From an uncultured Gammaproteobacteria bacterium (GTDB lineage: Bacteria; Pseudomonadota; Gammaproteobacteria; PS1; Pseudothioglobaceae), in the NCBI GenBank assembly GCA_902513495.1, contig CABXNH010000003.1, forward strand, positions 1 through 64,000: a DNA stretch of 64,000 nt, written 5' to 3'. Under the pieces are notes generated by a model. The model worked only from the letters and a program-made list of their open reading frames with translations. It searched no databases and was not told the origin of the DNA. Of the stretch, positions 1 to 64,000 are shown one piece after another. The translations under genes were made by a program, and so were the position numbers. Every line of letters starts with the position of its first letter. Within the stretch, counting starts at the first letter, position 1.

Positions 1-914
1 ATTGACTCAACTAGGCCACCTAATTTTTGGCCATGCTGCATCGTGCACGGCTCGTGATAGGCAATGTTTAGCTCTTTCAGTTTTAGACTGCTCAAATCTT
101 GATTCACAAGGAATTCAGCAATATCCTTTGTCCTTGAAGAAACTTGAAGTGCTTTCTTGTAATACGGATCAGAACTATCAAAGAGATTAGGATAATCCTT
201 AATCATTACCCCACATCCACTTGCACTGGATATGATTACCTCAACGCCAGAGTCAAGCTTTGAAATCCAATTGTCGATGTTTCGTTTAACTTTTTTCATT
301 GCGTCACTAGAGGAAGCTAAATGCTGATCAAGGGCGCCGCAGCATTCACTCTGCGAGGACTCTAGCACCTCAATATTTAATTTAGCCAATATATTTTTTA
401 TGTTGTGATTGATATTTGGTGCTAAAGAGGGCTGAACACAACCACCCATCAAAAGCACTGAAGAATTGATTGTTTTTGGCTTAATGGCTTTAGAGTTAAT
501 CTTTGAGTGACGAAGAAAGTAACCTGCCGGCTTAAAAAGTAATGGTGTTGAGAGTGTTTTACGAACAATGTATCGATACAAACTCTGAAGTTTCCCTCTC
601 TTGGGCTCCATCATTTCTCGCCCAATTTCAAGCAACTGGCCATACTTAACACCGGAAGGACAAGTTGTCTCACAAGATCTACAAGTAAGACATCGATCCA
701 TATGACTCAGAGATTTTTGACTAAACTGATTCTGCTCTAATGCGGATTTAATAAGGTAAATTCTGCCCCTAGGAGAATCTAATTCATCTCCTAATATCTG
801 ATAGGTTGGACAAGTTGCCAAACAGAAGCCGCAATGAACGCACGACTCAATTATTTGGCTCGCTTTGTCTTGAATTGATTCTGAATCTGCGCTTTTTGCT
901 ATGTTTATATGCAC
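1..914 (-). CDS. glcF: Glycolate oxidase iron-sulfur subunit GlcF (partial, runs off the left window edge)
   Basis: Own reverse-strand translation, not in the ORF track: ...SCVHCGFCLATCPTYQILGDELDSPRGRIYLIKSAL...CLTCRSCETTCPSGVKYG...; two 4Fe-4S motifs and CCG motif; GTG start overlaps the glcE stop (TAGTG). Confidence 0.9.
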   Translation of the reverse strand, partial: MHINIAKSADSESIQDKASQIIESCVHCGFCLATCPTYQILGDELDSPRGRIYLIKSALEQNQFSQKSLSHMDRCLTCRSCETTCPSGVKYGQLLEIGREMMEPKRGKLQSLYRYIVRKTLSTPLLFKPAGYFLRHSKINSKAIKPKTINSSVLLMGGCVQPSLAPNINHNIKNILAKLNIEVLESSQSECCGALDQHLASSSDAMKKVKRNIDNWISKLDSGVEVIISSASGCGVMIKDYPNLFDSSDPYYKKALQVSSRTKDIAEFLVNQDLSSLKLKELNIAYHEPCTMQHGQKLGGLVES

Positions 915-1477
915 TAGATGAAAACTCCATAAGGGTCAAACACACTCTTAAGCTTTTTTTCAATTTCATTCTTTATGGGTGATTCAGTCTTTTTCTTTAA
1001 TTGTTTTTTTTCCAATCGATTAAAAACTTGTTCTGGGAGAACCTTAAAGCTGATCTGGGTAATGACAGCAAGCTTACCCAATGATCCAACCAAAAGCCTT
1101 GAGACGTCATAACCAGCCACATTTTTCATCACCTGACCGCCAAAATTTAGAAGATCTCCCTTACCATTAATAATTTGAATCCCGAGAACACTGTCGGACA
1201 GTTCTGCCCCTGATGTTGAGTAAATTGACCCGATAGACTGGTCAGAGTCATCAACAAAGAATGAGAACGCTTGCTTATTTTTTGCTAAGACTTGTTTGGC
1301 TTCTTTGATCGGTGTTCCTGCTTTGAGTGTAATGACGAGCTCCTCCGGGAAGTATTCAACCACACCAGAATATGAAGACATGTTCAACAATTCATCATCA
1401 AAATCATCACCTGAACTAGTAATTCTCAGCTGAGTGGCATTTCTTATTTTTTTTTGAAGCTCTGAAATGGAACTCAT
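914..1477 (-). CDS. glcE: Compact GlcE-like FAD-binding glycolate oxidase subunit (187 aa)
   Basis: Contains GlcE signature LNFGGQVMKNVAGYDVSRLLVGSLGKLAVITQISFKVLPE and ends in DPYGVF; lies between glcD and glcF. Confidence 0.85.
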   Translation of the reverse strand: MSSISELQKKIRNATQLRITSSGDDFDDELLNMSSYSGVVEYFPEELVITLKAGTPIKEAKQVLAKNKQAFSFFVDDSDQSIGSIYSTSGAELSDSVLGIQIINGKGDLLNFGGQVMKNVAGYDVSRLLVGSLGKLAVITQISFKVLPEQVFNRLEKKQLKKKTESPIKNEIEKKLKSVFDPYGVFI

Positions 1478-1479
1478 AA

Positions 1480-2910
1480 TCAGAATCGCTCCAACTCTGG
1501 ATGAGGTAAATTGCCATGATGGACATGCATTTTTCCTAGTTCAGCGCACCTATGAAGCGTTGGAACCGCTTTGCCAGGATTAAGGAGTGAATGCGGATCA
1601 AAAGCAGCTTTAATTTGGTGGAAAACATCTAACTCTGCTTCACTGTATTGATAACACATTGCATCCAACTTTTCGACGCCAACACCGTGCTCTCCAGTTA
1701 TGCTTCCTCCGGCTTCAACACAAAACTTAAGTATTTTGTTTCCAAGCTCTTCTGTTTTCTCTAACTCACCTGGAATTCCTGCATCATACAATATTAATGG
1801 ATGGAGGTTACCATCCCCAGCATGGAATACGTTGGCCACTCTCAGGTTATATTGTCTTGAGAGTTGATTAATCTCCTCAAGAACATCCCCTAAATGCCTC
1901 TTAGGAATGGTTCCGTCCATACAGTAGTAATCGGGAGACAGTCTACCTACTGCTGGGAACGCTGACTTTCTTCCTTTCCATAATAATAGCCTCTCTTCTT
2001 CACTTTGTGAGACCCTGATGGAAGTCGCCTTTGAAAGTAGATTATTAACCTCACTAACATCATTATTCACTAGGTCAATAGAGCCATCTAATTCACATAG
2101 AAGAAGTGCTTTTGCATCTAAAGGATAACCTGGCTTTGCGAAATCTTCAGCGGCTTCTATTGCAAACGCGTCCATCATCTCGAGACCTGCTGGAATAATG
2201 CCGTTTTTAATAATATCAGCGACCGCATCTGCACAGTCTCTGACACTATCAAATCCGGCCATTACTAATTTAGCAAGCTCGGGCTTTGGAGTAAGCTTTA
2301 CTGTTACTTCAGTAATGACGCCCAATAGCCCCTCTGAGCCAGTCATGAGCGCCAACAAACCTAAACCGTCGTCTTCCCGAGAGAGCACTATCTCATCTCC
2401 ATCAATCGTTAACATTTTGAGAGACTCTATATTTTGAACTGTAAGTCCGTACTTAAGGCAGTGGACTCCGCCTGCATTTTCAGCAACATTTCCCCCAATG
2501 GTGCATGCGATTTGAGACGAGGGATCTGGAGCATAATATAATCCATACTCTTCAGCCGCCTCACTAATTGCTAGATTTCTAACACCAGGCTGAACCACAG
2601 CTGACCGCGCCTCTGGGTTAATAGAGATAACCTTAGTCAATTTTGAGAGACCCAAAACAACGCTATCTTTAAGCGGCATAGCGCCCCCTGAAAGTCCGGT
2701 TCCTGCGCCTCTAGTTACGACGGGTGTGTTATGTTTACGGCAAATCTCTAATACCTTTTTAATTTGACTAACTTCACTTGGCAAAACAACAGCCAACGGC
2801 TCTTGTTTATATACACTTAGACCATCGCACTCAAAAGGACGTATATTTTCAGAACCACTAATCACTGTGTTTTTTGGTAACGACTTCGTTAACTGAGAAA
2901 TTATTGACAC
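1480..2910 (-). CDS. glcD: Glycolate oxidase subunit GlcD (FAD-linked oxidase)
   Basis: FAD_binding_4 motif VVTRGAGTGLSGGAMP, GGNVAENAGGVHCLKYG, FHAGDGNLHP, GEHGVGVEK. Confidence 0.93.
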   Translation of the reverse strand: MSIISQLTKSLPKNTVISGSENIRPFECDGLSVYKQEPLAVVLPSEVSQIKKVLEICRKHNTPVVTRGAGTGLSGGAMPLKDSVVLGLSKLTKVISINPEARSAVVQPGVRNLAISEAAEEYGLYYAPDPSSQIACTIGGNVAENAGGVHCLKYGLTVQNIESLKMLTIDGDEIVLSREDDGLGLLALMTGSEGLLGVITEVTVKLTPKPELAKLVMAGFDSVRDCADAVADIIKNGIIPAGLEMMDAFAIEAAEDFAKPGYPLDAKALLLCELDGSIDLVNNDVSEVNNLLSKATSIRVSQSEEERLLLWKGRKSAFPAVGRLSPDYYCMDGTIPKRHLGDVLEEINQLSRQYNLRVANVFHAGDGNLHPLILYDAGIPGELEKTEELGNKILKFCVEAGGSITGEHGVGVEKLDAMCYQYSEAELDVFHQIKAAFDPHSLLNPGKAVPTLHRCAELGKMHVHHGNLPHPELERF

Positions 2911-3081
2911 ATCTTGCCTTCAGTTGTTATGAATATTCATATCATAGTGAAATGAAACATATAAATTTAATAATTAAATTCAAGCAATTATGAATTTAAT
3001 TATGAATAATTATTTCAATATTGTAGATAATTATCAAATCTTAAAAAATTATATCGTATATTAACTTAAGACAAATTGGTA

Positions 3082-3098
3082 AATTGGTATTACCAATT
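3082..3098. promoter_or_regulatory. Putative GntR/FCD-family (PdhR/GlcC-like) operator
   Basis: AATTGGTA-T-TACCAATT perfect palindrome; core ATTGGTNNNACCAAT equals the E. coli PdhR box consensus; extra half-site AAATTGGTA directly upstream (3073-3081); in the glcD/aminotransferase divergent promoter region. Confidence 0.6.
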
Positions 3099-3124
3099 AT
3101 TAAATTAATCTAAAAAATAAAACA

Positions 3125-4234
3125 ATGAAATCATTTTCTCCACCAAGTAGATTATTGATGGGTCCAGGCCCTTCTGACGTTCATCCAAGAATTTTAAACG
3201 CCATGGCTAGGCAAACGATTGGACATCTAGATCCTGCATTCATCGAAATGATGGACGAGACTAAGCAGATGCTTCAGTATGCATTCATCACTGAAAACGA
3301 GTTGACTATGCCTATCTCTGCCCCCGGCTCTGCCGGTATGGAGGCATGCTTTGCAAACCTTGTTGAGCCTGGTGACAAGGTTATTGTTTGTATCAATGGT
3401 GTTTTTGGAACTCGCATGAAGGAAAATGTCATTCGTGTTGGTGGTCAAGCCATAATCGTTAATGATGACTGGGGCAAGCCAGTTGACCCCAATAAAGTTG
3501 AGCAGAGTCTAATTGATAATCCTGATGCTAAAATTGTTGCGTTTGTTCATGCAGAAACCTCAACGGGGGCCTTGTCAGATGCAAAGTTAATCTGCGAATT
3601 AGCTAGAAAGTATGGGTGCCTCAATATTGTTGATGCAGTAACCTCATTAGCTGGCTCAGAGTTGAGGGTCGATGATTGGGAGATTGATGCTATTTATTCG
3701 GGCTCACAAAAATGCCTATCAGCAATGCCTGGCTTGTCACCTGTTAGCTTTAGTGAGAAAGCAATTCATAAGTTCACTCATCGCAAAACACCCGTTACAA
3801 GCTGGTTTTTAGACCTTAACCTGGTCATGGGTTACTGGGGGAAAGGCGCAAAGAGAGCCTACCACCACACAGCGCCTGTCAACACCTTGTATGGACTCCA
3901 TGAATCCCTAGTCATGCTGACTGAAGAAGGGCTTGAGAATTCTTGGGCGCGACATCAAGAAAATCACATTTTGCTAAGAGACGGACTAAGTAAGCTCGGA
4001 ATCCATTACCTAGTTGACGAGTCATACAGACTGCCTCAGCTCAATAGTGTATTTATACCAGAGGGTATAAACGAAGCAGAAGTTCGCTCTACTTTAATTA
4101 ATGATTACGGTATAGAAATTGGAGCAGGCCTTGGCGGCTTAGCTGGAAAGATATGGAGAATTGGTCTAATGGGTCACACTTCAAGGAAAGAAAACATAGA
4201 GCTTTGCTTATCAGCCCTTCAAAAAGCTTTATAG
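3125..4234 (+). CDS. Class V aminotransferase, serine-glyoxylate / alanine-glyoxylate type
   Basis: MGPGPSDVHPRIL start, VDAVTSLAG and SGSQKCLSAMPGLSPVSFS PLP-lysine region; divergent from glcDEF. Confidence 0.87.
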   Translation: MKSFSPPSRLLMGPGPSDVHPRILNAMARQTIGHLDPAFIEMMDETKQMLQYAFITENELTMPISAPGSAGMEACFANLVEPGDKVIVCINGVFGTRMKENVIRVGGQAIIVNDDWGKPVDPNKVEQSLIDNPDAKIVAFVHAETSTGALSDAKLICELARKYGCLNIVDAVTSLAGSELRVDDWEIDAIYSGSQKCLSAMPGLSPVSFSEKAIHKFTHRKTPVTSWFLDLNLVMGYWGKGAKRAYHHTAPVNTLYGLHESLVMLTEEGLENSWARHQENHILLRDGLSKLGIHYLVDESYRLPQLNSVFIPEGINEAEVRSTLINDYGIEIGAGLGGLAGKIWRIGLMGHTSRKENIELCLSALQKAL

Positions 4235-4245
4235 ACGCACTGAAA

Positions 4246-4491
<246 letters not shown>

Positions 4492-4623
4492 TCAGTTTCA
4501 GTATTTCGATTGTCATAACACTAGTATTATGATTAAACATTTTTTACAGACATATTTTAACGTAACAACACTAAAATAATGAGGATTTTGGGTATCATTA
4601 ATCATTTTCTTTTTTAGGTTATT

Positions 4624-5616
4624 ATGAGAAAACTTTTAGTTATCTTTCCATTACTATTTTCAACTTTTTCACTGGCAAATCTTGATGATGGAATATTCGC
4701 TCACCTAACAACCAGCAAAGGTGAAATCACTGTTGAACTAGCCTATAAAAAAGCGCCACTCACTGTGACAAACTTTATCGCACTGTCCGAGGGGACCAAG
4801 GCAAGCAACAAAGAGCTTGGCACCCCTTTTTATGATGGCTTAACTTTTCATAGGGTTATTGATGCATTTATGATTCAGGGTGGAGACCCTAAGGGTAACG
4901 GAACTGGTGGTCCAGGATACATGTTTGCTGATGAATTTACAGATCTTATTCATGACAAGCCTGGCGTTCTATCCATGGCGAACTCGGGTCCAAATACTAA
5001 CGGGTCTCAATTTTTTATTACTCATGTCCCAACGCCTTGGCTTGATGGAAAGCATAGCGTATTCGGCTCTGTTGTTGAGGGAATGGATGTTGTTAATTCA
5101 ATCAAGCAAGGCGACATTTTAGAAAAAGTAAGGATCGAAAGGGTTGGCGAAGACGCTAATCAATTTGTTGCCAATGAAGATTCATTTAATGCCCTAATCT
5201 CAAAAGCTAATGAAAAAATAATAGCAAGCTTAAAGCTTCGTCAAGAGATCTTTGAATCGTATGTATATTCTACTTATCCTAATGCTAAAGAAAATGACTT
5301 AGGCTACTTCACAATAGTCAACAAAGATGGAGATGGTGTTTTCCCAAAGAATGGGCAAATTGTATCTGTTGATATTGCACTCAAAGCGAACAGTGGAGAA
5401 ATTATGCGTTCGGCTGGCAGCCCTATTCCGTTTATTCTTGGTAGTGGTGAAATCATTAGCATTATTGATGAGAATACCCAAGAGATGACAATTGGAGAAG
5501 AACGAACTGTCATTGCAACCTATGAGTCTGTCTTTGGCGATGCTCCAAGCGGCAATATTCCTCAAGATGCTTTTATAATTTTTAATCTCATACTTGTAGC
5601 TGCTGAGGACAATTAA
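4624..5616 (+). CDS. Exported peptidyl-prolyl isomerase: cyclophilin domain fused to FKBP-like domain
   Basis: Signal peptide; cyclophilin motifs [35 protein letters not shown]-terminal FKBP-like [28 protein letters not shown]...[14 protein letters not shown]. Confidence 0.88.
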
Positions 5617-5618
5617 TT

Positions 5619-6704
5619 ATGTTTCTTGAACTTTTAAGCTTTCTTTCCTCACTAGATACTGGCTTCAATGTTTTAAGCTACTTAACAGTTCGGGCAGTTT
5701 TCGCAATGATGACGGCTCTTCTTATAACGCTGTTTTTGGGTAAGTGGATCATAGCAAAACTTCAGCAGTATCAAATCGGACAAGTCATCCGTGATGATGG
5801 ACCCGAAACGCATCTAGAGAAAGAAGGCACACCGACGATGGGTGGGGTTTTGATCCTTTTTGCTTTTTTTACTAGTGTTATCATTTGGGGAGATTGGCGA
5901 AACCCTTTTCTTTGGATTGTTATTTTTACTGCGTTTCTTTTTGGTCTGGTTGGTTTTATTGATGACTATTTAAAGATTAAGAAACAGAATTCAGATGGAC
6001 TCAGCCGAAGACAAAAGCTTTTAGCTCAAACTGCAGCAACCCTGTTCATATGCATCTGGTTATTGAGTCTGAACTCTAAGGTAATTGGCACTGAGCTTTT
6101 GATTCCGTTCTTTAAGGATCTAATTATTCCGCTCAATGCGATAGGCTTCTTAGTGATAGGCTGGTTTGCTATTGTTGGAGGCTCTAACTCTGTTAACCTG
6201 ACAGATGGACTTGATGGCTTGGCAATTATGCCTGTAATAATTATTAGTGGTGCCCTTGCAGTCTTTGCCTATATTGGTGGTAACTATAATTTTTCTGGCT
6301 ATCTCAATATGCCGTTCATGCCTGGAACAGGTGAAGCGTTTGTCTTGTGCGCAGCTCTTATAGGCTCTGGCTTTGGCTTTCTCTGGTTTAACACTTACCC
6401 AGCTGAAATCTTTATGGGTGATACAGGCTCTCTATCTCTTGGTGCTATCCTTGCTGTCATTGCTATTATTGTCCATCAAGAAATTCTGTTGATACTTATG
6501 GGCGGAATATTTGTAGCAGAAACGCTCTCAGTCATCATCCAGATTGGCTACTTTAAGAGAACTCAAGAACGATTTTTTTTGATGGCTCCGATACACCACC
6601 ACTTTGAAAAAAAGGGGCTTAAGGAGCCCAAAATCATTGTACGCTTCTGGATTGTTACATTGATTCTTGTGTTAATTAGTTTGGCAAGCATTAAGATAAG
6701 ATAA
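5619..6704 (+). CDS. mraY: Phospho-N-acetylmuramoyl-pentapeptide-transferase
   Basis: [41 protein letters not shown] motifs. Confidence 0.97.
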
Positions 6705-6737
6705 CCAATTAATCATTGAACTGTAAAATAGACCTCC

Positions 6738-7304
6738 ATGAGCATTAAATCAGACAAATGGATCCAAAAAATGTCTCTTGAAGAAGAGATGATTAAGCCA
6801 TTTGAGCCCAAACAAATTCGAAGAGCGAATGATCAAAAAATTATCTCTTATGGCACCTCTAGCTATGGCTATGATGTCAGGTGTTCAACAGAATTTAAAA
6901 TATTTACAAACATTAATCACAACATTGTCGATCCAAAAAATTTTGATGAGCAAAGCTTTGTCGAAGTTAACTCGGATGAATGCATTATTCCTCCAAATTC
7001 ATTTGCACTGGCTAGTACTGTTGAGTACTTCAAAATTCCGCGTTCAACCCTTGTCATTTGTCTTGGAAAGTCAACCTATGCTCGTTGCGGAATCATTGTC
7101 AATGTGACTCCACTTGAGCCTGAGTGGGAGGGTCACGTGACACTTGAATTTTCAAATACCACTCCCTTGCCAGCCAAAATATATGCCAATGAAGGTGTTG
7201 CCCAAATGCTCTTTTTTGAGTCCGATGAAATGTGTGAAACGTCATACAAAGACAGAAACGGTAAGTATCAGGGTCAGACCGGTGTTACCCTTCCGAAAGC
7301 TTAA
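6738..7304 (+). CDS. dcd: dCTP deaminase
   Basis: [51 protein letters not shown]. Confidence 0.96.
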
Positions 7305-7309
7305 AGGTA

Positions 7310-8878
7310 ATGTCTGAAGTCTCTAAACGTCGCACCTTTGCGATCATTTCTCACCCTGACGCTGGTAAGACGACTGTCACTGAAAAACTCTTGCTTTATG
7401 GCGGAGCAATTAAGACTGCTGGAAGCGTCAAAGCAAGAAAAGCAGACACACACGCCACCAGTGACTGGATGGAAATGGAGAAAGAAAGAGGCATCTCAGT
7501 AACCTCTTCTGTGATGCAGTTTCCTTATGATAATCACGTTATAAATCTGTTAGACACCCCTGGACATGAAGATTTCTCTGAGGACACATACAGAACATTA
7601 ACTGCAGTTGACTCTGCCTTAATGGTCATCGATGTAGCTAAGGGTGTTGAGCAAAGAACCATTAAGCTCATGGAGGTTTGTAGACTCAGAGATACGCCAA
7701 TATTAACCTTTATCAATAAGCTTGATCGAGAAGGAAAGGAGCCTATAGAGCTGCTCGATGAAGTCGAGTCAGTTTTGAATATCGAATGTTCACCAATCAC
7801 TTGGCCAATTGGAATGGGTAAAGGCTTTAAGGGCGTTTATCACTTACTAGAAAACAAAGTTTATCTTTTTGAGAGCGGCAAGAATACGAGTATTGGTGAA
7901 AACACACTAATTGATGGCATTGACAACGCTAAACTTGATGAAGTGTTAGGTAAAGAGCTAGCGCAAGAGGCCCGTGAAGAGATTGAGCTGATTACAGGAA
8001 CTACAAACCCTTTCAATATTGATGATTTTCTTGATGGCAAGCAGACACCAGTTTTTTTTGGGTCAGCAATTAATAATTTTGGCATTGAAAACCTGCTAGA
8101 TGGTTTCATTCAATATGCACCAACCCCTCAAGGCAGAGAAAGCGACATTCGAAATGTAATGCCAAATGAAAATAAACTGACTGGATTTGTTTTTAAAATC
8201 CAAGCCAATATGGATCCTAAGCATCATGACCGTCTAGCTTTTATGAGAATTGTGAGTGGTGAATATCAAAAAGGGATGAAGGTTCTCCAGGTCTCAAATG
8301 GCAAGCAAATTAAAATTGCCAATGCTGTAACGTTTATGTCTAGAGAGAGAAGTGCGACTGATTTGGCGTACGCAGGTGATGTTATAGGTATCCACAACCA
8401 TGGCGGCATTGGAATTGGAGATACCTTTACGCAGGGTGAGAAAATTAACTTCCAGGGCATTCCCAACTTTGCTCCTGAGTTATTTAGAAGAGCACAACTG
8501 AAAGATCCTTTGAAGGCAAAGGCACTCCAAAAAGGATTAGATCAACTGTCTGAAGAAGGTGCAACTCAGGTATTTAGACCTGTTTCTAACAGTTTTCAAA
8601 TACTAGGTGCTGTAGGCATACTGCAGTTTGACGTTGTTGCACACCGACTCAAATATGAGTATGGCGTTGATTGTCAATTTGAAACGATTAATGTTGCAAC
8701 AGCTAGGTGGGTCAGTGGAGAAGATAAAGACATTGAGCAACTTAAGATTAAATCTGGTAACAACATAGCTATTGATAGTGCGGGGATGCTGACTTACCTT
8801 GCACCAAGCATGGTCAATCTTCAACTAACCATTGAGCGTCACCCAGACTTAACTTTTAGCGCCACAAGAGAGCATTAA
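7310..8878 (+). CDS. prfC: Peptide chain release factor 3
   Basis: GTPase motifs [30 protein letters not shown]; full-length 522 aa. Confidence 0.97.
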
Positions 8879-9918
8879 TTTTCTTCTGCTTCTAGTGGCT
8901 GAACAACCTCAGCAATATCCTTCTTGTTTAAGTAGCCAATATCAGATCCGTTCGAATCTTGAACGATACAGCAATCTGCATTTTTCCTAAGCATCTCACA
9001 CAATATAGAATCAACTGAATCCATTTCATTGACTTTAATACTAGTAGAGCCTTTTTCTGGTTTTTTTTCAGTCATGACTGAATTGGCATGCAAAACATGA
9101 GAGCGATTAACCTTTTTAACAAAATCTCTTACATAGTCATCCGCTGGCGACATTAAAATATCCTGAGATGTGCCGTGTTGAACAAGCTCACCGCCATTAA
9201 GAATAGCTATTCGATCACCAATTTTAAGTGCCTCATCTAAATCATGAGTAATAAATATGATCGTTTTGTGAAGCTCTTTTTGAAGTTCCAAAAGTAGGTC
9301 CTGCATGTCGCTTCGAATAAGTGGATCAAGTGCACTAAAAGCCTCATCCATCATGAGTATCTCAGTATCACAAGTCAATGCCCTCGCTAGGCCGACACGT
9401 TGCTGCATACCCCCTGACAACTGAGAAGGATAACGATCTTCATATCCAGTTAATCCCACACGGTCAATCCATTTCTTAGCTCTTGTTGTAGCCTCATCAG
9501 ACTTAACGCCTTGAAGATGGACACCAAGACATACATTGTCCATAATCGTTTTGTGAGGAAGGAGTGCAAAACTTTGAAATACCATTGCAGTTTTTTGCTG
9601 CCTAAACTGCCTAAGCTTTTCCATAGGCATCTTAATAACATCCTCACCACCAATCATTATTGATCCAGCAGTTGGCTCGATGAGTCTATTAATATGTCTG
9701 ATCAACGTTGACTTACCCGAACCAGATAGGCCCATGATAACCTCAATATTTTTATTAGCTAATTCAAGGTTAATATTACTTAAGCCAAGAACGTGTTTGT
9801 GCTCCTTTAAAAGGTCATCTTTTGACATGCCATTATCGACATGTTTGAGAACTGACTGCGCTCTTGGGCCGAAGATTTTGGTAAGATTCGAAATCTTAAC
9901 TTTAACATCCTGACTCAT
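8875..9918 (-). CDS. proV: Glycine betaine/proline ABC transporter ATP-binding protein (ProV-like)
   Basis: Walker [39 protein letters not shown]-terminal CBS-like region; overlaps the permease gene. Confidence 0.92.
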
Positions 9919-12080
9919 AACACATCTCCTGAACGGTGCTTCTGGATTCGAGTTCCAAATGCTTGAGAAACTCTGTCAAATATAATTGCTAGAGCCACAA
10001 TCGCAAGCCCATTTAGCATTCCAAGTGAAAGGTACTGATTTTGAACAGCTTGTAAAACCGGTAAACCTAAACCTGTTACTCCAATCATTGCAGCTATAAC
10101 AACCATTGATAGAGCCATCATAATTGTTTGGTTTACACCTGCAAAAATATTTGGAAGTGCAAGCGGTATTTGAACCATAAATAAGCGTTGCCTATAGGTC
10201 GCACCGAATGCGTCTGCTGCTTCCATAGCTTCCTTGTCAACTAAACGAATACCAAGATTTGTTAAACGAACGATGGGCGGCATTGCATAAATACAAACAG
10301 CAATCAAGCCAGGAACCTTACCTATACCTAGCAGCATAACAACGGGTATTAGATAGACAAAAGAAGGGATTGTCTGCATGATGTCAAGAACCGGTGTAAT
10401 CATTGACTGAGCTCTGTCAGACCGTGACATCCATACACCAAGGGGTATGCCAATCGTTAGACATAGCAGAGTGGCAGTCGCTATCATAGTTACAGTTGAA
10501 ATCATAGGAGTCCACATGTCAAGGAATCCAATAGCAAAGAAGCCTAGTATTACTCCCAAAGTCACCTTCAAGCTTCTTGAACCAAGCCATGCTAGAGCAC
10601 CTGCACCTAATAAAAAAACAGGCCAAGGTGTGGCAAGCAATAGCTGTTCAAATTGAGCTAAAAAGTATAATAGTGGGTCAAATATTGTTTCAATAATATT
10701 CCCAAAATCTCTCGTAAAGTCCCTAAAGGCTGAGTCTACACAGAGACGTGAATTCATCATCACATCACGAGGTATTGATATTGCATTATTGACAAATAAA
10801 GAAAAGTCAGATACGTTCATTGCTTCATTTACATTAGCAGATAAAGTCGCAAAGTAATCTGCTTGTGCCAAAGGGTCAACTGATCGCACAGACTCAAATT
10901 GAGTTTCAATATTTTGAGATAAATTACTGATAGTTGCAGACAAAGTTTCTGGATCAGTAGAACGTATAGATTGATATGTCCTATCAAGCCTTTGAACTAC
11001 CTTATCTAGACTCGCGATGACACCAACCTTAATTTCTGCATAATTACCAACCTCATACTGAGCCCCTAACTCGATAACCTTTGCACTGAGCTCATTTGTC
11101 TTATTAACTAGAGGCATTAATATGTTTTCAACTGTACTAACATCGTCCCTTAAAGAAGCTTCTTTGACAGCTCTAGAGAGAGCTTCGGGATCATTTACTA
11201 AAGGCATTAAGTTTGATACAACCTCATAACTATCGGCCATATCTTGTACTTTTGCATGAGTTGTAATACTCAGCTCATCCAAACTGAAAATCATGTCTTT
11301 AGAACCTGAAAAACTCTTATACGTCGAGGCTAAAGAATTTATCTCATCCCTTGTTAGAGAAATTTGCTCAATATGGGACTGAATTTCGATATTCGAATTG
11401 AGATAGTCGACTTGACCCATAAGTCCTTTAATTTTCTCTTGTATCAAGCTCACCTGTGAACTTACATCATTCATAAAAGATGGACTATAGAATTCAGCCT
11501 TATCAGCGTATTGTTGTGCCAATAATTCAACTTTATTAACAAGTTCACTGGAATTTTCGTTACTAACTAGATAGCGTGAGCTTTCCTCTATTTCTTTTAG
11601 AAGAAACTCTAAATCCTTAAAAATTGAAATAACTTCACTAGGTGAATTTATCGAATCGACCCTGTTTGAGAATTCTGAAAGAGAATTATTATAAGACTCA
11701 TATTGAGTGGTTGCGTAGGAGTTGAACTGATCTCCAAGTTCTTGAGTTTTATTTTCTAAAGCTTGGGACAATAATTGAACTTTCTCAAGCAGTTCCGTAG
11801 AAGTATTTACTTCAGTTAAAGGACTTGATTCATTTGAAAAATCCTTTAAGATTTTAGATTTGTCACTAGCTCGACCTGAAAGCTTGGAAAAGTTATCAGT
11901 GATTTTGACTAGCTGAGAATAATCTGTCGCACTTTGAGCTTGTGACGTTAAGTCAGTTGCCCTTTTAATCATTGCTTGAATGAAATTTAGGTCTTTATTG
12001 ACAATTCTTAGCTCACCAATTTCAGCTGCCGTCGGCAGGCAGTCTAAAATGCTTTGTTTAGGTATCGGTCTAACTGCCAT
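9915..12080 (-). CDS. proW: Glycine betaine/proline ABC permease (ProW-like) with a large N-terminal heptad-rich extension (721 aa)
   Basis: C-terminal ~280 aa is ProW-like (QTIPSFVYLIPVVMLLGIGKVPG, EAADAFGATYRQRLFMVQIPLALPNIFAGVNQTIMMALSMVVIAAMIG); the N-terminal ~440 aa is heptad-rich with no evident TM segment. Confidence 0.9.
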   Translation of the reverse strand: MAVRPIPKQSILDCLPTAAEIGELRIVNKDLNFIQAMIKRATDLTSQAQSATDYSQLVKITDNFSKLSGRASDKSKILKDFSNESSPLTEVNTSTELLEKVQLLSQALENKTQELGDQFNSYATTQYESYNNSLSEFSNRVDSINSPSEVISIFKDLEFLLKEIEESSRYLVSNENSSELVNKVELLAQQYADKAEFYSPSFMNDVSSQVSLIQEKIKGLMGQVDYLNSNIEIQSHIEQISLTRDEINSLASTYKSFSGSKDMIFSLDELSITTHAKVQDMADSYEVVSNLMPLVNDPEALSRAVKEASLRDDVSTVENILMPLVNKTNELSAKVIELGAQYEVGNYAEIKVGVIASLDKVVQRLDRTYQSIRSTDPETLSATISNLSQNIETQFESVRSVDPLAQADYFATLSANVNEAMNVSDFSLFVNNAISIPRDVMMNSRLCVDSAFRDFTRDFGNIIETIFDPLLYFLAQFEQLLLATPWPVFLLGAGALAWLGSRSLKVTLGVILGFFAIGFLDMWTPMISTVTMIATATLLCLTIGIPLGVWMSRSDRAQSMITPVLDIMQTIPSFVYLIPVVMLLGIGKVPGLIAVCIYAMPPIVRLTNLGIRLVDKEAMEAADAFGATYRQRLFMVQIPLALPNIFAGVNQTIMMALSMVVIAAMIGVTGLGLPVLQAVQNQYLSLGMLNGLAIVALAIIFDRVSQAFGTRIQKHRSGDVL

Positions 12081-12089
12081 TTATCACTC

Positions 12090-12130
12090 CAAAAAAAAAT
12101 TGCCCGTAACCACAAAATCTACGGGCAATT
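12090..12130 (-). terminator. Intra-operon intrinsic terminator/attenuator between proX and proW
   Basis: On the minus strand: AATTGCCCGTA-(11 nt)-TACGGGCAATT followed by a run of nine Ts just before the proW start region. Confidence 0.8.
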
Positions 12131-12158
12131 ATCAGTACTTATTTTCTACTTTTCTTTC

Positions 12159-13172
12159 TTATAAAGAAGCTTCAACAGTGGCAGCTATGTCAGCGTCCAC
12201 CCATGGAGTCCATACATCTGCATGGTTCGTAAGGAAATGAGTAGCAGCATCTGCTCCAGTGCCACCAGTTTCACCCATCCAAACAAGCATTGCATTCATA
12301 ATACTACCAGGCCATGTACGCGCTGCAAAGTAATCCATACCTTCGCTTGGTCCGTTATAGAAAAAATTGTCACTCAACAAAGTGTTGACACGTGACTCAG
12401 TCCATCCAGAAACCTGAGGGTCAGCACAACCATCAAAACCAAGGGCAACACAACCATCCCAGTTGTCTTTACCTGCAAATGGTCCTAAGTCAATAGACCT
12501 GAGGTCATATTTACCAACCAATGCTGTCGGGTTCCAGTAGTAACCAAACCAGTTTTCACCTTGCTCAGAAGCTTTCGCAATAGAACCATCAAGACCAGCT
12601 GCAGAACCAGGGTCACCTAGTACCCATCCTTTATCTTCCATTTTATGAGCTCTGAAAAGACTTTGGCTTGCTAACTGACAACCCCAACCAGCAGGACAAC
12701 CCATAAAGAAACCTTTAGAAGGGTCTTCTTTGCTAGGGAATAAATCAGGTCGAGCTATAACATCTTCGACAGTAACTAGTTCCGGATGTGCATCTTGTGT
12801 GTAAGGTGTAATCCACCAACCTTCGCCTAGGCCGCTCATAGGTGCAGCATTACCAATATGTATTCTACCTGCTCCAACTGCGCTATCGACTAGTATAGCC
12901 ATTGCATTAGCCCATATTTCTGGAGCCACATCTGGCTCTCCTGTTGCATCCATTGATGCCCAAGTCGTCATTGTAGCTCCAACTACTAGTTCGACCTCAC
13001 ATCCCATTGCTTCTAACATCGCTTTATCAACATGAGCCATCAAAGAGGCTGAAGGCCAGTTCATATCTGCAATCGTTATTTTTCCACAAGCAGCATTTGA
13101 AGCTGTACTAAACATTAATAGAAATGCTCCAGCAATAGCACCAAATAGCTTAGTGATAAATTTAATATTCAT
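12159..13172 (-). CDS. proX: Glycine betaine ABC transporter substrate-binding protein (ProX/OpuAC-like)
   Basis: Signal peptide; OpuAC-like ITIADMNWPSASLMAHVDKAMLEAMGCEVELV...; first gene of the proXWV-type operon. Confidence 0.88.
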   Translation of the reverse strand: MNIKFITKLFGAIAGAFLLMFSTASNAACGKITIADMNWPSASLMAHVDKAMLEAMGCEVELVVGATMTTWASMDATGEPDVAPEIWANAMAILVDSAVGAGRIHIGNAAPMSGLGEGWWITPYTQDAHPELVTVEDVIARPDLFPSKEDPSKGFFMGCPAGWGCQLASQSLFRAHKMEDKGWVLGDPGSAAGLDGSIAKASEQGENWFGYYWNPTALVGKYDLRSIDLGPFAGKDNWDGCVALGFDGCADPQVSGWTESRVNTLLSDNFFYNGPSEGMDYFAARTWPGSIMNAMLVWMGETGGTGADAATHFLTNHADVWTPWVDADIAATVEASL

Positions 13173-13396
13173 AATATCTTTCTCCTAAAGGATTATTTAT
13201 AAAAGTAGAGAGTGAAGAATTTCATACTCCTAGATGATTATAGCAATAGAAAAGGAATTTTTTTATTTTTTTTAAAAAAAAGATACGTGCCTTGCAAGAG
13301 TATTTCTATAACTACGTAAAAAAGGCTTTAAAGCTCTATTCTTATAATGAATACTATTTAAATTAAGTTAGTATATTTATAACTATACAATTTAAT

Positions 13397-15988
13397 TTAA
13401 TCTTCAGAATTCTTGACAACCTCTTCACTTTCATCTTCATCGTCCTCGGTTTCTGCAATTTTAGCTACCGAAACGAGCGCTTCATCATCGGCAATGTTGA
13501 TCAAGGTAACACCTTGAGTATTTCGGCCAATGATTGATACATCCAGCGCTCTAGCTCTCACGAGTGTCCCTTTATCTGAAATTAGCATCATTTCATCTTC
13601 ATCAGTAACCTGAATGGCGCCAACAACTTGTCCATTTCTTTCTGATGTTTTAATTGAAATAACGCCCGAACCGCCCCTAGCCTGTGCGCGATATTCATCC
13701 AACTGAGTCCTCTTGCCATACCCTTTTTCAGTTGCAGTGAGGATTGGATCATCTGACTCAGCAACAATTAGAGAGACAACTTTGTCTTTGTCAGCTAGTC
13801 TTATTCCCCTAACACCGATTGCAGTTCTTCCTACAGAGCGAACATCAGACTCTCTGAATCGAATCGATTTACCGGCTGATGAGAATAGAAGGATGTCATG
13901 CTCTCCGGCAGTAATTTCAACGCCTACTAACTTATCATCATCCCTTAATTCAATTGCAATAATGCCACCCTTTCTTGGTCTTGAGAAATTTTTAAGTGAA
14001 GTTTTTTTACAGGTACCAGAGCTCGTCACCATAAACACATATTGATCATCAGTAAACTCTTTGACTGGCAGGATTGCGTTGATTGATTCATCCTTTTCTA
14101 GTGGTAAAAGATTAATGATTGGCTTTCCTCTTGAAATTCTTGAAGCCATAGGTAACTCGTAGACTTTAAGCCAATGGACCTTGCCAGTAGAAGAAAAACA
14201 AAGAACAGTATCATGAGAATTAGCAACAAATAATTGATCAACAAAATCCTCATCCTTCATCTTGGTAGCTGCCTTACCCTTTCCACCTCTTCTTTGTGCA
14301 TGGTAATCACTGAGTGACTGGGCTTTTACATAGCCGCCATGAGATAGAGTGACCACCCTATCCTCTTGTGCAATCAAATCTTCTAGAGTAAGATCAATCT
14401 TGTTCTCTATAATCTCAGTCATTCTAGCGTTACCAAAATTATCACGAATTTCAACAATTTCATCCCTAATGACTTGCATCAAAAGGTCCGGAGTTTGAAG
14501 AATGTCTAATAGATTTTTGATTTGCTCTAATAGTTCATTGAATTCGTTAAAAATTTTGTCTTTTTCAAGACCAGTTAATCGGTGAAGTTTTAAATCAAGA
14601 ATAGCTTGTGCTTGTTTCTCTGATAATTGATAATCACCATTTTTTTGAAGACCTAAAGAAGAATCAAGATCTTGAGGCTTAAACTGCGCCATATCTCTAT
14701 CACCAATAAGCTCTTGGATTACAGAGCCTTGCCAAGTTCTGGCAACCAGCCCCTCTTTTGCTTCACTCGGATTTGGTGCAGCTTTGATGAGTTCAATAAT
14801 TTTATCAATATTGAAAAGTGCTACCGACAAACCTTCCAATAGATGTGCTCGATCTTTGGCCTTGTTGAGTTCAAAAATTGAGCGCCTTGTGACAACCTCT
14901 CTTCTGTGCGCAATAAAAGCATTAAGAACTGACTTTAGGTTCATTAATTTTGGCATACCATGATCAATTGCAACCATATTGATACCAAAAACAGTTTGCA
15001 TTTCTGTCAGCTTATACAAGTTATTGAGCATGACCTCAGGAACTTCACCTCGACGAAGCTCAATCACCATTCTCATACCATCTTTATCAGATTCATCTCT
15101 AAGCCCAGTAATTCCATCAATCTTCTTATCTTTAACGAGTTCTGCAATTTTGCCAATAAGCCTTGCTTTATTGACCTGATAAGGAAGTTCGGTGACAACA
15201 ATACTGAGTTTGTCCTCGCCTTCAACATGAGACCTTGAACGTAAGTAAATCTTTCCTTTACCAGTCTCATAGGCTTCACGTATTCCACTTGCACCATTAA
15301 TGATCCCAGCAGTCGGAAAATCTGGACCTGGAAGAACCTCTAGTAATTCATCAACAGATATATCTTCGTTATCAATAACTCTTAGACATGCTTCGGAAAC
15401 CTCTGATAAGTTATGAGTAGGAATATTTGTAGCCATGCCAACAGCAATACCTGATGAGCCGTTAATTAATAAATTTGGAACGCGAGTTGGAAGTACTCCG
15501 GGCTCACTTTCAGAGCCATCATAATTATCAATAAAATCAACGGTCTCTTTATCTAAGTCGCGTAGAAGCTCATGTGAGAGCTTAGTCATCCTTATTTCAG
15601 TATATCTCATTGCGGCAGCGCGATCACCATCTACCGAACCAAAGTTACCTTGGCCATCAACAAGTATATTTCTCATTGCGAATGGCTGAGCCATCCTTAC
15701 AATCGTATCGTAAACTGCAGTGTCTCCATGGGGGTGATATTTACCAATCACATCACCAACAATTCGAGCAGATTTTTTATAGGACTTATTGTAATCATTT
15801 CCAAGAACATCCATAGCATACAAAACACGTCGATGAACTGGCTTTAAACCATCTCTAACATCTGGCAGAGCCCTTCCAACAATAACACTCATTGCGTACT
15901 CTAAGTACGAGTCACGCATTTCATCTTCTATTGATATAATCGGGAATTTTTGCTCAAGAATTTCTTTAGAATCGATATCGTCAGACAT
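13397..15988 (-). CDS. gyrA: DNA gyrase subunit A
   Basis: [61 protein letters not shown] gyrase box (GyrA-specific), 863 aa. Confidence 0.97.
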
Positions 15989-16094
15989 AGAATAAACCTA
16001 TATAAATAAGTAGATTTAATTGTACCCTAGATGACGTAAAAACACACCAATAAATTGGCTATTTTTAATAGAAAAAATTGTTTGAAAAGAATAA

Positions 16095-17153
16095 CTAAGA
16101 GTTGCGCTTATTTACTGATTTTGCTAGATCTCTTAAAAGGTTCTCTGTATCGCTCCAACCAATGCAGCTATCAGTAATACTTACGCCATATTCCAGAGAA
16201 GATAGAGGCCCAACCTTCTGATTTCCCTCATTAATATGGGACTCAATCATAACTCCAAAGACAGATTCAGAGCCGTTTTCAATTTGAGAAGCGATATTAG
16301 TGCCGACCTTCAATTGGTTCTTAAACTGCTTTTCAGAATTAGCATGGGAGAAGTCTACCATCACCTTAGATACTAGCCCTTTACTTCTTAGTTTTTCACA
16401 GGTGCTTTCAACATGCTCTTTTGAATAATTAGGTCCATCTTTTCCACCTCTTAAAATAATATGAGCAGTGTCATTACCTAATGATGTAAAGTGACTAATA
16501 CCGCCATCTTTATTGACTGATAAAAGATGGTGAGGACTGTTGGCCGATTGAATGGCATCAATAGCAATATTAAGAGAGCCTCCGGTACCATTTTTAAAGC
16601 CCACAGGACAAGACAATGCTGAGGCAAGTTCTCTATGTGACTGACTTTCAGTCGTTCTAGCACCAATAGCACCCCAAGAGATTAAATCTGAAAGGTACTG
16701 AGGCGTCAATACATCCAAATATTCAACACCAACCGGCAGATTAATCTCACCCAAATCAACTAGTAGCTTTCTAGCAGTTTCAAGACCTTTATCAATGTCA
16801 AAACTTTCATCAAGATAAGGATCATTAATCAACCCCTTCCAGCCAACTGTTGTTCTTGGTTTTTCAAAATAAACTCGCATGACGATGAATAAATCCTCAG
16901 ATAACTCTTCTTTCAGCTTTAAAAGATTGCGAGCATATTCCATTGCAGCCTTGGTATCGTGAATTGAGCACGGCCCTACGAGAACCATAAGGCGATTATC
17001 GTTTCCATAAAGTATATTTTTAATGGTGTTTCTTGCGCTTACAACACCCGATGCAGCTTTCTCAGATATTGGAAGCTTTTCAATAAGGGTATTAGGAGAC
17101 ACCATAGGTGCACTTGAAATAATTCTTACATTGTCTGTATTATGAAGCATCAC
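16095..17153 (-). CDS. aroG: 3-deoxy-7-phosphoheptulonate synthase (class I DAHP synthase)
   Basis: LVGPCSIHDTKAAMEYA, MRVYFEKPRTTVGWKGLINDP, GARTTESQSHRELASALSCPVGFKNGTGG. Confidence 0.94.
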   Translation of the reverse strand: MMLHNTDNVRIISSAPMVSPNTLIEKLPISEKAASGVVSARNTIKNILYGNDNRLMVLVGPCSIHDTKAAMEYARNLLKLKEELSEDLFIVMRVYFEKPRTTVGWKGLINDPYLDESFDIDKGLETARKLLVDLGEINLPVGVEYLDVLTPQYLSDLISWGAIGARTTESQSHRELASALSCPVGFKNGTGGSLNIAIDAIQSANSPHHLLSVNKDGGISHFTSLGNDTAHIILRGGKDGPNYSKEHVESTCEKLRSKGLVSKVMVDFSHANSEKQFKNQLKVGTNIASQIENGSESVFGVMIESHINEGNQKVGPLSSLEYGVSITDSCIGWSDTENLLRDLAKSVNKRNS

Positions 17154-17945
17154 TTATTTTTGGTTTGTTATTAATGCATACGCTGAATGATTATGAATGG
17201 ATTCAAAATTTTCAGACTCTAGGCAATAATAGTTAACTTTCTGATTAGAATTTAAATCTACAGCAATATCTCTTACTATATCTTCTACAAATGCTGGATT
17301 TTCGTACGCTCTTTCAGTGACAACTTTTTCATCATCGCGCTTTAAAATAGCATAGAGCTCACTAGAAGCTTTCTGTTCAGCCAGATCTATTAAATCCTCT
17401 AAATAAATAGTTTCGCCCTCAGTAGCTTTTGCTTCAATCGTAATATGAGATCTTTGGTTGTGTGCCCCATATTTGGAAATACTCTTAGAACAAGGACATA
17501 AGCTGGTCACTGGAACAACAACTTTAAGTATAAGTCCTGTCTGACCATTAACAACACTTCCAGTCAATGTTACCTGATAATCGAGCAGGCTTTGAACACC
17601 AGAAGATGGTGCTTTTTTGTTTCGAAAGAAGGGAAAATCTACAATAACACGCGCATCAGTAGAATCGAGTTTATCAGCGACCGTTTGAACAAGGTCCATA
17701 AAACTCTCAACACCAAAACTACACTCTCCGTCGTTTAAGATTTCAATAAAACGCGACATATGCGTTCCCTTAACATTTTCGGGAAGCCTAACTGTCATAG
17801 TAAAATTTGCAACAGAAGGATGAGATTCATTGTCTCGGTTCACAAAATTGATTGGGTGCAAAATATCCTTTATTCCAACTTGGTTAATAACAATATTTCG
17901 GATATCTTTTGTATTTTGAGTATCAGGAAGCAATGTATTTTTCAT
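17154..17945 (-). CDS. folE2: GTP cyclohydrolase FolE2 (type IB)
   Basis: KGTHMSRFIE, VTSLCPCSKSISKYGAHNQRSH, NPAFVEDIVRDIA. Confidence 0.93.
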   Translation of the reverse strand: MKNTLLPDTQNTKDIRNIVINQVGIKDILHPINFVNRDNESHPSVANFTMTVRLPENVKGTHMSRFIEILNDGECSFGVESFMDLVQTVADKLDSTDARVIVDFPFFRNKKAPSSGVQSLLDYQVTLTGSVVNGQTGLILKVVVPVTSLCPCSKSISKYGAHNQRSHITIEAKATEGETIYLEDLIDLAEQKASSELYAILKRDDEKVVTERAYENPAFVEDIVRDIAVDLNSNQKVNYYCLESENFESIHNHSAYALITNQK

Positions 17946-18189
17946 AATTTAAAAAATAGAATATAAATTAGTTTTAAAGACTTCTAAAATGAACATTAGA
18001 ACAGAAAAATTTTCTTGAGAAAGGCCCTAAATATTTGAAGGAGCAATGTCTAAGACAATTTTTAGTTCAAACATATTCGGAAAAATTGTTAAAAACGGCA
18101 TTATACCTGCATAAATCTTACTATACCACCTACAATTATTGTGAGAATTAGCTTAATAAAATAAGAAAATGAGAGTACTTTGATTTGGC

Positions 18190-20433
18190 TTAGTCTATTA
18201 CGTCAACTCCGAGCGCTTTTCCATGAACCCCAGGAATCGTCAACCCTTTCCTTGCACGATGACTCGTAAAATTAACCAAGTCTTCAAAAGAGTAATGTTT
18301 GTGTTTCTTTCCATTTCCGTACTCTACTCTTAGTTTTTGATTATCTTTGATGGTGCAGATTCCAATTAGAAACTCTTCTCGAGCAATGAAGTCGTCCGTT
18401 TTAATCTGGATAAGTTTATTGCCCTTTCCTTTAGAGAGTTGTGGAAGTTCGGACACTGGAAAAATTAGCAATCTTGCCCTGTTGGTAATGACTGCCACAA
18501 AGTCAGTCTCAAGATTCTGAACTTTTGTAAGTCTCATTGTTTTTGCCTGTTTAGAGAGGGTTATTGCATGTTTTCCAGATTTGGTCTTAGACTGTAAATT
18601 ACCAAGAGTCGATATGAATCCATATCCTGCATCAGATGAGAGAATAACTAACTGCTCATCATCTCCCATAACAACGTCAATAAACTCAGCTCCGATTGGA
18701 GGTGTTAATCTTCCAGTTAGCGGTTCGCCCTGACCTCTAGCACTTGGAAGAGAGTTAGCCAACAGAGTGTAAGACCTACCTGAAGAGTCTATAAAGAAGG
18801 CCATTTTATTACTTCTGCCTTTCGCATCTTTTAAGAATGCATCACCAGACTTATAGTTTAATGCCGAAGAATCAATCTCATGGCCCTTAGCAGCCTTAAC
18901 CCATCCCTTTTCACTAAGAACAACAGTAACATTCTCAGCAGGCATCATATCTTGATCACTGAACGCCTGTGCAGACAATACATCTGAAATAATTTGACAA
19001 CGCCTCTTGTCACCAAACTCTTCAAGAATGACTCGTAACTCTTTTTTTATATATGTTTTTAATCTTGTTTCACTTGAAAGAAGAAGTTCAATCGATTTAC
19101 GCTCCTCTTCAAGCTCCTCTGCCTCACTCTTTATTTTTACCTCTTCAAGCTTAGCTAGATGGCGTAACTTTAATTCTAAAATTGCCTCTGCCTGAATTTC
19201 ACTAATTTTAAATTTTTCAATTAAAACAGGTTTTGGTTTTTCTTCACTCCTAATAATCGCAATGACCTCATCGATATTTAGATAAGCAACTAACAACCCT
19301 TCTAAGATATGAAGTCGATCTAAAATTTTGTTTAGTCTGGAATTAAGCCTATTAACGACGACCTGCATCCTGAATTGAAGCCACTCCTTAAGAAGAGGAA
19401 TCAGGGGTTTAACTTGAGGCTTTCCATCTAAACCAATGACGTTCATGTTGACCCGGTAATTTTTCTCTAGGTCTGTAGTAGCAAAAAGATGGAGCATTAA
19501 TTGGTCACAATCAACCCTATTCGATCTTGGAACTATAACTATACGCGTTGGATTTTCATGGTCTGACTCGTCCCTTAGGTCGTCTACCAGAGGGAGTTTT
19601 TTATTTCTCATCTGAGTAGCTATTTGAGCAATTACTTTTGCGCCTGAGGTTTGATAGGGTAAGGCTTCAATTACTATCTCGCCATCCTCTTTGACATAGC
19701 TTGCTCTCATTTTGACTGAACCATGGCCCGTCTCATACATTTGATAGAGCTCTTCTTTCGAGCTTACTATAAAAGCATTTGTTGGGTAGTCTGGCGCTGG
19801 AAGAATTTTTAATAAAGCCTCTAAATCAGTTGAAGGCTTTTCTAGAAGCTGAATACAGGCACTTATTACCTCTATTAGGTTGTGTGGAGGCATATCAGTG
19901 GCCATACCAACAGCAATTCCAGAAGTGCCATTGAGCAATAAATTTGGAACTTGAGCGGGCAATTGTTGAGGCTCTTTGATTGTGCCATCAAAATTATCCG
20001 TCCAACTAACAGTGCCTTGATTGATTTCACTCAGAAGCAAGTCTGCATACGGTGATAACTTTGATTCAGTGTAGCGCATCGCTGCAAAAGATTTAGGGTC
20101 ATCTGGAGCTCCCCAGTTACCTTGCCCATCAATAAATGGATAACGGTAAGAAAATGGTTGTGCCATGAGAACCATTGCCTCATAACAAGCACTATCGCCA
20201 TGTGGATGGAATTTACCTAAAACATCACCAACCGTTCTAGCAGATTTTTTGAACTTGGCAGTTGACTTAAGGCCGAGTTCGCTCATCGCATAGATGATTC
20301 TTCTTTGAACCGGTTTTAGACCATCACCAACAAAGGGGAGAGCACGGTCAAGAATGACATACATTGAGTAATCAAGGTAAGCGCGCTCACTGTATTCCCC
20401 AACGCTTTGTTGCTCAATGCCGTTTTGGCTCAT
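18190..20433 (-). CDS. parC: DNA topoisomerase IV subunit A
   Basis: [68 protein letters not shown]; 747 aa, no gyrase box seen. Confidence 0.95.
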
Positions 20434-20541
20434 TATTTCCCTAAAAAAATAAAATCAGAATTCAAAAAAATATTTGAATGGTTGATATTTTAATTCAACT
20501 CATCATCCAGTAATCATTAATTCATGGCTTCTATGAACAAA

Positions 20542-20880
20542 TTATCCAGGGGGCCAAGTCATTTGGCGACCAGCTAAACAATGCAGGTGAATATGCGATA
20601 CCGTTTGTCCACCATCACTATTACAATTCATAACTAATCTGTAGCCATTTTCTGAGAATTTATGCTCTTTAGCGATATTTGACGCAGTGATACTTAGTCT
20701 CCCCATTAAGGCCTCATCAGTTGTATCGTTAGCAGTAGAAATATGTTCTTTGGGTATTACTAAAAAATGCTCAGGGGCCTGAGCATTGACATCTTTAAAG
20801 GCCAAAACACTGTCATCTTCATAGAGTATTTCAGCAGGAATACTTCCTTTGATGATTGAGCAAAAAATACAATTTTCCAT
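20542..20880 (-). CDS. HIT family nucleotide-binding protein (HinT-like)
   Basis: CIFCSIIKGSIPAEILYEDD...GGQTVSHIHLHCLAGRQMTWPPG. Confidence 0.94.
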   Translation of the reverse strand: MENCIFCSIIKGSIPAEILYEDDSVLAFKDVNAQAPEHFLVIPKEHISTANDTTDEALMGRLSITASNIAKEHKFSENGYRLVMNCNSDGGQTVSHIHLHCLAGRQMTWPPG

Positions 20881-21101
20881 AATCTGATTTTATATCTTTC
20901 AAAAAAATAATATGAACCAATTCTATCAAAACTGATAATTAATCAAAATTTTAACTCAGGAAATATTAATATTCTGCTCAAGCCAAGCGTTCTTCCCTGA
21001 GGGCAATCATTAAGTAATGTTTATCTGCGGAATTGGCTAAGGCTTTACCCAAGGTCACCAAGACTGGATTTTAGTGAAGCATGTAAAATTGTTGAAGGAT
21101 C

Positions 21102-21608
21102 CTACCAATACTTAGGGTAGCTCTTGTCTTTTGATCTATTGTTATAAAAAAGAGCAACAATAACTATTAAGATTGAGCCAACAAGGGATGGCATCCATAG
21201 GTAATCCCAGTTAGCGCCCAATATAAAAACAATGAACGGATTAGAGCCAGCTGGTGGATGTGAAATTCTTAAATATTGCATAGAAAAAACTGCAAAAGCC
21301 AATGCTAATGCCATACTCCACCACTCTGAACCCACCAAGTGAAAAAATATAAGCCCAATCAAAGTCGTAACAAAATGCCCAAAAATAACATTTCTTGGTT
21401 GTGCAAATGGTGAATCTGGAAGCACAAAAAGAACAAATATTGAGGCACCAAACGACCCCATAATAATAGGCTGTTTTGTCAAATAAGCCAACACTCCAAT
21501 CACACTTGCTGCAAAAAATGCTCCAAGAGATATTATGAGTAACTCTTTGACGGGCAGCCTTGGTGGTATCGAAGCCGGAGAGCCCTTTAGTTTAGCTAAA
21601 TAAGACAT
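21102..21608 (-). CDS. HPP family membrane protein
   Basis: GSFGASIFVLFVLPDSPFAQPRNVIFGH...ISHPPAGSNPFIVFI. Confidence 0.85.
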   Translation of the reverse strand: MSYLAKLKGSPASIPPRLPVKELLIISLGAFFAASVIGVLAYLTKQPIIMGSFGASIFVLFVLPDSPFAQPRNVIFGHFVTTLIGLIFFHLVGSEWWSMALALAFAVFSMQYLRISHPPAGSNPFIVFILGANWDYLWMPSLVGSILIVIVALFYNNRSKDKSYPKYW

Positions 21609-21675
21609 ATTCCCTAAAAATAAAAAGTGCGATTATATACCAAAGCCTGTTTTAAATCGAACTACGTTCTCGATT

Positions 21676-22572
21676 CTAAGTTTTTGATGTGAAATATTTT
21701 TGCAAAAAGAGACCGATACTGATAAGAAGAATACCAACAATAGTTGAGAATAATATTGTCTCACCTAGAACAAAATGCAAAATAACGAGGGAGAGAAAAG
21801 GAGTAATAAAAACTAAACTGGCAATTCTAGAGACCGTTGTTGAAATTTTTAAAGCTGACTGCCATAAAACCAAGCTAACTCCCATTTCAAAACAACCCAC
21901 ATAGATTGATCCAATTAAACCTTTAAATGAAGGAATTACAAATGAATTACTTAAGAATACAAAAATCAAAATAAAGGGAAAGCTAAACATAAAGATAAGA
22001 AACAAACTTACTAAGCTGTCATTCGAGTTTTTTGTATTAAAAAGCCAAAATAATGACCAAATAACGGTACTAATTAACATTAGAAGAACCCCAAAAGGAT
22101 TCTCAAAATGCATTGAAAATACATCGCCATTTGTTGCTATTACTACAACACCAAAATAACAAACAATGATGGACAAAAAGGATTTAATGTCAATAGTTTG
22201 CTTTAGAATCGGGATAGAGAGAATAACGAGCATTATAGGCCAGCTGAAATTGATAACCATTGCCTCTTGGGCAGGCAAGGCATCGTAACCCTTAAATAAA
22301 ATAATGTAATAAAGGCAAGGGTTTAAAAAACCAAGAAGCGCACATTTTGTTAAATCATTTCGTGAAAAATCTCTAATTAAATGAAATTTGCCCTGATAAA
22401 TAACAATAATAAATAAAACACATATTGAAAATAATGTTGAATACAAGACTAGTTGAATTGGCTCTAAGTGCTCTAAAGAGAGTTTAAAAGCGGTAGCAAC
22501 AGTTGACCAGAAAAAAATTGCAATACCAGCAAAAAAATAGGCTTTATTTTGATTATTTAAATTTGACAACAT
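21676..22572 (-). CDS. EamA/DMT superfamily transporter
   Basis: ~10 TM segments; two EamA-like repeats. Confidence 0.82.
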   Translation of the reverse strand: MLSNLNNQNKAYFFAGIAIFFWSTVATAFKLSLEHLEPIQLVLYSTLFSICVLFIIVIYQGKFHLIRDFSRNDLTKCALLGFLNPCLYYIILFKGYDALPAQEAMVINFSWPIMLVILSIPILKQTIDIKSFLSIIVCYFGVVVIATNGDVFSMHFENPFGVLLMLISTVIWSLFWLFNTKNSNDSLVSLFLIFMFSFPFILIFVFLSNSFVIPSFKGLIGSIYVGCFEMGVSLVLWQSALKISTTVSRIASLVFITPFLSLVILHFVLGETILFSTIVGILLISIGLFLQKYFTSKT

Positions 22573-22581
22573 TCTGACTAA

Positions 22582-23214
22582 TTAATTAACTTGATAAAGA
22601 CAGAGTTGGCATGTTACACCCTCCTTGACATTATAATCTGCAGTCTTATGAACAACTGGGTGCCAAAAGTCAGAACTTTCAAGGTCATCAATTATTGTCT
22701 TATAAGGGGAAGCTTCCCATTCTTGTTTTCTAACTGTAAAACAGATATATCCGCCTTTTTTCGTTATTCTAACCATTTCTCTCAAGACTTCTGGACCGAC
22801 ATGACCACAGGTAAAGGTTCCAGCACATACAATAGCATCAAATAAATTGCCCTCATAATCTAGATTTTTTGTTAAGTCTACTAACCTTAATGATTGATAT
22901 ATTTTTTTTTGTGTTGCCTCATTCAACATTTCCTGTGAAAAATCAACGCCCTCTATATTGTTAAAGCTGTTCTGACTTAGTATTTCTCCAACAAGCCCTG
23001 TTCCGCAGCCAGCATCAAGAATCCTTGCTTTTTTATTTTTTAGCTTTGAGAGCAGCAGACTAGAAGTAATTAAATGACCAACATACCCTGCCAGCTCAAC
23101 CACATCATGGTCATAATCTGATGCCCAATCCTTATAAATACCTTCTAGCTCTTGCGAATCAGCAGCATGCAATGTTTGATAAATTGTTGAGATCATACTC
23201 TTTGTATTTTTCAT
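22582..23214 (-). CDS. Class I SAM-dependent methyltransferase
   Basis: ILDAGCGTGLVGEIL motif I, GVDFSQEML. Confidence 0.85.
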   Translation of the reverse strand: MKNTKSMISTIYQTLHAADSQELEGIYKDWASDYDHDVVELAGYVGHLITSSLLLSKLKNKKARILDAGCGTGLVGEILSQNSFNNIEGVDFSQEMLNEATQKKIYQSLRLVDLTKNLDYEGNLFDAIVCAGTFTCGHVGPEVLREMVRITKKGGYICFTVRKQEWEASPYKTIIDDLESSDFWHPVVHKTADYNVKEGVTCQLCLYQVN

Positions 23215-23250
23215 ACTATTTGATTACTCATGAAAATTATTAATATTGGA

Positions 23251-24114
23251 TTATTTATTCTTAATTAGGGCATAACTATAAATTATAAGCCCTGCCCAAA
23301 CACCCACAAATCCTATTAATTGGTTTGAATTGACTGGCTCATTTTGTAATACATAGCCAACAAGAAATTGGATTGTTGGAGTAATTAAAAACAAAATTCC
23401 AACCGTCGTCAAAGGAAGTAACTTTGTTCCAGCTGTGAATAAAGCTAATGGCACAACTGTTACAGCACCTGCTAAAAATAAAAGAATATTTGTAGAGATA
23501 TTTACATTCAAAAATGCAACATCGTAGTTTGCATAAAACCACAATGAGAATATTAATAGAAATGGAAGTAATATCAATGTTTCGATATAGAGCCCAGGCA
23601 CTGCAGATGATGCCATCGCTTTTCTAGCAATACCATAAGCTGAAAAAGTAAATCCCACTACGAAACCTAGCCATGGAAATGAGTCTCCACTAAATACATA
23701 ATATAAAGTACCAACTGTAGCAAAAAATACAGCCAATTTTTTTAATTTTGAAATCCTCTCATGGAAGAAAATATAGCCACCTATCATATTGATGACTGGT
23801 GACAGAAAATAACCCATAGAAGCCTCTACCACTCGACCTAAGTTAACTGCATAAATATAGCCGCCCCAATTAATTGTTATCAGAATAGCAGTTATAAGCA
23901 GTAAGACTAATTCCTTTTTAGAGGATAAAGAATCCTTAAAATTTGATTTCCATGAGGCTTTAAAGTGAACTAGAAAAAATAAAACTGGAATTGCCCATAA
24001 CATTCTATGAATAAGAACTTCAGAGGGATTGACGTGGTTCAGAAGTGCCCAGTAAAGAGGGAAGCAACCCCACATTAGGTAGCCTGAAAGAACTAGCAGA
24101 ATGCCTTTACTCAT
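23251..24114 (-). CDS. rarD: RarD-type EamA transporter
   Basis: GYLMWGCFPLYWALL, EVLIHRMLWAIP, INWGGYIYAVNLGRVVEASMGYFLSPVINMIGG. Confidence 0.88.
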   Translation of the reverse strand: MSKGILLVLSGYLMWGCFPLYWALLNHVNPSEVLIHRMLWAIPVLFFLVHFKASWKSNFKDSLSSKKELVLLLITAILITINWGGYIYAVNLGRVVEASMGYFLSPVINMIGGYIFFHERISKLKKLAVFFATVGTLYYVFSGDSFPWLGFVVGFTFSAYGIARKAMASSAVPGLYIETLILLPFLLIFSLWFYANYDVAFLNVNISTNILLFLAGAVTVVPLALFTAGTKLLPLTTVGILFLITPTIQFLVGYVLQNEPVNSNQLIGFVGVWAGLIIYSYALIKNK

Positions 24115-24172
24115 AGGGCTTAAGCAAAAAAGAAAAAAGGCTTATTGTAGACTAAATAGTCCCTAGGTAATT

Positions 24173-24532
24173 TTAATGTTTGTAGTAATCTTTTTCAAAA
24201 CTTGTATTGCTTAGAGTATCGCCCTCACTCGTTTTATCATTTATTTCATTCAAGTTTTCATTGATTCGAAATAGAATGACAACCATTTCACAGGCCACTC
24301 TTGAAGCTAGAGAACCGCCAACAACCCAGACTAGCCCTCTCCAAAAATCGCCTTCAAGAAAAATGTCTCCTAGACCTTTGGTGATAAAAGCAAATAAAAG
24401 TATCCAATAGAACAACGTAATAAGTTTGGGAGTAACCATTTCATCCAGATAAAACATGTAATGGTTGTCCAGCTTCTCAATGGTTTGTTTAAAAGCTTTT
24501 TTGATACCTTCCAAGATTTCATTATTATTCAT
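24173..24532 (-). CDS. DUF4282-like small membrane protein
   Basis: Two hydrophobic segments plus RVACEMVVILFRINENLNEI typical of DUF4282. Confidence 0.6.
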   Translation of the reverse strand: MNNNEILEGIKKAFKQTIEKLDNHYMFYLDEMVTPKLITLFYWILLFAFITKGLGDIFLEGDFWRGLVWVVGGSLASRVACEMVVILFRINENLNEINDKTSEGDTLSNTSFEKDYYKH

Positions 24533-24632
24533 TTAACTCACCTATATTTTCTTGTAACTACCTCTATTATAATGTCAATGAATTCAAAAGTCCTGTATTC
24601 CTGATTTGGTAAATTAAGCTATTAATTTTTAT

Positions 24633-24664
24633 AAAAAAAAAGCCCATCCTAAGATGGGCTTTTC
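24633..24664 (-). terminator. Intrinsic terminator downstream of the liv substrate-binding gene
   Basis: AGCCCATC-CTAA-GATGGGCT with flanking A/T tracts. Confidence 0.88.
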
Positions 24665-24682
24665 ATAACTATTTGAAGCTTA

Positions 24683-25867
24683 TTATTTATGGATCTTTAC
24701 GCTTGTAAAGGCGCCACCGATAACTTCACTTTCTGAGTAAGAACCATTTGCAGTTCCGCCAGCATCTAGTTCAACACCAGTAGCTCCTACATAATCAACA
24801 GGCATACCACCTGAAATCCACTTTAAGCACTCTGCAAGCTTACCAGCATGGCATTCTGTACCTGGCGCGTTAGCTACATTCATTACCTGAGCTTGAATAG
24901 CAGCTCTATCAGTTGAGCGTGCAGCCTGCGAAGCTAAAATAATTAAAGCCATGGCATCATAAGATTCAGCTGAGAAAACACCTGTACCATCTACACCACC
25001 AGCTTCAGCTACTGTTACCCAGTTTGCACCAAGTGCCGCATCTGGAGATGGCAATGTGCCCCATGAGCCATCTGCAACAGCTCCTGAAGTTACTGAACTG
25101 ATCATACCGTCACCAAAGACGTAATCAGAAAATGCACCTGTATCTTCTGAAGCAGCAATGATTCCTCTACCACCAGTATCAGCATAACCTAAAACAGCTA
25201 AAGTAGCAGAACCACCCGCAGATAATGCAGCAACATCAGCAGAGTAGTCAGCCTTATCGTCATCATGTCCAGCCATAACTGTCACTGTACCGCCCAAAGC
25301 TTCATAAGCAGTAACAAATGCATCAGCTAAACCTTTACCGTAGTCACTGTTTGAGTGTGTTACAGCCATATCGGTTTGACCTCTAGCAATTGCAATACTT
25401 GCAAGTACTGGGCCTTGTCTAGCATCTGAAGGCGCTGTTCTAAAGAACCACCCACCATCTTCTAAAGTAGTTAAAGCAGGTGAAGTAGCTGATGGTGAAA
25501 TTGAAACGATACCATTAGGTACTAATACATTAGTAATTACCGCGCCAGTATTACCTGAGCAGTTAGGACCCATAATAGCCATAACATTATCATCATTCAC
25601 CATTTTTTCTGCTTGAGCAATTGCAACCGCCGCATCAATACATACCGAGTCGCCCTGAACGACATTTATCGTTCCATTAAGATAGGCGCCTGAAGCATTC
25701 GTCTCAGTTACTGCAAGATTTGCACCACCTGACATTGGGCCAATCATTGATTCAAGAGGACCTGTAAATCCTTGAAGCTCTCCTACATTGACCGTTGCAC
25801 CATAAGACGCTGTTGCCATCGTTGCTGACAGAATTACGCCAGCTGTTGTCTTTAAATAACTTTTCAT
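24683..25867 (-). CDS. Branched-chain amino acid-type ABC transporter substrate-binding protein
   Basis: Signal peptide; VGELQGFTGPLESMIGPMSGGANLAVTETNASG (periplasmic-binding family 6). Confidence 0.88.
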   Translation of the reverse strand: MKSYLKTTAGVILSATMATASYGATVNVGELQGFTGPLESMIGPMSGGANLAVTETNASGAYLNGTINVVQGDSVCIDAAVAIAQAEKMVNDDNVMAIMGPNCSGNTGAVITNVLVPNGIVSISPSATSPALTTLEDGGWFFRTAPSDARQGPVLASIAIARGQTDMAVTHSNSDYGKGLADAFVTAYEALGGTVTVMAGHDDDKADYSADVAALSAGGSATLAVLGYADTGGRGIIAASEDTGAFSDYVFGDGMISSVTSGAVADGSWGTLPSPDAALGANWVTVAEAGGVDGTGVFSAESYDAMALIILASQAARSTDRAAIQAQVMNVANAPGTECHAGKLAECLKWISGGMPVDYVGATGVELDAGGTANGSYSESEVIGGAFTSVKIHK

Positions 25868-25882
25868 TTTTTCTCCTTATAT

Positions 25883-25939
25883 AAAAAAAAGATTCCCTTG
25901 GCTTAATATTAAAATTAAGACGCATTTCCTAAGGGATTC
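25883..25939 (-). promoter_or_regulatory. Terminator-like stem in the 5' leader of the substrate-binding protein gene (possible attenuator)
   Basis: Minus strand GAATCCCTTAGG...CCAAGGGAATC-TTTTTTTT with internal CTTAAT/ATTAAG stem; T-tract ~15 nt before the ATG at 25867. Confidence 0.55.
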
Positions 25940-26032
25940 ACCAGTAATGATAAACAGTTTCCTGTAGTTTGTGTTAAAAATATCTGAAAAAAACTTAATG
26001 AAAAGCCAGCCCAGAAGCCATTTAAGCCGAAA

Positions 26033-27406
26033 TTACAGCTCTTTATTTTTCTCAGGAAGTATACCACCAGGTGAAAATCTCATTATCAAAAGCAATATAG
26101 TCCCCATAAAGACAAGCCTTAGGTAGTGAACTCTATCCTCAATAAATTCTAGAAATACCCCTCCTTCCTGAATATTATTTCCTAACATTTCTACAACCCA
26201 AAGCCCCATTGGGCCCGCCTGAATCCAAATAAACCAGATTATAAATGCACCCAAAACAGAACCCAAATTATTACCAGACCCTCCAAGAATAACCATAACC
26301 CATATCAAGAAAGTAAATCTCAGAGGTTGATATGCAGTAGGAATAAAGATTCCATCATAAGTCACCAATAAAGCGCCTGCTACACCAACTATTGCTGAGC
26401 CAATAACAAAAATTTGAAGATGTTGGCGCTTGATATTTTTTCCCATTGCCGAAGCAGCTACTTCATTATCCCGAATCGCCCTTACTTTCCTACCCCAAGG
26501 CGAATTTAAGGCAAGATTTGAAAGAATAATAAAAGCACCTAAAATGGCAATGAATAGGCTCGAATAGCATAGTTTAACAAAAACGACAGCAGCTTCTCGA
26601 ACGTAAATTCCTAACTGGTCAATTTGTTCTGATTGAGTAAGCAACTGAAGTTCTGATTTGTGAAGCCAGGCGATTATATTTTGAAACCATTCAGATTGCT
26701 GCATATCAACTTCATACGGCACAGGCCTTGGAAGGCCATAAACATTTTTCAGACCACGAACAAACCAGTCTTCATTCTTAATTACATAGAGAATAATTTC
26801 AGAAATTCCCAAAGTTGCAATGGCAAGATAATCCGTCCTTAAACCCAGAGTAATCTTACCGATCCACCATGCTGCACCAGCTGCAGCCAGTCCACCCACT
26901 ATCCATGAAAAGGCTATGGGAAGTCCAAAACCACCCAGATAGCCTGTAATGGCAGGATCAACCTTTTCAATCAAATCAGCGGCCTCAGAGAAGTAATATC
27001 TGGTTATTAGGTAGCCGATTACTACTACTACAGCAGTAAGCCATTTATTAACCCCTCTCCTATTAAGCAATACTCCAGTAATAACAGTTACAGCGCCAAT
27101 GATCAAAGAAAGAAACATCTTCATACCGCCAGCATCTATTGCTTCAGTCACAGGCTGCTGTGCTATTAACACGACGCTGACACCGCCCAGGGCAGCAAAC
27201 CCCATAATTCCAACATTAAATAAGCCCGCATAGCCCCATTGAATATTGACACCTAGAGCCATAATAGCTGATATTAAAGACATATTAAAAATACCAAGTG
27301 CAAGCGCCCATGATTGATTCATGCCTACAAATAAAAGGATAAGACCCATTATTGTAAAACTAGCAATAACTTTGTTGGCCTCCCAAATAGCTTTAATATT
27401 ATTCAT
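26033..27406 (-). CDS. livM: Branched-chain amino acid ABC permease LivM
   Basis: GYAGLFNVGIMGFAALG, LRTDYLAIATLGISEII, SPWGRKVRAIRDNEVAASAMG. Confidence 0.92.
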   Translation of the reverse strand: MNNIKAIWEANKVIASFTIMGLILLFVGMNQSWALALGIFNMSLISAIMALGVNIQWGYAGLFNVGIMGFAALGGVSVVLIAQQPVTEAIDAGGMKMFLSLIIGAVTVITGVLLNRRGVNKWLTAVVVVIGYLITRYYFSEAADLIEKVDPAITGYLGGFGLPIAFSWIVGGLAAAGAAWWIGKITLGLRTDYLAIATLGISEIILYVIKNEDWFVRGLKNVYGLPRPVPYEVDMQQSEWFQNIIAWLHKSELQLLTQSEQIDQLGIYVREAAVVFVKLCYSSLFIAILGAFIILSNLALNSPWGRKVRAIRDNEVAASAMGKNIKRQHLQIFVIGSAIVGVAGALLVTYDGIFIPTAYQPLRFTFLIWVMVILGGSGNNLGSVLGAFIIWFIWIQAGPMGLWVVEMLGNNIQEGGVFLEFIEDRVHYLRLVFMGTILLLIMRFSPGGILPEKNKEL

Positions 27407-28433
27407 CTACGATCACCTTACCTTTAAACAGCCCTGTTGGTTTTATCAAAAGCACAATAATCAAAATAACAAAGGATATTGCATATTTATATTCTGTACC
27501 AATAAGTTGAACCAATGAATTAGGATGCATCGATAAAGGTAACAAATAAATTAAAAACTTTTTGTACGCATAAGTAAGAAATATCTCAGAAAATGCGACC
27601 AAAAAGGCCCCCGCAATTGCGCCAATAGGTGAACCAATACCACCGACAATAACTGAGGCAAAAATTGGCAGGAGTAACAAATGATACTGCTGAGGTGCAA
27701 AACCTTTATCTAGTCCATAAAGTGTTCCAGCAATCGTTGTAAAAAGAGCAACTAATAACCAAGTTATTCTCACAACTTTATCTGGATCAATTCCAGATAG
27801 AAGAGCTAGCTCTTTGTTGTCTGAATAAGCACGCATAGCTTTACCAGTCTTAGTTTTTTGTAAAAAGTAAAATAGAAAAGCAACAAGCAATATAGCCAAA
27901 GTGATGGTTAAAAATTGAGATGTTTTAAGTGCAATACCCTGCTGAAGTCCAGTAAATGCTTTAAACTCCCTAACAGAAAATATAAATCTCTCTCCATCTC
28001 CAAAGCGCTGCGCAGAAGCACCTAGAAAAAACCTGACGATACCTCCTGTAATAAACATAACACCTATTGATGCTGTAATACCCACAATACTCTGCTTAAT
28101 CTTTATTCCGCGATAGTGCCTGTAAACCAATCTATCCATTAAGAGTAAATAAATTGACATACCTACCAAGGCTAATGGAATCGCCAAAATAGCTGTAGGG
28201 AAACCCGTTATAGTCCAACCTTTGCTAATCATGTAGCCGCTAATTAGAATAACAAGCATCGTTCCAAAAGCCATACTGTCTCCCTGAGCAAAATTGGAAA
28301 ACCTTAGGATTGAATAGACTAGAGTGACTGCCAAAGCCCCTAAGGCCAGTTGAGAGCCATAAGACAAAGCAGGAAGAATAACAAAGTTTGTCAGTAAAGC
28401 GAATGCGTTAATTATATCAATCGAGTCTGACAT
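27399..28433 (-). CDS. livH: Branched-chain amino acid ABC permease LivH
   Basis: ALGALAVTLVYSILRFSNFAQGD, FASVIVGGIGSPIGAIAGAFLV. Confidence 0.93.
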   Translation of the reverse strand: MSDSIDIINAFALLTNFVILPALSYGSQLALGALAVTLVYSILRFSNFAQGDSMAFGTMLVILISGYMISKGWTITGFPTAILAIPLALVGMSIYLLLMDRLVYRHYRGIKIKQSIVGITASIGVMFITGGIVRFFLGASAQRFGDGERFIFSVREFKAFTGLQQGIALKTSQFLTITLAILLVAFLFYFLQKTKTGKAMRAYSDNKELALLSGIDPDKVVRITWLLVALFTTIAGTLYGLDKGFAPQQYHLLLLPIFASVIVGGIGSPIGAIAGAFLVAFSEIFLTYAYKKFLIYLLPLSMHPNSLVQLIGTEYKYAISFVILIIVLLIKPTGLFKGKVIVDE

Positions 28434-29138
28434 CTAACCTCCCAGAAACTTCTTACGAACTTCACGATCCTCAATAAGCTCTTTTCCAGTTCCTGTATGC
28501 TCATTTCGACCTGAAACTAAAACGAATCCCTTGTCTGCAATATTTAGCGCCTGCTGCGCATTTTGCTCAACCATTAAAACCGCCATTCCAGCATTTCTAA
28601 CATCTAATATATTTGAGAAAATTTCATCCATCACTATTGGTGAAACTCCGGCTGTAGGCTCATCTAAAAGCATAACTGAGGGTCTTGTCATCATAGCCCT
28701 TCCAAAAGCAACCTGTTGCCTTTGACCACCAGATAATTCCTCGGCTAATTGTTTACGCTTTTCATAAAGTATAGGAAACAATTCATACACCTCTTCAATA
28801 GTTTTACTAATATCGTCTTCCCTAATAAAACCACCCATTTGAAGATTTTCTTCAACTGTCATAGATGGAAAAACATTTTTTGTTTGAGGAACAAATGCTA
28901 AACCTTGAGCTATTCTGTCTTGAGTTGAAAGCATTGAAATATCTTTGCCATCTAATGTGACTGAACCTTCAGTTGCTTCTAGCATTCCCAAAAGAACTCT
29001 CATAACAGTTGATTTACCTGCTCCATTTGGACCAACAATGACTGCCAACTCACCCTTTTCGACCTCAACAGAGCACTCGTGAAGAATTGGAACAACGCCA
29101 TAAGAAGCAACCAGATTTTTACCTTCAAGATAAGCCAT
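28434..29138 (-). CDS. livF: Branched-chain amino acid ABC ATP-binding protein LivF
   Basis: GPNGAGKST, LSGGQRQQVAFGRAMM, LDEPTAGVSP. Confidence 0.94.
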   Translation of the reverse strand: MAYLEGKNLVASYGVVPILHECSVEVEKGELAVIVGPNGAGKSTVMRVLLGMLEATEGSVTLDGKDISMLSTQDRIAQGLAFVPQTKNVFPSMTVEENLQMGGFIREDDISKTIEEVYELFPILYEKRKQLAEELSGGQRQQVAFGRAMMTRPSVMLLDEPTAGVSPIVMDEIFSNILDVRNAGMAVLMVEQNAQQALNIADKGFVLVSGRNEHTGTGKELIEDREVRKKFLGG

Positions 29139-29914
29139 TAATTAGTCGCCTCTGTTTTAATCCCTTTGCCTAAATAGGCTTCAATTACCGCATCACTACT
29201 TTTAATTTCATCAGGCGTTCCGCTTGTCAAAATTTGCCCCTCTGCCAAAACAACAACTGGGTCACAAAGCCTTGAGATAAAATCCATGTCATGCTCAATC
29301 ATGCAAAACGTATACCCTCTTTCTTCGTTAAGTCTGATGATTGCATCACCGATTTGCTTAAGGAGGGTTCTATTAACGCCCGCACCAACTTCATCAAGAA
29401 GAACCACTTTGGCGTCAACCATCATTGTTCGAGCTAACTCCAATAATTTTTTTTGACCACCCGATAGATTTCCTGCGCTTTCATTCTTAAGATGACTAAT
29501 GCTAAGGAAATCAACGACTTCTTCTGCTTTGGCTTGAAGCGTTTTTTCTTCCTCAAATATTTGCTTTCGCTTTAACCAAGTATTCATCAAATTTTCGCCG
29601 AGTTGATTGGCTGGTACCATCATCAAGTTCTCAAGAACGCTGAGTGTTGGGAATTCATGAGCAATCTGAAATGTTCTCAGCAAACCTTTGTGAAAAAGCT
29701 GGTGAGAGGTAAGTTCTGTGACGTCTTCGCCATCAAGAACAATTTCGCCTTCAGTTGGCTGATAGAGTCCAGCTATTAGGTTAAACATTGTTGTTTTTCC
29801 AGCGCCGTTCGGCCCAACTAGACCAGTAATCGAGCCTCTATCAATATGCAAATCAACACCATCAACTGCCTTGATACCGCCAAAATGTTTTGATAAGTTT
29901 TTAACTGTAATCAT
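29138..29914 (-). CDS. livG: Branched-chain amino acid ABC ATP-binding protein LivG
   Basis: GPNGAGKTTMFNLIAGLYQPTEG, LSGGQKKLLELARTMM, IEHDMDFI. Confidence 0.94.
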   Translation of the reverse strand: MITVKNLSKHFGGIKAVDGVDLHIDRGSITGLVGPNGAGKTTMFNLIAGLYQPTEGEIVLDGEDVTELTSHQLFHKGLLRTFQIAHEFPTLSVLENLMMVPANQLGENLMNTWLKRKQIFEEEKTLQAKAEEVVDFLSISHLKNESAGNLSGGQKKLLELARTMMVDAKVVLLDEVGAGVNRTLLKQIGDAIIRLNEERGYTFCMIEHDMDFISRLCDPVVVLAEGQILTSGTPDEIKSSDAVIEAYLGKGIKTEATN

Positions 29915-30010
29915 TATAAGTCAGGAAATTAATTCCCTGGCCTCCCTTTGATGAACTGGCCACTAAAAATTGCCAGATTATCCTTGAATTATTAAAGGAA
30001 TTGTAGGCCA

Positions 30011-30310
30011 TTAAGGTAAAACTTTATTAAAAGGCTTCACGACAACACTTGAGTATACACCTGCAGCAACATAGGGATCGGCATCCGCCCATTCACGCGC
30101 CTGCTGGAGATCGTCAAAAGCTGCAACAATTAATGACCCTGAAAAGCCAGCATTGCCTGTTCCTGAGACATCAATCACTGGATGCGGGCCTGCCAAAATG
30201 AGTCGACCTTCATCTTTTAATTGGTTAAGCCTTGCGACATGATCTGACCTGGCTCCCATTCGCTTACTTAAACTGTTTTCAATATCTTGAGCAATAATGG
30301 CATACAACAT
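30011..30310 (-). CDS. YciI family protein
   Basis: HVARLNQLKDEGRLILAGPHP...FDDLQQAREWADADPYVAAGVY. Confidence 0.88.
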   Translation of the reverse strand: MLYAIIAQDIENSLSKRMGARSDHVARLNQLKDEGRLILAGPHPVIDVSGTGNAGFSGSLIVAAFDDLQQAREWADADPYVAAGVYSSVVVKPFNKVLP

Positions 30311-30319
30311 GATTGATCC

Positions 30320-31883
<1,564 letters not shown>

Positions 31884-31960
31884 GAACTTCGCTCATTACT
31901 TAAATATATACGTAAATTATATTCGTTTAAAATAAGCATAGTTATAAATTCCTTTCAACC

Positions 31961-32761
31961 ATGGCACAAAAAACACCTGACATTTTAAAAAAAATAGTTT
32001 CTAGAAAGCATGAAGAAATTGCAGAAGCTATCAATAGAGTCCCTCTTGAGAGAATGGTTGAGTTGGCGAATAATGCTGACAAGCCGCGTGGTTTTTATAA
32101 AGCCCTTAACAGCAAAGTTGGTCAAAGACAAAGCGGTATTATTGCTGAAATCAAAAAAGCATCTCCCAGTAAAGGCGTCTTGAGGGAAGATTTTGAGCCC
32201 ATTGAGATTGCAAAAAGCTATGAGTCGGGTGGTGCGAGTTGCCTTTCAATATTAACAGACCGTGATTTTTTTCAGGGCGACCCTTTGTATCTCATAAAGG
32301 CTCGAGCTGCAGTTAAACTTCCGGTAATTCGTAAGGACTTTATTATTGACCCATATCAGGTCTATGAGTCAAGAGCCATCGGAGCCGATTGTATTCTATT
32401 GATTGTCTCCTGCCTTGAAGATAGTGCATTAAAAAATCTGAGTGAGCTAGCTTCATCATTAGGCATGGATACTCTAGTAGAGGTTCATGACAAAGATGAA
32501 CTTCATCGTGCATTAAAACTTGATTTGCCAATGCTTGGCATTAATAATCGGAATCTTCGTAATTTTGAAGTCAGCCTGCAAACGACCATTGACTTACTAT
32601 CGGACATTGAAGAGGATAAATTAGTGATAACTGAATCAGGAATTACAACGAAGAAGGATTTAAACTTGATGCATCAGCATAATGTGTTTGGATTTCTAAT
32701 TGGTGAGGCTTTTATGAGAGACTCTAATCCTGGTCAAAAACTTAAGGAGTTTTTTGAATGA
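31961..32761 (+). CDS. trpC: Indole-3-glycerol phosphate synthase
   Basis: [60 protein letters not shown]. Confidence 0.96.
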
Positions 32762-33171
32762 ATATTTCTGTGAATTGGGTTGATGGCCTTCTTATGGTTG
32801 GCAAGTCAGATAGTGGCCACACCATCACTATGGATGGACCACCAGAAGTAGGTGGTGAGAATCTAGGCGTAAGGCCAATGGAAATGCTATTGCTAGGAGT
32901 GGCTGGCTGCACTATGATTGATGTAGTCACTACGCTCAAAAAGATGCGCCAAGACCTTTCTCACTGTGAAACCAAAATTAATGCAGAGAGAGCAACTGAC
33001 TATCCAAAAGTGTTTACTGATATTCATATTCACTTTATTGTTAAAGGTAAAGATTTAGATGCAAAGAAAGTTGATAAAGCAATTACTCTGTCAGCAGAGA
33101 AATACTGCTCAGCATCCATTATGCTCGGAGAAACAGCTACAATTACGCATGACTTTAAGGTCATAGAATAA
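32758..33171 (+). CDS. OsmC family protein
   Basis: [29 protein letters not shown]...[10 protein letters not shown]. Confidence 0.9.
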
Positions 33172-33238
33172 AATTATATAAAACGACTATTTCTAAAATA
33201 CTCATTCAATTTATTTGCAGTATAATATGCGATTCTTC

Positions 33239-33330
33239 GGAGAGGTGGCCGAGTGGCTGAAGGCGCTCCCCTGCTAAGGGAGTATAGGCTTTAACTCCTA
33301 TCGAGGGTTCGAATCCCTCTCTCTCCGCCA
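33239..33330 (+). tRNA. tRNA-Ser (GCT)
   Basis: Acceptor GGAGAGG pairs with TCTCTCC (one G-T); anticodon loop CTGCTAA between CTCCC/GGGAG; long variable arm; T-arm GGGTTCGAATCCC; encoded CCA; TATAAT box at 33221-33226. Confidence 0.96.
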
Positions 33331-33424
33331 TACAGCCCGCATTCCAATAGGTTTTAATTTTTCGAATACTAAATAACGCTAAATCTTCATCTAGAATTCA
33401 CAACTGAATTTTATAATTTGATGC

Positions 33425-34849
33425 ATGACCATAAGTAAAGCAATCCACTGGTTTCGACAAGACCTTCGTTTATCAGACAATCCATCCCTTCACTATGCAT
33501 CAAAGAATGGCCATGTTTTGCCTGTCTACATTCTAGATAATAAAAATTCTGGAGATTTTTCAATGGGTGGAGCAAGCCGTTTTTGGCTGCATCACTCTTT
33601 AAAAAGCCTTAAAGAGAACCTAAACAATAACTTATCTCTTTACCAAGGAGATCCTCTAAAAACCTTATTAGATATTATTAATCAAAACAACATAACTGCT
33701 GTCTATTGGAATAGATGCTATGAGCCCTGGCGTATTAAAAGAGACACAGAAATCAAATCAACACTTGAATCAAGAGGGATTTCAGTTTATACCTACAATG
33801 GTTCACTCCTTTGGGAACCTTGGACGATTAAAAAAGATGATGGTTCGCCTTACAAAGTTTTTACGCCGTTTTTTCATAAAGGTTGTCTGAATTCACAAGA
33901 ACCTAGAAGGCCTCTACCTAAAGTCAGCACTTCGAATTTTATTGTTGACAAAGCCCCCTCGTTAAATCTTGAAGATTTATCGCTCATTCCTGCTTTTAGA
34001 TGGGATATACAAATGAAGTCCCATTGGGATATAGGGGAAATAGGCGCATATGAACGGCTAACTAAATTTATTGATAATGGAATAAAGCACTACAAGGAAG
34101 GAAGGAATTTTCCATCAAAGCCATTTGTATCTAGAATCTCTCCTCACATACATTTTGGAGAGCTATCCCCCAATCAGGCATGGTATTTGTCTAAAGAAAA
34201 AGGTAGTGATAAGAACATTGATCACTTTTTAAGTGAATTAGGGTGGCGTGAGTTCTCCTATTGCCAGCTTTATTTTAACCCTCAGCTTCCAAGGAAAAAT
34301 CTGCAATCCAAATTTGATACTTTTCCATGGAAAGATAACCCAAAAAATTTATTAGCTTGGCAAAAAGGTCAAACTGGCATCCCTATGGTTGATGCGGGGA
34401 TGAGAGAATTATGGTTGACTGGCACAATGCACAATCGAGTCAGAATGGTTGTGGGCTCATTTTTAGTCAAAAACCTTCTGTTAAATTGGCGTCATGGTGA
34501 GCGCTGGTTCTGGGATTGCCTCGTAGATGCTGATCTTGCAAGTAATAGTGCTAGTTGGCAGTGGGTAGCTGGATGTGGGGCTGATGCAGCGCCATATTTT
34601 AGAATTTTTAATCCTGTAACCCAGGGCGAGAAGTTCGATCCGGGTGGTAAATATATTAGAGAATACATTCCTGAACTTAAAGACCTGCCAGACAAGCACC
34701 TTTTTAGCCCGTGGGAGGCTCCAGAAGAAATCTTAGTGCAGGCAAATATTGTCTTGGGAGAAAATTATCCAAAACCCATAGTGGATTTAAAAGCTTCAAG
34801 AGAAAAAGCACTTGAGGCTTTTAAATCTTTAAAAAAAATTGAAGCTTAA
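33425..34849 (+). CDS. phrB: Deoxyribodipyrimidine photolyase
   Basis: HWFRQDLRLSDNPSL, ELGWREFSY, WQKGQTGIPMVDAGMRELWLTGTMHNRVRMVVGSFLVKNLL. Confidence 0.95.
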   Translation: MTISKAIHWFRQDLRLSDNPSLHYASKNGHVLPVYILDNKNSGDFSMGGASRFWLHHSLKSLKENLNNNLSLYQGDPLKTLLDIINQNNITAVYWNRCYEPWRIKRDTEIKSTLESRGISVYTYNGSLLWEPWTIKKDDGSPYKVFTPFFHKGCLNSQEPRRPLPKVSTSNFIVDKAPSLNLEDLSLIPAFRWDIQMKSHWDIGEIGAYERLTKFIDNGIKHYKEGRNFPSKPFVSRISPHIHFGELSPNQAWYLSKEKGSDKNIDHFLSELGWREFSYCQLYFNPQLPRKNLQSKFDTFPWKDNPKNLLAWQKGQTGIPMVDAGMRELWLTGTMHNRVRMVVGSFLVKNLLLNWRHGERWFWDCLVDADLASNSASWQWVAGCGADAAPYFRIFNPVTQGEKFDPGGKYIREYIPELKDLPDKHLFSPWEAPEEILVQANIVLGENYPKPIVDLKASREKALEAFKSLKKIEA

Positions 34850-34892
34850 AGTGTTCTTAACGGCTCCTAAATCATAGCACTTAGGTTGCGTT

Positions 34893-35522
34893 TTACTTTG
34901 TACCAAAAATCTTGTCACCCGCATCGCCAAGTCCTGGCAATATATAGCCATTTTCATTGAGTGAATCGTCTATCGCGGCAATAAACAATTCTACGTCAGG
35001 ATGAAGCTCTGTAACCCTTTCCAGGCCTTCAGGAGAGGCTACTAAAAACAAACCAATAATTTTTTTACATCCCTTTTTCTTTAACAGATCAATTGTTGCT
35101 AGAACCGTTCCGCCAGTAGCCAACATAGGGTCAATAATTAGCGAGGTTCTTTGATCGATGTCTGCAATGACTTTATCAAAGTAGGCAACCGGGTCCAATG
35201 TTTCCTCGTCCCTATAGAGTCCCACTACACTTACTTTAGCATTAGGCACCAAAGTTAGAACCCCGTCAAGCATCCCAAGCCCTGCTCGAAGAATGGGAAC
35301 AATTGAGAGTTTTTTACCGCTTAGCATCTCGGTATTTATTGGCTCACCTTGCCAGCCATTAATTGCTCGACCTTCTAGAGGCAGGTCTCGGGTCGCCTCA
35401 TATGTCAAAAGACTGGCAACTTCATTGGCAAGCTCACGAAATTGTTTTGTGCTTATACCCTCTTGGCGAAGTAAAGCTATCTTATGAGCGATTAGTGGGT
35501 GTTTTATGGCATTGAGCGGCAT
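34893..35522 (-). CDS. upp: Uracil phosphoribosyltransferase
   Basis: [53 protein letters not shown]. Confidence 0.97.
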
Positions 35523-35611
35523 CTTAATTCCTAAAATTTATTGTCAATAACACTTTATTTTACATGGTAATACAAAATGTAATATTATTCTAATAACCAC
35601 AAGTCATCAAT

Positions 35612-36589
35612 ATGTATGATAAACGTTTTGACAATAAAGTTAGGTATATGAATTTTGGAATTTTAGGAGAAGCAAAAATTGCACGAGAGCATGTTGTTCC
35701 GGCAATACTGAATGCCGGGCATACAGTTACTCATGTTGGAAGAAGAACCCCTGGGAAAGAAGCACTGCCTAAAATTTATGGAAGCGCTATTGAGACTGAC
35801 TATGAGAGCCTTATTAATGACCCATCCGTAGATGCAATCTACAACCCTTTACCAAACCACCTGCATGTCCCCTACTCTATTAAGGCACTTAAATCTAATA
35901 AGCATGTCCTTTGCGAAAAGCCTGTTGCACTGAATTTAGACGAGTTAACTCAGCTTGAGAATGCTGCCAAAGAAAGTAAAGCATTTTTCTACGAGGCATT
36001 TATGGTTAGAAGCCATCCTCAATGGCACTGGCTTCAAAATCTTGATATCGGACAATATCAGTCTTCTCACTTTATCTTTAGCTATCCCCAACAACCCGCT
36101 GGCAATGTGCGTAATCTTGTTAAGTATGGTGGTGGGCCATTATTTGATATTGGGTGTTATGCTATTTTGTCAGGATGTATGCTCTTCAAGGGTGAACCCA
36201 AAGTACTCTCTGCAGCTGCAATCATGTGTGATGAATATGAAACTGAAAAACAAGTGGATGCAACACTGAGATGGCCAAATGGGGAAACACTGAGCTTCAC
36301 TGTTTCAGCTAACGCGGCTCTTTGCCAAGCCTATACTGTTCTTGGCTCTAATGGCTGGGCCAAGCTGAACGTTCCAATTAATCCTCCAGAAAAAACATAC
36401 GCCTATTGGTCTAATGGTGGCCTTCAAAAAGGAAGTAAAGTTGAATTTCCAGCTTGTAACCACTACCAGTTGATGGTGGAGGAATTCGTTTCTCAATCTG
36501 AATCTGGGCATGACTCAGATTTCTTGTTCTCAAGAATTGTCACTAAGGCGATTAATGATATACAAAAAATTGCTGGGTTAACGATCTAA
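35612..36589 (+). CDS. Gfo/Idh/MocA family oxidoreductase (start probably 35648)
   Basis: NFGILGEAKIAREHVVPAI, DAIYNPLPNHLHVPYSIKALKSNKHVLCEKPVALN. Confidence 0.9.
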   Translation: MYDKRFDNKVRYMNFGILGEAKIAREHVVPAILNAGHTVTHVGRRTPGKEALPKIYGSAIETDYESLINDPSVDAIYNPLPNHLHVPYSIKALKSNKHVLCEKPVALNLDELTQLENAAKESKAFFYEAFMVRSHPQWHWLQNLDIGQYQSSHFIFSYPQQPAGNVRNLVKYGGGPLFDIGCYAILSGCMLFKGEPKVLSAAAIMCDEYETEKQVDATLRWPNGETLSFTVSANAALCQAYTVLGSNGWAKLNVPINPPEKTYAYWSNGGLQKGSKVEFPACNHYQLMVEEFVSQSESGHDSDFLFSRIVTKAINDIQKIAGLTI

Positions 36590-36647
36590 AAAATTCATCT
36601 AAAATTGAAAAGATTATGACTCAATATTGTAATATTAATTACGCCGC

Positions 36648-37448
36648 ATGGTATCTTATAACGCTATGGAAATAGATACCCTGTTTACAATTGCTGGAAG
36701 GACTTTTAGCTCACGATTGCTTGTTGGTTCTGGAAAATATAAAGACCTAGAAGAAACAAAATTAGCGACTGAAAAGTCAGGTTCAGAAATCATAACCGTT
36801 GCAATCCGAAGAACTAATATTGGACAAAATGCCAATGAAGAGAGCCTTCTTGACTTTATTTCACCCGATAAATATACGATTCTTCCAAACACTGCTGGCT
36901 GCTACAATGCTAAAGATGCTGTCAGAACTTGTCTCCTAGCTAGAGAACTACTTGATGGTCACAACCTAGTAAAGCTTGAAGTCCTGGGTGACGAAAAAAC
37001 TCTTTATCCAAATATTGTTGAAACACTTGATGCGGCTAAAACCCTAATCAAAGAAAATTTTGATGTTATGGTTTATACGTCTGATGACCCGATTATGGCA
37101 AAAGAGCTTGAAGACATTGGTTGCTGCGCAATCATGCCGCTTGGCTCTTTAATTGGCTCTGGACAAGGCATTTCTAATCCTTTTAATATTAAACTAATTA
37201 AGGAAAACTCTAGTGTGCCGGTCTTAGTTGATGCTGGAATCGGCTGTGCTAGTGATGCCGCCCGAGCGATGGAGCTTGGTTGTGATGGCGTTTTAATGAA
37301 TTCAGCTATCGCAAATGCGAATGACCCAATTGTTATGGCCAGTGCTATGAAGCATGCAATTATTGCTGGCAGAAAATCGTACCTTGCAGGAAGGATGATG
37401 AAGAAAGCCTATGCAAGCGCCTCATCACCCATGGAAAATCTAATATAG
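36648..37448 (+). CDS. thiG: Thiazole synthase (start probably 36666)
   Basis: [83 protein letters not shown]. Confidence 0.95.
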
Positions 37449-37466
37449 CAATCTTCGATTACTGTC

Positions 37467-38576
37467 ATGGACTTTTCAAACAAAATAAGTGATCTTGAAA
37501 AAAATCACCTATTGCGATCCCGAAGAGTTGTAAAAAGTGCCCAAGGCACTCGTATGCAAATTGACAATCAAGATATCATTAATTTCTGTTCTAATGACTA
37601 CTTATCTCTTGCGAATCATCCAAAGATTAAAGAAGCACTCATCACAGGTGTTGAGAAATACGGTGTTGGTTCAGGCGCATCTCACCTAGTTAGTGGACAC
37701 TCTAAATCTCACAAAATACTTGAGGAAGCGTTATCAGAGTTTACTGGACAGGAGAACGCACTTCTTTTTTCATCTGGCTATACTGCAAATCTTGGAGTCT
37801 TTTCTGCGCTCAGAGATGAAATAAAATGGGTCATACAAGACAAGTTAAATCACGCTTCTTTAATTGATGGAAGCGCAATAATTGGGCTTCCTATTCAGAG
37901 ATACCTTCACAAAAACCTTGAATCACTGAACTCTAAACTCAAAAAACAAACTGGCCCTGGACTCGTCGTTACAGATAATGTTTTCAGTATGGATGGAGAT
38001 CAAGCGGACATATCTGGAATAAATAAAGTCCTAGATAAAACTGATACCATTTTGATGCAAGATGATGCCCATGGCTTCGGTATTTTTAATCCACTAATCC
38101 CTAAGAACTCCATCTACATGGCAACGCTTGGTAAAGCTGCAGGGGTTATGGGGGCCTTTGTTGCTGGAAATAATGACTTTATCGAATTTTTAATTCAAAA
38201 ATCAAGACCCTACACCTATACAACTGCAATCCCACCAAGCCTGTGTCAAGCAATCCTCATGAGTCTAGAGATTATTAAAAATGGAGAACAAAAGGAAAAA
38301 TTACTCAATAATATAGAATTTTTCAAGACTGTATCTAACCAATTAGGACTCAATTTTGAAGATTCAAATAGTGCCATCCAGCCACTCATTGTCGGTTCTA
38401 GCCTAAGGGCGTTAGAAATTAGTAACAGCTTATTCGATTCAGGTTTTTTTGTGAGTGCAATTCGTCCTCCTACAGTCCCTCCAAATACTGCTAGAATGCG
38501 GTTTACACTATCAGCAAATCATCAATCAAATGAAATAGAATTGCTACTTGAAAAGGTTAAAAATGCTATGGCATAA
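37467..38576 (+). CDS. bioF: 8-amino-7-oxononanoate synthase
   Basis: INFCSNDYLSLANHPKIKEA, GSGASHLVSGHSKSH, DDAHGFGIF, IRPPTVPPNTARMRFTLSANH. Confidence 0.92.
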   Translation: MDFSNKISDLEKNHLLRSRRVVKSAQGTRMQIDNQDIINFCSNDYLSLANHPKIKEALITGVEKYGVGSGASHLVSGHSKSHKILEEALSEFTGQENALLFSSGYTANLGVFSALRDEIKWVIQDKLNHASLIDGSAIIGLPIQRYLHKNLESLNSKLKKQTGPGLVVTDNVFSMDGDQADISGINKVLDKTDTILMQDDAHGFGIFNPLIPKNSIYMATLGKAAGVMGAFVAGNNDFIEFLIQKSRPYTYTTAIPPSLCQAILMSLEIIKNGEQKEKLLNNIEFFKTVSNQLGLNFEDSNSAIQPLIVGSSLRALEISNSLFDSGFFVSAIRPPTVPPNTARMRFTLSANHQSNEIELLLEKVKNAMA

Positions 38577-39261
38577 TACAATTGGGGAAGGGCCAGACCT
38601 TGTTCTTCTTCATGGATGGGCATTTAATAGTGACATCTTCCAAAGCCTTGTCAATAAATATAAACATAAATACCGCATAACAGTAATTGACCTACCTGGA
38701 CATGGCAGAAGCTTAGATATTGATGGCGATATTGAATCGTGGTGTAGTGAAATAATAAAACTAATTCCCCAAAAATCGATTCTTTTAGGATGGTCATTAG
38801 GAGGCCTTCTATCCACTTATATAGCAAGCAAAATTAAAGTTAATGAGCTTATTTTAGTCGCCTCAAGTCCTTGCCTTGTAATGCATAAAAATTGGAGTTT
38901 TGGGATAGAAAGTAAGGCCTTCGAGCTGTTTGTAAATAACTTAAGAAATGATAGCACTCAAGCACTAAAGCGCTTTGTGAGCCTTCAAAGTAAAGACAAA
39001 TCTCAAATCCAAAAACTGCATCAATCGATTCAAAAATACCCTGCATCGCAATGTGCTTTGGATATTGGACTTCAAATAATCTTAAATTCGGACTTAAGCA
39101 ATACCTATCAAAAAATTTCAACCCCAAAAAGATGTTTCCTTGGTTCTCTAGATACACTTGTACCAGTAAAAATTCAAGATTGGTATGATGAGGCTGGATC
39201 AAAAACTATTGTTTTAAGGTCTGGACATCTGCCATTTTTGAATAGTGACTTCAAAATTTAA
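38548..39261 (+). CDS. bioH: Pimeloyl-ACP methyl ester carboxylesterase (start probably 38563)
   Basis: [39 protein letters not shown]; overlaps the bioF end. Confidence 0.88.
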
Positions 39262-39347
39262 TTTATATTTCCCCAACTACAAAGTTTCAATTCTTATCGT
39301 TATCGTGTTTTTGGTATAATTTATTCAATTTCCTCACCAATATAAAA

Positions 39348-39836
39348 ATGAGTGCATTAGTCGGAGTTATTATGGGTTCAAAGTCTGATTGGCCCACAAT
39401 GAAAAACGCTACAGATATGCTTGACGAGTTTGGCGTTGCCTACGAAGTTAAAGTTGTATCAGCTCATAGAACGCCTGACTTAATGTTTGAATATGCTGAA
39501 ACTGCTCAGGATAGAGGCCTTGAAGTCATTATTGCAGGTGCCGGTGGCTCAGCCCATTTACCCGGGATGGTTGCCTCTAAAACAATTGTCCCAGTTCTTG
39601 GTGTGCCAGTTCAATCTAAAGCGTTAAGTGGGCAAGATTCATTATTATCAATTGTTCAAATGCCTGGTGGTATTCCTGTTGGAACTCTTGCTATCGGTGA
39701 ATCTGGTGCCAAAAATGCAGGTATATTAGCTGCTCAAATTGTTGGAAATCATGATGAGAAAGTTAGGCAAAAAGTTGCTAAATTTCGTTCAGAACAAACC
39801 CAAAGTGTACTAAATAATCCAAACCCGGATAACTAA
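39348..39836 (+). CDS. purE: N5-carboxyaminoimidazole ribonucleotide mutase
   Basis: [52 protein letters not shown]. Confidence 0.97.
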
Positions 39837-39839
39837 CTT

Positions 39840-40925
39840 ATGAAAATTGGTGTTCTTGGGGCTGGACAATTAGGAAGAATGCTCGCACTATCAGCGTACC
39901 CTCTAGGTCATCAAATGCGATTTTTGGCTTTATCTGAGGAGGACCCCTCTTCGCTTTTAGGAAAAACATACATCAACAGTAAAGCTGATGTAATTAAATT
40001 ATTTTCTGATGACTCTGACGTTGTTACATATGAAAGTGAAAATACAGATGTTTCAATAGTTAGGGATGTAAGCAAAAAATCAAACGTTTTTCCTAGTGAA
40101 AGATCTCTTCACCTTACCCAGCATCGTGGCAGAGAGAAAGAATTACTCTGCGAATTAAACATTCCTTGTGCCCCGTATCAGATAGTCAACAGTGTATCTG
40201 AACTCCAAAATGCTATCAAAAGCATAGGGTTGCCTGCCATACTTAAGACTACCAGGGATGGCTACGATGGAAAAGGTCAATTTCATATCAAATTTGAATC
40301 TCAAATCGATGAAGCTTGGGGCCATATGTCTGGCAACGAATCTATCCTAGAAGGCTTTGTTAAATTTGAGCGAGAACTCTCTCTGATTGCTGTGCGAGGG
40401 TTAGACGGCAGTCTCAAATATTATCCACTTGTAGAAAATACTCATCACGAAGGGATACTTAGATTGACAGTTGCTCCAGCACAAAACATATCAAAGTCCC
40501 TACAAAAAAAAGCAGAGGGATATATGCATTCTTTAATTAATGAAATTGATCATGTCGGCGTCCTAACCATTGAACTTTTTGATTCCAAAGATGAACTAAT
40601 TGTCAATGAGATTGCACCAAGAGTTCATAACTCAGGTCACTGGACGATTGAAGGGGCACAAACATCTCAATTTGAAAACCACATTAGAGCAATCACAAAT
40701 TCTCCTCTTGGCGAAACATCAATTAAACATCAATTTAATGCAATGATAAATATTATTGGAGAGTATGGGGCAACTCAAAAGGTTCTTGAAACTGAGAACG
40801 CTCATTTACATTTATATGATAAAGAAGAACGACAAGACAGAAAATTAGGTCACATTACGATAACCTCGAATTCTTTCGATGCTTTAAACAAATCAATTGA
40901 TAGCTTGAAGGAGTATTTGCCTTAG
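39840..40925 (+). CDS. purK: N5-carboxyaminoimidazole ribonucleotide synthase
   Basis: GVLGAGQLGRMLALSAYPLGH, LKTTRDGYDGKGQ, NEIAPRVHNSGHWTIEGA. Confidence 0.96.
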   Translation: MKIGVLGAGQLGRMLALSAYPLGHQMRFLALSEEDPSSLLGKTYINSKADVIKLFSDDSDVVTYESENTDVSIVRDVSKKSNVFPSERSLHLTQHRGREKELLCELNIPCAPYQIVNSVSELQNAIKSIGLPAILKTTRDGYDGKGQFHIKFESQIDEAWGHMSGNESILEGFVKFERELSLIAVRGLDGSLKYYPLVENTHHEGILRLTVAPAQNISKSLQKKAEGYMHSLINEIDHVGVLTIELFDSKDELIVNEIAPRVHNSGHWTIEGAQTSQFENHIRAITNSPLGETSIKHQFNAMINIIGEYGATQKVLETENAHLHLYDKEERQDRKLGHITITSNSFDALNKSIDSLKEYLP

Positions 40926-41293
40926 TCTTCATTTAAATCTAGAGGGCTATGATTTTGCCTTAGCTCCTCATGATAAAACTGCTCAGCAATCTTCTCTTCA
41001 TAATGATAGGCAGATAGCTCACTAACCTCAACACCTGACAAAAATTGACATACATGAATAATCTCATGGCACATTGTGATAATAAATTTTTTTTGATCAA
41101 GTGACTCTTCAATTTCTATAAAAAACTTACCATCACCCTCATAGTCTGTCCATGCAAGGGCATCCTCAACCTTATGAATTGTTAGGTCTATATTTGGAAT
41201 ATTGTCTTCTTTAAAAAGCCCATTACAACAAAAATTAAAAAGTTGGTGTGAAAGCTCTTTTTGCTTTTTATTGCCGCCATGAATATAAAGCAT
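40922..41293 (-). CDS. Small putative zinc metallopeptidase-like protein (HExxH)
   Basis: IITMCHEIIHVCQFLSGV carries an HEIIH motif; 123 aa; no closer family recognised. Confidence 0.55.
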   Translation of the reverse strand: MLYIHGGNKKQKELSHQLFNFCCNGLFKEDNIPNIDLTIHKVEDALAWTDYEGDGKFFIEIEESLDQKKFIITMCHEIIHVCQFLSGVEVSELSAYHYEEKIAEQFYHEELRQNHSPLDLNED

Positions 41294-41317
41294 TTTTTAG
41301 AAAACTCATAAAGTTAG

Positions 41318-41683
41318 TTAAAAATGTTTGTCCAGATACCTAATAATATCATTTGACTCATAGAGCCAACTTATCTCTCCAGCATTACTAATTTTAAGGC
41401 ATGGAACCTGTATCTTTCCGCCACTTGATTCAAGTTCTGTTCTGTAGTCGCCCTTTTGTGCATTTCTAGTCTCAACTTTAAGGTTTAAACGCTTAATCGC
41501 CCTTCGAGTCTTAACACAAAAAGGACATGCATAAAATTCATATAATTTTAAAGATTCAGTCTTCTGATCAACAATTATCTGTTCTTCATCGCTTCTCTTA
41601 ACGATTGATGGTCTAAATACCCAGTCAATAAAGATTATTAACCTTCCTAAGCCCTCTCTTAGTAGTTTTAGAAATAGTTTCAT
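41318..41683 (-). CDS. Glutaredoxin-domain protein
   Basis: LYEFYACPFCVKTRRAIKRLNL, CPFC redox site, VPCLKI, ESNDIIRYLDKHF. Confidence 0.87.
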   Translation of the reverse strand: MKLFLKLLREGLGRLIIFIDWVFRPSIVKRSDEEQIIVDQKTESLKLYEFYACPFCVKTRRAIKRLNLKVETRNAQKGDYRTELESSGGKIQVPCLKISNAGEISWLYESNDIIRYLDKHF

Positions 41684-42513
41684 AAATTCTGCTTGTATGC
41701 GATTAAAGTGTTTTCAAGAAGCGTTGCAATAGTCATTGGACCTACGCCGCCAGGAACAGGTGTTATTCCTCCAGCTATATCTTTAATTGCATCGAAATCT
41801 ACATCCCCAACCAGGGACCCATCTTGCAGTCGATTAATTCCCACATCGATTACAATTGCGCCCTCTTTAATCCAGTCTCCTTTGACCATTTGAGGTATTC
41901 CAACGCCGACAACAACAATATCTGCTTGTCTCACCTTCTCAGCAACATCTTTTGTTTTACTATTGCATATGGTGACAGTTCCTCTGGCATTTAGAAGCTC
42001 CATAGCCATTGGCCTTCCTACAATATTTGAAGCACCAATAATGACACAATTCATCCCTTCAACTTTACAATTAACTGATTCCAGCATTGTCATCACACCC
42101 TTTGGCGTGCAGGGCCTTAAGTGAGACTTATTCTGCATTAATTTTCCAATATTTTCGCTATGAAAGCCATCTACATCTTTAAAGGGAGAGATGTGTTCTA
42201 TCACTTTGTTTGCATTAATGTGACTAGGCAGTGGGAGCTGCACAAGAATGCCATCGATATGTGGATTATTATTAAGGCGCTCTACTTCCTCCAGTAACTG
42301 CTCTTCAGTTGTGTTTTCTGACTTTATAATCTTGTCTGAAAAGAATCCAGCCTGTTTGCATGCCAGCTCTTTATTTCTAACATAGACGGCTGAAGCAGGA
42401 TCTTCACCTACCAAGATAACTGCAAGGCCTGGCGGACGCTCAAGCGTCTTAACCTCCTCAGCAATCTTTAAACGTAAGTTCTTTGCAATCTCTTTACCAT
42501 CAATAATTTTCAT
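41680..42513 (-). CDS. folD: Bifunctional methylene-THF dehydrogenase/cyclohydrolase
   Basis: VILVGEDPASAVYVRNK, GILVQLPLPSHI, KDVDGFHSENIGKL, GGITPVPGGVGPMTIATLLENT. Confidence 0.97.
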   Translation of the reverse strand: MKIIDGKEIAKNLRLKIAEEVKTLERPPGLAVILVGEDPASAVYVRNKELACKQAGFFSDKIIKSENTTEEQLLEEVERLNNNPHIDGILVQLPLPSHINANKVIEHISPFKDVDGFHSENIGKLMQNKSHLRPCTPKGVMTMLESVNCKVEGMNCVIIGASNIVGRPMAMELLNARGTVTICNSKTKDVAEKVRQADIVVVGVGIPQMVKGDWIKEGAIVIDVGINRLQDGSLVGDVDFDAIKDIAGGITPVPGGVGPMTIATLLENTLIAYKQNL

Positions 42514-43247
42514 TTTTTTAATTCCTTTTTAACTTTAATTAAATCACTTTCTGTATCAACACCGTAGCCAGTTGAAGCGCGTGAAATTTCAACATGTATT
42601 TCAAATCCTTCCGTCAAGAAAGTAAGTTGTTCCAATTTTTCAGCCATTTCAAGGCTTGATATAGTCATATTAGTGTAATCTTTTAAGAAATTTACACGAT
42701 AGGCATATAGACCGATATGCCTAAAACATAAGTCTAGATTAATCTCTTTACTGTCCCTGAAAGCAGGTACAGGCGATCTTGAGAAATACATTGCTTTGCC
42801 GCGCGAATTATATACAACTTTCACGCAATTCTCATCAAAGTATGACTCCTTAGTATCTATTGGTTCACACAGAGTGGCAACACTCAGTCCCGAGCTTATC
42901 AGATTGGATGCCACCTGATTGATTGCAACTGGACTCATCATTGGCTCATCGCCCTGCAAATTAACCACCACATCATCATCTTGAAAATCCAAAACTGACA
43001 CGGCCTCAGATATCCTAGAAGTTCCTGAAGTATGACCATCACTTGTCATGCAAACTTCTGCACCAAAATCTTCTGCAATAGTTTTTATCCTTTCATCGTC
43101 AGTTGCGATGATGACTCGACTTGCATCACTCTTCACTGCATTTGAATAGGTATGCTCTATAAGCGATTTCCCGTTGATATCTTTTAATAGCTTTGCCGGT
43201 AGACGGCTTGAGGCATATCTGGCAGGAATAATAACGGAAAAACCCAT
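42510..43247 (-). CDS. kdsB: 3-deoxy-manno-octulosonate cytidylyltransferase
   Basis: VIIPARYASSRLPAKLL, VVNLQGDEPMM, AMYFSRSPVP, HIGLYAYRVNFL. Confidence 0.96.
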   Translation of the reverse strand: MGFSVIIPARYASSRLPAKLLKDINGKSLIEHTYSNAVKSDASRVIIATDDERIKTIAEDFGAEVCMTSDGHTSGTSRISEAVSVLDFQDDDVVVNLQGDEPMMSPVAINQVASNLISSGLSVATLCEPIDTKESYFDENCVKVVYNSRGKAMYFSRSPVPAFRDSKEINLDLCFRHIGLYAYRVNFLKDYTNMTISSLEMAEKLEQLTFLTEGFEIHVEISRASTGYGVDTESDLIKVKKELKK

Positions 43248-43417
43248 TATTTTTTAGAGTCTATTTTTCTGGCTTCCTCTACAAGAAGAATTGGAATACC
43301 ATCTATAATTGGATAAGCTAATCCACTTTTTTCGCATATTAGCTCATCTCCCTCAAACTTCAAAGGCGCTTTACTCTGGGGACAAACCAACATTTTTAAC
43401 AAATCATTATCAATCAA
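43247..43417 (-). CDS. ycaR: Trm112/YcaR-family small protein (56 aa), absent from the ORF track
   Basis: Own translation [59 protein letters not shown] start overlaps the lpxK stop (TTGA) and TAA overlaps the kdsB start (TAATG); canonical lpxK-ycaR-kdsB order. Confidence 0.9.
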
Positions 43418-44382
43418 AACTTAGACTCCAATTGCTGATAAAAATTAGAATTAATTTTTGCACGTACAGACAAATACCACATTTGATCAGTTGCAAATGG
43501 ATTACATTTTACACAATCCTTTGAAGTCATTATGATTGGATGATTTTCATTAAAAATCAGGTCCTTTTCAACAAATGCATAGTGGTCTGGAAAAGGTTTA
43601 GTGATTAATTTGACTCCATTGCTTTTGAGTGTAGAAAAGAAGTTATCTGGCTTAGCAATTCCGGCAACTGCATAACATTTCCTACCTTTGAAATAATCAA
43701 GACCTTTAACCTCCTTAGTAAGAAGGTTTATATATTCTTGCGGCTCAATTTCACTCGAAACTTCACCCTCTAAACTAGAGCCATTATTAATGATAAAATC
43801 AACTGATTTCAGTCTACTTTTAGCTTCTCTCAGCGGCCCAGCAGGAAGGAACAATCCATTGCCTAAACGATTATGCCCGTCAATCACAGCAATTTCTATA
43901 TCACGACCCATAGAGTAGTGCTGAAGGCCATCATCACTGACAATAACATCTAGTGCATATTTCTTAATTAAGCGCTCAATTGCTTTAGTTCTTCTTTTTG
44001 CTACTGCAACTGGCACCTCAGTTTGCTGTTTAATCAATAAAGGCTCATCTCCACAGTGCATTGGATCACTAGACATGGTAACTTCTATAGATTCTTGTGA
44101 GAATCTACCGCCATAACCTCTTGAGACCACCCCTACTTTTTTATTTTGAGACTTTAAATAATTGACAATTGAAATGACAATTGGTGTTTTGCCTGTTCCG
44201 CCTACTGTTATATTGCCTACTACTATAACTGGCAAAGATGCATCATTGACTTTCAGAATTTTGAACTTATAAAGCCATAAACGTATGCAAGATAAGATAA
44301 AAAAAACAGCAGAAAAAGGCAGTAGTGTAAAGTTAACCAAGCCGAACTTATTATGGTTTATAAAACTTTGATTGCTTAACAT
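43414..44382 (-). CDS. lpxK: Tetraacyldisaccharide 4'-kinase
   Basis: [45 protein letters not shown]. Confidence 0.96.
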
Positions 44383-44434
44383 TTGATAACTTTAATCACC
44401 TTTAAAACATTTATTATGACAAAATATTCTGATC

Positions 44435-45670
44435 ATGAGTGTTGAATTTCATATTTCCAACAAATATTTGCGATCAAGCAGAAAAAAAGGCTTTGTTTCT
44501 TTTATTTCTGGTGTTTCAATGGTTGGTCTAATTTTGGCTGTAATGTCTTTAATTACAGTCTTGTCTGTCATGAATGGATTCCATGAAGAATTAACCAACA
44601 GGGTGTTAAATACGATTTCTCATTCTTACATTACAGGCTCCGATGATTCCCTTGAAAATTGGGATGACCTCCAAAAAAAGGTTAACTCTCAGGATGGCGT
44701 TTTAGCGTCCTCTCCCTTTGTAGAAGATTTTGCTTTGATGACCTCAAAAAGTGCCTCCCAGGGTGTAAGCATTAGAGGAATACTTATTAATCAAGAACCG
44801 TCCACCTCTGCTCTACTGGATGACATTAAATATGGCTCACTTAGTTTAAATGAAGACGAGTCCTCAGTTTTATTGGGTGTTGGTTTGGCAACACTCATGG
44901 GAACTGGCATTGGTGATCAGATTACTCTCATTGCACCGGCAAGAAATTCTCTTGGAGCCCTAGTCCCCATATCTCAAACTTTTAGCGTGAGTGGTATTTT
45001 TAATGCTGGATTAAATGACTACAATAATGGTTTAGCATTTATTCATCTTTATGATGCTCAAGATCTTTTTGGTTTAGGAAATAAAGTTTCTGGAATACGC
45101 CTCAAGGTCAATGATTTATTTGAGGCAAGTGTCATTACTGATAATGTTGTTGACTCTCTAGGGAATGGTTATTATGGCGTTGACTGGATGCAACAACAAA
45201 AACACTTTATTCGAGCATTAAACCTTGAAAAGCAAATGATTGCGATTATTCTTTCTCTGATAATTGCTGTAGCAGCATTTAATATTGTCTCGATGATGGT
45301 TATGGTGGTAACCGATAAAAAATCTGATATAGCGATTCTTAGAGCTATTGGAATGACACCAAAACGGATTGTAAAAATATTTTTTTATCAGGGTATAAGT
45401 ATTGGTCTTATTGGGATTACAATTGGAACTGTCCTTGGGTTGCTATTGGCACTTAATATCGAATCAGTTATATCTGGGATTGAGAGCATAATTGGATTTC
45501 AATTTTTTCCTAAAGATGTCTTTTATATCAATCGTTTTCCATCCAAAATTCTTCTGAGCGATGTCTTGAGTATCGTTTTTGGTGCATTGATATTAGTCAT
45601 TCTTGCATCAATCTATCCTGCTAAACGAGCTGGAAAAGTAAATATTTCTGAGGTGCTAAGACGTGAGTAA
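44435..45670 (+). CDS. Lipoprotein-releasing system permease (LolC/LolE/LolF family)
   Basis: FHISNKYLRSSRKKGFVSFISGVSMVGLILAVMSLITVLSVMNGF, VVTDKKSDIAILRAIGMTP, YPAKRAGKVNISEVLRRE. Confidence 0.93.
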   Translation: MSVEFHISNKYLRSSRKKGFVSFISGVSMVGLILAVMSLITVLSVMNGFHEELTNRVLNTISHSYITGSDDSLENWDDLQKKVNSQDGVLASSPFVEDFALMTSKSASQGVSIRGILINQEPSTSALLDDIKYGSLSLNEDESSVLLGVGLATLMGTGIGDQITLIAPARNSLGALVPISQTFSVSGIFNAGLNDYNNGLAFIHLYDAQDLFGLGNKVSGIRLKVNDLFEASVITDNVVDSLGNGYYGVDWMQQQKHFIRALNLEKQMIAIILSLIIAVAAFNIVSMMVMVVTDKKSDIAILRAIGMTPKRIVKIFFYQGISIGLIGITIGTVLGLLLALNIESVISGIESIIGFQFFPKDVFYINRFPSKILLSDVLSIVFGALILVILASIYPAKRAGKVNISEVLRRE

Positions 45671-46340
45671 CATTATTGAATGTCGATCCTTATGCTTTTC
45701 GTATTCAGAAGGCGGAACTAAAACCTTGGTATTAGATAACTTAAATTTTGAAATTAAGCCGGGTGAAAAATTAGCTATTATTGGTCAATCAGGATGTGGC
45801 AAATCAACGCTACTAAATTTGATTGCTGGACTAGATAAACCTTCTGAGGGTGATGTATTAATTAAAAGCTCAAATATAGCAATGCTTAATGAAAAAGAGA
45901 GAACAGAGCTGCGCTCGGAAAATCTAGGATTTGTCTATCAATTTCATCATTTACTGAATGATTTTTCCGCACTCTATAATGTTTCCTTGCCTTTGTTGAT
46001 TAAAAACATTGATAAAAGAAAAGCAATTAAATTAGCTGAAGATATATTAAAGAAAGTAGGTCTCGAAAATCGCCTTCAACATAAACCGTCTCAGTTATCT
46101 GGAGGTGAAAGACAAAGAGTTGCCATTGCAAGGGCTATGATTTCAGAGCCTGCCTGCCTGTTAGCGGACGAACCTACTGGAAATCTAGACGCAGATAATG
46201 CTAATGATATTCTCGATTTAATTATTGAGCTTAATGACAATCAAAATACAGCTCTTATAGTTGTGACACATGACTCAACTATTGCAAATAGGATGGATAG
46301 AAAACTTGAATTAAGCAATAAAAAGCTTCATGAAGTCTAA
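45663..46340 (+). CDS. lolD: Lipoprotein-releasing ABC ATPase LolD
   Basis: GQSGCGKSTLLNLIAGLD, LGFVYQFHHLLNDFSALYNV, LSGGERQRVAIARAM. Confidence 0.95.
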   Translation: MSNIIECRSLCFSYSEGGTKTLVLDNLNFEIKPGEKLAIIGQSGCGKSTLLNLIAGLDKPSEGDVLIKSSNIAMLNEKERTELRSENLGFVYQFHHLLNDFSALYNVSLPLLIKNIDKRKAIKLAEDILKKVGLENRLQHKPSQLSGGERQRVAIARAMISEPACLLADEPTGNLDADNANDILDLIIELNDNQNTALIVVTHDSTIANRMDRKLELSNKKLHEV

Positions 46341-47121
46341 TGGAAAAGTCATTCTGGTCATTATTGATGGCCTGAAATTTCAGACAGCCGTTGATCAGTG
46401 TGGTTATCTAGAGGCTCTTGTTGAGTCAAAAAAAGCCCGCAGAATGAAAATGATAGCTGTTTTGCCAACTCTTTCAGCACCCATATACGAAACCCTTCAC
46501 ACAGGCCTTGAGCCCGTTGATCATGGTATTACTTCAAATGACAATCTAAGAAAATCGAATAGTGAGAATATCTTTTCAATAGCTAAAGAAAATGGGCTAA
46601 GGACTGCAGCAGCAGCGCACTCCTACTTCTCAACTTTGTACAATGCAGATCCCTATATTCCAATTACAGATCAAGAGGTTAATGATGCTAATAAACCCAT
46701 ACAGTATGGCCGATTCTATTCTGAAAAAGGATACTCTTCATTTAACATTTCATTGATTTCAGAACACGACTTAATGAATCAAGCAAGCATGATGATTGAC
46801 CGCTACAAACCTCACTATTTAATGATCCATTCTTGCAGTTGTGATTCTATTGGCCATAAATTTGGAGGGAGCTCACAGGAATATTCAAAACAAGCCTGGA
46901 TGGTAAATGACCAATTGGCTCAACATATTCCTTTTTGGATGGAAGAAGGCTATAGAGTCCTAATAACCTCAGACCATGGATTTACCGATTCAGGCAATCA
47001 CGGAGGAAGTAGCAATATTGAGAGATGGACCCCTTATTATGACATTGGCCATCCACGTCCAGGAGTCGCAAAAGAAAAGTTTCTCAACTCTCAGTCGCCC
47101 CTAGCATCTTGTCACTGCTAG
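46330..47121 (+). CDS. Alkaline phosphatase-superfamily/nucleotide pyrophosphatase-like protein
   Basis: VILVIIDGLKFQTA, LPTLSAPIYETLHTGLEP, LITSDHGFTDSGNHGG. Confidence 0.85.
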   Translation: MKSNGKVILVIIDGLKFQTAVDQCGYLEALVESKKARRMKMIAVLPTLSAPIYETLHTGLEPVDHGITSNDNLRKSNSENIFSIAKENGLRTAAAAHSYFSTLYNADPYIPITDQEVNDANKPIQYGRFYSEKGYSSFNISLISEHDLMNQASMMIDRYKPHYLMIHSCSCDSIGHKFGGSSQEYSKQAWMVNDQLAQHIPFWMEEGYRVLITSDHGFTDSGNHGGSSNIERWTPYYDIGHPRPGVAKEKFLNSQSPLASCHC

Positions 47122-47181
47122 GTTTGAGTACTCCAAAGAACCTAAAGGGAGTAGCCTTGGATAAGTAAGGAACTTTTTAAG

Positions 47182-48312
47182 CTAGGCTAAAAACTGAATC
47201 ATTATTCCGGCAGCAATTGCTGAACCAATGACTCCTGCAACATTTGGACCCATTGCATGCATAAGTAAAAAGTTGTTTGAGTCAGACTCAAGGCCAACTT
47301 TGTTTGAAACTCTTGCGGCCATTGGAACTGCTGAGACCCCAGCTGATCCAATTAAAGGGTTAATTTTATTTTTACTAAAGACATTCATTAGTTTTGCCAT
47401 TAATAAGCCGCACATAGTTCCAATTGAGAAAGCAACCAACCCCAGCAACAAAATACCCAGTGTATCAAGTTGGAGAAATTTATCTGCCATTAGTTTAGAG
47501 CCGACAGCAAGACCTAGAAATATAGTTACAATGTTGATCATAGCGTTCTGAGTGGTGTCGCTAAGGCGATCAACAACGCCAGATTCTTTCATTAAATTAC
47601 CAAAGGCAAACATGCCCAAAAGAGGGGCTGCTGCAGGTAAAAGAAGAGCAACTAACAAAAGAAGGATGATTGGAAAAACAATTTTTTCAGCCTTAGAAAC
47701 CTCCCTCAGCTGAACCATTTTAATTTTTCTTTCCTTTTCATTTGTAAAAGCTCTCATAATTGGGGGCTGAATCAAGGGTACGAGTGCCATATATGAATAT
47801 GATGCTACGGCAATAGCGCCAAGTAGCTCTGGTGCCAGTATTGATGCCACATAAATTGAGGTCGGGCCATCAGCACCACCAATAATTCCGATTGCAGCTG
47901 CTTGCTTTAAATTGAAATCAAAGATACCAATTACTGAAAGTCCTACAGCGCCTAGCAAAGTAGCAAAAATACCGAACTGAGCTGCAGCACCTAGGAGTAA
48001 TGTTTTTGGGTTTGCAAGGAGCGGTCCAAAATCTGTCATTGCGCCAACACCCATAAAAATAATAAGTGGAAAAGCCCCTGACTCAATACCTACCATGTAA
48101 AAAAGATGTAAAATGCCGCCATCAATAGCCAAATTAGCTCCAGGAATATTACTGAGTAATGCGCCAAAACCAATCGGAAGTAGTAAAAGTGGTTCAAACT
48201 TCCTTACAATAGCTAAGTAAATCAGCAATATGCCAACCAAAAGCATTAAGCCTTGCCCCCAGCTCATCTGATAAAGCCCTGTATTTGTCCAAAGAAGACT
48301 CAATTGGTCCAT
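47182..48312 (-). CDS. oadB: Na+-translocating decarboxylase beta subunit
   Basis: [54 protein letters not shown]. Confidence 0.94.
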
Positions 48313-48315
48313 TAT

Positions 48316-50115
48316 TTACCCTAAAGAAAGAAGAAGTTGGCCAACAGTGACTGAATCACCCTCTTTAACATCTACACTGACAACAACGCCTGAACGTGTA
48401 GCTTTTATTTCAGTTTCCATTTTCATGGCCTCTAGCACAATTAAGGTGTCACCTTTTTTAACATTTTGGTTCGGAGTAACAAGTGTCTTCCAGATGGTTC
48501 CTGATAGCGGCGCAGAAATATCTTCTGTTCCATTTGCAAGTGGGGTGTTTGATTCATCCTCTGAACTATCAGCACTCTGTATAGGTTGATCTGAAGAGGC
48601 TCCCATTGAAGTTATAGTTCCTCCCGCAGACACAATCACGGTGTAGGACTGGCCTTTAAATGAGACAGTATAGACTCCTTCATCTTTTTGATCATTTGCA
48701 GATTCAGTTTCAGCAACGGGTACTGGCTCAAAAAAGTCTGGATTATCTCTATTCTCTAAAAATTTAACGCCTACCTGTGGGAAAAGCGCATAGGTCATTA
48801 AATCATCAATTTTCTGATCTGCAACTCTGATACCCTTCTCAGCAACAATTTTGTCAAACTCAGACTCTAAAATTTCTAGCTCTGGCTCAATATTATCTGC
48901 GGGTCGGCATGTAATAGCTTTAGATCCGTCTAATACTCTTTCTTGTAATTCTTTATTGACTGGTGCTGGAGCAGCGCCATACTCACCTTTCAATATGCCT
49001 GCTGACTCTTTAGTGATTGTCTTATATCTCTCACCTGTTAAGACATTAAGAACTGACTGTGTGCCAACGATTTGTGAAGTTGGAGTGACAAGTGGTATAT
49101 AGCCAAGATCTTTTCTAACACGAGGGATTTCTAATAACACTTCATCCATCTTATCAAGTGCATTCTGCTCTTTTAATTGACCCTCCATATTGGTCAGCAT
49201 TCCACCAGGCACCTGAGAGGTCAATATTCTTGAGTCTACACCCTTGAGAGAACCTTCAAACTTTGCGTACTTTAATCTTATTGGCTTAAAGTACTGATCA
49301 ATCTCTTCAAGCTTATTTAAATCTAAGCCAGTTTTTCTTGGGCTTGCCTCGAGGATTGAGACTACAGAATTTGTCGCAGAGTGGCTATAAGTCATACTCA
49401 TTGAACCAATACAGGTATCCACACGATCAATACCAGCCTCTACAGCCTTAATAATGCATGCCGTAGAAAGACCTGTAGTTGCATGAGCATGAAGCTGGAT
49501 AGGAATGTCAATTGCTTTTTTTAGTTTTTGAACTAGGTCAAAAGCAACATAAGGCTGAAGTAGGCCTGCCATGTCCTTGATACACAAAGAATGGGCACCC
49601 ATATCTTCGATTTCTTTTGCCATATCGATCCAAAGCTTGGTTGTATGGACAGGACTAACAGTATAGGATATTGTTCCCTGAGCATGTTGGCCTACCTTAA
49701 CGGTTTGATCAATGGCAGTCTTAAGATTGCGCGTATCATTCATCGCATCAAATATCCTTAATACTCCAACCCCATTCTCAGCACAACGATCAACAAACTT
49801 TCTCACTACATCATCACTATAGTGCCTGTAACCAAGCAAATTTTGGGCCCTTAAAAGCATCTGTTGAGGCGTATTAGGCATCACTTTTTTGATTTCACGA
49901 ATTCTTTCCCAAGGATCCTCCCCAAGAAAACGAATGCAAGCATCAAAAGTAGCCCCACCCCAGGACTCCATTGACCAGTACCCAATCTGGTCTAATTTTT
50001 CAGCGATTGGAAGCATGTCATCAATTCGCATTCTTGTTGCAAAAAGTGATTGATGCCCATCTCTTAAGACTAATTCAGTGATTTGAACAGGTTTATTATT
50101 TTCTTTTGTTGGCAT
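48316..50115 (-). CDS. oadA: Oxaloacetate decarboxylase alpha subunit (carboxyltransferase + biotinyl domain)
   Basis: ELVLRDGHQSLFATRMR, MESWGGATFDACIRFLGEDPWERIR, biotinyl motif EAMKMETEI. Confidence 0.95.
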   Translation of the reverse strand: MPTKENNKPVQITELVLRDGHQSLFATRMRIDDMLPIAEKLDQIGYWSMESWGGATFDACIRFLGEDPWERIREIKKVMPNTPQQMLLRAQNLLGYRHYSDDVVRKFVDRCAENGVGVLRIFDAMNDTRNLKTAIDQTVKVGQHAQGTISYTVSPVHTTKLWIDMAKEIEDMGAHSLCIKDMAGLLQPYVAFDLVQKLKKAIDIPIQLHAHATTGLSTACIIKAVEAGIDRVDTCIGSMSMTYSHSATNSVVSILEASPRKTGLDLNKLEEIDQYFKPIRLKYAKFEGSLKGVDSRILTSQVPGGMLTNMEGQLKEQNALDKMDEVLLEIPRVRKDLGYIPLVTPTSQIVGTQSVLNVLTGERYKTITKESAGILKGEYGAAPAPVNKELQERVLDGSKAITCRPADNIEPELEILESEFDKIVAEKGIRVADQKIDDLMTYALFPQVGVKFLENRDNPDFFEPVPVAETESANDQKDEGVYTVSFKGQSYTVIVSAGGTITSMGASSDQPIQSADSSEDESNTPLANGTEDISAPLSGTIWKTLVTPNQNVKKGDTLIVLEAMKMETEIKATRSGVVVSVDVKEGDSVTVGQLLLSLG

Positions 50116-50118
50116 GAT

Positions 50119-50352
50119 TTATCTCTGTGTATGCATTTTAATTGCTGCTTCTATAATGGCCCTTGTCTTTTCATCAATTTCAATTGAAGAGTCAGTGTTC
50201 ATTGATGAAGCAACATTAATTGCGGGCTGAATTTTTGTTACAACCTTTGACATAAGGCTTGTAACAACAACCATCAATGCTAAAAAAACAAAAACAAAAC
50301 CCATACCAAACATGGTCAAAGTTATTGCATCAGTTAGCAGGTTGTTGTCCAT
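50119..50352 (-). CDS. oadG: Oxaloacetate decarboxylase gamma subunit
   Basis: 77 aa, single TM, FGMGFVFVFLALMVVVTSLMS, adjacent to oadAB. Confidence 0.85.
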   Translation of the reverse strand: MDNNLLTDAITLTMFGMGFVFVFLALMVVVTSLMSKVVTKIQPAINVASSMNTDSSIEIDEKTRAIIEAAIKMHTQR

Positions 50353-50393
50353 TTTAAAATCCTAGTTAAAGAATGGTATTCATTAATTCATAA

Positions 50394-50480
50394 TGGTACC
50401 AGTGGACGGGCTCGAACCGTCACTCCCGTGAAGGAACCGGATTTTGAATCCGGCGTGTCTACCAATTCCACCACACTGGC
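50394..50480 (-). tRNA. tRNA-Leu (CAA)
   Basis: Minus strand GCCAGTGTGG...CCGGA-TTCAAAA-TCCGG (anticodon CAA), variable arm, T-arm GGTTCGAGCC, 3' ACCA. Confidence 0.96.
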
Positions 50481-50489
50481 TTATTAGGT

Positions 50490-50708
50490 TTATTTATGTC
50501 TGAAAGTAATCCTACCCTTGGTCAAATCATAAGGAGTCATTTCTACAGTTACCTTATCGCCAGGTAATATGCGTATATAGTGCTTACGAATCTTTCCTGA
50601 AATATGAGCAAGAACGCTATGACCATTTTCCAACTCAACTTTAAATGTTGTATTGGGCAACTTTTCCTTTACGACCCCCTCTAACTCAATGTAATCACTT
50701 TTTGACAT
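50490..50708 (-). CDS. infA: Translation initiation factor IF-1
   Basis: [61 protein letters not shown]. Confidence 0.97.
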
Positions 50709-50998
50709 ATTTATATTAATTAAAAAACCAAGTAATATTATACCTAATTACTTATTTGACGCCAATTGTAATATTGATATTAGATATTTGCTTATAAAAA
50801 AATTCAAACTGAATTGAAGTGGTTTATGAGTATAAAGAATTTATAAAAAAAATTTACTAAATGAATAATCTTTAGAAAATTATTTCAATAAAGTTAGTTT
50901 GTTTAGTATTTAACTCCTAATTATTTATGTAACAAAAATAACTACTATTTATTACTATAATTCAAACAGTAACCATCAGATTTATACAATTCTGAACC

Positions 50999-51058
50999 TG
51001 CCAAGGGGCGTTGCATTGAGGTCTACTCAATCAGGCTTGGCAATCGAAAACGACGCTC
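50999..51058 (+). ncRNA. SAH (S-adenosylhomocysteine) riboswitch-like element upstream of metF
   Basis: P1 TGCCAAG/CTTGGCA (50999-51005/51036-51042), P2 ATTGAG/CTCAAT (51015-51020/51026-51031), pseudoknot P4 GGGCGTTG/CGACGCTC (51006-51013/51051-51058, two wobbles); resembles remembered SAH core GAGGAGCGcUGC...CAGGCUCGGC...ACGCUC. Confidence 0.82.
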
Positions 51059-51085
51059 ATTTTTTTAACTTAACAGGAAAATGAA

Positions 51086-51187
51086 ATGAGCAATTCTTTC
51101 ACAAAAAATAATGACTTTAAGGCTCCTAATCTAAAACTTAGTTTGCTTAACAACTATCAGTTAGTCAATATAAGGGAGGAAAAATGA
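51086..51187 (+). CDS. Unlisted small ORF (33 aa) between the riboswitch and metF, overlapping metF by ATGA
   Basis: MSNSFTKNNDFKAPNLKLSLLNNYQLVNIREEK*; upstream AGGAAAATGAA; TGA at 51185-51187 overlaps the metF ATG at 51184. Confidence 0.5.
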   Translation: MSNSFTKNNDFKAPNLKLSLLNNYQLVNIREEK

Positions 51188-52137
51188 GTTTAGATATGAA
51201 AAATATATTAACTCACTTCCAGCACCCAAACTCCCCGAAAGATTATCAAGAGGCAGATGAACCTGACGCTATTAAAGTTTCAGAATATTGGGGCAGAAAA
51301 AGTAATCAAACTCAAAGTCCAAAAATTAGCTTTGAATTATTTCCACCAAGATCAAGCTCCGCTAAAAAGTCTTTAAAGGAAGTCTGCCAGGAGTTAAGCA
51401 CTATAAATCCAGAATATTTTTCTGTTACGTTTGGTGCACTGGGTTCATCTCAAAATGATACACTTGACACTATTATTAATCTTTCTAAAGATACTGAAAT
51501 TCCAATAACTCCCCATCTTACTTGTACAGGTATAGACACAAAGCAGGTAGCTGATTTACTCGATGAATACATTGTTCGAGGAATAAAGCAGATTATGGTT
51601 TTAAAGGGTGATTACCCCAAAACAGTCATTAAAAAAGGAGATTTTGCATACGCTAATGAAATGGTTGAGTTCATTAAAGAGAACTATCGTAATATGGATA
51701 TCCTTGTAGCAGCCTATCCAGAGAAGCATCCACATTCAAGTTGCGTGAGAAAAGATATTGATTTTTTTGTAGAGAAAGTGAACGCTGGAGCAGATAAAGC
51801 GATTACTCAATATTTTTACAATATTGACGCTTATTTTCATTTTGTAGATGAGATACAAAAACGTAACATTGATATCCCCATTACTCCTGGCATCATGCCA
51901 ATAACAAATTACGACCAGTTAATGCATTTTTCAAAAATATGTGGCGCAGAAATTCCTGCCTGGATACTCAACAAACTCAATCTTTATAAAAATGATCTCA
52001 ATAGTTTAATAGAGTTTGGGGAGGATGTAGTTAGTGAAATGTGTTTAAAACTCAAGGATAATGGCGTATCAAACTTTCATTTTTATTCTTTGAACAAAGC
52101 CGAACCAACCATGTCAATAGTAAAAAGAATAACTTAA
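51184..52137 (+). CDS. metF: 5,10-methylenetetrahydrofolate reductase
   Basis: ISFELFPPRSS, FSVTFGALGSSQNDT, PHLTCTG, IKQIMVLKGDYP, ITQYFYNIDAYFHFVDE. Confidence 0.94.
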   Translation: MSLDMKNILTHFQHPNSPKDYQEADEPDAIKVSEYWGRKSNQTQSPKISFELFPPRSSSAKKSLKEVCQELSTINPEYFSVTFGALGSSQNDTLDTIINLSKDTEIPITPHLTCTGIDTKQVADLLDEYIVRGIKQIMVLKGDYPKTVIKKGDFAYANEMVEFIKENYRNMDILVAAYPEKHPHSSCVRKDIDFFVEKVNAGADKAITQYFYNIDAYFHFVDEIQKRNIDIPITPGIMPITNYDQLMHFSKICGAEIPAWILNKLNLYKNDLNSLIEFGEDVVSEMCLKLKDNGVSNFHFYSLNKAEPTMSIVKRIT

Positions 52138-52147
52138 GAATTAAAGG

Positions 52148-52597
52148 TTAGTGGAAGTGCCTCTTGGAGTGAACCCAGCCCTGAAGTTTTTGAAAATCTG
52201 TTTTCTTTTCTGGCTGGACAATCTTTTCAAGCTCGATCAGTCTTTCATTAAGCTCATTAAAAGCATTTGTATAGTGTTTACTTTTGATGGATTCTTGATA
52301 TAGCTTAGATTTTAGAGTAGCTATGACAGAAACTAAATCTTGGTCATTGCTGGCATCAGATACCTCGGCATCACCTTTTAACTTGACCTGAGTTTCTTGA
52401 AAACGTTTCAAGTGCTGAGTAGCCTCAGAATCGATTTTCAAATGAGACTCATCTAAAGCAAGATTGCTTGGATTGAAAGGGATGATTCGCTCTGAAATAT
52501 TTAGATCTTGAAGAGAGCCGCGGGTTGTCGGTTGTTGTACGGTGAAGCCACTAACTCCTAACAGACGTGCCACCCATGAAATTCCAAATCTAATCAC
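52148..52597 (-). CDS. Hypothetical protein
   Basis: 149-aa ORF, charged/helical C-terminal half; no family recognised. Confidence 0.5.
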   Translation of the reverse strand: MIRFGISWVARLLGVSGFTVQQPTTRGSLQDLNISERIIPFNPSNLALDESHLKIDSEATQHLKRFQETQVKLKGDAEVSDASNDQDLVSVIATLKSKLYQESIKSKHYTNAFNELNERLIELEKIVQPEKKTDFQKLQGWVHSKRHFH

Positions 52598-52659
52598 CTG
52601 AACTCCTGATATAGTTATATATATGTTACCTAAACAAATTATATTTGTACATTTTTTTA

Positions 52660-53385
52660 TTACTTTTTATTTAATAAAATATCAACAAAATCTTCATCAG
52701 AAGGATTTTGAGTGGTCTCAATTTTTTTAAATCCTAACTTTTCTGCTGAGGATTTAATTCGTTCACTAAAAACAATAAGCCTTCTTGCCCTTAAAATTTC
52801 AAAATACTTTGGAGAAACACAATTTACTAGTCGTTTGATATTGATAAGACTCTCGTTACTAGTCGCCATAAGTATTCCATCAGGATGATTCACAAATGAC
52901 ATTAAAGATTCATTATGAATTCTTGTCAATTCGCATGGAATCCTCTCATAAACCTCAAGGTAATCGACTTGATTAGATAAACTCAAATAATTTTTTAAAG
53001 TTTCTGACCCGCCCCTTCCTCTAACAATTAATATTTTTCTATTCGAAAGTGCTGAACATTCTTTCATTTTTAAAAGCTCTCGGCTTGAGGCATTAGTCTT
53101 TGGAAAACAGTCAACTGTAATATTATTCTTAAGTAATTGATTTGCTGTTACAGGGCCAACTGCGAAAACCCTAGAAGAATCAGAAAACAAGTCACCATAA
53201 TGCTCTTCTGCATAATTAACTGCATTGACACTTATAAAAATAATAATATCGTATTTTTCAACTGGAGCTTTGGTTTGAAGTTTGCTGACCTCAAAAGCAG
53301 GAAAAAGAGCATAATCAAAATTATTTTTATTTAGAAGCAACTCTAAGTTTTTAGTTTGAGAAACGGGTCTTGTAATCAGTATCAT
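52660..53385 (-). CDS. hemD: Uroporphyrinogen-III synthase
   Basis: ILITRPVSQTKNLELLL, FISVNAVNYA, FAVGPVTANQL, LIVRGRGGSETL, VYERIPCE. Confidence 0.88.
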   Translation of the reverse strand: MILITRPVSQTKNLELLLNKNNFDYALFPAFEVSKLQTKAPVEKYDIIIFISVNAVNYAEEHYGDLFSDSSRVFAVGPVTANQLLKNNITVDCFPKTNASSRELLKMKECSALSNRKILIVRGRGGSETLKNYLSLSNQVDYLEVYERIPCELTRIHNESLMSFVNHPDGILMATSNESLINIKRLVNCVSPKYFEILRARRLIVFSERIKSSAEKLGFKKIETTQNPSDEDFVDILLNKK

Positions 53386-53527
53386 TCAATTATTATAGAT
53401 ATTTGACTTTAAAACTTCAGTAATTATCTTCATTACCCTAAAGTATTAGATTATGAATAAAAACGTGTTTATTAAAATAAAACTTCGATGACTTTATAAT
53501 AAGCTTTAAATTATTTTTAACATTACT

Positions 53528-54466
53528 ATGTTTATATCAATCATATCTCTTTTAATTGGTTTCGGCTTACTTGTTTGGAGTGCAGATTCATTTACAGATA
53601 ATGGCGCTAAAATTGCTAGAATATTTAACATTTCACCACTGATTATTGGTTTACTGATTTTTGGTTTTGGAACTTCAGCTCCAGAAATGCTAGTCTCTGG
53701 ACTTGCAGCTTATGATGGACACCCTGAATTAAGCATTGGGAATGCATTTGGTTCAAACATTTTTAATATTGGACTCGTGCTTGCAGTAGCTGCCATTATT
53801 CATCCGGTAATTGTAGAGAAAAATGTTTTAAAAAGAGAGTGGTTTTTTCTGTTTTTATCAACGCTAGTTGTTGGATTCTTACTAATGGATGGCTTTTTAA
53901 GTTTTATCGATGGATCTATTCTATTAATATTACTGTTGATATTCTTATACTATGTATTCAACGAGTCAAAAAAAGGTGGCAATCTTGAAGATGCAGCCTC
54001 TGAAGACATAAGTGAAAAACAATCCAAAGGTAGAACTTGGCTTCTTCTAATCATATCTTTAGTGGTCCTGGTATCGAGTGCAAGGCTTGTGGTTTGGGGT
54101 GGAACAAATCTTGCGTTAGCTTTTGGCGTTAGTGATTTAATTATTGGCTTAACAGTTGTTGCATTAGGTACAAGCTTGCCAGAATTAGCGGTTGCCATTA
54201 GTAGTGCAGTAAAAAAACAACATCAAATGATTATCGGGAATATTATTGGCTCAAATTTATTTAATTCATTGGGTGTTTTAGCCATTCCAGGGTTAATTCT
54301 GCCTTTCCAAATTCCCCCTGAAGTGATGAGTAGAGACTATATTTATATGCTAATCTTTACTTTGTTGGTTCTTGTTTTCTCTCTTAAGTTAAAAATAAAT
54401 CGGCTTGGAGGTTTAATATTACTTGCGATTCTAGCCAGTTACTTATACCAATTAGTTTGGATTTAA
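53528..54466 (+). CDS. Calcium/sodium antiporter (YrbG family)
   Basis: Duplicated alpha repeats GFGTSAPEMLVSG...GNAFGSNIFNIGL and ALGTSLPELAVAISSA...GNIIGSNLFNSLGV. Confidence 0.93.
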   Translation: MFISIISLLIGFGLLVWSADSFTDNGAKIARIFNISPLIIGLLIFGFGTSAPEMLVSGLAAYDGHPELSIGNAFGSNIFNIGLVLAVAAIIHPVIVEKNVLKREWFFLFLSTLVVGFLLMDGFLSFIDGSILLILLLIFLYYVFNESKKGGNLEDAASEDISEKQSKGRTWLLLIISLVVLVSSARLVVWGGTNLALAFGVSDLIIGLTVVALGTSLPELAVAISSAVKKQHQMIIGNIIGSNLFNSLGVLAIPGLILPFQIPPEVMSRDYIYMLIFTLLVLVFSLKLKINRLGGLILLAILASYLYQLVWI

Positions 54467-54915
54467 TATTAAAAAATCTCAATGACACAAGGGAGCTCGG
54501 TGAGAAACTTGCCCAGTGCTGCTCAAGCCTTGATGGCCCATGTGTTGTGTATTTGATTGGTGACCTAGGCGTCGGAAAAACAACGCTCGCTCAAAACTTT
54601 ATTAAGTACTTTGGATTTGCCAGGGTAAAAAGCCCAACATACACTCTTGTTGAGACTTATCAAAATGACAATGTTGATATTAACCACTTTGATTGTTACC
54701 GATTGACGGACCCAGAGGAGTTGGAATATATCGGCATACGTGAATACCTTACCCCTAAAAGTATTCAGTTAATTGAATGGCCCGAGCTGGGAAAGGGTAC
54801 GCTAGCAAAAGCAGATATTTCAATCAAACTAAGTGGCAATGGAAATACTAGAAACGCCAAAATAACATTTCAAACTGACATAGGACAATCAATCAAAGAA
54901 TGCGCTTTTGGGTAG
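54457..54915 (+). CDS. tsaE: tRNA threonylcarbamoyladenosine biosynthesis protein TsaE
   Basis: GDLGVGKTTLAQNFIK, VKSPTYTLVETY, HFDCYRLTDPEELEYIGIREYL, LIEWPE. Confidence 0.95.
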   Translation: MDLILKNLNDTRELGEKLAQCCSSLDGPCVVYLIGDLGVGKTTLAQNFIKYFGFARVKSPTYTLVETYQNDNVDINHFDCYRLTDPEELEYIGIREYLTPKSIQLIEWPELGKGTLAKADISIKLSGNGNTRNAKITFQTDIGQSIKECAFG

Positions 54916-56021
54916 TTTTATTGTTTGTTATTTATACTTCTTTCTCATTTGCAGGAGACAAAACGACGCTTTATGATTTTAGGTATTGGTCTGCTCCAGA
55001 TCACACTAGAATAGTAATCGACAAGGAAGAGGACACGCTTTTCAATATCAAAAGCTTTGATGATTACGTTGTTATAAGCTTTGATGACGCTGAAGTCTTA
55101 TCTGAAACTTTTTCAAATATTTTCTTTAAAGACTCTCGCATAGAGAAAGTTAGAATCAAACGTGACAAAGAGACCATTAAATTAATTGTTCATATTAAAA
55201 ATAAATTTAAAACTAACCACTTCACATTAAAGCCGAATGCAAAATATAAATTCCACCGATTGGTCGTAGACATAGTCGATTCAGGACTCAAGTCAACAAA
55301 AATAATTACGAAGCCTGAGGCAGCAAAGCCAAACAAAAATCAAAAAATTATTCTCGTTGATGCGGGTCATGGCGGTGAAGATTCAGGGGCAATTGGAAAA
55401 AATCGATCCAAAGAGAAAGATGTTAACTTGGCTATTGCTAAAAAATTGGTGTCAATAATTAATAAAAATAAGGATTTGAAAGCAGTATTGACAAGAAGTG
55501 GCGATTATTATGTTCCACTAACCAAAAGAATTACAATCGCTCAAAAAGAAAAGGCAACTATGTTTATTTCCATTCATGCTGATGCTGTTGAAAGTCCTGT
55601 TGCCAAAGGCGCCTCTGTTTACACTTTGAGTGAAAAAGGTAATAACAGTAAATTAGCAAAGCAGCTGGAATTATCTCAAAACGTAGTTGACCAGTTTGGT
55701 GGGGTCGAATCTGTCATTGATAACGATCAGTTTCTCAAAAATATTTTGACAGATTTTTCTAGAAAGGATCGCGACATGCAGTCATTTAAGCTTGCAAATG
55801 AAATAATAAATCAACTTGAAAAAATTGGTCCTATTCATAAAAAAGTCCCTCAGAAAGCTAACTTTGTTGTACTTAAGTCTCCCTCTATTCCATCCGTCTT
55901 GGTCGAGACTGCCTTCATATCGAATCCCACTCAGGAAAAGCGACTGACCAACCGTAAGCAACAAGCTAAAATTGCACAGTCAATCTATCAAGGTATTTTG
56001 AAATACTACAGTAATTTATAG
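54900..56021 (+). CDS. N-acetylmuramoyl-L-alanine amidase (AMIN + Amidase_3)
   Basis: Signal peptide; ILVDAGHGGEDSGAIG, VLTRSGDYYVPLTKRI, MFISIHADAV, PSVLVETAFISNPTQEKRL. Confidence 0.93.
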   Translation: MRFWVVLLFVIYTSFSFAGDKTTLYDFRYWSAPDHTRIVIDKEEDTLFNIKSFDDYVVISFDDAEVLSETFSNIFFKDSRIEKVRIKRDKETIKLIVHIKNKFKTNHFTLKPNAKYKFHRLVVDIVDSGLKSTKIITKPEAAKPNKNQKIILVDAGHGGEDSGAIGKNRSKEKDVNLAIAKKLVSIINKNKDLKAVLTRSGDYYVPLTKRITIAQKEKATMFISIHADAVESPVAKGASVYTLSEKGNNSKLAKQLELSQNVVDQFGGVESVIDNDQFLKNILTDFSRKDRDMQSFKLANEIINQLEKIGPIHKKVPQKANFVVLKSPSIPSVLVETAFISNPTQEKRLTNRKQQAKIAQSIYQGILKYYSNL

Positions 56022-56025
56022 AAAT

Positions 56026-57564
56026 CTAGACTTCAGTATCTGAGCTTTCGCTTAAGACAATGGCCTCACTAACCAGCTGATGAACACTCACTATCATGTA
56101 TGGATCAAAGTCATAATTAGGAAGCACTTTCGAAAACTGTGATTTACAGATAGCACAAATTGCAGCTAGTGTATTAACCCCATTCTCCTGCTCCGTTTTT
56201 TTCAAGGCATGCATTCTAGGCTTCGCTCCTTTTACTCTCAGCTCTATAAGATCATCAGTCAAAAGTCCGCCACCGCCACCGCAACAAAAAGTGGAAGACT
56301 TGATAGTATTCTTAGGCATCTCTACAAAATGATTACAGGCCGCCTTAATGACTTCTCTTGGCAAGATAAATTGACCGTTTTTAATATCTCCCATATTGCT
56401 TCCACGAGCAACATTGCAGGAGTCGTGAAAGGTGACTACACGATGATCATTCTTAGATTTATCAAAAGATAACTTGTTTTTTTGAATTAGGTCATATGTA
56501 AATTCAATCATATGTTGTGGTTGTGGATAATTACTATCAAGTTGTCTTTGAAGTCTTAATGAGTAATCATCACTTCCCCCACTCCCAATACCTGTAAGAG
56601 TATTCCAAAAGCTATAAGCAACCCGCCATGCATGTCCACACTCTCCAACTATTACACGCCTTACATTTAAATCAATCGCAGCTTTACGAATCCTTAATGC
56701 GCCTTGCCTCATTACGTCATAGTTTCCAATGAACATACCAAAGTTTGCTGCCTCTGAAGCGTATGAACTTAATGTCCAGCTTACACCACTTTCATGAAAT
56801 ACTTTGGCATAGCCTATCAGTCCATCGATATGGGGCTCAGCAAAGAAATCCGCTGAAGGAGTCACCATTAAAACTTCAGCATCTTTAACATCTAAAGGAA
56901 GCTTAACATTCACTCCAGTATCGTCTTTTATCTCGTCTTCGAGATCTTCAAGAGTATCTCTTAAAGCTGGCTCGGGCATTCCTAAATTGTTTCCAATCTT
57001 GTTGACCTTTCCTAAAATTTGATTAGGATACTTTTGACCAGCCCCAATGACATTCATCACTTCACGAGCAGCCATAGAAATTTCAGCAGTGTCAATTCCA
57101 TAGGGACAGTAGACAGCGCATCTTCGACACTGTGAACATTGATGAAAGTAGTTGTACCAATCATCGAGCATATTTTCATCAAGATCTTTAGCTCCAACTA
57201 GTATTGGAAAATACTTACCCGCAAATGTAAAATGCCTTCTGTAAACACTTCGAAAAAGATCTTGCCTGGCAACTGGCATATTTTTTGGATCTGCAGTCCC
57301 AAGATAATAATGACACTTGTCTGTGCAGGCTCCACACTTCACACAGGCATCTAAAAAAACTTGAACTGATCGATATTTAGACTTAGTTTCAGCCATTTTA
57401 TCAATAGCTACTTGTTGCCAGTTGTCTACTTTTTCTCCAGGAAAACCCAGACCCTGCTGCACCTCTTCACTCGCCTTAAATGGTCCATTTCCTGCCATTG
57501 CGTCTTTCTTAATGGCTGGAACTTCAAGGTATGTGGGAAGCTTTATTGGATTATCGTTAGTCAA
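56026..57564 (-). CDS. dsrK: DsrK-like heterodisulfide reductase subunit (Fe-S/CCG)
   Basis: CVKCGACTDKCHYYLGTADPKNMPVARQDLFRSVYRRHFTFAGK, CSQCRRCAVYCPYGIDT, CGHAWR, STFCCGGGGGLL. Confidence 0.85.
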   Translation of the reverse strand: MTNDNPIKLPTYLEVPAIKKDAMAGNGPFKASEEVQQGLGFPGEKVDNWQQVAIDKMAETKSKYRSVQVFLDACVKCGACTDKCHYYLGTADPKNMPVARQDLFRSVYRRHFTFAGKYFPILVGAKDLDENMLDDWYNYFHQCSQCRRCAVYCPYGIDTAEISMAAREVMNVIGAGQKYPNQILGKVNKIGNNLGMPEPALRDTLEDLEDEIKDDTGVNVKLPLDVKDAEVLMVTPSADFFAEPHIDGLIGYAKVFHESGVSWTLSSYASEAANFGMFIGNYDVMRQGALRIRKAAIDLNVRRVIVGECGHAWRVAYSFWNTLTGIGSGGSDDYSLRLQRQLDSNYPQPQHMIEFTYDLIQKNKLSFDKSKNDHRVVTFHDSCNVARGSNMGDIKNGQFILPREVIKAACNHFVEMPKNTIKSSTFCCGGGGGLLTDDLIELRVKGAKPRMHALKKTEQENGVNTLAAICAICKSQFSKVLPNYDFDPYMIVSVHQLVSEAIVLSESSDTEV

Positions 57565-57566
57565 AA

Positions 57567-58340
57567 TTACTCTTTCTTATCATTATTGTTTTCGATATCT
57601 ATTTTTGAGCCTTCTTGCTTATTTAATGCCCAATCGGATACGTGTCTTTTCTTACGTGCATTATCCACCTGATTGAATGTAGGTGAAAAAAATATTCCTG
57701 GAGCATGAAGAAGTTTAGAAATGGGGAAAATTGCAATGAGACAAAAGACAGGGAAAATATGCGCCATAAAAATCATTTCCTTTGGAAGTTCAGACCAATT
57801 AAAAGTAATTAAACCACTTGCAAAATTAGTTACTAATAGCATATTTGGATGATTATTACCAAAAGTCATTAACATTCCAGTTGAAGTAATAAAGATTAAA
57901 ACTAAAAGCATGAGATAGTCAGAAGGAGAGGAAATATATTTGACCCTATCGACAAAAAACCTTCGACTCAATAATCCAACCAAGCCAAAAAAAAGCAGGT
58001 AGGACGAATATTTAAGGACTTCAGTTTTATAAAGTATCAGAGGAACCTCGCCTGGCCAAAAATAAGGCAAGTGGCGAAAAAAAAGAAGGACGAGTGCCAA
58101 GTGAAAACACCAACCGAAAAGCCAAGTCCACTTGTTTGACTTGTAAAGACTAGAAAATAAAAATATCTCTCTAAAATATCTCAAAATAACCCCAGATGTA
58201 TTTAAAGAGGCTGGTGTAATTGGAATTTTAAGAGGGGCAGGAGTATTCCAATACTGTACTAATTTATAAGAAACGCCTATTATAAAAATAAGTACAGAGA
58301 TATAAAAAAAGAACGTAAAAAAAATACTTATTAACGACAT
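57567..58340 (-). CDS. dsrM: DsrM-like membrane cytochrome b subunit (NarI family)
   Basis: ~5-6 TM segments; GWCFHLALVLLFFRHLPYF, FMAHIFPVFCLIAIFPISKLLHAPGIFFSPTFNQ; adjacent to dsrK. Confidence 0.82.
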   Translation of the reverse strand: MSLISIFFTFFFYISVLIFIIGVSYKLVQYWNTPAPLKIPITPASLNTSGVILRYFREIFLFSSLYKSNKWTWLFGWCFHLALVLLFFRHLPYFWPGEVPLILYKTEVLKYSSYLLFFGLVGLLSRRFFVDRVKYISSPSDYLMLLVLIFITSTGMLMTFGNNHPNMLLVTNFASGLITFNWSELPKEMIFMAHIFPVFCLIAIFPISKLLHAPGIFFSPTFNQVDNARKKRHVSDWALNKQEGSKIDIENNNDKKE

Positions 58341-58400
58341 ATGACTTTACCTCTTATACAAAATTGGAGGTCACTGCTTCTTACAGCCGCCAAACTTTAA

Positions 58401-58724
58401 TCAAACGCAGCCAGTTGGTTTTGGCAGGCCAGCGAATCGACATCCTTGCTTTGCAGGTCCATATGGAAAGAGTGAGTATAGATAGCGTGAATTACCTTTA
58501 TCATTTCCAAGTTTTTTTGCAATGGCTTTAGTAAGAACTCTAACAGCGGGAGCAAATTCATACTCTTTATAATACTCTTGAAGGAAATTAATAACCTCCC
58601 AGTGCTCTGGTGAGAGTTCTATACCATCCTCTTCAGACATAGCGTTTGCTATCTCAGGTGTCCAGTCAGACACCTTAAGCAAGTAACCTTCTTCATCTAC
58701 TTCAGCACCTAATATTTCAGCCAT
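58401..58724 (-). CDS. dsrC: DsrC sulfur-carrier protein
   Basis: C-terminal arm GCRFAGLPKPTGCV has both conserved Cys (C-x10-C) of DsrC; DWTPEIA, LSPEHWEVINFLQEYYKEYEFAPAVRVLTK. Confidence 0.92.
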   Translation of the reverse strand: MAEILGAEVDEEGYLLKVSDWTPEIANAMSEEDGIELSPEHWEVINFLQEYYKEYEFAPAVRVLTKAIAKKLGNDKGNSRYLYSLFPYGPAKQGCRFAGLPKPTGCV

Positions 58725-58740
58725 AACTTCTATTGAACCT

Positions 58741-60180
58741 TTAAGAATTTAAAAGAAAACTATTGACACTATTTGCAACGCCGCGACCTTCATTAATTGC
58801 CCATACAACAAGTGATTGCCCTCTTCGACAATCTCCAGCAGAAAAAACCCCTTTTCTTGAAGTATTAAACTCACCATGCATTGATTGGTAGTTACCTCTC
58901 TCGTCTAGCTCAATATTAGCATCATCGCTCAGATAGTGCTCTGGAGAGAGAAAGCCCATGGATAAAAGGACCAAGTCAGCATCCCAAGTTTTCTCAGTAC
59001 CATCAACTTCAATTAATTTTCCATCTGTAAAATCAACATTGATTGTTTTGATTCCTTTAACGTGTCCGTCACTATCCTTTAAAAATGCTTTTGTTAGAAG
59101 CTGGTATCGCCTTGGATCTTTTCCAAATACTTTATTAGACTCTTCATGGCCATAATCCACACGGAAAATCACTGGCCATTCAGGCCATGGGTTTGAGTCT
59201 GATCGCTCCTTTGGAGGCTGACTCATTAACTCAAAATTTATGATTGATTTAGCACCTTGTCTGAGCGACGTGCCTATACAGTCTGTTCCAGTATCACCGC
59301 CACCAATAACGATAACATTTTTTCCTTTTGCTGATAGTTGACTTTCATCAGGGATGCCATTGTCAAGAAGGCTTTTAGTGTTTGAAGTTAAGTAGTCCAT
59401 TGCTGGGTAAATACCATTAGTATTTCTATTTTCAGCTGGAAGGTCTCTTGGCTTTGTTGCGCCAGTTGTAAAAATGACCGCATCAAAAGTATCTTGCAAT
59501 TCATCTGTTGAGATATCTTTACCAACATCAGTGTTTGTCATAAACTCAACACCCTCTTGCTTTAATAAATCAACACGGCGATCGACAATGTCCTTACCCA
59601 ATTTCATATTTGGGATACCGTACATCAAGAGACCGCCAATACGATCGCTGCGTTCATAGACCTTAACTGAATGGCCCATTTGATTAAGTTCATCAGCGGC
59701 TGCAAGGCCAGCAGGCCCAGAACCAACTACGGCAATATTCTTATCTGATCTTGATTTAATAAGTCTAGGTTTAATCCATCCTTCCTCAAAACCTTTGTCA
59801 ACAATAGCTAATTCAATATTTTTGATGGTAACAGCTGGATTATTGAGTCCCAGTACACATGACCCTTCACATGGAGCCGGACACACTCTACCTGTAAACT
59901 CAGGGAAGTTATTGGTTTTTTCCAGACGCTCTAAAGCTTCTTGCCATTCATTGTTATAAACGAGATCGTTCCATTCGGGTATTAAATTATCGATTGGACA
60001 ACCGGTTGTCGATTGACAAAAAGGGACGCCACAATCCATACACCTTGAGCCTTGCTCTTGGAGTTGGTCTAAGTTGTGAGTACCAGAAAAAATCTCATCA
60101 TAATCATTGATACGGATATCGACTTCACGGTATGACTCAACTTGCCTGTCTAACTCTAAAAAACCTGTTGCTTTTCCCAT
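58741..60180 (-). CDS. gltD: Glutamate synthase small subunit-like NAD(P)H oxidoreductase (GltD)
   Basis: [89 protein letters not shown]. Confidence 0.92.
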
Positions 60181-60343
60181 TTACTACTTTTATTTTTTTT
60201 GAGTGGAATTATCTCATATTATGGCTAAAACATTTAAAAAATAAAATCAATAAGATCTATTTAATAGCTCGTAGTATCTTGTGTAAGAAAGAAAAAATAT
60301 GTATAATTAGCGCTTTTTTCAAATACCCCAAATAGGTGCAATC

Positions 60344-60694
60344 GTGAATTTAATTGATCAAATTGAGAGTGAGCAACTAAGGTCAGACATTCCTGAGTTT
60401 TCTCCAGGTGATACAGTTGTTGTTCAAGTAAAGGTTCGTGAAGGTACTCGCGAAAGATTGCAGGCCTTTGAGGGCGTTGTCATCGCAAAGAAAAATAGAG
60501 GATTAAACTCTGCTTTTACTGTGCGTAAAATTTCACATGGTGAAGGTGTGGAGAGAGTTTTTCAAACCCACTCATCAATGATTGACAGCGTTTCAGTTAA
60601 GCGAAGTGGTAAAGTTCGTCAAGCCAAACTTTATTACTTACGTGGACTTACTGGTAAGGCTGCGAGAATTAAAGAGAAACTCAAAAAAAAATAA
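60344..60694 (+). CDS. rplS: 50S ribosomal protein L19
   Basis: [55 protein letters not shown]. Confidence 0.97.
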
Positions 60695-60708
60695 TTCATT
60701 AAATTGAT

Positions 60709-60738
60709 TAATGCCAGTTTTTACTGGCATTTTTTTTG
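60709..60738 (+). terminator. Intrinsic terminator after rplS
   Basis: AATGCCAGT-TTTT-ACTGGCATT-TTTTTT. Confidence 0.92.
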
Positions 60739-60767
60739 TCCAATCATTAGATTCTTAAGTAGAATGA

Positions 60768-61655
60768 TTGACAATGAACAATAACCTTATTGATCAATTT
60801 ATCGATTATTACTGGCTAACTAGTGGAGCTAGTAAAAATACATTGAGTGCTTATCGCTCCGATCTAAATATTTTTAGTAAATGGCTTAATCAAACCCCCT
60901 TCACCAGTGTCGATAAAAAATTAGTACAGGAATATTTCAGTTACAGGAAAAAATCAAATCTTAGTGCTGCATCTCAGTCTCGAATACTTACCTGCCTGCA
61001 CTCATTTTTTCAGTACTTGTTAAACAATCAAAAGATATCTCATGATCCAACCGAGCAGATGGATTATCCAAAATTAGAAAAAAAATTACCTATTTTTTTA
61101 AATATTCAAGAAGTTGAAAATTTAATGGAGGCTCCTAACACAAATTCAATATATGGCCAAAGGGATCGAGCAATGCTGGAACTTCTTTACTCTTGTGGAT
61201 TAAGAGTTTCAGAGCTGATCGGCTTAAGTTATCATAATTTAAACCTCAAAGAGGAGTTTGTTCGCGTCCATGGAAAAGGAAACAAAGAAAGAATGTTGCC
61301 ACTAGGGGAAGTGGCTATTGACTTTCTTGATCAGTATGAAAAAAATTCAAGAACAGTACTTTTGAAAAACGGTCAATGCGACAGCTATTTTCTGTCAAAT
61401 CGAGGCAGCGCGATGACGAGACAAAACTTCTTTTATATCATCAAAGGTTATGCTGCAACAGCAGGTATCGATAAGCCAATATCGCCCCACTCTTTAAGGC
61501 ATGCTTTTGCAACCCACCTTGTTCAGAAGGGAGCTGATTTACGTTCAGTTCAATTGATGTTGGGTCATAGCGATATTTCAAGCACTCAGCTCTACACTCA
61601 CATTCAGAATGCGCAACTAAAAATGCAGCATCAAAAGCATCACCCCAGAGGGTAG
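60768..61655 (+). CDS. xerD: Tyrosine recombinase XerD
   Basis: LLYSCGLRVSELIGL, RVHGKGNKERMLPLG, SPHSLRHAFATHLVQKGADLRSVQLMLGHSDISSTQLYTHI (RHRY catalytic set). Confidence 0.94.
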   Translation: MTMNNNLIDQFIDYYWLTSGASKNTLSAYRSDLNIFSKWLNQTPFTSVDKKLVQEYFSYRKKSNLSAASQSRILTCLHSFFQYLLNNQKISHDPTEQMDYPKLEKKLPIFLNIQEVENLMEAPNTNSIYGQRDRAMLELLYSCGLRVSELIGLSYHNLNLKEEFVRVHGKGNKERMLPLGEVAIDFLDQYEKNSRTVLLKNGQCDSYFLSNRGSAMTRQNFFYIIKGYAATAGIDKPISPHSLRHAFATHLVQKGADLRSVQLMLGHSDISSTQLYTHIQNAQLKMQHQKHHPRG

Positions 61656-61663
61656 ACAATCTT

Positions 61664-62377
61664 TTAGGATAAATCTAAGTTGTCCAGCTTATAAAGTAAT
61701 GGCTTTGTTAGTGACCTTAAGGATATATTTGGTTTACCACTCTCATCAAAATTGCTTTCAGATAAAAATTGAGTAAAGCATTTCTCAACCCTATTCCACT
61801 CTTTATCAATCATTGCAAACCAGGCTGTATCTCTATTCCTTCCTTTGACTATAGACATCTGCCTGAAGACCCCTTCGTACGAGAAACCAAATCTTTGGGC
61901 TGCAGCACGAGATCTTAAATTAAGTGCGTTACATTTCCATTCGTAACGCCTATAACCATTCTCAAATGCCCACTTCATCATAAGGTACATTGCTTCTGTT
62001 GCGTCTGTCGTTTTTTGTAAAAGTGGAGAATAATTAATATGTCCTACTTCAATTAATCCAGCGGCTTGATTAATTCTCAAATAACTCGCTACACCTATCG
62101 CTTTTTTTAGTTTTTTACTTACGATGGCAAAAAATACAGGGTCGCTCCCTTCTTCGAATGATTCAATCCAGCTTGCATATTCTGATTGATTTTCAAAGGG
62201 TCCATATGGCATATAAGTCCAATTATTACCCTCCTTGTCTATTGCATTAGATAGAAAAAGCTCCTCTGCAAATTGATTTGCAACTAATGGCTTCAAAGTA
62301 ACCAAATTCCCTTCAATTGTTATACCTTTGGGATGAGGCGGCTCTGAAAATTTAACAATTATTTCACCAAGTTTCAT
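61664..62377 (-). CDS. GNAT family N-acetyltransferase (RimJ/RimL type)
   Basis: GVASYLRINQAAGLIEVGHINYSPLLQKTTDATEAMYLMMKWAFENGYRRYEWKCNALNLRSRAAAQRFGFSYEGVFRQ. Confidence 0.92.
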   Translation of the reverse strand: MKLGEIIVKFSEPPHPKGITIEGNLVTLKPLVANQFAEELFLSNAIDKEGNNWTYMPYGPFENQSEYASWIESFEEGSDPVFFAIVSKKLKKAIGVASYLRINQAAGLIEVGHINYSPLLQKTTDATEAMYLMMKWAFENGYRRYEWKCNALNLRSRAAAQRFGFSYEGVFRQMSIVKGRNRDTAWFAMIDKEWNRVEKCFTQFLSESNFDESGKPNISLRSLTKPLLYKLDNLDLS

Positions 62378-62410
62378 AAATATTCTCTAAGATTTTTTAA
62401 GCTAGAAAAC

Positions 62411-62854
62411 TTACTTAATATGCATTTGATAAGTTACAAAATCGATCGTATCAGAAATTTGATCATATACCGTTCTAGCTCTTTGGTTGTCACTTGCAGT
62501 TATCCATCTCACATAAGGCCATCCATTCTCTTGAGCTTGCAACTTTAGATCTTGAAACAACAATTGTACTGCCCCAGAACCTCTATAATCAGGGTGAACA
62601 AACAAGTCGTCCAAGAACCCTACAAGCATTCCCCTTAAGGGTGATGGCATTTCTCTAAAATGCATAAAGCCGATCAATTCACCTTGTTCTGACTTAACAC
62701 CTATCGCATAAAATTTGATTTCAGGATTAAAGATCCAATCCCAAACTTTATCAAGAATACCACTATTCATTGGCATTTTATAAAAGTTAGCATAGCCATG
62801 ATATAGTTTGCTCCAATCCTCTTTATCAGAACTGATTAAAGGCTCAACTTTCAT
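62411..62854 (-). CDS. GNAT family N-acetyltransferase
   Basis: FLDDLFVHPDYRGSGAVQLLFQDLKLQAQENGWPYVRWITASDNQRARTVYDQI. Confidence 0.92.
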   Translation of the reverse strand: MKVEPLISSDKEDWSKLYHGYANFYKMPMNSGILDKVWDWIFNPEIKFYAIGVKSEQGELIGFMHFREMPSPLRGMLVGFLDDLFVHPDYRGSGAVQLLFQDLKLQAQENGWPYVRWITASDNQRARTVYDQISDTIDFVTYQMHIK

Positions 62855-62860
62855 AAGTAT

Positions 62861-63985
62861 TTATAATTTGTTAAAAGCATCCTCAAGTTTTTGAACTGCA
62901 GCATCTACATTTTTTAATTTATCAAGTCCAAATAACCCTAAACGAAAAGTTTGATAGTCATCGCCTTCATCGCACTGGAGTGGAACGCCGGCAGCAATTT
63001 GAATTCCCATATCTTTGAATTTAGAGCCATTATGTATTGCTTGATCTTTGGTATAGCTAACTACGACTCCAGGAGCGTGAAACCCATCTGCCGCAACGCT
63101 AATAAAGTTATGTTTATGGAGTAATTCCCTCACTCTATCGCCCAGCTCTTGTTGTTTGTCACGAGCCTTATCAAAACCAAATTCGGCTGTTTCGTTTATG
63201 GTGTCTCGGAAGTGCTTGATGGCGTCTGTAGGCATAGTGGCATGATAAGCATGACCCCCATTTTCATAGGCCTGCATAATTTGAAGCCATTTTAGAAGAT
63301 CACAAGAAAAACTTGTGCTCTGAGTATTGTGTATTTCATTAGAAGCGCTCTTTGATAGCATTACCATCCCAAATGCAGGGGATGCACTCCATCCCTTTTG
63401 TGGCGCACTAACCAAAACATCGACCCCCCATTTTTCCATATCGACCCAAATGGCGCCTGATGCAATACAATCAAGGACAAACATACCTCCAACCGAATGG
63501 ACCGCTTCTGAAATTGATCTAATGTACTCATCGGGAAGAATAATGCCGGAGGACGTTTCAACATGAGGTGCAAAGACCATAGCTGGTTTTTCTGTTTTGA
63601 TTTTTTCTACTGCAAGGTCGATATCAACTGGAGCAAAAGGCTCTTGAGGCCCATCAATCTCTCGAGATGCTTTTAAAACTGTTAATTTAGAGGGTATATT
63701 TCCCATCTCAAGAATTTGTGACCAGCGATAACTGAACCATCCATTTCGAAGCACAAGACAATTTTTGTCAGTAGCAAATTGACGCGCTACAGCCTCCATG
63801 CCATAAGTACCGCCTCCAGGAACTAAGACTACTGACTCAGCGTTGTATACTTTTTTGAGAGAGGATGAAACATCATTCATTGCTTTCTGAAAAGAGTTGG
63901 ACATGTGATTAAGTGATCTATCAGTGTAGACCACTGAGTACTCTAAGAGTCCATCTGGATCAATGTTAGGAAGTAAGCCAGGCAT
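62861..63985 (-). CDS. Class V aminotransferase (alanine-glyoxylate aminotransferase-like)
   Basis: VLVPGGGTYGMEAVARQF, VFAPHVETSSGIILPDEYIR, LDCIASGAIWVDMEKWGVDVLVSAPQKGWSASPAFGMVMLS. Confidence 0.85.
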   Translation of the reverse strand: MPGLLPNIDPDGLLEYSVVYTDRSLNHMSNSFQKAMNDVSSSLKKVYNAESVVLVPGGGTYGMEAVARQFATDKNCLVLRNGWFSYRWSQILEMGNIPSKLTVLKASREIDGPQEPFAPVDIDLAVEKIKTEKPAMVFAPHVETSSGIILPDEYIRSISEAVHSVGGMFVLDCIASGAIWVDMEKWGVDVLVSAPQKGWSASPAFGMVMLSKSASNEIHNTQSTSFSCDLLKWLQIMQAYENGGHAYHATMPTDAIKHFRDTINETAEFGFDKARDKQQELGDRVRELLHKHNFISVAADGFHAPGVVVSYTKDQAIHNGSKFKDMGIQIAAGVPLQCDEGDDYQTFRLGLFGLDKLKNVDAAVQKLEDAFNKL

Positions 63986-64000
63986 TATAAAATTCCCTAA

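Follow-up and report, generated by a model that had tools for sequence, protein, structure and literature searches.

A putative relic of the ahcY reading frame between an SAH riboswitch and metF in the Thioglobus/SUP05 group

The locus analysed here raises the question of how an SAH riboswitch would act on metF when the start codon adjoining the switch belongs to a different, short reading frame. AhcY clears SAH, releasing homocysteine, and MetF supplies the methyl-THF with which homocysteine is remethylated to methionine. The analysis was carried out on a stretch of 64,000 nucleotides (the window), supplemented with genomes of relatives. A preliminary description of the element, made from the letters of the window, had proposed an SAH riboswitch-like pseudoknot in the metF leader; it contained neither the leader ORF, nor the AhcY origin of that ORF, nor the second copy of the switch before ahcY. 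The coordinates of all features are collected in Table 1.

The aptamer was assigned by comparison with RF01057, which aligned to the window along the entire model (positions 1-78) and scored 48.0 bits, above its gathering threshold of 37 bits; the E value was 8.9e-06 when the whole window was searched and 4.9e-08 when the search was confined to the 351-base region. When all Rfam families were run against the region with E values up to 1, RF01057 was the sole match and no SAM-binding family was returned. The class proposed in the preliminary description was thus borne out by the cmsearch named there as a check, in which RF01057 exceeded its cut-off and no SAM-family model scored better. The helices P1, P2 and P4 were likewise recovered at the positions and with the lengths reported earlier, P4 (8 bp) including its two wobbles, one G-U and one U-G pair, and the conserved SAH core GGxGCGxUGCA ... 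CAGGCU is present in the window together with P1, P2 and the pseudoknot P4. Among relatives (30 sequences), P4 is unbroken in 30/30, P1 shows a two-sided change from UGCC/GGCA to UACC/GGUA, and P2 varies in sequence, with the hairpin retained in each. The genomic context also fits the class (methyl-cycle genes: ahcY, metF and metH), with metF downstream and a second SAH copy before ahcY. Judged by its sequence, the metF leader carries a bona fide SAH riboswitch of the RF01057 class, whose aptamer would be expected to bind SAH. The hexamer just 5' of P1 is a tentative promoter candidate, -10-like hexamers being no commoner in the region than expected by chance (consensus scan).

Table 1. Positions of the features of the metF leader and of metF in the window.
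Feature	Position	Strand	Basis
Weak -10-like hexamer TACAAT, possible promoter, just 5' of P1	50985..50990	+	consensus scan 9/12, tentative
SAH riboswitch aptamer	50997..51065	+	RF01057 match, 48.0 bits, full length
P1 5' strand, TGCCAAG, 7 bp with 51036-51042	50999..51005	+	sequence
P4 5' strand, GGGCGTTG, pseudoknot with 51051-51058	51006..51013	+	sequence
P2 hairpin, ATTGAG 51015-51020 / CTCAAT 51026-51031, 6 bp	51015..51031	+	sequence
P1 3' strand, CTTGGCA	51036..51042	+	sequence
P4 3' strand, CGACGCTC; last four bases common to sequestor	51051..51058	+	sequence
Sequestor arm 1, GCUCAUUU, including first part of T tract	51055..51062	+	pairs with 51084-51091
AGGA, ribosome-binding site of leader ORF, inside sequestor loop	51075..51078	+	sequence; equivalent before ahcY
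Sequestor arm 2, AAAUGAGC, leader ORF start codon and codon 2	51084..51091	+	folding, comparison of relatives
Leader ORF, 33 aa, putative relic of AhcY N-terminus; stop overlaps metF start (ATGA)	51086..51187	+	translation, homology statistics
GGGAGG, metF ribosome-binding site, inside leader ORF	51174..51179	+	sequence; predicted mostly paired
metF, methylenetetrahydrofolate reductase, 317 aa	51184..52137	+	PF02219 and TIGR00676
MetF N-terminal extension, 47 aa	51184..51324	+	three of four riboswitch-carrying species

The second SAH riboswitch of the same genome (G000) lies directly before ahcY (C14:14874-14943). In 83 genomes of the family, RF01057 identified one copy in most and two copies in four, namely G000, G002, G011 and G013, in each of which one copy precedes ahcY and the other a metF standing alone. 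In the 70%-complete genome of the window, metF is the sole match to PF02219 (264.5 bits; TIGR00676, 308 bits, cut-off 293.7), and these family matches uphold the gene identity on which the earlier suggestion of metF as a coherent target was based. The relatives of MetF are labelled Candidatus Thioglobus, the closest one a Thiotrichales MAG, and the genome is a member of the Thioglobus/SUP05 group. Among the 83 family genomes, the N-terminal extension of MetF is confined to G000, G002 and G013, where it is 68-72% identical; searches for its origin returned only a weak second match (E 0.2) in the genome itself and, in the family, none outside G002 and G013. None of the start codons ATG, GTG and TTG opens the metF frame of G011 (L037), which would be explained by a homopolymer that differs in length close to the ATGA, through either an assembly error or a real frameshift.

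While metF does lie downstream of the switch, as stated in the preliminary description, the start codon adjoining the switch is that of a 33-codon ORF at 51086 and not that of metF at 51184. It is to the former that a sequestor helix, GCUCAUUU/AAAUGAGC, joins the 3' strand of P4. On free folding of nearly every leader, GCUCAUUU was paired with AAAUGAGC, which contains the first two codons of either the leader ORF or ahcY, and the helix is possible in 30/30 sequences (29 unbroken, one with a mismatch, G017). Where codon 2 varies, the variants can still pair (AGC and AGU, with GGU in the ahcY of the window's genome), in a comparison of relatives that are not independent; AGY makes up 29% of the serine codons in the window. 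For 24 genomes outside the family, pairing of each genome's own sequestor arms gave -9.4 kcal/mol, compared with -6.5 kcal/mol (sd 0.36) for permuted arms (0/20,000 permutations), a difference to which composition and kinship could contribute, and several of these genomes show no good pairing; half of the sequestor is in any case under other constraints, the aptamer acting on GCUC and translation on AUG. The pairing is still retained in G077 and G081 (one mismatch in G077), where ~155 nt lie between P4 and the ahcY start. In both genomes (L126, L128), the stretch from the aptamer to the start of ahcY contains a stable hairpin of its own.

Since P4 and the sequestor have GCUC in common, they are mutually exclusive, and the start codon should become accessible once SAH is bound. 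As the pseudoknot is beyond the folding program, the bound state was represented by barring both P4 strands from other pairings. Between the free state and the state with P4 held, the modelled unpaired fraction of the leader AUG increased from 0.01 to 0.57 in the window, from 0.01 to 0.74 in G013 and from 0.00 to 0.56 in G002. Without SAH, GCUC in the 3' strand of P4 and the AUUU that follows would pair with AAAUGAGC, leaving the leader start codon hidden; upon accumulation of SAH, P1 and P4 would form around the ligand, P4 would take up GCUC and the start codon would be exposed. We infer from this architecture and modelling that the switch is a translational ON switch. An extra ATG (51081, ATGAAATGA), opening a two-codon frame (window 51081-51089), is located just 5' of the leader start; among the four metF leaders, it occurs in the window copy alone.

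The origin of the leader ORF was traced by local alignment to AhcY. The leader ORF of G013 (MSNSPKKNNDFQIANLKLSGLINNYKLANTNLASIGEKK) aligned to the AhcY of the same genome (MSNSSIDNKDYKVTDLNLDGLNNDYKVADINLADFGRKE) with a best local score of 94 (shuffle maximum 48, n=2000), and that of G002 scored 60 (shuffle maximum 45). For the leader ORF of the window, the score was 53, which was reached by 1/2000 shuffles; among 338 ORF starts of the window used as a control, one reaches 53, presumably because the control set contained the leader ORF itself. The leader ORF of G011 scored 25 against AhcY, which is not significant, and is too diverged to recognise. The ahcY and metF copies in the window's genome have in common an exact 5' UTR stretch, ATTTTTTTAACTTAACAGGAAA. 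Taken together, the homology to AhcY and the shared 5' UTR therefore identify the metF leader as copied from the leader and the first codons of ahcY, and the sequences compared indicate that the ahcY switch, the start codon and the first ~30-40 codons are duplicated before metF. Both the start codon and codon 2 are parts of the switch, so that a duplication of the cassette could not leave them behind. In part of the genus (G000 C14 ahcY, L033), the AhcY N-termini contain an internal repeat, FKVADLNLDYKVADINLADFG, both halves of which are kept in the relic leader of G013.

The history of the arrangement was reconstructed from the MetF tree, in which the four switch-bearing species form one clade (support 100/99) with G018, G015 and G008 as its sister. 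In these three genomes, metF has a short upstream region without an SAH switch and adjoins what look like the tRNA and the divergent IF-1-like gene of the window. On a deeper branch (G001, G017, G019, G026), metF lies beside a divergent MetR-like gene and, unlike in the four species, has no SAH switch. A MetR-like regulator was not found in the other species of the genus, including the four switch-bearing ones, an absence weakened by the incompleteness of the genomes (two of the four are only 57-70% complete). MetR-controlled metF is the probable ancestral state in the genus, and the duplication probably took place a single time, in the ancestor of the four Thioglobus species; the simplest history leads from MetR control through a regulator-free metF to a single gain of the ahcY-derived switch. 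No PF02219 metF was found in several relatives within the range of the four species, including the single-contig genomes G006 and G028, so that loss after the gain, or transfer, is also needed. The leader DNA is too short for its tree to settle, on its own, whether the origin was single. In G006 (L071) and G010 (L069), which have no PF02219 metF, a distant MTHFR-like protein of about 300 aa is encoded next to a corrinoid-type protein and a methyl-THF:corrinoid methyltransferase, a set resembling the MetF2/Mtg methyl-oxidation set (PMC12478193).

Parallels were sought among the two-copy SAH genomes G148, G175, G185 and G221. One copy precedes metK in G148 and a metH-like gene in G175, and no relic ORF was seen behind either. 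The copy of G148 (L179) lies directly before metK, and the second is found 1.2 kb further on, before ahcY; metK is not a gene controlled by the SAH riboswitch class as described (PMC4239095).

The aptamer membership, the ahcY copy, the homology between the leader and AhcY, the shared sequestor and the single MetF clade are direct results of the computations. They are best explained, and in our view with good likelihood, by an SAH switch that was duplicated from ahcY together with its start and whose ON signal is relayed by the leader ORF to metF through coupling. The copied start codon and codon 2 would have been kept as a short ORF, ribosomes ending this ORF at the ATGA would restart on metF, and high SAH would thereby raise AhcY and MetF together, even though ahcY and metF are located on separate contigs. 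The relic ORF thus probably passes on the signal of the switch. At the junction, the stop codon of the leader ORF overlaps the metF start in an ATGA (51184-51187), and the same overlap is seen in G002 and G013 although the length of the frame has changed (33 codons in G000, 25 in G002, 39 in G013); the retention of the exact ATGA despite these in-frame changes favours termination-reinitiation. It also weighs, although the two mechanisms are not exclusive, against a response of metF that would depend mainly on Rho-dependent termination or mRNA decay of an untranslated leader, with the leader ORF still gated by the switch. This latter mechanism is a minor but credible possibility, in that some 100 nt of leader without translation could make the RNA accessible to Rho or RNases and a translational Mbox that is linked to Rho and has a uORF provides a precedent (PMC12810186). 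The ribosome-binding site of metF, GGGAGG, is a good one, so that metF may not depend wholly on the leader ORF. The strength of this site and the marked divergence of the G011 leader ORF would suit a leader ORF that is dead debris, with metF using its own site and no longer under the control of the switch. This is unlikely given that the aptamer and the sequestor are intact at metF in all four species, and that the open frame and the ATGA are retained in three of them. The metF site is, moreover, predicted to be mostly paired (0.31-0.46 unpaired), which fits, and does not prove, dependence on the leader ORF. Against debris also stands a synonymous bias between the leaders of G000 and G013, which differ at 9/15 synonymous compared with 10/69 other sites (Fisher p 0.0006; 28 codons, one pair, hand alignment). 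The same bias could point to a leader peptide that is itself functional, as a small protein or an attenuator, beyond passing on translation. Such a role is extremely unlikely, as the peptides of the four species range from 23 to 39 aa and differ widely in sequence, and a comparison with protein families gave no match above the cut-off, for which reason a known small protein was rejected.

Transcriptional control had been suggested in the preliminary description, based on the ATTTTTTT tract that follows P4. On such a reading, the tract together with P4 would form (part of) an intrinsic terminator, and the leader ORF would be incidental. The seven T after P4 in the window, with one A between, agree with this proposal, but a scan of the region revealed no terminator-like hairpin, P4 encloses a loop of ~37 nt, and the tract is interrupted in some relatives (CATTTTATT in G013 ahcY, CATTTATTTTT in G001 and G019). 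Because P4 is formed in the SAH-bound aptamer, such a terminator would switch off with SAH, contrary to the direction published for the class. The tract finds its explanation as an arm of the start-codon sequestor, which renders a terminator unnecessary; the terminator reading was rejected for want of a hairpin and for the interruptions in relatives, and a transcriptional switch is very unlikely.

The known members of the RF01057 class are found in beta- and gamma-proteobacteria, upstream of operons of ahcY or of ahcY and metF, with one or two switch-controlled operons per genome and with ahcY and metF as the core regulon (PMC4239095). The present system has the same aptamer and the same ahcY and metF regulon, whereas metF, which is part of the ahcY operon there (PMC4239095), stands alone here, on another contig and with its own switch and a relic of the ahcY start. 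The relay proposed for metF resembles that of M. tuberculosis ppe2, where a B12 riboswitch gates the short ORF uPPE2, whose stop overlaps the start of the next gene (AUGA), and termination-reinitiation drives ppe2 (PMC11260477). There, however, the aptamer binds B12 and acts as an OFF switch, and the coupling was tested by experiment, whereas here it is inferred; in the part of that report consulted, the uORF is not stated to derive from a former target gene of the switch (PMC11260477). The M. tuberculosis pe20 Mbox similarly uses a small upstream ORF, rv1805A, as a translational platform; it differs in being a Mg2+ sensor and Rho-linked; a homologue of rv1805A occurs at another place in the genome, yet no origin of this uORF from a gene formerly controlled by the switch is described (PMC12810186). 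The class of the aptamer is thus known, and what is new is an unusual architecture, a duplicated switch-plus-start cassette that would act through a relic ORF. That a cassette including the start moved to a new gene and that its relic ORF relays SAH to metF, in a lineage without MetR, we regard as reasonably probable.

If true, this arrangement would make it possible to trace one way in which a translational riboswitch gains a second target. The genome still contains the donor, and sister species have a switch-free metF; against this background, it would show a riboswitch passing to another gene together with the old start and a stub of the old gene, and would explain a short ORF between switch and gene that otherwise looks meaningless, suggesting a search for relic ORFs behind other riboswitches. 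For the organisms themselves, it would establish a natural two-gene SAH regulon (ahcY and metF) in a marine group that is known mostly from metagenomes and single cells.
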